DNA of 36,293 bases from an uncultured Synechococcales cyanobacterium (GTDB taxonomy: Bacteria; Cyanobacteriota; Cyanobacteriia; Thermosynechococcales; Thermosynechococcaceae): contig CADCWO010000183.1 in NCBI GenBank assembly GCA_902806435.1, positions 1 to 36,293 of the forward strand, given 5' to 3'. The notes under the pieces are model-generated. The model was given only the letters and a program-made list of their open reading frames with translations. It searched no databases and was not told where the DNA came from. Numbering within the stretch: the stretch's first letter is position 1; each line of letters begins with the position of its first letter. Position numbers and translations under genes: made by a program. Below, in pieces: positions 1-36,293 of this stretch.

Positions 1-2
1 CC

Positions 3-278
3 TTAGCACGGGTATTGGTGCAAGATCCCCTGATAATTTTGGCAGATGAACCAATTGCCAGCCTTGATCCGGAACTAAGCCGCGAGGTAATGGACTTGCT
101 ACGAAACCTGGGTCAGCAAACAGGCAGAGCTCTGATCGTTAGCCTCCATGATGTTGACTTTGCCAGGAGTCATTGCCAGCGCATCATCGGCTTACGCCAG
201 GGACGAATAGTGTTTGATGTGCCAACTGCTCTGGTATCGCTTGAGATGATCGGGGATTTGTATCGGCTGGGAGAGTAA
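3..278 (+). CDS. phnC: Phosphonate-type ABC transporter ATPase, C-terminal part (cut by window edge)
   Basis: Reading frame open from the window edge, so only the last 91 residues are visible and the true start lies upstream. The piece holds the second half of an ABC ATPase: Walker B with D-loop (ILADEPIASLDP) and the switch histidine (SLHDVDFA), followed by the usual regulatory tail (RIIGLRQGRIVFD). The stop is two bases before the start of the permease gene, so the two are surely co-transcribed. In this family the ATPase drives uptake of phosphonate, phosphite or a related phosphorus oxyanion across the plasma membrane. The PhnC name rests on the PhnE-type partner rather than on this fragment alone. 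The substrate-binding protein PhnD is not in the window and may be upstream. Confidence 0.85.
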   Translation, partial: LARVLVQDPLIILADEPIASLDPELSREVMDLLRNLGQQTGRALIVSLHDVDFARSHCQRIIGLRQGRIVFDVPTALVSLEMIGDLYRLGE

Positions 279-280
279 GG

Positions 281-1972
281 ATGAAGAGCCAACCGGCACC
301 ACGTCCTTCTCTGCTTACCCTACCTATAGGGTGGGGCTTGGCTACTTTAGCCGCGATCGCCATTTCCATTCACCAGGCAGGATTGCAACAAGATTGGCTC
401 AACCTCAGTGGTTGGAATCAGCTTTGGTCCTTTGTGCAGGCTAGTATCCGGCCGGACTTGAACCCCGCGCTTCTACGCCTGACGCTGAATGCAAGTCTTA
501 TTACTCTGGCGTACGCCGTTTGTGGCACGGTTCTGAGTGTGATGCTGGGAATTGGGGGAGGTATTTTAGCCTCAGAAGTTTGGTGGTTAGCGGTTTTTCC
601 TCGTCGAGCCGCTGATCAGTCTTCTCCCTGGTGGATTGGGATCAGAGGATTACTGGTAGTCCCCCGGGCAATTCCCGAATTGATTTGGGGACTATTTTTC
701 GTCAATCTGTGGGGGCTAGACCCCCTGACGGCGACTCTGGCGATTGCAGTTCCCTTTGGCGCAATCACGGCCAAGGTCTTTTCAGAAATTCTGGACGAAA
801 CCCCCCGCCAATCCTTGCTGATCTTGCTTAACAGTGGGGTAGCACCGCTACCAGCTTTTTTTTATACACTGCTTCCCCAAGCATTTCTAAATCTGCTCTC
901 TTACACCTTCTATCGCTTTGAGTGCTCGATTCGGTCTGCTGCAGTTTTAGGCATTATTGGGGCAGGCGGTTTAGGCTATGAAATCCTCCTCAGCCTACAA
1001 TCACTGCGCTATGAGCAGCTGTGGACGTTTTTCTATGCATTGGTTGTACTCAATGGACTGGTGGATTACAGCAGTGCCTGGTTACGCCGCCGTCTGGGTT
1101 GCGCTAGCCGTTTGGATTTAAATCTACGCAAGCCAACCTACCGATTACAGCCAGTTTATCAACGGGATCCACTCGTGAGTCTGGTTGGGCTGAGCATGGT
1201 TCTACTCATCCCCTTTTGCTTCTGGTATGTCAGTGCAGACTTCAGTAAGCTTTGGCAACCCCGGACGAGGCAGTTGTTAGGGGAGATAGTTCAGGCCTCC
1301 TTCCCGCCGGATTTGAGTAGCCTGCCACAGTTGCTCACGCTGTCTACTCAGACGTTGGCGATGTCAGTATTGGCGATCGCCTTAGCGGCGTTAGGTGGAC
1401 TATTGCTTTCCTTTCCCGCAGCCCATAACTTTTTTCTGCCAGGGGGGCTGCTCCATCTGAGGTCACCGGATCGCACCAGTACCCTATGGTCTTGGGCAGC
1501 CCTGCTATTTACTCGGAGCGTGCTGCTTATCTGCCGTTCCATCCCTGCTCCCATTTGGGCTTTAGTGCTGTTATTTGTGATGTTTCCAGGCATCTGGCCA
1601 GGGGCGATCGCACTAGGGCTGCACAACCTCGGGATTCTAGGACGATTGATGGCGGAAGTGATCGAAAATTTGGATCAGCGTCCCTTGGAGGCACTAAAAG
1701 CTCAAGGTGCCTTGGGCTCCCTGGTATTTCTCTACGGCGTACTACCATTGACCTTACCTCGTTTCTTAGCTTACATTCTCTATCGCTGGGAAGTCTGCAT
1801 GCGAGAAACAGTGATTGTAGGTTTGGTAGGAGTTGGTGGGTTAGGGCGTCTACTGACTGAGCAACTGAGCAGTTTTGACTATCGGGGTATGATGGTGACG
1901 CTAGGATGCTTCATCATCTTGACGCTTTTAGTGGATTGGGTTAGTGCTACCATGCGGCGAGATCTGCGGTAA
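281..1972 (+). CDS. phnE: Phosphonate-type ABC transporter permease, two PhnE units fused in one chain
   Basis: 563 residues, about twice the usual PhnE length of 260-280. Two homologous permease halves are visible. The first spans roughly residues 60-275, with the inner-membrane coupling loop around RGLLVVPRAIPELIWG and a distal GIIGAGGLGYEIL motif. The second spans roughly 340-563, with LICRSIPAPIWALV and GLVGVGGLGRLL at equivalent places. Each half also has the paired SYTFYRFECSIR / AYILYRWEVCMR segment typical of PhnE. It would form the whole transmembrane channel for the adjacent ATPase, so a single chain could replace the usual homodimer. The start is ATG two bases after the phnC stop. 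Substrate (phosphonate, phosphite or other) cannot be told from sequence by eye. Confidence 0.88.
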   Translation: MKSQPAPRPSLLTLPIGWGLATLAAIAISIHQAGLQQDWLNLSGWNQLWSFVQASIRPDLNPALLRLTLNASLITLAYAVCGTVLSVMLGIGGGILASEVWWLAVFPRRAADQSSPWWIGIRGLLVVPRAIPELIWGLFFVNLWGLDPLTATLAIAVPFGAITAKVFSEILDETPRQSLLILLNSGVAPLPAFFYTLLPQAFLNLLSYTFYRFECSIRSAAVLGIIGAGGLGYEILLSLQSLRYEQLWTFFYALVVLNGLVDYSSAWLRRRLGCASRLDLNLRKPTYRLQPVYQRDPLVSLVGLSMVLLIPFCFWYVSADFSKLWQPRTRQLLGEIVQASFPPDLSSLPQLLTLSTQTLAMSVLAIALAALGGLLLSFPAAHNFFLPGGLLHLRSPDRTSTLWSWAALLFTRSVLLICRSIPAPIWALVLLFVMFPGIWPGAIALGLHNLGILGRLMAEVIENLDQRPLEALKAQGALGSLVFLYGVLPLTLPRFLAYILYRWEVCMRETVIVGLVGVGGLGRLLTEQLSSFDYRGMMVTLGCFIILTLLVDWVSATMRRDLR

Positions 1973-2272
1973 AAACGGCATTGCTAATTCTAAGTATGAA
2001 CCTGTGTTTGGAAGGCCTAGAATTTCATCCTTGATGAATAGTTCTGTGGGTCTCCAATCATAGCGTGTGAGCAAGCTTTTGCGTCTGGGTCAGGAATGGG
2101 ACCAACTAGCCCCAGCCTCTTAACCACTTTGGCTGCTACAACGAGTTGCTTAGACCAATTCTACGAAGAAAGGCTACAGCGGATATAACGCTCTTGTCAG
2201 GTTGATCTAAGCTCAAACAACGCTACAGGCCTAGCACGCTAATGATGGAATGGTGTAGAAATAAATGAGGTT
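1973..2272. other. Intergenic, no gene seen
   Basis: Spacer between the phosphonate transporter and the SOUL gene. No convincing ORF, tRNA or strong terminator hairpin was found. A short GAGG (2268-2271) just before the SOUL ATG may act as its ribosome-binding site. Confidence 0.5.
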
Positions 2273-2890
2273 ATGAAATCACAAGCTCTACTGCTAGTTC
2301 TTGGATTACTGATTCTGGCTATCCTGATTGGAGGTTACAGCGCTGTGTCTGCTCCCTTGCCTGAAGGATTTCCACCTCCTACTCCTTCTGGAAAAATTGA
2401 AGTAAAGCAGTATCCTGCTTACCGTTCTGGAACCATTACCTATGAAGGCAAGCTTGATCAAGCGACTAATGCCGCCTTTGAGCCACTGTATCGCCACATC
2501 AGCTCGAATAAGATTGCAATGACAGCTCCCGTGGAGGCCCGTTATCCTCTGGTTACCTTACAGGAGGGGCCGGGAAGTAAGCTTAATGAACGCGGTAAAA
2601 CCGAGGTGTCATTTTTATATCGTAATCCAGACATCCAACCGCAGCAGCTTGCTCAGGGAATCAATGTAGAAGATCATGCCCCGATGACGGTAGTCAGCAT
2701 CGGTATTAAGGGTCCATACAGCTATACCATTTACCAGCACTACCTAGAGCAGTTGCGAGAATGGCTAACTCAGCATCCAGGCTACACCGTCGCTGGCTTG
2801 CCTCGACGCTTTTTCTACGACTCACCCTTTATCCCAGACTCGCTCAAGCGCAGTGACGTGCAGATTCCGATCAACAAGGTAGGGAGCTGA
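2273..2890 (+). CDS. SOUL-family haem-binding protein with N-terminal membrane segment
   Basis: 205 residues. A hydrophobic stretch at residues 5-22 (LLLVLGLLILAILIGG) looks like a signal anchor, placing the soluble part on the outer or lumenal side. The rest matches the SOUL/HBP fold: it opens with an IEVKQYPAYR strand, and the diagnostic MTAPVEARYP turn occurs about a third of the way in. A tail with YTVAGLPRRFFYDSPFIPD resembles the R-x-x-Y-DSP region of SOUL proteins. Family members bind haem or other tetrapyrroles; exact roles in cyanobacteria are not settled. The start ATG follows GAGG with a short spacer. It stands alone, with about 300 bp of non-coding DNA on either side. Confidence 0.88.
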   Translation: MKSQALLLVLGLLILAILIGGYSAVSAPLPEGFPPPTPSGKIEVKQYPAYRSGTITYEGKLDQATNAAFEPLYRHISSNKIAMTAPVEARYPLVTLQEGPGSKLNERGKTEVSFLYRNPDIQPQQLAQGINVEDHAPMTVVSIGIKGPYSYTIYQHYLEQLREWLTQHPGYTVAGLPRRFFYDSPFIPDSLKRSDVQIPINKVGS

Positions 2891-3206
2891 TGAGCCTGGC
2901 AAACTGTCAGCGCTCCTAGATCGGTAGCAACCGGTTAACGAGGCAGCTGCAACCGCTATGAGCTTTAATAGGTCGACTCATACTACGCCAGGATGGTAGC
3001 TTCTATCCCATTCAAGTAGTTGAAACGGCTTACCGTCAATACAAGTTACTGTGAGCAACCTCTAGGGGAGTGACTGTGCCGTTACAGCGGCGACGGGTAT
3101 TGCTTAAGAAGTCTTGAAGCACCTCTTAACCTCGATTACTAAGCCAGCTGATTACGGTACTTTGCCTACGGGCACTGCATCGTACTAACTCAAGAGCCTG
3201 GAGTCA
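2891..3206. other. Intergenic between convergent genes, no gene seen
   Basis: Lies between the SOUL gene (plus) and the PfpI pseudogene (minus). I see no ORF with family resemblance, no tRNA and no clear rho-independent terminator. Confidence 0.5.
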
Positions 3207-3809
3207 TCAAACAGCCACTAGCTCTGCATGTTCAATCTTGGTGCCCAGAACCTTGAGAAACTCAGCGAGCCATCGGGGATGGGCAGGCCAAGCCGGAGCT
3301 GTAATCAGGTTGCCATCTGCGAATGCTTCATCAACAGGGAGCTCAACATAGTGGCCTCCTGCTAAGGTGACATCTGGAGAACAGGCTGGATAGGCAGAGC
3401 AACGCTTGCCATCCAGTACGTTCGCTGCTGCTAATAACTGGGCACCATGACAAATCGCAGCAATCGGCTTGTTTCGCTCAGCGAAATGGCGCACGATTTC
3501 TAGTACCCGTTGGTTGAGACGAATATACTCTGGCGCCCGTCCCCCTGGAATCACTAACGCATCGTAGTCATTCTCGTTAATTTCATCAAAGGTCGCATTA
3601 AGTTGGAAGTTATGGCCTGGTTTTTCGCTATAGGTCTGATCGCCTTCAAAATCGTGAATAGCTGTGCGAACTTTTTCACTGGCTTGCTTCTTTGAGCAAA
3701 TAGCGTGGACGGTATGGCCTACCATCTGCAGGGCCTAAAAGGGCACCATCACCTCATAATCCTCAACATAGTCACCCACGAGCATTAAAATCCTTTTTTC
3801 AGCTGCCAT
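3207..3809 (-). pseudogene. DJ-1/PfpI family protein, interrupted by an in-frame amber codon
   Basis: From ATG at 3809, well placed behind a GAAGGAAG ribosome-binding site (3817-3824), the frame reads MAAEKRILMLVGDYVEDYEV and on to VPF, then TAG at 3737-3735. It continues in the same frame ([13 protein letters not shown]...) to 3207. Without the stop it is a normal 200-codon DJ-1/PfpI protein. Conserved features are the acidic Glu19, PGGRAPEYI near residue 88 and the nucleophile elbow AAICHGA with Cys120. The stop most simply arose by one C-to-T change from CAG (Gln). Restart at Met29 (3725) would give 172 residues, but without the first strand and Glu19. Relatives act as glyoxalases/deglycases or stress proteins. 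Pseudogene, readthrough or assembly error all remain possible. Confidence 0.85.
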
Positions 3810-3816
3810 GTTGTAA

Positions 3817-3824
3817 CTTCCTTC
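3817..3824 (-). promoter_or_regulatory. Ribosome-binding site fixing the original pfpI start
   Basis: GAAGGAAG on the minus strand, seven bases before ATG 3809. It supports that codon as the ancestral start and hence the reading of the downstream amber codon as a lesion inside the gene. Confidence 0.6.
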
Positions 3825-4092
3825 AAATTGCTAGCCCTATAGAAGCCAGGATACTTGGCTAAACAATCCTGAACAATAGTCTTCTCAGGAGTAAATCCCA
3901 AGATTCTTGTTAAAGGACAAGCTAGAGGTATACCTGTTGGGTGTCGCTGAAAATTGGGCCGCTGTGCAGGTTTACTAGCTGGATTGGAGCTATCTAAGGG
4001 GAACTGTCAGATATGAATCATTAAGAGAGACTTGTGCTGATCCTCACCCTCTCTTTTAATCCCAGCAGTGGCTTCCTTAATCTGCATATGGT

Positions 4093-5301
4093 TCACAAAA
4101 GTTGCCAACAGGCTCGGGCAATTTCCCAATCTTCTTGGGTATGAATCACCATCACCCGGACGGCTGAGTCAGACGTAGAAATATCCTGATCAACAGGAGA
4201 CTGCTCATTTTTTTCTAGATCCACTTTTAGGCCTAGAAATTCAAAGGCTTTGCAAGCAGCAGCTCGAACTAGGGGGGAATTTTCGCCAACTCCAGCGGTG
4301 AAGATCAGAGCATCCAGCCCTCCTAAGCTGGCAAGCATAGCCCCAATAGAGGACCTCAGCCGATGTACGTAAATGTCAAGCGCTAGTTGCGCCCGCGGGT
4401 TGTTAGCGGCGATCGCCTCTACAATCTGCCGCATATCGGCTGAAATTCCGGAAATTCCTTTAAGACCAGAAGCCTTATTCAGTAACTGATCAAGCTCGTC
4501 TGCTGTGTAGGTTTCCTGACGCAGCAGATGAATCAAAATACCAGGGTCAACGGAGCCAGAGCGAGTACCCATCATTAAGCCATCCAGGGGGGTAAAGCCC
4601 ATAGTCGTGTCTATACTGTGCCCTTGAGAGATGGCGGCGAGGGAACAACCGTTGCCTAAGTGACAGGTGATCAAGCGCAGGCTATGTAGATCCCGTTCCA
4701 GAATTTGGGCCGCCCGGCGGGCACAATACTGGTGGCTAATGCCATGAAACCCATAGCGGCGGATACCCTGCTCGACCCACTCGTAAGGACCGGCATAGAT
4801 AGCAGCGGCATCAGGCAACTGAGCATGAAATGCTGTATCAAATACCGCCACCTGGGGTATTGATCCCAGGCTCATTTCAATGGCCTCTATCCCTTCTAAA
4901 TTGGCTGGATTGTGGCTGGGGGCAAAGGCAGCAAGACGAGCGATCGCTGCTTTGACCTCGGTTGTAACGACAACACTCTCTTTGTAGTCTGGGCCCCCGT
5001 GCACCACCCGGTGACCGACAACCTGAATATCTGAAGGTTGAGAAATGACTTGAGTTTCGCCCTGAGCGAGAGAGTTCAGCAGATAAGCGATCACATCAGG
5101 CCGGGACGTGGTGCGAATTTCTTCCTCTAAAACCGCTCCCCCGGCAGTCTTGATCTTAATTTGGGCAAAACCTTGATGATGAGTCCAGTCAACTGCCGCT
5201 TCCCAAACCGGCTGCGGAGGATGATCGGGAAGTGCTCCCGTTATCTCATAGAGGCAACTTTTTTGGCTGCTCGACCCGGCATTCAGCACCAAGATTTTCA
5301 T
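4093..5301 (-). CDS. ackA: Acetate kinase
   Basis: 402 residues, the normal family length. It interconverts acetyl-phosphate + ADP and acetate + ATP in the cytosol. Visible ASKHA-fold motifs in order: LNAGSSSQK at the N-terminus, VVHGGPDY, FDTAFHAQLP, RRYGFHGISHQY, the phosphate-binding HLGNGCSLAA, DGLMMGTRSG and, near the C-terminus, FTAGVGENSPLVR. The start ATG is preceded by AAAGGA and lies eight bases after the stop of the histidine phosphatase gene, so the two probably share an mRNA. Phosphoketolase, the enzyme producing acetyl-phosphate, is encoded upstream on the same strand, which fits the phosphoketolase-acetate route. No phosphotransacetylase gene is present here. Confidence 0.97.
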   Translation of the reverse strand: MKILVLNAGSSSQKSCLYEITGALPDHPPQPVWEAAVDWTHHQGFAQIKIKTAGGAVLEEEIRTTSRPDVIAYLLNSLAQGETQVISQPSDIQVVGHRVVHGGPDYKESVVVTTEVKAAIARLAAFAPSHNPANLEGIEAIEMSLGSIPQVAVFDTAFHAQLPDAAAIYAGPYEWVEQGIRRYGFHGISHQYCARRAAQILERDLHSLRLITCHLGNGCSLAAISQGHSIDTTMGFTPLDGLMMGTRSGSVDPGILIHLLRQETYTADELDQLLNKASGLKGISGISADMRQIVEAIAANNPRAQLALDIYVHRLRSSIGAMLASLGGLDALIFTAGVGENSPLVRAAACKAFEFLGLKVDLEKNEQSPVDQDISTSDSAVRVMVIHTQEDWEIARACWQLL

Positions 5302-5309
5302 AGTCCTTT

Positions 5310-5948
5310 CTATGTCCCCGGTAGATTACGCAGATGTTCTGGCAAATGGTAGCGATCGCCTAACACTTGCAGTAAGGGACCATGCACATCAAACTTGACA
5401 ATGCTAACGGAGGCAACCAGTGTATTGATGCGATCGCGATAACGCCCTAGATCGATTCCCAACAGGCTACAAAGAATAATCCGCAGCGTTGCTTTGTGGG
5501 AAACCACCAGGACATTCCCCGTCGGATAGTGAGCTTCAATTTCTGCAATCACCAGAGAAGCACGGCTGGCAATTTCTACAGCAGTTTCCCCACCCGTGGG
5601 CGGATTCCAGGCCGGTTCAGTCAGCCAGCGAATGTAGTCATCCGGGTAGTGCTGTTTAACAAACTCCAGCGTTTCACCCTCCCATTGGCCATAGCGAATT
5701 TCCTTCAACCCGTCGCGCAACTGCATGTCCATCCCAACGGCATCACACAATGGCGCGGCCGTGGCGATAGTGCGTTTCATTGGACTCACAAAAACCGCGG
5801 CCCAAGGATGAGAGCGGTAAGTTTGGGCAAACGCCTCGGCCATCTGCATCCCTTCTGGGGTTAGCTCAGGATCTAAATCACCGCAATAGCCCCCCGTCTT
5901 GCTATAGGTTGTTTCTCCGTGGCGGAGGAGGTATAAGTTTAGGCTCAT
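5310..5948 (-). CDS. Histidine phosphatase family protein (phosphoglycerate mutase-like)
   Basis: 212 residues. The catalytic LRHGET motif with the phospho-accepting His is at residues 8-13. Other family markers are SPMKRTIATA, EIRYGQWEG (containing the acid/base Glu) and the second catalytic His in VLVVSHKATLRI. It is a cofactor-dependent phosphoglycerate mutase-type fold, but the branch includes broad phosphatases of sugar phosphates, so substrate is uncertain. It directly precedes ackA with an eight-base gap, and phosphoglucomutase lies upstream on the same strand. Context therefore suggests a sugar-phosphate role. The start ATG at 5948 gives the standard MSLNLYLLRHGET beginning. Confidence 0.88.
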   Translation of the reverse strand: MSLNLYLLRHGETTYSKTGGYCGDLDPELTPEGMQMAEAFAQTYRSHPWAAVFVSPMKRTIATAAPLCDAVGMDMQLRDGLKEIRYGQWEGETLEFVKQHYPDDYIRWLTEPAWNPPTGGETAVEIASRASLVIAEIEAHYPTGNVLVVSHKATLRIILCSLLGIDLGRYRDRINTLVASVSIVKFDVHGPLLQVLGDRYHLPEHLRNLPGT

Positions 5949-5995
5949 GGGTTAATTTCCGTTAGGTTTGTGCTCAAGCATAAAGTCATTTAACC

Positions 5996-6073
5996 CGTAG
6001 GGGCGTTATCTGCGACAAAGACGCTCCGCGTTTCATGTCCTGTGCTTAAAAAGAAACGCAAAAGGCCCCTACG
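5996..6073. repeat. Nested inverted repeat (REP/MITE-like palindromic element)
   Basis: Outer arms CGTAGGGGC (5996-6004) and GCCCCTACG (6065-6073) are perfect inverted repeats. Inside them GCGTTTC (6028-6034) pairs with GAAACGC (6053-6059). Elements bounded by GTAGGGGC...GCCCCTAC are, from memory, a common intergenic class in cyanobacteria. It lies just upstream of the histidine phosphatase gene. No transposase is encoded. Confidence 0.55.
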
Positions 6074-6144
6074 CGTGCAGTTAAGGATGGGTGAGCTTCA
6101 GGATTGGCATTAAAAGGACCAATTGCTTGGTTCAGGGTTTTGTT

Positions 6145-6169
6145 AGGGTACGTTTTGCTAGCGTACCCT
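6145..6169. repeat. Hairpin AGGGTACG...CGTACCCT, REP-like
   Basis: Perfect 8-bp stem (6145-6152 with 6162-6169) and a 9-base loop. It lies just downstream of the phosphoglucomutase stop. There is no T-run on the minus-strand exit side, so it is not a canonical terminator. It resembles the TAGGGT...ACCCTA palindromic repeats frequent between cyanobacterial genes. It may still stabilise the 3' end of the pgm mRNA. Confidence 0.5.
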
Positions 6170-6183
6170 TCCCCCCATGATCA

Positions 6184-7861
<1,678 letters not shown>

Positions 7862-8175
7862 AGTTAAGGTTTTCTGCAATTTTTGGCGATATATCTTACC
7901 AACTAGAGAAACACGCTCAGGTTAAGAAACTGTAAACACCAGAGGAAGCTTCATTCTCAGATCCTCAGACTCAAAGAACTTGTGCCTAGGTTCTTCACTC
8001 ACTCCAAGAAACTTTGAACTTAATGTCGGAATTCACACAGCCGCGATCGCTGAGGAATCCCCTCACGTCCTGGGGCGCGCAGACTGAGGGAGCAATTAAA
8101 GTAAGACCTGAGCGTTGAATTGGAGACACTTTAACTCAACACTTCAGGCCTTCAGGCGTCCGATTGCTCGCTCTG
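7862..8175. other. Intergenic between phosphoketolase and pgm
   Basis: About 310 bases that would hold the pgm promoter (reading leftwards). One HIP1 site (GCGATCGC near 8042) is present. No ORF or RNA gene is recognisable. Confidence 0.45.
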
Positions 8176-10644
8176 CTAGGGACGCGTTCTTGCTTCTGCT
8201 TCCACGCCTTCTTGGGAGGGAGCAGGATCGCTAGCGCCGTGTTCCGAAACACTTTTACCGGCACCAGGGCTGCCATAGGGCCATTTCCAGTTGCGAACTT
8301 CCGGCAGGTCGTCTCCGTACTTGCGGACGTAGAGCTTGTGCTCAATCAGCTTGTCATGCAGCATCTGCTTCACATGCGCGGCGGTATACCTCAGCTGGGG
8401 CACCCGATCAATCACATCATCGGCCAAGCTGAAGCGATCTACTTCGTTCATCACCACCATGTCAAAAGGCGTCGAGGTTGTTCCTTCTTCCTTGTAACCG
8501 CGCACGTGCAGATTGTGGTGGTTGCGGCGGCGATAGGTCAAGCGATGGATCAGCCAGGGATAACCATGAAAGGCAAAGATAATCGGCTTATCGGGCGTAA
8601 AGATGCTATCGAAATCTTTATCACTCAGGCCATGAGGATGCTCCGTGTCTGGCTGGAGAGTCATTAGGTCTACCACGTTCACGACGCGAATCTTCAAATC
8701 AGGGAAGTGTTGCCGCAGCAAGTCAACAGCAGCCAAGGCCTCCATGGTGGGAATATCCCCGGCACAGGCCATCACCACGTCTGGCTCTACACCCTGGTCG
8801 TTACTGGCCCAATTCCAAATGCCAACACCTTTGGTGCAATGTTTGATCGCCGAGTCCATGTCAAGGTACTGCAAGGCAGGTTGTTTCCCCGCCACGATCA
8901 CGTTGACATAGTGGCGGCTACGTAGGCAGTGGTCGGTTACCGACAGCAGCGTGTTGGCATCTGGGGGCAGGTATACCCGAACGATCTCCCCTTTCTTATT
9001 GACCACGTGATCGATGAAGCCAGGGTCTTGGTGGGAAAACCCATTGTGGTCTTGCCGCCAAACGTGCGAGGTCAGCAGGTAGTTGAGCGAAGCAATTGGT
9101 TGACGCCAGGGAATGTGTCGAGTTGTCTTCAGCCACTTGGCATGTTGATTGAACATAGAGTCAACCAGGTGAATGAAGGCCTCATAGCAGGAGAAGAAGC
9201 CATGGCGCCCGGTGAGTAGATAGCCTTCTAGCCAGCCTTGGCAGGTGTGTTCACTGAGGATCTCCATTACCCGGCCCTGAGGCGATAGGTGGTCGTCGTA
9301 GGGGAAGGTTTCAGCCATCCAGGTGCGATCGGTTGCCTCAAACACATCACCTAAGCGATTTGAAGCCGTCTCATCGGGACCCACAATCCGGAAATTCTGG
9401 CTATTGCTTTTGATGATATCCCGCAAGAATTTACCCATAACGCGGGTGGCTTCTGCGGTCGTCACCCCGGGGTTAACCTCAACCGCATAATCTTGGAAGT
9501 CAGGCATTCTCAAATCCCGCAGCAGCAGCCCACCGTTCGCATGGGGGTTATCACCCATGCGCCGCTGCCCCTTGGGTGCTAGTTCTGCCAATTCATCAAT
9601 CAACTTGCCGTTTTCATCAAACAGCTCTTCTGGCTGGTAGCTCTTCATCCACGATTCCAGCAGCTTTACATGCTCTGGCTGTGTAGCCATCTCTGAGAAG
9701 GGTACCTGGTGCGATCGCCAGTAATCCTCAGTTTTCTTGCCATCGACTTCCTTGGGTCCTGTCCAGCCCTTAGGCGATCGCAGGATAATCATCGGCCATT
9801 GCGGGCGTCCAGCGTAACCGGTGCTGCGTGCATCACGCTGAATTGCTTTAATTTCAGCAATCACCGTATCCATCGTTGCAGCCATCAACTGGTGCATGGT
9901 TTCCGGGTCCGACCCTTCCACAAAGTAAGGTTTATAGCCGTAACCAATAAACAGGCTCTCCAGCTCCTGATGGCTGAGACGAGCCAGCACAGTCGGGTTA
10001 GCAATTTTGTAGCCATTCAAGTGCAGGATCGGCAAAACCGCGCCATCCTGAACGGGGTTGAGGAACTTGTTAGAATGCCAGGCTGTAGCTAGGGGGCCTG
10101 TTTCAGCTTCCCCATCCCCAACTACACAGCAGGCAATCAGATCAGGATTATCGAAGACAGCTCCGTAAGCATGGGAGACGGCATAACCGAGTTCACCCCC
10201 TTCATGAATCGAGCCAGGGGTCTCCGGGGCAACGTGGCTAGGAATCCCGCCAGGGAAGGAGAACTGCTTGAAGAGTTTCTTCATCCCCTCAGCATCTTGA
10301 GAGATATTGGGGTAATAGTCGCTGTAGGTTCCTTCTAGATAGGTGTTTGCAACCAGCCCGGGACCGCCATGACCTGGCCCCGCAATGTAAATCACATTCA
10401 GGTCGTCTCGCTTGATTACCCGGTTGAAGTGGACGTAGATAAAATTCAGGCCTGGGGTGGTACCCCAGTGCCCCAATAGCCTAGGTTTGACATGCTCTAG
10501 CTTCAGCGGTTCCTTTAGGAGCGGATTATCAAGTAAATAAATTTGGCCGACGGATAAATAGTTGGCCGCCCGCCAGTAGGCATTCGTTTTGGACAATTCT
10601 GCTTCGGTCAAAGGGCTAGTTTGTTCACTGCTTGCTACTGTCAT
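8176..10644 (-). CDS. xfp: Xylulose-5-phosphate/fructose-6-phosphate phosphoketolase
   Basis: 822 residues from ATG 10644, chosen because GAGGAGT stands eight bases upstream and the XFP fold starts soon after ([20 protein letters not shown]). A start at 10794 would add 50 residues unlike the family. This TPP enzyme cleaves Xu5P or F6P with phosphate to acetyl-phosphate plus GAP or E4P. Visible motifs: [11 protein letters not shown] near residue 60, GPGHGGPG (89-96), [14 protein letters not shown] (141-154), and TPP-binding [19 protein letters not shown] (177 on). The second half has the conserved [17 protein letters not shown] and [11 protein letters not shown]. The family usually ends near WKWPY; here about 33 Ser/Glu/Ala-rich residues follow. 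The acetyl-phosphate consumer ackA lies downstream on the same strand. Confidence 0.96.
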
Positions 10645-10651
10645 ACCGGGT

Positions 10652-10658
10652 ACTCCTC
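10652..10658 (-). promoter_or_regulatory. Shine-Dalgarno deciding the xfp start
   Basis: GAGGAGT on the minus strand, spaced seven bases from ATG 10644. This is the best ribosome-binding site in the upstream 150 bases and excludes the longer start at 10794. Confidence 0.65.
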
Positions 10659-10908
10659 GTAATCGTGAGTAGGTTATGGCCTGTGTGAAAATTGACCGAC
10701 AGCTAAACTGTCGCTGGTTAAGATACTTAAGCTTTGTCTGTACTGCGTTTACCTGCAACGGAGCTCTCGGCTCTAACGGCGATCGCTTGACCATCCTTTA
10801 ATACATGTGCCTCAAACATCTGCTATGCGATCGCACTGCGATTGTAGTTAACCCAACGGCTGCAGATGGGGCGTAAGCAGTTTAGCGATAATAACCTAGA
10901 ACCTTTCT

Positions 10909-11421
10909 CTAGCTTTGTGCTGCTGTAAGCAGTTTCTGCCATAAACCTGAAATATTCTGTCGCGTGGTTTGCGAGAGCAGGTAACGGGAGAAGAACCAGA
11001 TAGTGTAGCTTATCCCTATCAGCTTAAAAATGGGTGCTAAGAACGGGACAGAGTGAATTGCTGCCAGTAGACTTACCATTAGGCCAATCAGGAGGGTACT
11101 TAAGGGTAGCAACACTAAGATCAGGCCAAGGGCAACCAGTAGCGTTCGATTTTCTTTCCAAACTTTTACTAAATTCCCTAACAGCTCCGCCAGGGGGGTT
11201 AGCAGTAGTTCAACTGCCTTCTCCTGATTCTCAGGCTGCTCTGTCGCTGTTTGTGCCGGGGGATCTGCTGGTTGACCAGAGGGTTCATCCGCAGAAGTTG
11301 GGCTTACATCGTGGCCGACCGAAAGGAATTCATCCGGGTTACCTGACGAACGCTCGTCCACATTGAGCTGTTGAGCCTCGGTAGACTGAGAGAGACTGAG
11401 ATCTGGAGTGGGTTCAGACAT
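10909..11421 (-). CDS. CAAD/CURT1-domain membrane protein
   Basis: 170 residues. Residues 1-75 are acidic, Pro/Gln/Ser-rich and probably disordered. The C-terminal half carries the CAAD domain: a leading amphipathic helix (LLGNLVKVWKENRTLLV), two transmembrane helices with a short turn (around ALGLILVLLPLSTLLIGLMV and AIHSVPFLAPIFKLIGISY), then the hallmark YTIWFFSRYLL and a trailing basic amphipathic helix. The domain is found as an appendage on some cyanobacterial aminoacyl-tRNA synthetases and in CURT1 proteins that bend thylakoid membranes. This stand-alone form most likely sits in thylakoid membranes. No synthetase domain is attached. The assignment rests on motif pattern, not a search. 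Confidence 0.78.
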   Translation of the reverse strand: MSEPTPDLSLSQSTEAQQLNVDERSSGNPDEFLSVGHDVSPTSADEPSGQPADPPAQTATEQPENQEKAVELLLTPLAELLGNLVKVWKENRTLLVALGLILVLLPLSTLLIGLMVSLLAAIHSVPFLAPIFKLIGISYTIWFFSRYLLSQTTRQNISGLWQKLLTAAQS

Positions 11422-11891
11422 AAGAGGTTCCCGATTTAGATCATTTTATGCAAGCTGGACTCTACCATGTTCTAACTGTATTCCTATGACCTTGAGGCTG
11501 AGTAACCTCCTTAGATAGAATTTAAGCCTGTCTCATCCCGAAGCCCATCTAACGCTATGGCGTTAGGCATCCCGGCAGCTTAGCTGCTCCTTCGAGACCA
11601 CAGCCTCCGTAAAAAGCTGTTGTATTTACTTGCTGTAATTTGGCCTACCTCACTCAACATCTCAAAAATGGTTGTTGCTGGACTGGGCACTTTAGCAATC
11701 ACGTAAGCGAGGGTAGGTAGTCGATCTAAGGGCTAATGCTAGAGGTGTTAGAACAATGCCTCTTTCGCTTTCCATTGCACCAACTATGGTCATTGAGCTT
11801 GAAGCAAGCTTTGGGGAAGAAATGTCTGTAGGTTAGTTTATGTCTGTGGTCAAAGCTCAACCGAGTAAACCCTGTCTTCAAGGAGAAGGTA
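11422..11891. other. Divergent intergenic region with paired hairpins
   Basis: 470 bases between the CAAD gene (minus) and the MFS gene (plus). It holds two adjacent short hairpins (11549-11587, listed separately). It must also contain both promoters. An AGGAG ribosome-binding site lies just before the MFS ATG. A minus-strand frame at 11726-11971 looks non-coding. Confidence 0.5.
11549..11587. repeat. Two adjacent palindromes in the intergenic region
   Basis: CTAACGCTATGGCGTTAG (11549-11566, 7-bp stem, TATG loop) is followed eight bases later by GCAGCTTAGCTGC (11575-11587, 5-bp stem). The pair could be a REP-like element, a folded RNA leader or the remains of one. No T-run follows, so it is unlikely to be a plain terminator. 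Confidence 0.5.
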
Positions 11892-13121
11892 ATGGCCAAC
11901 AAACAACCATCTAGCCTCCTATTTGTTCTCATTACTTTATTTCTGGATGTAATGGGGATTGGGTTGAGCAATCCGATCTTGCCAAAACTGATTAATCAGA
12001 TTGTCGGTGATATCTCTACCGCCGCTTACTACTTTGGAGCAATTACAACCACGTATGCCCTAATGCTGTTTGTCTTCTCTCCAGTTCAGGGTGCTCTTTC
12101 AGATCAGTTTGGTCGTAAGCCAGTATTGCTGCTTTCACTCTTTGGCACAGGACTGAGCTATCTGGGGCTGACGGTGGCTCCCAACTTACCCTGGCTGTTT
12201 GCTGCCCAAATTCTCAATGGTTTAACTGGTGCTAGTTTTGCTGTTGCTGCTGCCTATGTTGCAGACATTAGCCGAGCTGAAAACCGGGCCCAAAATTTTG
12301 GGTTAATCGGCACAACGCTTGCTTTAGGGTGGGTGATCGGGCCTGCTCTAGGCGGTCTATTAAGTATCTGGGGCTTACGATTTCCGTTTCTAATTGCAGC
12401 GGTAGTGACGTTTTTGAATCTCATCTATGGCTTATTGGTTGTTCCCGAATCTCACAAGCTGGAACATCGTCGTACTTTTTCTTGGCGGGCAGCCAATCCG
12501 ATTAATTCATTAGGGCTACTGCGCCAGAGCGCCCCTATCTTTGGCTTAGCTGCTGTTATTTTCTGTGCTGACTTAGCACTACAATGCTTTATCAGCACTT
12601 GGGTCTTATTTACAACCTATAAGTTTCAGTGGGGAGCATTTGAAGCTGGCTTGTCTTTGGCTCTACTTGGGCTGATGACAGCAGTTGTGCAGGGAGGCAT
12701 TATCCGTCCTGTTGTCGCTCGATTTGGTGAGAGGCGAACAATTGTTGCTGGGCTGAGCTTCAGCTTGCTTGGCTATCTGCTCTTTACTCTACCGACTCAA
12801 GGCTGGATGATGTATGGCGTAATTGTGCTCAATGGCTTTGACTATGCGGTCAAACCCATCTCGCAGAGCTTACTCTCCGGTTTGGTGAGTGCGCGGCAGC
12901 AGGGGGCGATCCAAGGAGCCCTTTCCAGTCAGACCGCTCTCGCCACGATAGTCGGACCTCTATTAGCAACTAACTTGTTTGGCTATTTTATCTCTGCTAG
13001 TGCTCCCTATCGCTTACCTGAAATCCCTTTCATCCTAGGAGCCTTACTATTTCTTCTCGCTTTGTGGCTGGCTGTCACAACATTTTCTAAAGAGTCTCTC
13101 CAGCCTCCCACAAAAGATTGA
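11892..13121 (+). CDS. MFS drug-efflux-type transporter (TCR/Tet-like)
   Basis: 409 residues with about twelve hydrophobic segments in two bundles of six, separated by a basic central loop (KLEHRRTFSWRAANP). The MFS motif A appears after the second helix as GALSDQFGRKPVL, and the start LFLDVMGIGLSNPILPKLI is typical of the TetA/Bmr branch of proton-coupled exporters. AGGAG lies a few bases upstream of the ATG. Members of the branch export tetracyclines, other drugs or metabolites; the natural substrate here is unknown. It is transcribed away from the CAAD gene and followed by a separate small gene on the same strand. Confidence 0.88.
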   Translation: MANKQPSSLLFVLITLFLDVMGIGLSNPILPKLINQIVGDISTAAYYFGAITTTYALMLFVFSPVQGALSDQFGRKPVLLLSLFGTGLSYLGLTVAPNLPWLFAAQILNGLTGASFAVAAAYVADISRAENRAQNFGLIGTTLALGWVIGPALGGLLSIWGLRFPFLIAAVVTFLNLIYGLLVVPESHKLEHRRTFSWRAANPINSLGLLRQSAPIFGLAAVIFCADLALQCFISTWVLFTTYKFQWGAFEAGLSLALLGLMTAVVQGGIIRPVVARFGERRTIVAGLSFSLLGYLLFTLPTQGWMMYGVIVLNGFDYAVKPISQSLLSGLVSARQQGAIQGALSSQTALATIVGPLLATNLFGYFISASAPYRLPEIPFILGALLFLLALWLAVTTFSKESLQPPTKD

Positions 13122-13287
13122 GAAGTTAGAGTTGGGCAGACTAGGGATTCTACCGGAGCATCAACTTCCTAAGTTTTTACCTCTTTAATTGCAGCTCAAC
13201 CCTTGTGGGTAAAATGGGTGTTATCTATATTGAGTTCGACTGTTGCTCTGTGGTTTGTAGAAAACAGTTCAAGTTGATTAATTCGAC

Positions 13288-13293
13288 AGGAGG
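13288..13293 (+). promoter_or_regulatory. Strong Shine-Dalgarno fixing the start of the next gene
   Basis: AGGAGG, seven bases before ATG 13301. It argues against the longer frame opening at 13205, whose extra residues (Cys-rich, no family pattern) look like leader translated by chance. Confidence 0.75.
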
Positions 13294-13300
13294 AACCCCA

Positions 13301-13783
13301 ATGAGCCAACTGACTAGTTACACGTCAGAGGAAGTTAACACCCTGGTAAGAGCACCTTTGATTATAGGCATGATGGTAGTGGGTGCATCTCTGTCAGGCC
13401 CTTTTGGAGTGGTCAAGGAACTGCTAGCGGCACTTAAAGCTACGGAGGACGCCTCAAATCAGGCCTCGGAAAGCAGTGTTCTGAAAAAACTCTTTTCTGC
13501 TCAAAGCATGAAGGCGCACCATGAACAGATGGCGCAAGAAAAGCCAGGAGCAATGGATAAAACTATGCAGAGGCAGAAAATTCGCCAAGCCATTAGCATC
13601 CTCTCTGCTAAAGGCGATGCAAGCGAAGTCGAAGCATACAAAGTAATGTTGATTAGTGCAGCAGAGAATACAGCGAGTGCAGCGAAAGAAGGTGGTTTTC
13701 TCGGTATCGGTGGCAAACGAATTAGCGAATCGGAACATACCGTGATCAAGGAGATCCGTTTACTAGTTGAAGGGAATGCTTGA
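13301..13783 (+). CDS. Conserved-looking hypothetical protein with C-terminal glycine motif
   Basis: 160 residues, unrecognised. There is no signal peptide; one mildly hydrophobic stretch (PLIIGMMVVGASLSGPFGVV) falls at residues 15-35. The middle is helical and charged, with many Lys, Gln and Met. The C-terminal third, AAENTASAAKEGGFLGIGG followed by KRISESEH and a final helix, resembles a motif I have seen in small uncharacterised proteins of other bacteria, but no function is known to me. The start was chosen on the AGGAGG at 13288-13293. It stands alone between the MFS gene and another small hypothetical, all on the plus strand, with about 180 bp before it and about 290 bp after. Confidence 0.7.
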   Translation: MSQLTSYTSEEVNTLVRAPLIIGMMVVGASLSGPFGVVKELLAALKATEDASNQASESSVLKKLFSAQSMKAHHEQMAQEKPGAMDKTMQRQKIRQAISILSAKGDASEVEAYKVMLISAAENTASAAKEGGFLGIGGKRISESEHTVIKEIRLLVEGNA

Positions 13784-13800
13784 AGTCTAGTTTTTAAGCT

Positions 13801-13842
13801 TGTTTAGCCGTCTAGTAAGGGATAAAGGGTGTTTAGCCGTCT
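13801..13842. repeat. Short direct repeat TGTTTAGCCGTCT
   Basis: The 13-mer occurs at 13801-13813 and again at 13830-13842, start-to-start spacing 29 bp, in the intergenic region after the small hypothetical. There are two copies only, too few for a CRISPR. It could be a chance or slippage duplication or a pair of binding sites. Confidence 0.5.
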
Positions 13843-14076
13843 TTTACTGAGGTTGGGGTGTCAATATTGGATCGGCTTTTCTTCAAACTTGGGGAGTTGT
13901 CCTGTGGTGTTGGAGAAACTGGCGGAAGAAAGGCTGGGAATTTTTGTAGCTAGTGTCTGCACCTTTATTTTCCTAAACGGCAACTGGGTTTGAACGGTAG
14001 TACTTCCCTATCAGAGATACCCGCTTGTTTAAGCTAGGATTTGTACTAGCAATACCAGCAGTGGTTCGGTAAACTC

Positions 14077-14550
14077 ATGCAAGTTGTCCAGCGAACTGCA
14101 ACCAAACTGACTCTGCGAGCGCGACCAGTCGGAATTTGGTTGCTTGGCAGTTTCGTGGCAGCAGTGGGACTACTGATTTTTATTTCCTATGAGCCGCCTA
14201 TTGATTTTTTTGGGGCTTCTTGCATTGTAGTTGCCGACCTAGCAGTACTGTTTGCTCCGGTTGAAACTTGTGCCTTTGATAAAACCTTGGACCGGGTAGC
14301 TCTGAAACGACAGGGTTTGATGGGGACTGAAGTGACTGAGCGTTTAATTCACAAGATTGCTGATGTCGAAGTGGAAAAATTTGTGTTTCTAGGCACGAGT
14401 TTTTATCGTGTCACTCTGGTACTGGTATCAGGACTGCGCTTAGATCTCAACCGCTTTCCCAGCACTGATCTCAAAATGCAAAGAGAGATGGCTGGCTACA
14501 TCCGCAGATTTCTGCATTTGTACACTGGACAACGTCAAGGCAGGGTATAG
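14077..14550 (+). CDS. Hypothetical membrane protein with two N-terminal helices
   Basis: 157 residues, not assigned to a named family. Residues 1-20 are basic, followed by two transmembrane segments (about 21-38 and 45-63) separated by a short loop EPPIDFFGA. The soluble C-terminal part alternates beta-like strands (CAFDKTLDRVALKRQ, ADVEVEKFVFLGTSFYRVT, SGLRLDLNRF) in a way that resembles a small PH-like membrane-associated domain, and ends in a basic helix. Such architectures are common in uncharacterised cyanobacterial proteins. The start ATG lacks a strong ribosome-binding site. It converges with the SGNH hydrolase gene on the other strand. Confidence 0.65.
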   Translation: MQVVQRTATKLTLRARPVGIWLLGSFVAAVGLLIFISYEPPIDFFGASCIVVADLAVLFAPVETCAFDKTLDRVALKRQGLMGTEVTERLIHKIADVEVEKFVFLGTSFYRVTLVLVSGLRLDLNRFPSTDLKMQREMAGYIRRFLHLYTGQRQGRV

Positions 14551-14801
14551 GAAAACAATAAATAATAGGAACATCTATTTGCTCAGGTTGGGTTTGTAAG
14601 GCCAGCTCAGGCTCAACTAGCGATCGCAGTTTCCACCTTGTTGAGCAACTTACTTGGCCATCCTTACTATTGACTGGGATGGTACAAGTGACCATCGCTT
14701 AAAGCAGCTGCAAGCTGATCGCTGGAATTGCTTAATCCTCAACTGCCACAGCAGAATCTGCATAAACAGTGGGTACATGGTGCCTTAATCCCCTCAGGGC
14801 T

Positions 14802-15866
14802 TCAACGCGATAACAGTGAGCCTAACTTCTGCACCATTAGGGCCGCAGCGCCAAATGCTAATACACCTAAGGTAGAAGTGGGTTCAGGAACTGATTTAGA
14901 TGGAGAGTTAGAACTCAATGCTGAAAAGGCAGATTCTGCCAATACCTCCTGAGCGCGCGCCGTTACGTGCAAACCGTCCCAAGATAAATACTGGTCTGGG
15001 TTACTACAGACGTTTAAGGTGGTTGTATTGAAGCAAGCATCAGTGACATTTGTGAACCCAAAGTTCTCTGGCTGATCAATTGCGGCGCTAAATAGGGAAT
15101 TCACATCAAAAGAAATGATGTTGATATCAGAGCCTGGGGCCTGGCTCAAGTTTGCGAGTGCTTGGGCTAGGTCAGAGTTGTGCTTCTTGCTTAAAGTGCT
15201 AAGCAAGGGAGCATTTGGAGTGTTAGTAGTGACCGGATACTTGCCCAAATCAGGTAAGTTAGGCACCATGATATTTTTGGCACCAGCTTCATTCAACGAC
15301 TTCACTGCCGTAGACAAGTTTTCGACTGTCTCGGTATTACTCGTAGCGCCACCACCTAGGTAGTCATTGAAACCAGCCCAGACGATGTACAATGCTTTTG
15401 AATTAGCAGATGGATGGGCCGCCGTAAAACTGTCGATCTGCTGCTGCACTCCTGGCAAGTTTAATGAGAATTGCTGGTTGAGGACGTTGCTTTGCCCGGT
15501 GGTAGCACCTGCAAAAGCTAGATCAGTAAGCGGCACATCTAATTTGGATGCTAGATCTTCTACCCAAACCGGACCATTGGAATAACGTCCCTCATAGTAT
15601 GGTGGGCTCGGAGGAAGCAGGCCAGCCGTAGCCTTGAAGGTATTGCCGTTGTCAGAGGCGCTGTCACCAAAGGTATAAATCTGATCGAAACTGCCTAATG
15701 ATGCTGCTTGAACGCTTTTAGGCAAGCAGCCAAAAATTGCTGTAATGGTTACAGCACCAACCAGTAAGCTTTTCAATTCTCTAGGTTCTCGTTTGCCAGA
15801 GTTATACTTCAAGCGAGCAGTCGGTGAAAGCTTGAACCCGGCGCTAGCCATTGACAGCTTTTTCAT
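14802..15866 (-). CDS. Secreted SGNH/GDSL hydrolase with PEP-CTERM tail
   Basis: 354 residues. The long basic N-terminus precedes a hydrophobic core (SLLVGAVTITAIFG, about 33-47) and an AQA-type cleavage site (SVQAAS), giving an exported protein. The catalytic blocks of the SGNH family are present: block I FGDSASDNGN with Ser69, block III WAGFNDYLGG with the Asn, and block V SWDGLHVTARAQEVLA with the Asp-His pair. The C-terminus is a clear PEP-CTERM sorting signal (SVPEPTSTLG, hydrophobic helix, short tail with Arg), handled by exosortase in bacteria that make extracellular polysaccharide. It is probably an esterase/lipase at the cell surface; substrate unknown. The neighbouring kinase gene upstream is on the same strand about 300 bp away. 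Confidence 0.9.
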   Translation of the reverse strand: MKKLSMASAGFKLSPTARLKYNSGKREPRELKSLLVGAVTITAIFGCLPKSVQAASLGSFDQIYTFGDSASDNGNTFKATAGLLPPSPPYYEGRYSNGPVWVEDLASKLDVPLTDLAFAGATTGQSNVLNQQFSLNLPGVQQQIDSFTAAHPSANSKALYIVWAGFNDYLGGGATSNTETVENLSTAVKSLNEAGAKNIMVPNLPDLGKYPVTTNTPNAPLLSTLSKKHNSDLAQALANLSQAPGSDINIISFDVNSLFSAAIDQPENFGFTNVTDACFNTTTLNVCSNPDQYLSWDGLHVTARAQEVLAESAFSALSSNSPSKSVPEPTSTLGVLAFGAAALMVQKLGSLLSR

Positions 15867-16166
15867 ACATGCCTAAAAGGACTTACTTAACAACTGAATT
15901 TTTAGCACTGGGCAAGGGTTCAGCTACTATACCACTGGAGAAAAGTTTTTAGACCGAGCAGGACTAACTCTTGGCTTTAGCCCCTGCCATAATTGTCAGG
16001 ACCTTCATTAAGCCACTCTCGTTGGCACTCTGCAGCGATATTCAGTTCAGCAGATAGTATCCTGACACAAAGCTCCTATAGGCAGCAGGTTCAAGTCATG
16101 TACACTGCGTACGAGCAACAAACCCTACTGGCTCTGCTTTGGAAGGTCAGGATTCAGGCCATTTAC
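15867..16166. other. Intergenic between histidine kinase and SGNH hydrolase
   Basis: 300 bases that should hold the SGNH gene promoter. Plus-strand frames inside it show no protein-like composition. No RNA gene was seen. Confidence 0.45.
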
Positions 16167-18539
16167 TCAAACTTCATTTCGTCTAGCCAGGCTGGCCACG
16201 ACTGTTGTTAGCTCAATTGGTTTGACGGGTTTGGGCACATGCATTTGGAAGCCTGCAGCGAGAGCACGGGTCCGGTCCTCCATCCGAGCGTAGGCTGTTA
16301 GTGCCACTGCTGGAATCCGTCCTCCTTGTTCTGGCTGTAGGGCTCTCACTTTACGGATTAGCGTGTAACCGTCTTCACCGGGCATACCAACGTCACTGAT
16401 CAACACGTCCGGTTGCATTTGCTGAATCACTACCAGGGCTTCCCGAACTGAAGCGATCGCGGTTACTTTGGCTTCACACTGCTCCAGGATGATCGTAATT
16501 AAGTCACGGGTGTCTGCCTCATCATCAACCAGGAGGATTCGTAAACCTTTCAGGGAAGGAAGGTTATCGAACAACTCTTCACTATCAGCGGCAGGGTGTA
16601 CCCATGTGTCCTGTGTCTCCAAAACAGCCATCAGTGGGAGACTGACCATGAATGTCGCCCCCTGACCGTCTCCTGGACTTTGGGCATGAACATTCCCACC
16701 ATGGAGTTCTACCAGTTGACGCACAATTGCCAACCCCAAACCCAGACCACCGTAGGACCTAGTGATGGTGCTGTCAGCTTGGCGGAAGCGCTCAAAGATA
16801 TGGGGCAGAAACTCAGCTTTAATGCCTTGGCCGGTGTCGCTAACGGTAATTTCAATATGGGAGCTAACCCGCTCCAGTCGAACTTGAACCCGTCCCCCCT
16901 TCGGGGTGAACTTGACCGCGTTGGTAAGGAGATTCCAGACGACTTGCTGTAAGCGATCGGGGTCTCCTGAAACTGGCCCCGCCGTAGGGTCGCAAACCCT
17001 TTGAATCCGAATCTTCTTAGCCTCCGCTGCTGGCAGGACTGTATTAATTGCGGCCTCAATCACAGGAATCAGTTCCACAGGCCGGGCATTGAGACGCAGC
17101 TTGCCGGTGACGATACGGGAGACATCTAGCAGATCTTCAATCAGTTGGGCCAAGGACTTGGTATTGCGGTCAATGGTCTCTAAGGCACGGGCCGTAGTTG
17201 CTTCATTAAACTTGCGGGTTCGCAGTAGCTGTGTCCATCCCACCATTGCATTTAGGGGAGTACGCAGTTCATGGGAGAGGGTGGCAAGGAACTCATCTTT
17301 GATCCGGCTTGCTGCTTCTGCTGCATATCGTGCTGCTTCGCTAGCGGCGCGGGCCACCTGCTCACGCTCAAGTAGTTGCTCGCGTTCTGACTCCACCTGC
17401 TTGCGCTCGGTGATGTCAACACAAGATCCGATATACCCGACAAAGCTGCCATCGGCGGTGAATCGGGGGGCACCTATATCCAAAACCCAACGATACTCTC
17501 CATCAAAGCGCCGCAAACGATAATCCATTCTGAAGTCTTGGTGGGCATCAAAGGCAGTGACATAAGTATCTAGGCAGCGCTGGAAATCGTCAGGATGGAT
17601 GCCTTCAGCCCAGCCGTTGCCTAGCTCTTGTTCCAGTGTCCGACCCGTAAAGTCGAGCCAAGGTTTATTGAAGTAGTTACAGAGCTTGTCAGGCCCCGAT
17701 GTCCAAATCATCACAGGCGCTGTGTCTGCCATAACGCGAAATCGTTTCTCGCTCTCGCCCAGTGCCGCTTCTGCCCGCTTGCGTTCCGCTTCCAGGCGCT
17801 TGCGCTCAGCAATGTCGAGGACAAAGCAAACACAATCTTGTTGCGAGCCTTCTAATAAAGCAGCACCAAGCAGAATTGGAATCCGGCTTCCATCTTTACG
17901 AATGTATTCCTTCTCGAAAGGCATACAAACCCCAGAGCTCCTGAGTTCTTTAACCGCCCGCTCGTCTAGAAAACGATATTCTGGTGGAGTCATCTCCGAC
18001 CAACGAATTCTGTCTGAGCACAAGTCGTCCCGCGTGTACCCCACCATTTGCAAAAATGTATCGTTGGCATCCGTGATCTTGCCATTTAAGTCAGAAAAAA
18101 TGATCCCAATCAGTTTGGACTGAGCTAAGGCACCAAATCGGGCTTCGCTCCGGTGTAAGGCTTGTAGATGTCTCTGCGCCTGCACCATATTGACCTCAGC
18201 TCGTTTTTTAGCAGTACGCACTGTCCCACAGAGCAAGCTGATGAACAGCCCTTCCAGGACAAATGTGCTGCCTTGGATGAGGCCGTTCAAACCCACAGCT
18301 AATGAAAACAATGGCGGGATAAAGAAGAACACGCCGGCCAAAGTAGCCAAACCAGTCGCTAGCAGCCCTGAGCCCACACCGGCGTACCAGGCGCTGCCCA
18401 TCACAGCAGCAATAAATAGTAAAAAAGGAGTTCCTATCCCAATCAAGGGGAATAGTAGCAGCTTCACTCCCACTACAACTCCAACTGCTAATACAGCAAT
18501 GGCATAGTTGCGCGTTTGTGAAGCTTTCAGTATCTGCAT
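16167..18539 (-). CDS. Membrane hybrid sensor histidine kinase (TM-PAS-PAS-HisKA-HATPase-REC)
   Basis: 790 residues from ATG 18539; a TTG three codons earlier is less likely. Order of domains: three or four transmembrane helices at about 10-105 resembling the KdpD-type DUF4118 sensor; PAS/PAC at about 130-248; a second PAS/PAC at about 265-382; a coiled linker rich in Glu, Arg and Ala; and HisKA with phospho-acceptor His423 in TLSHELRTPLNAM. Then come the ATPase with N-box VVWNLLTNAVKF, DTGQGI and GGLGLGLAI, and a C-terminal receiver with the acidic pair DDE near 672 and phospho-acceptor Asp716 in LISDVGMPG, Lys770 in VPKPVKP. All signalling residues look intact. The signal is unknown. No response regulator with an output domain is nearby, so phosphotransfer is probably to a distant partner. 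Confidence 0.95.
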   Translation of the reverse strand: MQILKASQTRNYAIAVLAVGVVVGVKLLLFPLIGIGTPFLLFIAAVMGSAWYAGVGSGLLATGLATLAGVFFFIPPLFSLAVGLNGLIQGSTFVLEGLFISLLCGTVRTAKKRAEVNMVQAQRHLQALHRSEARFGALAQSKLIGIIFSDLNGKITDANDTFLQMVGYTRDDLCSDRIRWSEMTPPEYRFLDERAVKELRSSGVCMPFEKEYIRKDGSRIPILLGAALLEGSQQDCVCFVLDIAERKRLEAERKRAEAALGESEKRFRVMADTAPVMIWTSGPDKLCNYFNKPWLDFTGRTLEQELGNGWAEGIHPDDFQRCLDTYVTAFDAHQDFRMDYRLRRFDGEYRWVLDIGAPRFTADGSFVGYIGSCVDITERKQVESEREQLLEREQVARAASEAARYAAEAASRIKDEFLATLSHELRTPLNAMVGWTQLLRTRKFNEATTARALETIDRNTKSLAQLIEDLLDVSRIVTGKLRLNARPVELIPVIEAAINTVLPAAEAKKIRIQRVCDPTAGPVSGDPDRLQQVVWNLLTNAVKFTPKGGRVQVRLERVSSHIEITVSDTGQGIKAEFLPHIFERFRQADSTITRSYGGLGLGLAIVRQLVELHGGNVHAQSPGDGQGATFMVSLPLMAVLETQDTWVHPAADSEELFDNLPSLKGLRILLVDDEADTRDLITIILEQCEAKVTAIASVREALVVIQQMQPDVLISDVGMPGEDGYTLIRKVRALQPEQGGRIPAVALTAYARMEDRTRALAAGFQMHVPKPVKPIELTTVVASLARRNEV

Positions 18540-18784
18540 GGTGAGCAATTAGAGGTGCAAAGGAGTAACAGATGACCAGAACTTATGGCAGTTAAGGATG
18601 CCCTGAGCTCTTAACTACACATAATTCCTCTTAACACCTATAACAAGCTGCAGACCTCTTAAGCAGGTTATATCCTCTCAATAATTTCCCAGGCTCCACT
18701 GACCCAAACCCTGCCTGTGCTTAGATTGCACTACGATCAAGTTAAATGCTCATCGCCATTCATGTTGCTGGCGCCACTGAACTT

Positions 18785-19777
18785 TTAGGGCCTTCGATGT
18801 CGCTGCTGATGCCATTGCCACGCATGCGCTAAAATTTCCTCCAAGTTGGGATACTGAGGCTGCCAACCCAAAACTTTTCTAGCTTTATCACTGCTGCCTA
18901 CTAAGATAGGCGGATCCCCGGCGCGGCGATCGCTTTCTACGACCTTAATCTCTCGATCCGTAATCTGCCTCGCCGTCTCGATTACCTGCCTGACAGAGAA
19001 CCCAGTCCCATTGCCCAAATTAAAGACGGTACTATCTCCGCCATTCAGTAAGTACTGAAGACCGAGAACATGCGCTTCAGCCAGGTCAGCCACATGAATA
19101 TAGTCGCGGATGCAGGTGCCGTCTGGGGTGGGATAGTCCGTGCCTAAAATCGAGATAGATTTCTGCGGATCTAAAGCAGCCAACAGCACTAGGGGAATCA
19201 GGTGAGTTTCTGGGAGGTGGTCTTCACCCAACAACCCCGTGGGATCAGCCCCAGCGGCATTGAAGTAGCGGAAACGCACAGCCTTGAGATCATAGGCTGT
19301 ATCAAAATCAGCCAATATGCGCTCGACCATCCACTTAGTGGTGGCGTAAGGACTGATGGGATCTTGGGGATGGTCTTCAGGAATTGGAACAATTTTGGGC
19401 ACCCCGTAAAGCGCACAGGTCGAAGAAAAGACAAATTGTTGAATGCCTGCAGCTACCATCGCTTCTAACAGCGTCAGGGTGCCATTGACGTTGTTGCGGT
19501 AGTACTTAGCTGGGTCTGCCACTGACTCCCCAACCGCGATATAGGCGGCAAAGTGCATCACTGCAGCAATCTTGTGAGTAGTAAACAGGTGATCCAGGAG
19601 TGGGCGATCGCTAATATCCCCGACAATTAAATCAACTTCCAGCTTCTCCACCAACTCCCGATGGCCATTGGAGAGGTTATCCAGTACGACCACTTGATAG
19701 CCGGCACGTTGTAAGGCCAATACGGCATGGGAACCAATGTAGCCAGCCCCCCCGGTGACAAGGATGGTTTGTAGCAA
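18785..19777 (-). CDS. galE: UDP-glucose 4-epimerase
   Basis: 330 residues, the usual GalE size. It is an extended short-chain dehydrogenase: the NAD-binding motif VTGGAGYIGSH is at residues 6-16, DNLSNG marks the end of the second strand, and the catalytic set is FSSTCALYG with SPYATTKWMVE (Tyr-x-x-x-Lys). The substrate side shows RYFNAAGADPTG and RDYIHVADLAEAH. It interconverts UDP-glucose and UDP-galactose. The start is TTG, backed by AGGAGT four bases upstream (19782-19787). That site lies in the 12-base gap after the preceding gene, so this is the third gene of a tight operon. It would supply UDP-galactose to the mutase encoded first in the operon. Confidence 0.95.
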   Translation of the reverse strand: MLQTILVTGGAGYIGSHAVLALQRAGYQVVVLDNLSNGHRELVEKLEVDLIVGDISDRPLLDHLFTTHKIAAVMHFAAYIAVGESVADPAKYYRNNVNGTLTLLEAMVAAGIQQFVFSSTCALYGVPKIVPIPEDHPQDPISPYATTKWMVERILADFDTAYDLKAVRFRYFNAAGADPTGLLGEDHLPETHLIPLVLLAALDPQKSISILGTDYPTPDGTCIRDYIHVADLAEAHVLGLQYLLNGGDSTVFNLGNGTGFSVRQVIETARQITDREIKVVESDRRAGDPPILVGSSDKARKVLGWQPQYPNLEEILAHAWQWHQQRHRRP

Positions 19778-19781
19778 CTTT

Positions 19782-19787
19782 ACTCCT
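19782..19787 (-). promoter_or_regulatory. Shine-Dalgarno supporting the TTG start of galE
   Basis: AGGAGT, four bases before TTG 19777, located in the 12-base intergenic gap. The next ATG options lie inside the conserved Rossmann core, so the TTG start is needed. Confidence 0.65.
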
Positions 19788-19789
19788 TC

Positions 19790-22012
19790 CTAACTGAGAA
19801 TCTTGCCTTCATGGAGATACCGGCTCAGGGCGTCCTCCAGAGGCGGCAGCAGTACACCTCGCTCGCTACCGAGAACACTGTAGCTTGGGCGAGCAGCAGC
19901 AAGCCCCAACTCTTGAGTGGGACGAGCTTCTAGGCGACAGGCATCGACACCTGCGAGCTTAGCGCTCATTTGAGCTAGATCAGACCAGGCGATCGCGCTC
20001 GGGTTTGCCAGGTGCCATACACCGTACTCCCCGTCAATTAACAAGTCGAGGCTAGCATTTACTAGATCCGGGATATAGGTGGGCGAGACAATAGCATCCT
20101 CGGCAGCGACAAAAGTCTGCCCTGCCGCCAATTGACGCAGCGCAACCGTAACAAAATTGTGCTCATCCCAGGGCCCAAAAAAGGCACTGGCACGAACGAC
20201 CAGCGCAGACGGCAGGGCCTCCAAAACCCGGATCTCTGCCTTTGCCTTGCTGCGGCCATATACATTCAGGGGGGAAACCAGGTTACTCTCCACATACGGA
20301 ATAGAACCAGCCCCATCAAATACTAAGTCTGAGGAAAAAGTGAGCAGCGCTACGCCATGCTGGGCACACAGCATAGCTAAGGTCGCTGGACCATCGGTGT
20401 TTTCGCGCCAGCAGGCATCCTGTTCGTGTTCTGCCTCGTCTACGCGTACGTAGCCAGCAGCATTGACAACTGCCCAAGGATTTAGCTCTGTTAGAACCCG
20501 ATCAACAGATGCTGGGTCAGCAATGTCCATGTCTTGCCGGGTCACCAGGTGGTAGGGAATAGCACGGATATCACACAGCCGGGCAAAAGCACTGCCCAGG
20601 GTTCCCGTGGCTCCCGTGATTACCAGTGGGCGTACCCTGGCGTCCAATCCTGATGCTATCGCTGAGCTGATCTCCGTTTCAGCAAGGTTAACCCTGGCAT
20701 AGGAGCATCCAGGTGCTGGTGGATAAAACATCCGCTCCGGGCGACGCCACCATCCAGGCTGCTCCAAGACCGGGTGATCGTAGTCGCGCCCGGTGGCCAG
20801 AGCCTGTAAAATGTGAGCGATCGCTGTCGGGCGGGGTTTTGGAGAGCGTAGATCAAATACCCCTGGCTCATAAAAGCCATCAGCACGAGTCACCAGAATG
20901 TTCCAGTCATAGGCACCCAGTAGCGACCAAGCAGTCATGGCACGCACATCCACTCCAGTAGAACGTAGCTCCTGCGCTGTCTGCCAGATTTCCTTTAGCC
21001 ATCGCAGTTGCTCTTCTCGGGTACAGCCAAGGTGGGCTTCTGTTACAGCAAGCGGTAATCCATAGCGCTCCCAGGCTTCTTGCAGAAGAACACGGTGCCC
21101 GCTAGCCCCTGGATGATCCACCCGGACTGCTTCCACGTCTGCGTACTGGTGACGATCATTGCCGCCGTGGGACCAGGTAGGGTAACGATCCATCCGCTCG
21201 TCTAGGAAGCGATCGCTCGTCAGGTAGTGGTTAATCCCGATCACATCTGGAGGGCAAGGGTGGTCCAGGAATAGCTGGAGTTCAGCCTCTTTGATGCCAC
21301 ACTCCAATAGATAGCCCCCTGTAAGTTGATCAGGAGTGAGGCGACCGCATAGTAGATCCAAGCTCAACCAGCGGCGCTCGTTCTCCAAGGCCGCCTGGTA
21401 AGCCAAGAGCGGCGTACTGAAAATCTTAGCTAAGTCCTCGGTCTGGATTAGTTGGGCGGCGGGGTTGACCTCGCGAATTGCCTGCATCGAGAGCGCGATC
21501 GCGCGGCATTCGGTCAATAAGGCCCGAGCAAAGGTCAGCCCATCCCGACCGTGAGGGTACCAGTGGCCGTACAAACCACTAAAGCGGGCTGTTGTCAGTG
21601 GCTCATTGACGGGAGTGTAATGTTCCACCCAGGGATAGCGCTGGGCAAATGCCCCGGCAAACTCCGCTAACCCTTCTGCAAACGCCGGGTCAACCAGACT
21701 AGTGTGACGAGGACCGCTGCCATGGTGGACAAAGCCAACAATCGGGCGAATACCAAGTTCACGTAAGCGCTGCAGGCGCTCATCTGCCCAGGACCAGTCA
21801 GCATTCGCTACCCCATTGGGTGCGGTGCGCTCCCACAACACTGGGTAGCGGATAGCGCTAATCCCCAGTTCTGCAAACAAGTCAAGGTCACTAATGCGCG
21901 TGGCATGACCGTTGCGCTCAAGCTGATCAAAATACTGATCCCCAACGCGGTTCACGGTGGATTCTACCCCGGCCCACACCTCAAGGGGTCGTATTGTCGA
22001 CGATCCTGGCAT
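19790..22012 (-). CDS. Fusion: GH1-like glycosidase + RmlD-like sugar-nucleotide reductase
   Basis: 740 residues from ATG 22012. That ATG overlaps the previous stop as TAATG and has AGGAGG upstream (22019-22024); an in-frame start at 22054 is rejected. Residues about 8-410 form a GH1-like barrel: WAGVESTVNRVGDQYFDQL, RYPVLWERTAP, acid/base Glu137 in HYTPVNEPLT, GINHYLT, nucleophile candidate Glu325 in LAVTEAHLG, and a late AWSLLGAYDW. Residues about 460-740 are a Rossmann domain of the RmlD type: ITGATGTLGSA, VVNAAGYVRVDEAE, FSSDLVFDG, catalytic VYGRSKAKAE (Tyr585, Lys589). A role in polysaccharide synthesis or trimming is likely; whether the reductase half acts on dTDP-4-keto-rhamnose is unproven. 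The GH1 nucleophile motif is divergent from the usual TENG. Confidence 0.9.
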   Translation of the reverse strand: MPGSSTIRPLEVWAGVESTVNRVGDQYFDQLERNGHATRISDLDLFAELGISAIRYPVLWERTAPNGVANADWSWADERLQRLRELGIRPIVGFVHHGSGPRHTSLVDPAFAEGLAEFAGAFAQRYPWVEHYTPVNEPLTTARFSGLYGHWYPHGRDGLTFARALLTECRAIALSMQAIREVNPAAQLIQTEDLAKIFSTPLLAYQAALENERRWLSLDLLCGRLTPDQLTGGYLLECGIKEAELQLFLDHPCPPDVIGINHYLTSDRFLDERMDRYPTWSHGGNDRHQYADVEAVRVDHPGASGHRVLLQEAWERYGLPLAVTEAHLGCTREEQLRWLKEIWQTAQELRSTGVDVRAMTAWSLLGAYDWNILVTRADGFYEPGVFDLRSPKPRPTAIAHILQALATGRDYDHPVLEQPGWWRRPERMFYPPAPGCSYARVNLAETEISSAIASGLDARVRPLVITGATGTLGSAFARLCDIRAIPYHLVTRQDMDIADPASVDRVLTELNPWAVVNAAGYVRVDEAEHEQDACWRENTDGPATLAMLCAQHGVALLTFSSDLVFDGAGSIPYVESNLVSPLNVYGRSKAKAEIRVLEALPSALVVRASAFFGPWDEHNFVTVALRQLAAGQTFVAAEDAIVSPTYIPDLVNASLDLLIDGEYGVWHLANPSAIAWSDLAQMSAKLAGVDACRLEARPTQELGLAAARPSYSVLGSERGVLLPPLEDALSRYLHEGKILS

Positions 22013-24465
22013 TATTGTCCTCCTGCGACGGTTTCCAAGCGCTGTTTGCGACACAGCTGAGCGTATATTGTCAGTGCCTGTGCCACAACTTGGTCCATGT
22101 TGTAGTACTTGTAGGTCGCTAATCGCCCAACAAACTGAACACCCGGCGTGGCATCAGCTAAAGCCTTATATTGCTTGTAGATTTCGGCATTCTCGGGGCG
22201 CGGTACTGGGTAGTACGGATCACCTTCCGCCTGTGGATACTCATAAACGATGCTGGTTTTAGCATGCTCCTGACCCGTCAGGTACTTAAACTCCGTGATC
22301 CGGGTATAGAGGTGTTCGTTCGGGTAGTTAACGACAGGGGCTGACTGGTACACGGGTGCATTATGCGTCTGATGCTTGAATTCCAGGGAGCGGTAAGGTA
22401 GTTTACCGTAGCGGAACGCGAAGAATTCATCCACAGGACCGGTGTAGATCATCTCGCGGTACGGGATTATCTCCTGGATTTCGTGGTAGTCCGTGTTCAG
22501 CATGATCTTGATGTTCGGGTGGGACAACATCTTCTCGAACATCCGGGTATACCCATGCAGGGGCATTGCCTGATAAGTATCGGTGAAGTAGCGATCGTCG
22601 CGGTTGGTGCGGGTGGGAACGCGCGCCGTAACCATCTTGTCCAGTTCAGAAGGGTCAACGCCCCACTGCTTGAGGGTGTAGCCCCGGAAAAACTTTTCGT
22701 AGAGTTCCCGACCCACTTTGCTCACAACCACATCCTCTGAGGTGCGAATATAGGGCTTCTGCTCTGCGACTGAAGCAAAGAACTCCTCCAGCTCAAATGA
22801 GGTAAGGCTGAGGCCGTAGAGCTGGTTAATCGTGTTCAGATTGATCGGGATCGGAACCAGCTGCCCATCCACACTGGCTAAGACGCGGTGCTCGTAGGGC
22901 CGCCACTGAGTGAAGCGCGAGAGGTACTCGAAGACCTCGCGGGAGTTGGTGTGAAAGATGTGCGGGCCATACTTATGCACCAGCAGGCCAGAATCGTCGT
23001 AGTGGTCGTAGGCATTTCCAGCAATGTGCGATCGCTTGTCCACAATCAGGATCTTTTTACCATCACTGGCTAGCCGCTCCGCTAAAACGCTCCCGGCAAA
23101 CCCCGCGCCAACAATCAGGTAGTCAAACATCGCATCTTTGTCCTTAGTAGGGGTAACTGCACCTGCCTTGAGCCTGCTGGAATGGTGGGTATCCAACGTA
23201 GACTTCACAAGCTGCATCATCCGTGACCAAGTGTGATCCCACGACGTCTTTTCGAGGAAAGCATCAACGCGGCTAAGCCAATCTGACTGATCAGTGGCAT
23301 CCTGCATGGCAGCTTCCGCTGCTGAAACAAACTCAGCCACGGTGTCCGCGATCCTTACCATACCCTCCTGGCCATAGGGACGAACTACATCCAAAATCGA
23401 TGTAGACACAACAGGCTTGCCGGCGGCGAGGTATTCTGGGGTTTTAGTCGGGCTAATGAAGCGCGTTGACTCGTTGCGGGCAAACGGCAGCAGAGCAACA
23501 TCCCAGCCAGCTAGGTATGCTGGTAGCTCCTGATAGTCTTTACTGCCCAAGTAATGGATGTTCTGGCGGCGTGGTAAAACTGTTGGGTCTATTTTGGCAA
23601 CCGGACCCATGATCACTAACTGCCAGTCGGGTCGTGCCGCCGCAATGCCGTCCAGCAGGTCCAGATCCATCCGTTCGTCGATTACCCCATAGAAGCCAAG
23701 CCGCGGGTGGGGAATATTCGCCTGGTCCACTGGGTCTGCTGCTTGATTTCTAGCCTGGGCAAAGTGTGCCACATCTACACCGCTGGGAAAGGCATAGATA
23801 TTTAGGTGCTGGTCCTGCTTAGCTTCGTAAAGGCTCTGCCCGCCTGTAAATACTAGGTCTGCACGGCTAAACAGTTCAGCTTCATAGCTTCTCAAGATGG
23901 GCGGCGCCTGCTTAAATGCTGACAGCTCATCCATACAGTCATACACGATCGCCTGTGGTTTCAAATGGCGTGTAAAGCCCATCGCCATAGGTGTGTAGTA
24001 CCAGAGGATATAGTTGCCGATGTTTTGCTCTAGGAACAAACCATCAACTAGTTCTTGTTGAGCTGTGGTCACTTCCTCTTTGCTCAAACCCTGGCTGAGG
24101 TGCGGTACGACAACCCACACTCCATCTTTACTCAGACTGACATCTAGCCATGCTGATCGATCAGCACTCAGAACTGGTTCTTCAATAAAGAATACTCGTT
24201 GCTGTTGAGCACAGCGACTTAAGAGATGTTGAGGCCTCTGATAGACAAAGTTCCAACGTAAATGGGACAGGCAAACCAGATCAGGCACGTTTGGCGAGGC
24301 AATTCCAGCAGCTTCAAGATCCTGACTGGATAGGTCAGAAAGCTGTGTAGCTTTGCTGGAATCTAGGACCATACCCCTACTCGAGCCAACTTCAACGGGA
24401 CCCGGAGACGATTGAACCTGATGGAGCTGAGATGTTTTATCATCACTCTTTCCGGTATTACTCAT
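22012..24465 (-). CDS. Fusion: glycosyltransferase + UDP-galactopyranose mutase
   Basis: 817 residues. Residues 1-60 are a polar, probably disordered leader. Residues about 61-430 are a GT-B glycosyltransferase (LVCLSHLRWNFVYQRPQHLL, HPRLGFYGVIDERMD, LPFARNESTRFISPTKTPEYLAAGKPV). Residues 446-817 are a complete UDP-galactopyranose mutase: FAD-binding YLIVGAGFAGS, KRSHIAGNAYDHYD, KYGPHIFHTN, KQWGVDPSELDKM, MPLHGYTRMFEKM, TGPVDEFF and PYRSLEFK. UGM converts UDP-Galp to UDP-Galf, using reduced FAD. Met446 (23130) begins a standard-length UGM, and AAGGA lies upstream, so internal initiation is conceivable. First gene of the operon: a single chain could make UDP-Galf and transfer it. Confidence 0.93.
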   Translation of the reverse strand: MSNTGKSDDKTSQLHQVQSSPGPVEVGSSRGMVLDSSKATQLSDLSSQDLEAAGIASPNVPDLVCLSHLRWNFVYQRPQHLLSRCAQQQRVFFIEEPVLSADRSAWLDVSLSKDGVWVVVPHLSQGLSKEEVTTAQQELVDGLFLEQNIGNYILWYYTPMAMGFTRHLKPQAIVYDCMDELSAFKQAPPILRSYEAELFSRADLVFTGGQSLYEAKQDQHLNIYAFPSGVDVAHFAQARNQAADPVDQANIPHPRLGFYGVIDERMDLDLLDGIAAARPDWQLVIMGPVAKIDPTVLPRRQNIHYLGSKDYQELPAYLAGWDVALLPFARNESTRFISPTKTPEYLAAGKPVVSTSILDVVRPYGQEGMVRIADTVAEFVSAAEAAMQDATDQSDWLSRVDAFLEKTSWDHTWSRMMQLVKSTLDTHHSSRLKAGAVTPTKDKDAMFDYLIVGAGFAGSVLAERLASDGKKILIVDKRSHIAGNAYDHYDDSGLLVHKYGPHIFHTNSREVFEYLSRFTQWRPYEHRVLASVDGQLVPIPINLNTINQLYGLSLTSFELEEFFASVAEQKPYIRTSEDVVVSKVGRELYEKFFRGYTLKQWGVDPSELDKMVTARVPTRTNRDDRYFTDTYQAMPLHGYTRMFEKMLSHPNIKIMLNTDYHEIQEIIPYREMIYTGPVDEFFAFRYGKLPYRSLEFKHQTHNAPVYQSAPVVNYPNEHLYTRITEFKYLTGQEHAKTSIVYEYPQAEGDPYYPVPRPENAEIYKQYKALADATPGVQFVGRLATYKYYNMDQVVAQALTIYAQLCRKQRLETVAGGQ
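22019..22024 (-). promoter_or_regulatory. Shine-Dalgarno inside the UGM gene end, coupling the next ORF
   Basis: AGGAGG, six bases before the ATG of the GH1-RmlD gene and overlapping the last codons of the UGM fusion. With the TAATG stop/start overlap (22014-22010) it points to translational coupling. Confidence 0.75.
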
Positions 24466-24697
24466 ATTTTTTTGTCCTGTCCGTTAGATACACACTGTTT
24501 GCCATCACAATCCCTACTCCCTACGACGACCATTCACCCAGCCTTACTTCCTAGCCGTGAATAGAAGCCAGACTTAACTTTCCTACCCCTTACAACGCAA
24601 GAGCAGCAGGATACAGGCACCTCAGGATGGTACAAGTTAGTCTTATAGGCACAAAGAAGCACCTCTGGGTAGTAGGAACTGTCCCACTTACCTAAGC

Positions 24698-24719
24698 AGG
24701 AAGATTTGAAATCTTGCCT
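24698..24719. repeat. Inverted repeat AAGATTT-G-AAATCTT in divergent promoter region
   Basis: A perfect 7-bp arm pair around a single central G (24701-24715), extended by AGG/CCT with one bulge. It could be an operator for a dimeric regulator of the Galf operon, about 235 bp upstream of its start codon, or a chance palindrome. Confidence 0.4.
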
Positions 24720-25103
24720 AGTACCTATAACTAGTACTTGATGATATGGAAAAGGCAACCTGGCTAATTTAGCCTTCTCACTGATACTTCTGCTGCAAGC
24801 TCTGCCTCTAAGAGGTGCAGTATAGATTTATGACTACCTACTATCTGAGCGGGCCACGTTATTTGTTAAATCTAAAGCTTAGAAAATAGTCTGACGAGCA
24901 AGCTCACCCTAACATTCTCACAAGAGCTCAGGAGTAGTCATCCTTCCCACGGTTGATTCATAAGTCAACCAAAGTTAGAAAAATTCATAAACAAGTGTGT
25001 TCTTGAATACAACTCAAACCCTGTTGCGACTGATCACACCCTCTGGTGAAAGCTGCTCCAGGACTCGACAGGTCCTTTTCTGAATCTACTCACTGGCAGA
25101 GCC

Positions 25104-25109
25104 TATAAT
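25104..25109 (+). promoter_or_regulatory. Candidate -10 element TATAAT for the phosphoketolase-like gene
   Basis: Perfect TATAAT in an AT-rich patch, 130 bases upstream of the ATG. No matching -35 hexamer was found at normal spacing, so it would be a -10-only (type 2) cyanobacterial promoter at best. Confidence 0.25.
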
Positions 25110-25238
25110 CAAAACTTATAAAATTTTTCGTGCTTATTACAAGTAGCAGTGAGTAGCAGCGCAACCTTGGCATCATGGTTGTACCATCAAAATTGAACGA
25201 TCGCACCCCAGCTCAGTTGTTTTAGATAGGTATCGAGC

Positions 25239-27446
25239 ATGACCGCAGTTAGCTCAAGCAAGACTTCAGCGCCGGCTTTTTGTGAGGGAATTCAGTATTT
25301 TGGTGAAGCACTGCCCGGATTTGAGAAATATCAAAATCCCGCGATCGCCGAAGCAAGTTCCGCCATTGCTGACCCTACTGATCAAGCGGCAGTCTTCCAA
25401 ACGCTCTTAGCAGCGGATGCCCTGCGTTACCTGATCCTACAGACAACGGCTAGTAAATCCTCCGGTCATCCCGGTGGTTATGCCAGTTGTGCCGAAGGCT
25501 ACGCCAGCTTGTTCATGCTTGGTTACAAGAATGTGATGACGGAAGTCGGGCACCACGCCCCGGGGTTCTACAGCGCCATGTTCTTGGACCGCTCTCTGGA
25601 GGAGATGGGGATTGAGACTGTAAAACAACTGGGCGAGCGCTTCCGGGAGCGCCACGGACTGCTAGGCCACCTATCTGGCCAAATCCCTGGCCTGCTTTCT
25701 CCCGCTGGTCCCTTGGGTCAAGGGCAACACTTTGCCATGGCTGCTGCCTTGCTGCACCAGGAGACATTGTTCCCGTTCACGGTGGGAGATGGCGGCTTAG
25801 GTGAACCCTACATTGTCAGTGCCATGGCCCACTTCCACACAGCCTTCCCCAGTGTCACTAATTTCTTGCCCATCCTAGTTTGGAACGGTTACAGCCAGGA
25901 ACACCACAGCATGGTTTCCACCCAATCTAATCAGCGGATGATCAGCTACTGGCGGGGCAACGGGTTTGAAGAAGTGATCCTAGTCAATGCCAAAGACTTT
26001 GATGACCAAAATCAGTCCGGCGACTATGTAGATAGCACCCTATTTTCCTTCGAGCAACGATTGGCCTTTACCGCCGCTGTCCTTAAGGCAACGGATCAGG
26101 CAGCTAAATCTGCTCTAGGCGGCAAGCTGACAGTGCTGATCGTCAAGCAACTTAAAGGTGCCGGAGTGCATGCCCACGGCTCCAAATCTCATAACCTGTA
26201 TGCCCACCACACCTTAGAGCATGAAGACGTTGTGGGTGGTCTGCAAGAGCGGGCCTTGGCCCCGGCAGCCTGGGAACTAGTCCGCACAAATTTTGAACGG
26301 TCTGGGGGTGGCCCGGCTGCTCGTACCGCAGTCACAGAATCCGTGCTTCCCCTGCCGGAACTTGGAGAACTCCCCCTAGATGAGTTCCCGGTAGGGGGTA
26401 ATAAACAGATTGCAACGACAGCCATGGGGCGGCTGGTGGCGAAAGTGGGAGAGCAAGATCGCAACTTTCTGGTCACAAATGCGGATGGTAATGAAGCTTC
26501 TGGAATTAGCAATATCAATCAAGCCCTGCAAATTATTCACCCCACTAGCGATCCTCTCTATTACCAAGGTCCTGGCGGGCAAGTCTATGAACCGTTGAGT
26601 GAAGATGCCTGCGCGGGGTTAGCTGCGGGGTTGGCGTTAATGGGCAGTCGCAGTTTGTGGTGTTCCTATGAATCCTTTGCGGTGAATGGCTTACCGATCT
26701 GGCAGACAGTGACGCAGGCGATGGCAGAACTGCGCCGTCCCACTCCCTCGACGATTACCCTCTTTACTGCCGGAGCGCTAGAGCAAGGTCGAAATGGCTG
26801 GACTCATCAACGCCCAGAAATTGAAGCCTACTTCGCGGCGATGATGCGCAATGGCAACATCTTCCCCCTGTTTCCCCCGGATGCTAACTGCATTCAAGTA
26901 GCCTACGAGTGGGCCTTGACGACTAAAAACAAGGGAATTACGATCACAGCCAGCAAATCTCCACTGCCGATTCACACCACCTTTGAGCAAGGTCGCCAAG
27001 CCCTACATGATGGTGCTGTCGTGCTCCAGGAAACGTCGGGCAGCAAGCTAATTGTCTTTGCCGTGATCGGAGATATGCCCCTGATCCCGGTATTTGCGGC
27101 CGCTGACGCGCTAGCGGAGCAAGGTTTGGGGGTACGGATCGTCTCGGTGGTCAATCCCCGCCGCCTCTACCGTGCCCACGATGTTGCTTGGGAAGCCTGC
27201 TCTGAAGCCGACGGAGGCTTTTTGGACGATGCTGGGTTCTCTACGTTGTTTGATGGGGATGCCTTGATTGGCGTATCCGGTGGGGCTAGCGGCTTGCTGG
27301 AACCAATCATGCTGCGGAGTAATGCCAAGCGAGATACCTTTGCCTGGAAGCGAGGTGAAACCACTGCTAGCCCTACGGAACTGATGAATTTCAATGGACT
27401 AACGGCTGAAGCTTTAACTCAACGAGCTGTGGAACTGTTGGATTAA
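25239..27446 (+). CDS. Transketolase/phosphoketolase-like TPP enzyme (diverged XFP paralogue)
   Basis: 735 residues. It looks like a transketolase-superfamily TPP enzyme: ASKSSGHPGGYASCAEG near residues 71-87, LSPAGPLGQGQHFAMAAALL, GDG of the TPP/metal site in FTVGDGGLGEPYIVSAMAHFH, ILVWNGYSQEHH, and in the second domain the activating Glu in LWCSYESFAVNGLPIWQ. FPLFPPDANCIQVAYEWAL parallels the XFP segment [11 protein letters not shown] in the phosphoketolase at 8176-10644. It lacks that enzyme's [11 protein letters not shown] and HEGGELGY motifs and is about 90 residues shorter. From memory, several cyanobacteria carry such a second, poorly characterised paralogue (Sll0529-like). The reaction is unproven: phosphoketolase, transketolase or something else. 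An acid-sugar kinase gene follows 299 bp downstream on the same strand. Confidence 0.82.
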   Translation: MTAVSSSKTSAPAFCEGIQYFGEALPGFEKYQNPAIAEASSAIADPTDQAAVFQTLLAADALRYLILQTTASKSSGHPGGYASCAEGYASLFMLGYKNVMTEVGHHAPGFYSAMFLDRSLEEMGIETVKQLGERFRERHGLLGHLSGQIPGLLSPAGPLGQGQHFAMAAALLHQETLFPFTVGDGGLGEPYIVSAMAHFHTAFPSVTNFLPILVWNGYSQEHHSMVSTQSNQRMISYWRGNGFEEVILVNAKDFDDQNQSGDYVDSTLFSFEQRLAFTAAVLKATDQAAKSALGGKLTVLIVKQLKGAGVHAHGSKSHNLYAHHTLEHEDVVGGLQERALAPAAWELVRTNFERSGGGPAARTAVTESVLPLPELGELPLDEFPVGGNKQIATTAMGRLVAKVGEQDRNFLVTNADGNEASGISNINQALQIIHPTSDPLYYQGPGGQVYEPLSEDACAGLAAGLALMGSRSLWCSYESFAVNGLPIWQTVTQAMAELRRPTPSTITLFTAGALEQGRNGWTHQRPEIEAYFAAMMRNGNIFPLFPPDANCIQVAYEWALTTKNKGITITASKSPLPIHTTFEQGRQALHDGAVVLQETSGSKLIVFAVIGDMPLIPVFAAADALAEQGLGVRIVSVVNPRRLYRAHDVAWEACSEADGGFLDDAGFSTLFDGDALIGVSGGASGLLEPIMLRSNAKRDTFAWKRGETTASPTELMNFNGLTAEALTQRAVELLD

Positions 27447-27745
27447 TCTGGATTGAATCTGGTTACCTTTACTCCTAATCTTTAGGTAGGACTAGAGTTC
27501 TATACCTATTACTATCTGGCCGTTAGAGAGACCTATGCCCCCATAACATCGGTTTGGTCTACCTGGGCGGCAGACTTGGAGATATTTCAGGACGTTACAA
27601 GCCCTGGTGGCGGACATTCCAGGCCTGAAGTAACTGCTTCATTGCCTTAGGCAATCCGGCAGCAGGACTAAACTATCTCAACACGCGGCTCTCAAACCCA
27701 ACTACAGCGATCGCTACGCTAGCTCCTAGTCTCCTCAGGCTTAAC
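27447..27745. other. Intergenic before the DUF1537 gene
   Basis: 299 bases with one HIP1 site near 27708. No ORF or hairpin-plus-T-run terminator was seen, so readthrough from the upstream TPP-enzyme gene is possible. Confidence 0.4.
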
Positions 27746-29068
27746 ATGACAACCAAACCCAAAATTATTGTTCTTGATGATGACCCAACCGGTTCCCAGA
27801 CGGTTCATGGTTGTCTACTGCTGATGCGTTGGGATGTCGAAACTTTAAAGCAAGGCCTATCAGACGACTCACCGATTTTCTTTGTATTGACGAACACGCG
27901 ATCGCTGCCGCCAGAGAAAGCCGCAGCCGTCACCCGCGAAGTTTGCCAAAACCTGAAACAGGCGATCGCCACGGAGGGAATTGCAGATTTCTTGATTGTC
28001 AGCCGCTCCGACTCCACCTTGCGGGGGCACTACCCGATTGAAACGGACGCGATCGCCGAAGAACTCGGTCCTTTTGATGCTCATTTTTTGGTTCCTGCTT
28101 TCTTAGAAGGAGGCCGCATCACTCGTGACAGCGTGCATTACCTGATCGTGGACGGTGTGGAAACCCCCGTTCATCAAACAGAGTTTGCCCGTGACTCTGT
28201 ATTTGGTTACCAGCACAGTTACCTACCGGACTACGTGGCCGAAAAAACAAAAGGCCGGATTCCGGCTGAGCAGGTAGAGCGATTTTTGCTAACAGACATT
28301 CGCTCAGGTAGCTTGGAGCGTTTATTGCACCTGAGTAATAACCAGTGTGCCGTTGTGGATGCGAAGACGCAGGCAGATCTAAACCGCTTTGCCACTGATG
28401 TTTTAGCCGCTGCTTCTCAAGGAAAACGCTTCTTATTCCGGAGCGCCGCCAGCATCTTAACCGCCCTAGCAGAGCTCCCTCCGCAACCTGTTGCCCCAGA
28501 GGCAATGCAGCAATACGTCCGGGGAGGAAAGCCCGGCATCATTCTTGTAGGTTCGCACGTCAAAAAAACAACTGAGCAGTTGGAATGTCTCCTGCAAGAA
28601 GTGGATACGGTTGGCGTTGAAGTAGAAGTGACACGTCTCAAAGATCAGCCAAAGGAACACAAGGCTTTGTTAGAGCACGTGCTGCAAGCTGTTCAGGCGG
28701 CCCACACTGCTGGTAAAACTCCCGTCGTCTATACCAGTCGTCAGGAACTGAGCTTTGCAAATACCCCGGCGCGCTTAGATTTTGGGGCAGCAGTCTCAGC
28801 GCTATTAATGGATGTGGTTCGCAACCTACCTGCTGATATTGGCTTTTTGATCAGTAAAGGTGGCATTACCTCCAACGATGTTCTTAGTACAGGTCTAGAT
28901 TTGCCAACAGCGCGTCTACTCGGCCAGATTCTACCTGGCTGCTCGGTTGTTCGTACTCCTGCTGACCATCCCCGTTTCCCCAATCTGCCAGTGGTACTAT
29001 TTCCTGGCAATGTTGGAGATATTGATGGCTTGGCCACCACCTATCATCGTCTTGGCCAGCCAGTTTGA
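27746..29068 (+). CDS. Four-carbon acid-sugar kinase family protein (DUF1537)
   Basis: 440 residues, normal for the family. N-terminal motif IIVLDDDPTGSQTVHGC (residues 8-24) holds the acid-sugar binding Asp residues. SRSDSTLRGHYPIETDA lies near residue 90-106. The C-terminal nucleotide-binding domain has GIILVGSHVKKTTEQL, LISKGGITSNDVLSTGL and VVLFPGNVGDIDGL. Characterised relatives (DtnK, OtnK) phosphorylate D-threonate, D-erythronate or 2-oxo-tetronates with ATP. The partner dehydrogenases and aldolases of those pathways are not next to it here. Instead its upstream neighbour is the phosphoketolase-like enzyme, which could act on the products or on related sugar acids; that link is inference. 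Confidence 0.9.
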   Translation: MTTKPKIIVLDDDPTGSQTVHGCLLLMRWDVETLKQGLSDDSPIFFVLTNTRSLPPEKAAAVTREVCQNLKQAIATEGIADFLIVSRSDSTLRGHYPIETDAIAEELGPFDAHFLVPAFLEGGRITRDSVHYLIVDGVETPVHQTEFARDSVFGYQHSYLPDYVAEKTKGRIPAEQVERFLLTDIRSGSLERLLHLSNNQCAVVDAKTQADLNRFATDVLAAASQGKRFLFRSAASILTALAELPPQPVAPEAMQQYVRGGKPGIILVGSHVKKTTEQLECLLQEVDTVGVEVEVTRLKDQPKEHKALLEHVLQAVQAAHTAGKTPVVYTSRQELSFANTPARLDFGAAVSALLMDVVRNLPADIGFLISKGGITSNDVLSTGLDLPTARLLGQILPGCSVVRTPADHPRFPNLPVVLFPGNVGDIDGLATTYHRLGQPV

Positions 29069-29417
29069 GATTTAGGGTTGACGAGCTAGCTAAGCAGAAA
29101 GATGTTGTGGCGGCTCAAGTCTTGCAATATGCTCTTGGCTTAGGAACCGATTACTTAGGTATGGCTCTTAACTTGTTGTATCCATGTCCACGTAACTGGA
29201 GGATGGAAGCAAGTTTGGCCAGCGCCGAAACGCTGAGTCTTGTCTGTGCGAAAAAGCAGGCAGAGTCGTTCATGTCTCTGAATGATCGCTCAAGAAAGCT
29301 GGACTGATTTAAAGATTGATTGAGCACGCAACTGGTTTGGATTAGAGGCTAAGGCAAGCCAACTGCAAGTGCTTGTACTCTGGTGATGAAGGTCTAGAAA
29401 GCTATTCAAAGCTACTC
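29069..29417. other. Intergenic before the GH13 gene
   Basis: About 350 bases. A frame from TTG 29065 to 29307 exists, but its 80 residues match nothing I know and it has no ribosome-binding site. No RNA gene was seen. Confidence 0.4.
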
Positions 29418-30878
29418 ATGCAGATTCATACGCCAGATTGGGTTAAGCACGCTGTTTTCTACCAGATTTTTCCAGATCGCTTTGCTAAGGGCCAACAGCC
29501 ACGCAAACAGGTATTAAAGGCTTCTTGGGAGGGATGGGACGACGTACCCACCCTTTGGGGGTATAAGGGGGGAGATTTATGGGGCGTGATCGAGCAACTA
29601 GATTACTTGCAGGATTTGGGAATCAATGCCATTTACTTCACGCCGATCTTTCAGTCCGCGAGTAATCACCGCTATCACACCCACGACTACTACCAAGTCG
29701 ACCCCCTACTGGGTGGTAACACAGCGTTTGCGGAACTATTAGAAGCAGCTCACAGGCGAGACATTAAAGTTGTTTTAGATGGTGTCTTCAACCACGCTAG
29801 CCGGGGGTTTTTCTGTTTTCACGACATTTTAGAAAATGGTCCTTACTCGCCCTGGTTGAACTGGTTTCGCATTCAGGATTGGCCGCTATCAGCCTACGAC
29901 GGCGATCGCCTTGCCAACTATGACTGCTGGGACAACAACCGTGCCCTACCAGAGTTTAACCATGACAACCCGGAGGTGCGAGAGTACATCATGGAAATTG
30001 CCGAGCACTGGTTAAAGCTGGGAATCGACGGCTGGCGTTTAGATGTGCCGTTTTGTGTCAAAGCACCGGGTTTTTGGCAAGAGTTTCGCGATCGCGTTAA
30101 GGCGATTAACTCAGAAGCCTACATCGTTGGGGAAGTTTGGGGCGACTCCCGCGAGTGGCTAGATGGCACCCAATTTGATGGAGTGATGAATTACCTGTTT
30201 GCGGCCCCCACAATTGCTTTTACGGCTGGCGATCGCGTGGTCATGGAACAGGTACAAGATCGTTCCTACCAGCCATACCCGCCGCTGTTTGCCGTGGAAT
30301 ATGGCAACAAGATCCAGGAGCTATTGGAGCTTTACCCCTGGGAAATCCAGCTTACTCAATTAAACCTATTAGCTAGCCACGATACAGCCCGCCTGCTAAC
30401 GATTGCCGGGGGCGATCGACCGAGTGTCGAATTAGCCACCCTACTGCTATTAACTTTTCCAGGAGCTCCCAGTATTTATTATGGCGATGAAGTTGGCCTT
30501 CCCGGCGCGATTGACCCAGACTCCCGCCGCGGCTTCCCCCTAGAAGCTCAGTGGGATCGCGAGATTCTAGAAAGGCATCGCCAACTGATTAAGCTGCGTC
30601 ATACTTACCCCGCCCTACGTACCGGTAGTTACCAGGTTCTATTTGCGGCAGGCAGTGTTTACGTTTTTGCCAGGATTTTAGCTGCAGAGGAGCTCCTTGT
30701 AGCGGTAAACGTGGGTACAGAAGCCGCGACCGTTAGCTTCTCTACCCAGGCGAAGCTAAAATCTCACCCGAGCAAGCTACTGTACGGTTCGGTGCAGGCG
30801 AAATGGAGCAGTGATCACTCCACCCAGCTTAGCTTAGAGCTCCCTGCTCGAACTGGCTGCATTCTCAGCTCCGCCTAA
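29418..30878 (+). CDS. GH13 alpha-glucosidase-type enzyme (neopullulanase/cyclomaltodextrinase-like)
   Basis: 486 residues from ATG 29418. A TTG 15 codons earlier (29373) is less likely, because the family begins right at WVKHAVFYQIFPDRFAKG. GH13 regions in order: region I VVLDGVFNHAS (about 118-128), region II DGWRLDVPF with nucleophile Asp209, region III VGEVWGD with acid/base Glu239, and region IV LLASHDTARLL with His321-Asp322. GHs that open with this YQIFPDRF signature and carry a short N-terminal portion act on cyclodextrins, pullulan or short maltodextrins. No signal peptide is present, so the enzyme is cytosolic and probably trims glycogen-derived oligosaccharides. It has no N-terminal CBM34-like domain, so it is shorter than classical neopullulanases. 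Confidence 0.92.
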   Translation: MQIHTPDWVKHAVFYQIFPDRFAKGQQPRKQVLKASWEGWDDVPTLWGYKGGDLWGVIEQLDYLQDLGINAIYFTPIFQSASNHRYHTHDYYQVDPLLGGNTAFAELLEAAHRRDIKVVLDGVFNHASRGFFCFHDILENGPYSPWLNWFRIQDWPLSAYDGDRLANYDCWDNNRALPEFNHDNPEVREYIMEIAEHWLKLGIDGWRLDVPFCVKAPGFWQEFRDRVKAINSEAYIVGEVWGDSREWLDGTQFDGVMNYLFAAPTIAFTAGDRVVMEQVQDRSYQPYPPLFAVEYGNKIQELLELYPWEIQLTQLNLLASHDTARLLTIAGGDRPSVELATLLLLTFPGAPSIYYGDEVGLPGAIDPDSRRGFPLEAQWDREILERHRQLIKLRHTYPALRTGSYQVLFAAGSVYVFARILAAEELLVAVNVGTEAATVSFSTQAKLKSHPSKLLYGSVQAKWSSDHSTQLSLELPARTGCILSSA

Positions 30879-30889
30879 GCGGCGCAGGC

Positions 30890-30922
30890 AAAAGAAAAAA
30901 GGCTCCTATCTAGGAGCCTTCT
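30890..30922. terminator. Strong rho-independent terminator between convergent genes
   Basis: AAGGCTCCTA (30899-30908) pairs perfectly with TAGGAGCCTT (30911-30920) across a two-base gap (in practice a shorter stem with a small loop). The plus strand has an A-tract immediately before the stem (30890-30900), which on the minus strand becomes a T-run after the hairpin. It therefore terminates the minus-strand gene ending at 30968. It may also help stop the GH13 transcript, though the plus strand has only a short T pair after the stem. Confidence 0.85.
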
Positions 30923-30967
30923 ACAGTAAAGAGTAATCAATCACTCAAATTGAATTGTCACCAGAGC

Positions 30968-31297
30968 TTAGCTAAGTGAACTTCCGGCTTGAGTCAACAG
31001 TTGGCCTAACTGCTGGAGCTTGCTAGCAGCGTCACCACTGGCATCAGAGGCTGAGCTAGAAGTTTGGGCACCCAGTTGTGCCAGCAACTGACCAATAGAT
31101 TGACCATCAGCACTACCACTGGTTAAAGCACTCTTAAGCTGCTCAAGGGCGGTGGCGAGTTCAGTTCCCTGAAGCTGTTGCTGCCAGCTCTCAATGTTAC
31201 TGACTGCTGCTTCAGGAGGAATAGAGGTTAACCCTCCCTGTAGCGCAGAGATTGTGGAGTCGAGGTCAGCGGCTTGGCCTGTTGATGAACTTGTCAT
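30968..31297 (-). CDS. Small helical hypothetical protein
   Basis: 109 residues, unrecognised. It is rich in Ser, Gln, Leu, Ala and Gly, with no Cys, no Lys-rich patch and no signal peptide. The pattern predicts several amphipathic helices (STISALQGGL, VSNIESWQQQLQ, ATALEQLKSALTSG, SIGQLLAQLGAQ, SKLQQLGQLLTQ). It looks like a small soluble or self-associating protein. The coding nature is supported by steady codon structure, a good ATG and the strong terminator just past its stop. It may be an isolated monocistronic unit; no functional clue comes from its neighbours (GH13 and fasciclin). Confidence 0.65.
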   Translation of the reverse strand: MTSSSTGQAADLDSTISALQGGLTSIPPEAAVSNIESWQQQLQGTELATALEQLKSALTSGSADGQSIGQLLAQLGAQTSSSASDASGDAASKLQQLGQLLTQAGSSLS

Positions 31298-31486
31298 ACT
31301 TTTATTAAGATTCCTAACGAATTACTGTTACGAATTATAAAGTACTTCTCAGCTAGTGGATGTCGCCTGGATCACGAACTCTCTATGCCTAAAGATAGAA
31401 ATGTAGGTTCTGAAGGACGGGAAGAATTCAGTCAGGCATGATTCTAGATTCACAACTAGAACAAAGTCTCAACCTATGCGCACAAT

Positions 31487-31903
31487 CTAATGACCGGCGA
31501 CCATTGCTGGCATGAGCACCGCATCAATAATGTGGATCACCCCGTTGTCGGCCAGAATATCCATTTTTACGACATTCGCCTCGTTGAGTTTAATCCCATT
31601 AGCATTTTCAACGGCGATCACTGAACCCTCAACCGTCTCCGCTTCGTTAATCTGAGCTAGGTCATCGCTTCTAACATCTCCGAAGGCGACATGGTAGGCA
31701 ACAATCTTTTTCAGCTTGGGAATGTCCTGAAGCAGGGCATCAAGAGTCCCCTCCGGCAACTTGGCAAACGCCTCATCGGTCGGCGCAAATACAGTCATGG
31801 GGCCAGGAGCTTTGAGGGTGTCTACCAGCTCAGCAGCTTCAACTGCCTTAATTAACGTATTAAAGGAACCAGCATTTTTGGCAGTTTCTAAAAGATCAGC
31901 CAT
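31487..31903 (-). CDS. Fasciclin-domain protein without signal peptide
   Basis: 138 residues, exactly one FAS1 domain. Marks of the family: NAGSFNTLIKAVEAAELVD, the H1 box MTVFAPTDEAFAKLPEGTLDALL, the YH motif in KIVAYHVAF, and the H2 box DILADNGVIHIIDAVLMP. AAGGAAAA stands a few bases before the ATG, so this start is well supported and no signal peptide precedes the domain. Bacterial FAS1 proteins are usually exported adhesion-like proteins, but cytosol-start versions occur in cyanobacteria. The function is unknown. Confidence 0.92.
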   Translation of the reverse strand: MADLLETAKNAGSFNTLIKAVEAAELVDTLKAPGPMTVFAPTDEAFAKLPEGTLDALLQDIPKLKKIVAYHVAFGDVRSDDLAQINEAETVEGSVIAVENANGIKLNEANVVKMDILADNGVIHIIDAVLMPAMVAGH

Positions 31904-32012
31904 GAATTTTCCTTGGTCTTGAATAATGTCCTACCCAGCAATACAGGTAAGAGGACACAAAGCGCATCTTTCAAGAGTCAGAACTGAACTGCGGCAGGTC
32001 ACGGTTCCTGAA

Positions 32013-33005
32013 TTATTGGCTGGAGTAAATCCCCCGCTGGCGTAGTTGCTGCACAAAAAACTCTTCCAGAGTTTGGCGTGTGAGGTCCATCGTAATTAAC
32101 CGTGCTTCCATTGAGCGCAGGTCCATCAGGAAATCCTGGGGGTCACCACAAAGTTGACCGTACCAGGACTCACCCTGTTGCTCTAGATCCGGCACCCATC
32201 GCTGTAATGCATCGAAGCGCCCCCCTTTACCTTTGACGTGGTAAATGTCGGTAGTACCCAGCAGCTCATCTAAAGAACCAACACAGATCAACTCCCCCTG
32301 CACGAGAATTGCCACGCGATCGCAGATCACTTCCACATCCGCCAAGACATGGCTATTGAAGAAAATTGTCTTACCTTGTGCTTTTAGCGCCAGAATGATT
32401 TCCCGCATTTGGAACCGGCCCAAGGGGTCAAGCCCAGACATCGGTTCATCGAGAAATACCAGCTCTGGATCATTAATTAAAGCCTGGGCCATCCCAACGC
32501 GCTGGAGCATTCCTTTAGAGTACTGGCGCAGTTGCTTTTTACGCGCGTCTGACTGGGCTAGCCCCACTAGATCCAACAGTTGCGGAATGCGCCGGCGTTG
32601 CACAGCAGCTGGAATTTGAAACAGCTCGGCAATAAATTGCAAAAACTCCCAGCCAGTTAAATAGTCATAAAAGTAAGGGCTTTCCGGCAGGTAACCAATC
32701 TGCTGCTTCACTGCGCGATCGCCTAAAGGCTGGCCCAACAGAAACCCCCGCCCAGCTGTAGGCCGCACAATTCCGAGCAGTGTTTTCAGTAACGTGGTCT
32801 TACCTGCCCCGTTGGGGCCAAGCAGCCCAAAAGTTTCTCCAGCAAAAACGCTTAACGAGCAACTCTTCAGCGGCACCACTTTTTGATTCAACCAAAATCC
32901 AGTCCGGTAGACCTTCTGCAATCCTGAGATTTGCACCACAGGTAACCGCTCAGTGGTGCCAACGCTCAGCGGTTGAGCAGTTTGAAGATTGTCAACAGCT
33001 TTCAT
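32013..33005 (-). CDS. ABC transporter ATP-binding protein, no permease nearby
   Basis: 330 residues. Residues 1-25 are a polar leader; the ATPase core occupies about 26-240, with Walker A GPNGAGKTT (63-71), signature YSKGMLQRVG, Walker B LVFLDEPMSGLDP and switch His in FFNSHVLADVE. A C-terminal extension of about 80 residues (IYHVKGKGGRFDALQRW on) is typical of ABC-2 type exporter ATPases that bind a separate permease. Neither flank encodes a permease: a DUF445 membrane protein lies upstream and fasciclin downstream. The ATG has no strong ribosome-binding site. Substrate is unknown. Confidence 0.93.
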   Translation of the reverse strand: MKAVDNLQTAQPLSVGTTERLPVVQISGLQKVYRTGFWLNQKVVPLKSCSLSVFAGETFGLLGPNGAGKTTLLKTLLGIVRPTAGRGFLLGQPLGDRAVKQQIGYLPESPYFYDYLTGWEFLQFIAELFQIPAAVQRRRIPQLLDLVGLAQSDARKKQLRQYSKGMLQRVGMAQALINDPELVFLDEPMSGLDPLGRFQMREIILALKAQGKTIFFNSHVLADVEVICDRVAILVQGELICVGSLDELLGTTDIYHVKGKGGRFDALQRWVPDLEQQGESWYGQLCGDPQDFLMDLRSMEARLITMDLTRQTLEEFFVQQLRQRGIYSSQ

Positions 33006-33125
33006 TTAGAGCAGACAAAATAGGTGTTTCAATTCACCTGTTCTTTAGGCGAATCTACTTTCATTTATTCCCTTTTAATCAGCGTCTATTTCAATCCGCC
33101 CGCTGCTCATGTACTCAGCCAGCGT

Positions 33126-34352
33126 TTAGCGAATCAACAGCAAGACCGATTGGAGCATCCCAATCACTAAGCCTAAGATGCCCCCCAAGTTAACAATTCC
33201 TTGCAGTTCAGATTTAACAATCCCTTGAATCGCTACCTCTAACTCCTCTGGAGATGTAGACTTTACCCGGTCAATGATTACTTGATCCAAATCCAGGATT
33301 GGAATTGCCTGCATGACAATTAGCTCTAAATCTTTTTCTAAATATCGCTCCAAAATTAAAGCTAACTCCTGGCTGATCACTTCCAGGGAGGTACTTAAGC
33401 CACTAGAGGAGCGTAAGCGGTTGAGCAGCAATCCAGCAATATCGTCCCAGTCTAGGGAGCTACTCAGCCCCTGAATTAAGCTAGCCCCCTTAAGTTGAAC
33501 ATAGTTGCGCACACTTTCGCGAAAGTTCTGGCGTAATTGGCGCACTGTAGAAACAGGTAAATTTTGCAAAGAGAGCTCCTGTAACCATTCAGCTAACCTT
33601 TGCTTGATGTTCAGGGAGACAATCAGCTCTGCCAAACGGACATTACTGGCTTCTTTTTCCTCTAAGCAAAATGTACGGAGGCGAGTTAAAGCGTTACGCG
33701 CCCCAAATAGGTTGGCAACCACCCAGTAGGTACCACTAGTCTTTTCACGAAACCCCTCATCAATAATTTGAATATTGCGATCGCTCAAGAAATTGACGAT
33801 CGCCTGACGCAGCGTATCTGGGGGTAAAACACTTTGCAAAAACCAATCTGCTAGTTTATTGGCTTGCTCGTCACTGAGTTGTAACTCTAGAAGAACTTGG
33901 TCAAAAATCTGATTGAGTTGAGGCTCTAGAAAGTTTTCTCGCCGCGCCAAGACCTTGAGCAAGCGCGGCAATGACTGCCCCAATCCATCTCGCAAGACAC
34001 CTGCCAAGATCTTGGCCGTTTTTTGTTCGGCGTCTAGTTTAATTTGGTCTAGTGCCAACTGCAGCAGCCACTGAATAGCACTTTGGACTCGTTCAGTTTG
34101 CAGCAATCGCCGGGCTAGGTTTTGTAACTCCCCTGGCGTGAGGAGTGACTTCATCACTGTATCAGCAACACGTTTGGCTAAGCGCGCTTGATTGCGAGGA
34201 ATTAGACCTGGCGTGAAAGGGAGTGGTTGCCCACCGATATAGATCGCTCGATAAGGACGGAACAGCATTTTGATGGCTATGTCATTCGTGAAATAGCCAA
34301 TAATTCCACCAGTCACTGGCGGAACGAGAATCCAGAGGTCAGACAGGTTCAA
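33126..34352 (-). CDS. DUF445 family membrane protein
   Basis: 408 residues from TTG 34352. A TGA lies two codons upstream, so the frame cannot extend much further. The start is typical of the family: a hydrophobic helix [31 protein letters not shown], then [19 protein letters not shown]. The long middle is helical and charged with many Leu, Arg and Gln, predicted as extended helical repeats. The C-terminus returns to membrane with [21 protein letters not shown]. Both ends are thus anchored with a helical domain between. Relatives include the YheB group of Bacillus; none has a firm function. The ABC ATPase gene lies 120 bp downstream on the same strand. Confidence 0.88.
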
Positions 34353-34629
34353 CAGTCAAACGTGAAGAATGCAGCACGCAGGGAACTACAGGTTAATTCT
34401 AGAAGGCAAAAACCTTAACTCGCAAAAGTAACCGTCCTTTTGCGTTGCTAGGATACAGTCACTAGCCAACGGTATATTCTGGCTACCCTTATTGATCTAA
34501 TTGGGGCTGCCAATGCACTTCTCTATCGACTGCCCTAGTTCTATCTAAAAAGCGTTGCTAGAAGCTAAGGCAGACAGTGGGCAACGACCCAATCCTTAAA
34601 AAGACTTACTAGTACCTAGAGTTTTCTCT

Positions 34630-34851
34630 TTACTTACCTCTTTCTTTCTCAACCTTCGGCACAATATCAGGACGTTCTTTGCCTTCCCAGCCCACAGGAC
34701 GCTTAGAGTTGTACCAGGCGATCGAGCCGATGGTAGTGGCAGAAATAAAACCAAGCACTAACACAGCGGTAAAGGCGTAGGGGAAGTGAGGCGCATTCGC
34801 TACCGGAGCGATATCACCTACAACGACAAAGGGGAGAAAAGTATTGAACAT
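34630..34851 (-). CDS. Photosystem II Psb35-related small membrane protein
   Basis: 73 residues. There is one transmembrane helix at about residues 26-47 (AFTAVLVLGFISATTIGSIAWYN), a short N-terminus with PVANAPHFPY before it, and a charged C-terminal tail (SKRPVGWEGKERPDIVPKVEK). From memory this matches the cyanobacterial small proteins annotated as Psb35-related photosystem II subunits; I cannot run a search to confirm. It would sit in the thylakoid membrane. It is a single gene, transcribed away from the ribonucleotide reductase on the other strand. Confidence 0.72.
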   Translation of the reverse strand: MFNTFLPFVVVGDIAPVANAPHFPYAFTAVLVLGFISATTIGSIAWYNSKRPVGWEGKERPDIVPKVEKERGK

Positions 34852-35202
34852 CGCTTGCTAACCCTTTTTATATAACGTGCTCATTAAAAATCAGAATACA
34901 AGGTTTAGTACCCATAGGGATCAGGGCACACAGGTTTTAGTGAGCCTACGGTTGCACTATCAAGTTGAGACTGGCCCAGCTTCAGTTTCCAAAATTTGCA
35001 TACCTTACTAAATATCGACACACTGGTAAGGCGATAAATTGACTGCTTAAGATTCAATCAGGATTTTGCATCCATGGAAATTTCCATGTAAGATAGCCCT
35101 AGATGTAGGGGGGACTTTCCCCAGACTGTGCAGTTTGAACGCTAAATGTAGTCGTTGCAAGCCACGAACTTAGGCTTTTTCATCAATTTGAGCGAGGCGT
35201 GA
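34852..35202. other. Divergent regulatory region between psb35-like and nrdJ
   Basis: 351 bases holding promoters for both genes. It contains a 16-bp perfect palindrome (35073-35088), a 5-bp hairpin CCCTA-GATG-TAGGG (35097-35110) and a GGGG...CCCC stem starting about 35109. No cobalamin-riboswitch core was recognised, although the downstream enzyme uses coenzyme B12. No ORF is present. Confidence 0.5.
35073..35088. promoter_or_regulatory. 16-bp perfect palindrome upstream of nrdJ, candidate operator
   Basis: CATGGAAATTTCCATG is fully self-complementary. It lies about 115 bases before the nrdJ ATG in an otherwise AT-rich leader. The length is right for a dimeric regulator half-site pair. It does not look like the NrdR-box consensus as I know it. 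Confidence 0.45.
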
Positions 35203-36293
35203 ATGGTTCTTTCCCGGTCCCAGAATATTGAACTGAGTGAGTCTCAAAAGGCAGTTCTGCAAAAGTATGTTGTGAATGGTGAGACAACCTGGGAGGAAGT
35301 TGCACAGCGGGTTGCCCGGTTTGTTGCCAGTGCAGAATCAACTCCAGAGCTCAGGCGAACTTGGGAAGAAAAGTTCCTCTCTATTCTCCTGCCGATGAAG
35401 TTTATGCCAGGGGGGTCAATCCTAGCTAATTGTGACCATGGGACGCGGGGGTTACTCAACTGCTTTGTGCTCTCTGCCGAAGACAACATCTACGACATCA
35501 CCAAGCTAGTGTCTGATGCTGTGCTTACAACTAAGTTTAGGGGTGGCGTGGGGATCAATATTGGGATAGAGGGCCAAAAAGGGTACATCCGCTCCAAGGG
35601 GGCTGCGTTTCGTGATGGCAGGGCTTTAGGCCCTTGTGCAGTTCTCGATATGGTGTCTGAGAACTCTAAAAAGATCACGACGGGCAATAAGGCACGGCGA
35701 GGGGCTTTCCTGTTCTCGATGAACTGGAAACATCCAGATATTTGGGAGTTCGTGCAGGCAAAAACCCAGTCCACCATTGATGCTGCCGCGACCAAGGCGA
35801 TCATTGAACAAATGGCACAGCTTGTGCTTAGCCAGCGTCCGCAAGCCGAGAAAGAGCAGCAACTGAAAGCTTTACACGGTCAACTATCTACAATTTGGGT
35901 AGAGTCGCACTTAAGTCCAGAGGGTAAACGCGATCGCCGCTGGCACAATGCCAACATTTCCGTGCAACTGGATGACGACTTTTTCCAGCGTTTAGACCAA
36001 AAGGATGAGCAGGCTACTAAGCTGTGGGACGCGATCGCCCAGTTCGCCCACGATACCGCTGACCCTGGCCTGCTATTAATCGACAATGCCAAACGTCGTA
36101 GCCCGATCCGCGATTTTGTGACTTGCACGAATCCCTGTGGTGAAATTTTTCTGCCACCCAACTCCGCCTGCAACTTGGGTTCAATTGTAATTACCAAGTT
36201 TGTGTCGCGCAATCGACGGGGTGAGCTGGAAATTGACTGGGCAGGACTGGCTGAAACGGTCGAAATTGCGATTCACTTCCTAGATAGTGTGCT
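35203..36293 (+). CDS. nrdJ: Adenosylcobalamin-dependent (class II) ribonucleotide reductase, N-terminal part
   Basis: 363 complete codons visible; the gene runs off the window. ATG 35203 follows GAGG by five bases. The enzyme reduces ribonucleotides to deoxyribonucleotides using a B12-derived thiyl radical, without oxygen. Seen here: MPGGSILAN, first redox Cys87 in LLNCFVLSAEDN, the loop FRGGVGINIG, TTGNKARRGAFL and the active-site NPCGEIFLP with Asn310, radical Cys312 and Glu314. SACNLGSIVI follows, with no intein up to that point, although RNR genes of cyanobacteria often carry them. About 55 charged residues (roughly 190-245) separate HPDIWEFVQAK from WHNANISVQLDDDF. That spacing looks longer than in typical class II enzymes and may be a lineage-specific insertion. 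Confidence 0.93.
   Translation, partial: MVLSRSQNIELSESQKAVLQKYVVNGETTWEEVAQRVARFVASAESTPELRRTWEEKFLSILLPMKFMPGGSILANCDHGTRGLLNCFVLSAEDNIYDITKLVSDAVLTTKFRGGVGINIGIEGQKGYIRSKGAAFRDGRALGPCAVLDMVSENSKKITTGNKARRGAFLFSMNWKHPDIWEFVQAKTQSTIDAAATKAIIEQMAQLVLSQRPQAEKEQQLKALHGQLSTIWVESHLSPEGKRDRRWHNANISVQLDDDFFQRLDQKDEQATKLWDAIAQFAHDTADPGLLLIDNAKRRSPIRDFVTCTNPCGEIFLPPNSACNLGSIVITKFVSRNRRGELEIDWAGLAETVEIAIHFLDSV

Follow-up and report, generated by a model that had tools for sequence, protein, structure and literature searches.

The described enzymes that lie closest to the gene reported here are the phosphoketolases (Pfam XFP_N/XFP/XFP_C; PDB 3ahc and 8io8) and the transketolases (TIGR00232), together with two cyanobacterial proteins, Sll0529 of Synechocystis PCC 6803 (PKET2/xfp2) and Alr1850 of Anabaena PCC 7120, which appear in print as a phosphoketolase isozyme or a putative transketolase. 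Papers on sll0529 discuss it as possibly encoding a second phosphoketolase or a transketolase, its reported context is the NdhR regulon, and portions of PMC4632739 and PMC12014562 give the gene order sll0528-sll0529, with Sll0528 as an S2P protease. For the phosphoketolase active site, sections of PMC12012885 assign H64, H320, Q321, Y501 and N549 to the phosphate subsite and E437, S440, R442, S541, H548 and K605 mostly to the sugar end.

We analyzed a window of 36,293 nucleotides, contig CADCWO010000183.1 from an uncultured Synechococcales cyanobacterium. An ORF at 25239..27446 of the forward strand encodes a 735 aa protein; XL is our working label for this product and its cyanobacterial family. 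The protein matched Pfam XFP (52.3 bits, cut-off 22), XFP_N (40.7 bits, cut-off 23.7) and Transket_pyr (32.5 bits, cut-off 27), whereas the XFP_C domain of phosphoketolases gave no match in the Pfam search and the C terminus is shorter. XL scored below the cut-off of every NCBIfam phosphoketolase model (best 110 bits vs 962) and of TIGR00232 (31.5 bits vs 682.25). On the same strand, at 27746..29068, lies a gene for a 440 aa kinase of the DUF1537 family (SBD_N, 211.7 bits; NBD_C, 140.7 bits), and the sequence-only reading of this pair as a diverged phosphoketolase-like TPP enzyme beside a DUF1537 kinase was borne out. The complementary strand carries a canonical phosphoketolase, recognized by domain and family searches and by alignment. 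Its longest ORF spans 8176-10794; since homologues begin at about residue 50, the start at 10644 given previously is the better one (8176..10644). Downstream, after genes for a phosphoglucomutase and a His-phosphatase, the same strand encodes the acetate kinase AckA (PF00871; 4093..5301).

XL shares 19-24% identity with phosphoketolases, which are 47-80% identical among themselves, and 18-23% with transketolases. The phylogeny suggested earlier as a check resolved three separate clades, XL (100/98), XFP (96/95) and transketolase (100/100), and by this tree XL is a branch of its own outside the phosphoketolases, a third clade beside the two enzyme groups. Profile comparison aligned XL with phosphoketolase over 600 columns (probability 99.3, E 2.1e-20) and with transketolase over 196 (probability 94.2, E 1.1e-7), and the best Foldseek matches of the predicted XL structure were phosphoketolases. 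Confidence in this model is low, with a mean pLDDT of 65.5 and values under 50 for residues 407-460 and 469-528, so that the active site is not checkable in space; the predicted fold is that of the transketolase/phosphoketolase family, and the model is good for nothing finer.

The motifs are divided between both groups. As had been noted, SSGHPGGY occupies residues 74-81 (25458..25481), where XL H77 aligns with phosphoketolase H64 and the transketolase histidine, while the [11 protein letters not shown] and HEGGELGY motifs of the canonical phosphoketolase are absent from XL, the latter position being taken by a transketolase-like PAGPLGQG. The TPP/Mg motif (25788..25886) comprises GDG, with D184 (25788), and extends to N216 (25884). 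XL shares the TPP residues and the overall fold with transketolase. A transketolase-type C2 transferase, making no acetyl phosphate, would account for the N-terminal GHPGG and GPLGQG and the Transket_pyr match, and Alr1850 and Sll0529 have at times been annotated as transketolase. We consider it unlikely, however, because H318, Y477, Q516 and N519 of XL agree with phosphoketolase and have no equivalents in any of the four transketolase rows aligned, XL has Lys at the K605 column where transketolase has Arg, and the genome already has a canonical transketolase gene.

Conservation within the family is strict. Residues H77, H105, H144, D184, N216, H318, E455, Y477, Q516, N519, H523 and K573 are invariant in 150/150 XL rows, and the phosphoketolase catalytic residues H64, H97, H142, H553 and E479 are present in all 150 (E479 as XL E455, 26601..26603). 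The inorganic-phosphate subsite is identical at four of five positions in every row, Q321 being replaced by Asn; XL H318-N319 (26190..26195) aligns with phosphoketolase H320-Q321. The QxxNG(F/W/Y)(S/T)HQ loop is also kept: XL A511..Q516-G517-R518-N519..H523 (26769..26807) aligns with phosphoketolase S541, Q546, D547, H548, N549 and H553. At the sugar end, by contrast, E437, S440, R442, S541 and H548, which are kept in 11/11 phosphoketolase rows (R442 as R or K), all differ in XL (E437>G, S440>A, R442>G, S541>A, H548>R). The side chains of E437, S440 and R442 are lost in the stretch G417-G422 (26487..26504), which is matched to E437-R442 at 21% identity, so that the columns near 437-442 may be shifted by a few positions. 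The residues novel to XL, N319, G417, A420, A511, G517 and R518, are as invariant as the catalytic ones (150/150). The ATP-inhibition motif, [10 protein letters not shown] in the canonical enzyme of the window, was found in 12/12 phosphoketolases vs 0/150 XL rows.

These residues suggest an enzyme that would bind TPP/Mg and cleave the C2-C3 bond of a ketose. With the dehydration histidines and most of the inorganic-phosphate site retained, its reaction would most likely end like that of a phosphoketolase, in the release of acetyl phosphate. The sugar would be recognized differently, with no Arg at position 442, an Arg in place of H548 and the loss of four side chains that are polar or acidic in phosphoketolase, and Xu5P or F6P is therefore probably not the main substrate. 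R518 could nevertheless bind a sugar phosphate and, with K605 kept, use of Xu5P/F6P would be possible. XL would also be free of the ATP brake of the canonical cyanobacterial phosphoketolase. Our best reading, to which we give a probability of roughly 0.5, is phosphoketolase-type chemistry on another ketose by a third clade that would lack the ATP brake and whose neighboring kinase would act in another pathway. The stricter statement, that XL is a third kind of acetyl-phosphate-forming enzyme, without ATP brake and with a ketose other than Xu5P/F6P as substrate, so that the printed PKET2 label is a misassignment, falls somewhat short of an even chance.

That label corresponds to an ordinary second Xu5P/F6P phosphoketolase isozyme, the name used in several papers for the probable ortholog. 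It fits the retained catalytic and phosphate-site residues and the occurrence of a canonical phosphoketolase in 107 of the 119 genomes with XL, and a passage of PMC7744508 credits the gene with the phosphoketolase flux, about 10%, that persists when pket1 is mutated. Yet that same text calls for experimental proof of the activity, and the low identity to phosphoketolases, the failure at all their model cut-offs and the invariantly different sugar-end residues make an ordinary isozyme improbable.

XL was encoded in 119 of the 386 Cyanobacteriota genomes sampled (E<=1e-20; 68-78% identity), so it is not a chance ORF; nor is it strain-specific, being common to most photosynthetic cyanobacteria. 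The best 80 XL loci of a genome-contig scan, which kept no more than these, all had cyanobacterial titles, so that distant members outside the cyanobacteria may exist; no relatives were found in viral contigs. A tblastn search of plasmids with XL gave 158 records, all below 60% identity; among the 30 listed, identity was 22-30% and those annotated were phosphoketolases. Concerning the link to Sll0529, an M50 protease gene with CBS domain lies directly upstream of the XL gene, on the same strand, in two Synechocystis-like loci (L114 and L116); L113 and L115, from that genus too, do not show this arrangement. Since this order matches sll0528-sll0529, XL very probably belongs to the family of Sll0529 and Alr1850, the correspondence being drawn from gene order. 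As a gene, XL is thus not undescribed, being in print through this very probable ortholog; here it forms its own clade with a rebuilt sugar site. Carbon flux models of cyanobacteria count it as a second phosphoketolase, according to part of PMC7744508, and if the substrate differs these models would have to be reinterpreted, as would the xfp1/xfp2 double mutants. The double mutant is in print as having no growth defect, which says little about XL function. A highly conserved enzyme of most photosynthetic cyanobacteria without an assigned reaction is a clear and assayable gap.

We looked for regulatory signals in the window. The promoter scan was at chance level (4 found vs 3.9 expected), the terminator scan found 9 vs 5.3 expected, with none between the XL and kinase genes, and the Rfam search gave no match. 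NdhR-type boxes numbered 28 vs 29.5 by chance, and with up to two mismatches they occurred in 11/147 XL upstream regions vs 13/147 shuffled ones, showing no enrichment. No conserved operon partner was found among 150 loci; the commonest neighbor was a divergent cytochrome P450 gene (57/150), without obvious metabolic link.

The sequence-only reading had also suggested a different substrate and possibly an undescribed sugar-acid route involving the DUF1537 kinase. A substrate other than Xu5P/F6P remains plausible from the changed site, but the route is not supported. That the two enzymes catalyze consecutive steps on a sugar acid is very hard to believe, in spite of their adjacency here and their joint presence in six of the 150 fetched loci (the window, L034, L040, L067, L133 and L134), which is above random placement. 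Of the 118 genomes that encode both, only 3 have them less than 10 kb apart, on which ground a conserved pairing was rejected; the absence of a conserved neighborhood had been named beforehand as an outcome that would refute the proposal. The kinase also occurs in picocyanobacteria-like genomes without XL. Three of the six loci (L034, L040 and L133) have the kinase in a block with MinC and a shared unnamed gene, and the excess of pairs is explained by the common ancestry of this block. The kinase is almost certainly a chance neighbor belonging to another pathway.

This kinase, the only SBD_N protein found in its genome, was present in 185 of the 386 genomes vs 119 for XL, with an inferred figure of 186 for the size of the photosynthetic class. 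The window kinase had no matches in a protein search of genomes outside this class; an SBD_N family search was positive in 20 of 28 such genomes tested, those aligned being 20-25% identical to it. It shares both DUF1537 domains with D-threonate kinase (NF047819; 76.9 bits, cut-off 450) but differs in being near-universal in photosynthetic cyanobacteria and in showing no catabolic cluster around it at this locus. In non-photosynthetic relatives, a distant DUF1537 kinase gene overlaps pdxA. To our knowledge cyanobacteria lack PdxB and Epd, a hole in vitamin B6 synthesis. Given this hole and the overlap with pdxA, the near-universal kinase may supply 4-phosphohydroxythreonine or 4-phosphoerythronate and so fill it, a tentative idea that we hold to be less probable than not, and one that would make this recognized hole directly testable.

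The TPP protein XL (735 aa, window 25239-27446, + strand) matched the Pfam families XFP, XFP_N and Transket_pyr. The Pfam search gave no XFP_C match in it, and its scores were far under all the NCBIfam phosphoketolase and transketolase cut-offs. It is separated by 299 bp from a DUF1537-family kinase of 440 aa with SBD_N and NBD_C domains (27746-29068, + strand). The canonical phosphoketolase, used as comparison gene, lies on the - strand at 8176-10644 or 10794 and is followed on that strand by phosphoglucomutase, His-phosphatase and AckA genes. These coordinates and domain matches bear out how the sequence-only reading had described the three genes. Elsewhere in the window, the protein at 22012-24465 joins a glycosyltransferase part to UDP-galactopyranose mutase (GLF). 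Downstream of it on that strand come a protein (19790-22054) in which a glycosyl hydrolase family 1 part at the N terminus is joined to an RmlD-like reductase, and a GalE-like epimerase.

The alignment set ten XL rows beside 4 transketolases and 11 phosphoketolases, of which 5 are cyanobacterial and 6 are encoded on plasmids from other phyla. XL showed 19-24% identity to phosphoketolases and 18-23% to transketolases, and the phosphoketolases were 47-80% identical among themselves. The tree, unrooted and with long branches, separated XL (100/98), phosphoketolases (96/95) and transketolases (100/100), and XL forms a third clade beside the other two. The profile comparison favoured phosphoketolase as the closer kin of XL, and Foldseek with a mediocre XL model (mean pLDDT 65.5) listed phosphoketolases first and transketolases next.

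Sites were numbered as in the B. adolescentis/B. breve phosphoketolase, with residue roles partly from PMC12012885 and otherwise from general background on these enzymes. All 150 XL rows keep H64, H97, H142, H320, E479, Y501, Q546, N549, H553 and K605, together with the TPP GDG...N motif. The same 150 rows carry the substitutions Q321 to N, E437 to G, S440 to A, S541 to A, D547 to G and H548 to R, and at R442, 145 rows have G and the other 5 have A; the alignment of columns 437-442 may be a few residues off. All the residues changed in XL are retained by the 11 phosphoketolases, with R442 as R in seven and K in four. The chemistry end of XL is thus phosphoketolase-like and the sugar end different and constrained equally strictly, which argues against a decaying copy. 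In the phosphoketolase-like mechanism that we infer, the TPP ylide would attack C2 of a ketose, C2-C3 cleavage would follow, and dehydration and phosphorolysis would yield acetyl phosphate, the ketose being recognised otherwise than through R442. Less probably, XL may carry out a transketolase-type transfer or use Xu5P/F6P as an ordinary phosphoketolase does. Unlike the Synechococcus elongatus phosphoketolase, XL lacks the ATP-inhibition motif described for that enzyme in PMC10365998; the motif occurred in 12/12 cyanobacterial phosphoketolases and in 0/150 XL proteins.

XL is a conserved family, matched in 119 of 386 Cyanobacteriota genomes (E<=1e-20), all within the window's class, with full-length copies at 68-78% identity across the genomes searched. 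The canonical phosphoketolase was matched in 132 genomes at E<=1e-60, 130 of them in the class; 107 genomes had both enzymes, 12 XL alone and 25 phosphoketolase alone. The kinase, matched in 185/386 genomes (E<=1e-20), is near-universal in photosynthetic cyanobacteria; the class appears to number 186 sampled genomes, judging from the order of the list without kinase match. The small genomes of family f19, which have the kinase, are the main group without XL. XL and the kinase are not a conserved pair: the two lie within 10 kb in 3 of the 118 genomes with both (the window's, G197 and G213), farther apart on one contig in 56 and on separate contigs in 59. The kinase stood in the flank of 6 of 150 fetched XL loci, of which 85 had >=5 kb on both sides and at least 10 are genes fetched twice, at two flank sizes; this exceeds the expectation from random placement. 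In L034, L040 and L133 XL and the kinase are separated by an unnamed gene, and MinC comes next, so a few lineages may still carry an ancient gene block in which XL stands upstream. The gene found most often beside XL is a cytochrome P450 read divergently, upstream in 57/150 loci (e.g. L141:8487-9827).

In two loci of genus g9 (L114 and L116) XL is directly preceded on its strand by an M50 (site-2) protease that carries a CBS domain (Pfam search of the L114 copy); this order was not found in the g9 genomes of L113 and L115. According to PMC12014562 and PMC4632739, sll0529 of Synechocystis PCC 6803 lies next to sll0528, which encodes a site-2 protease. Because the gene orders match, XL very probably belongs to the Sll0529 family, and our guess from the same order is that g9 is Synechocystis. 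In PMC7744508, PMC4609045, PMC9034593 and PMC11257934, Sll0529 is a putative second phosphoketolase, whose activity PMC7744508 says still needs experimental proof; in PMC7281370 it is a putative transketolase of unknown function, and a figure legend there on NdhR control of low-CO2 genes mentions sll0529. Alr1850 is printed as transketolase in PMC4915528 and as phosphoketolase region in PMC8147232. No NdhR-type box above chance was found upstream of XL.

The DUF1537 kinase is a candidate to fill the PdxB/Epd gap in cyanobacterial vitamin B6 synthesis. DXS, PdxA and PdxJ are reported in all cyanobacteria, with PdxB, PdxR and Epd lacking, in PMC9997740, and PMC7954711 describes DUF1537 proteins able to phosphorylate 4-hydroxythreonine. 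PdxA exceeded its model cut-off in the window's own genome, and PdxB did so neither there nor in any of 30 others tested. pdxJ was matched in 370/386 genomes. Outside the class (28 genomes tested), SBD_N occurred in 20 of the 24 genomes that have pdxJ and in 0 of the 4 that lack it (Fisher p 0.0034, kinship not corrected for). In non-photosynthetic Cyanobacteriota (L226-L243) a PdxA gene follows a distant DUF1537 kinase, overlapping or touching it, in 14 of 18 loci; all 5 such genes tested were above TIGR00557 (pdxA) and none above the D-threonate 4-phosphate dehydrogenase model. Against a B6 role, no PdxA neighbour occurred in 20 class loci, kinases from inside and outside the class are just 20-25% identical, five genomes (G131, G021, G343, G077, G367) have pdxJ without kinase, and class genome G278 has the kinase without a pdxJ match; DUF1537 kinases and PdxA2 are also known from sugar-acid catabolism (cited in PMC9997740). 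The open-licence literature searched yielded no publication linking DUF1537 to cyanobacterial B6. The kinase lies directly upstream of minC and minD in 6/20 class loci (L154, L155, L156, L163, L164, L165), possibly as a link or as an old gene block.
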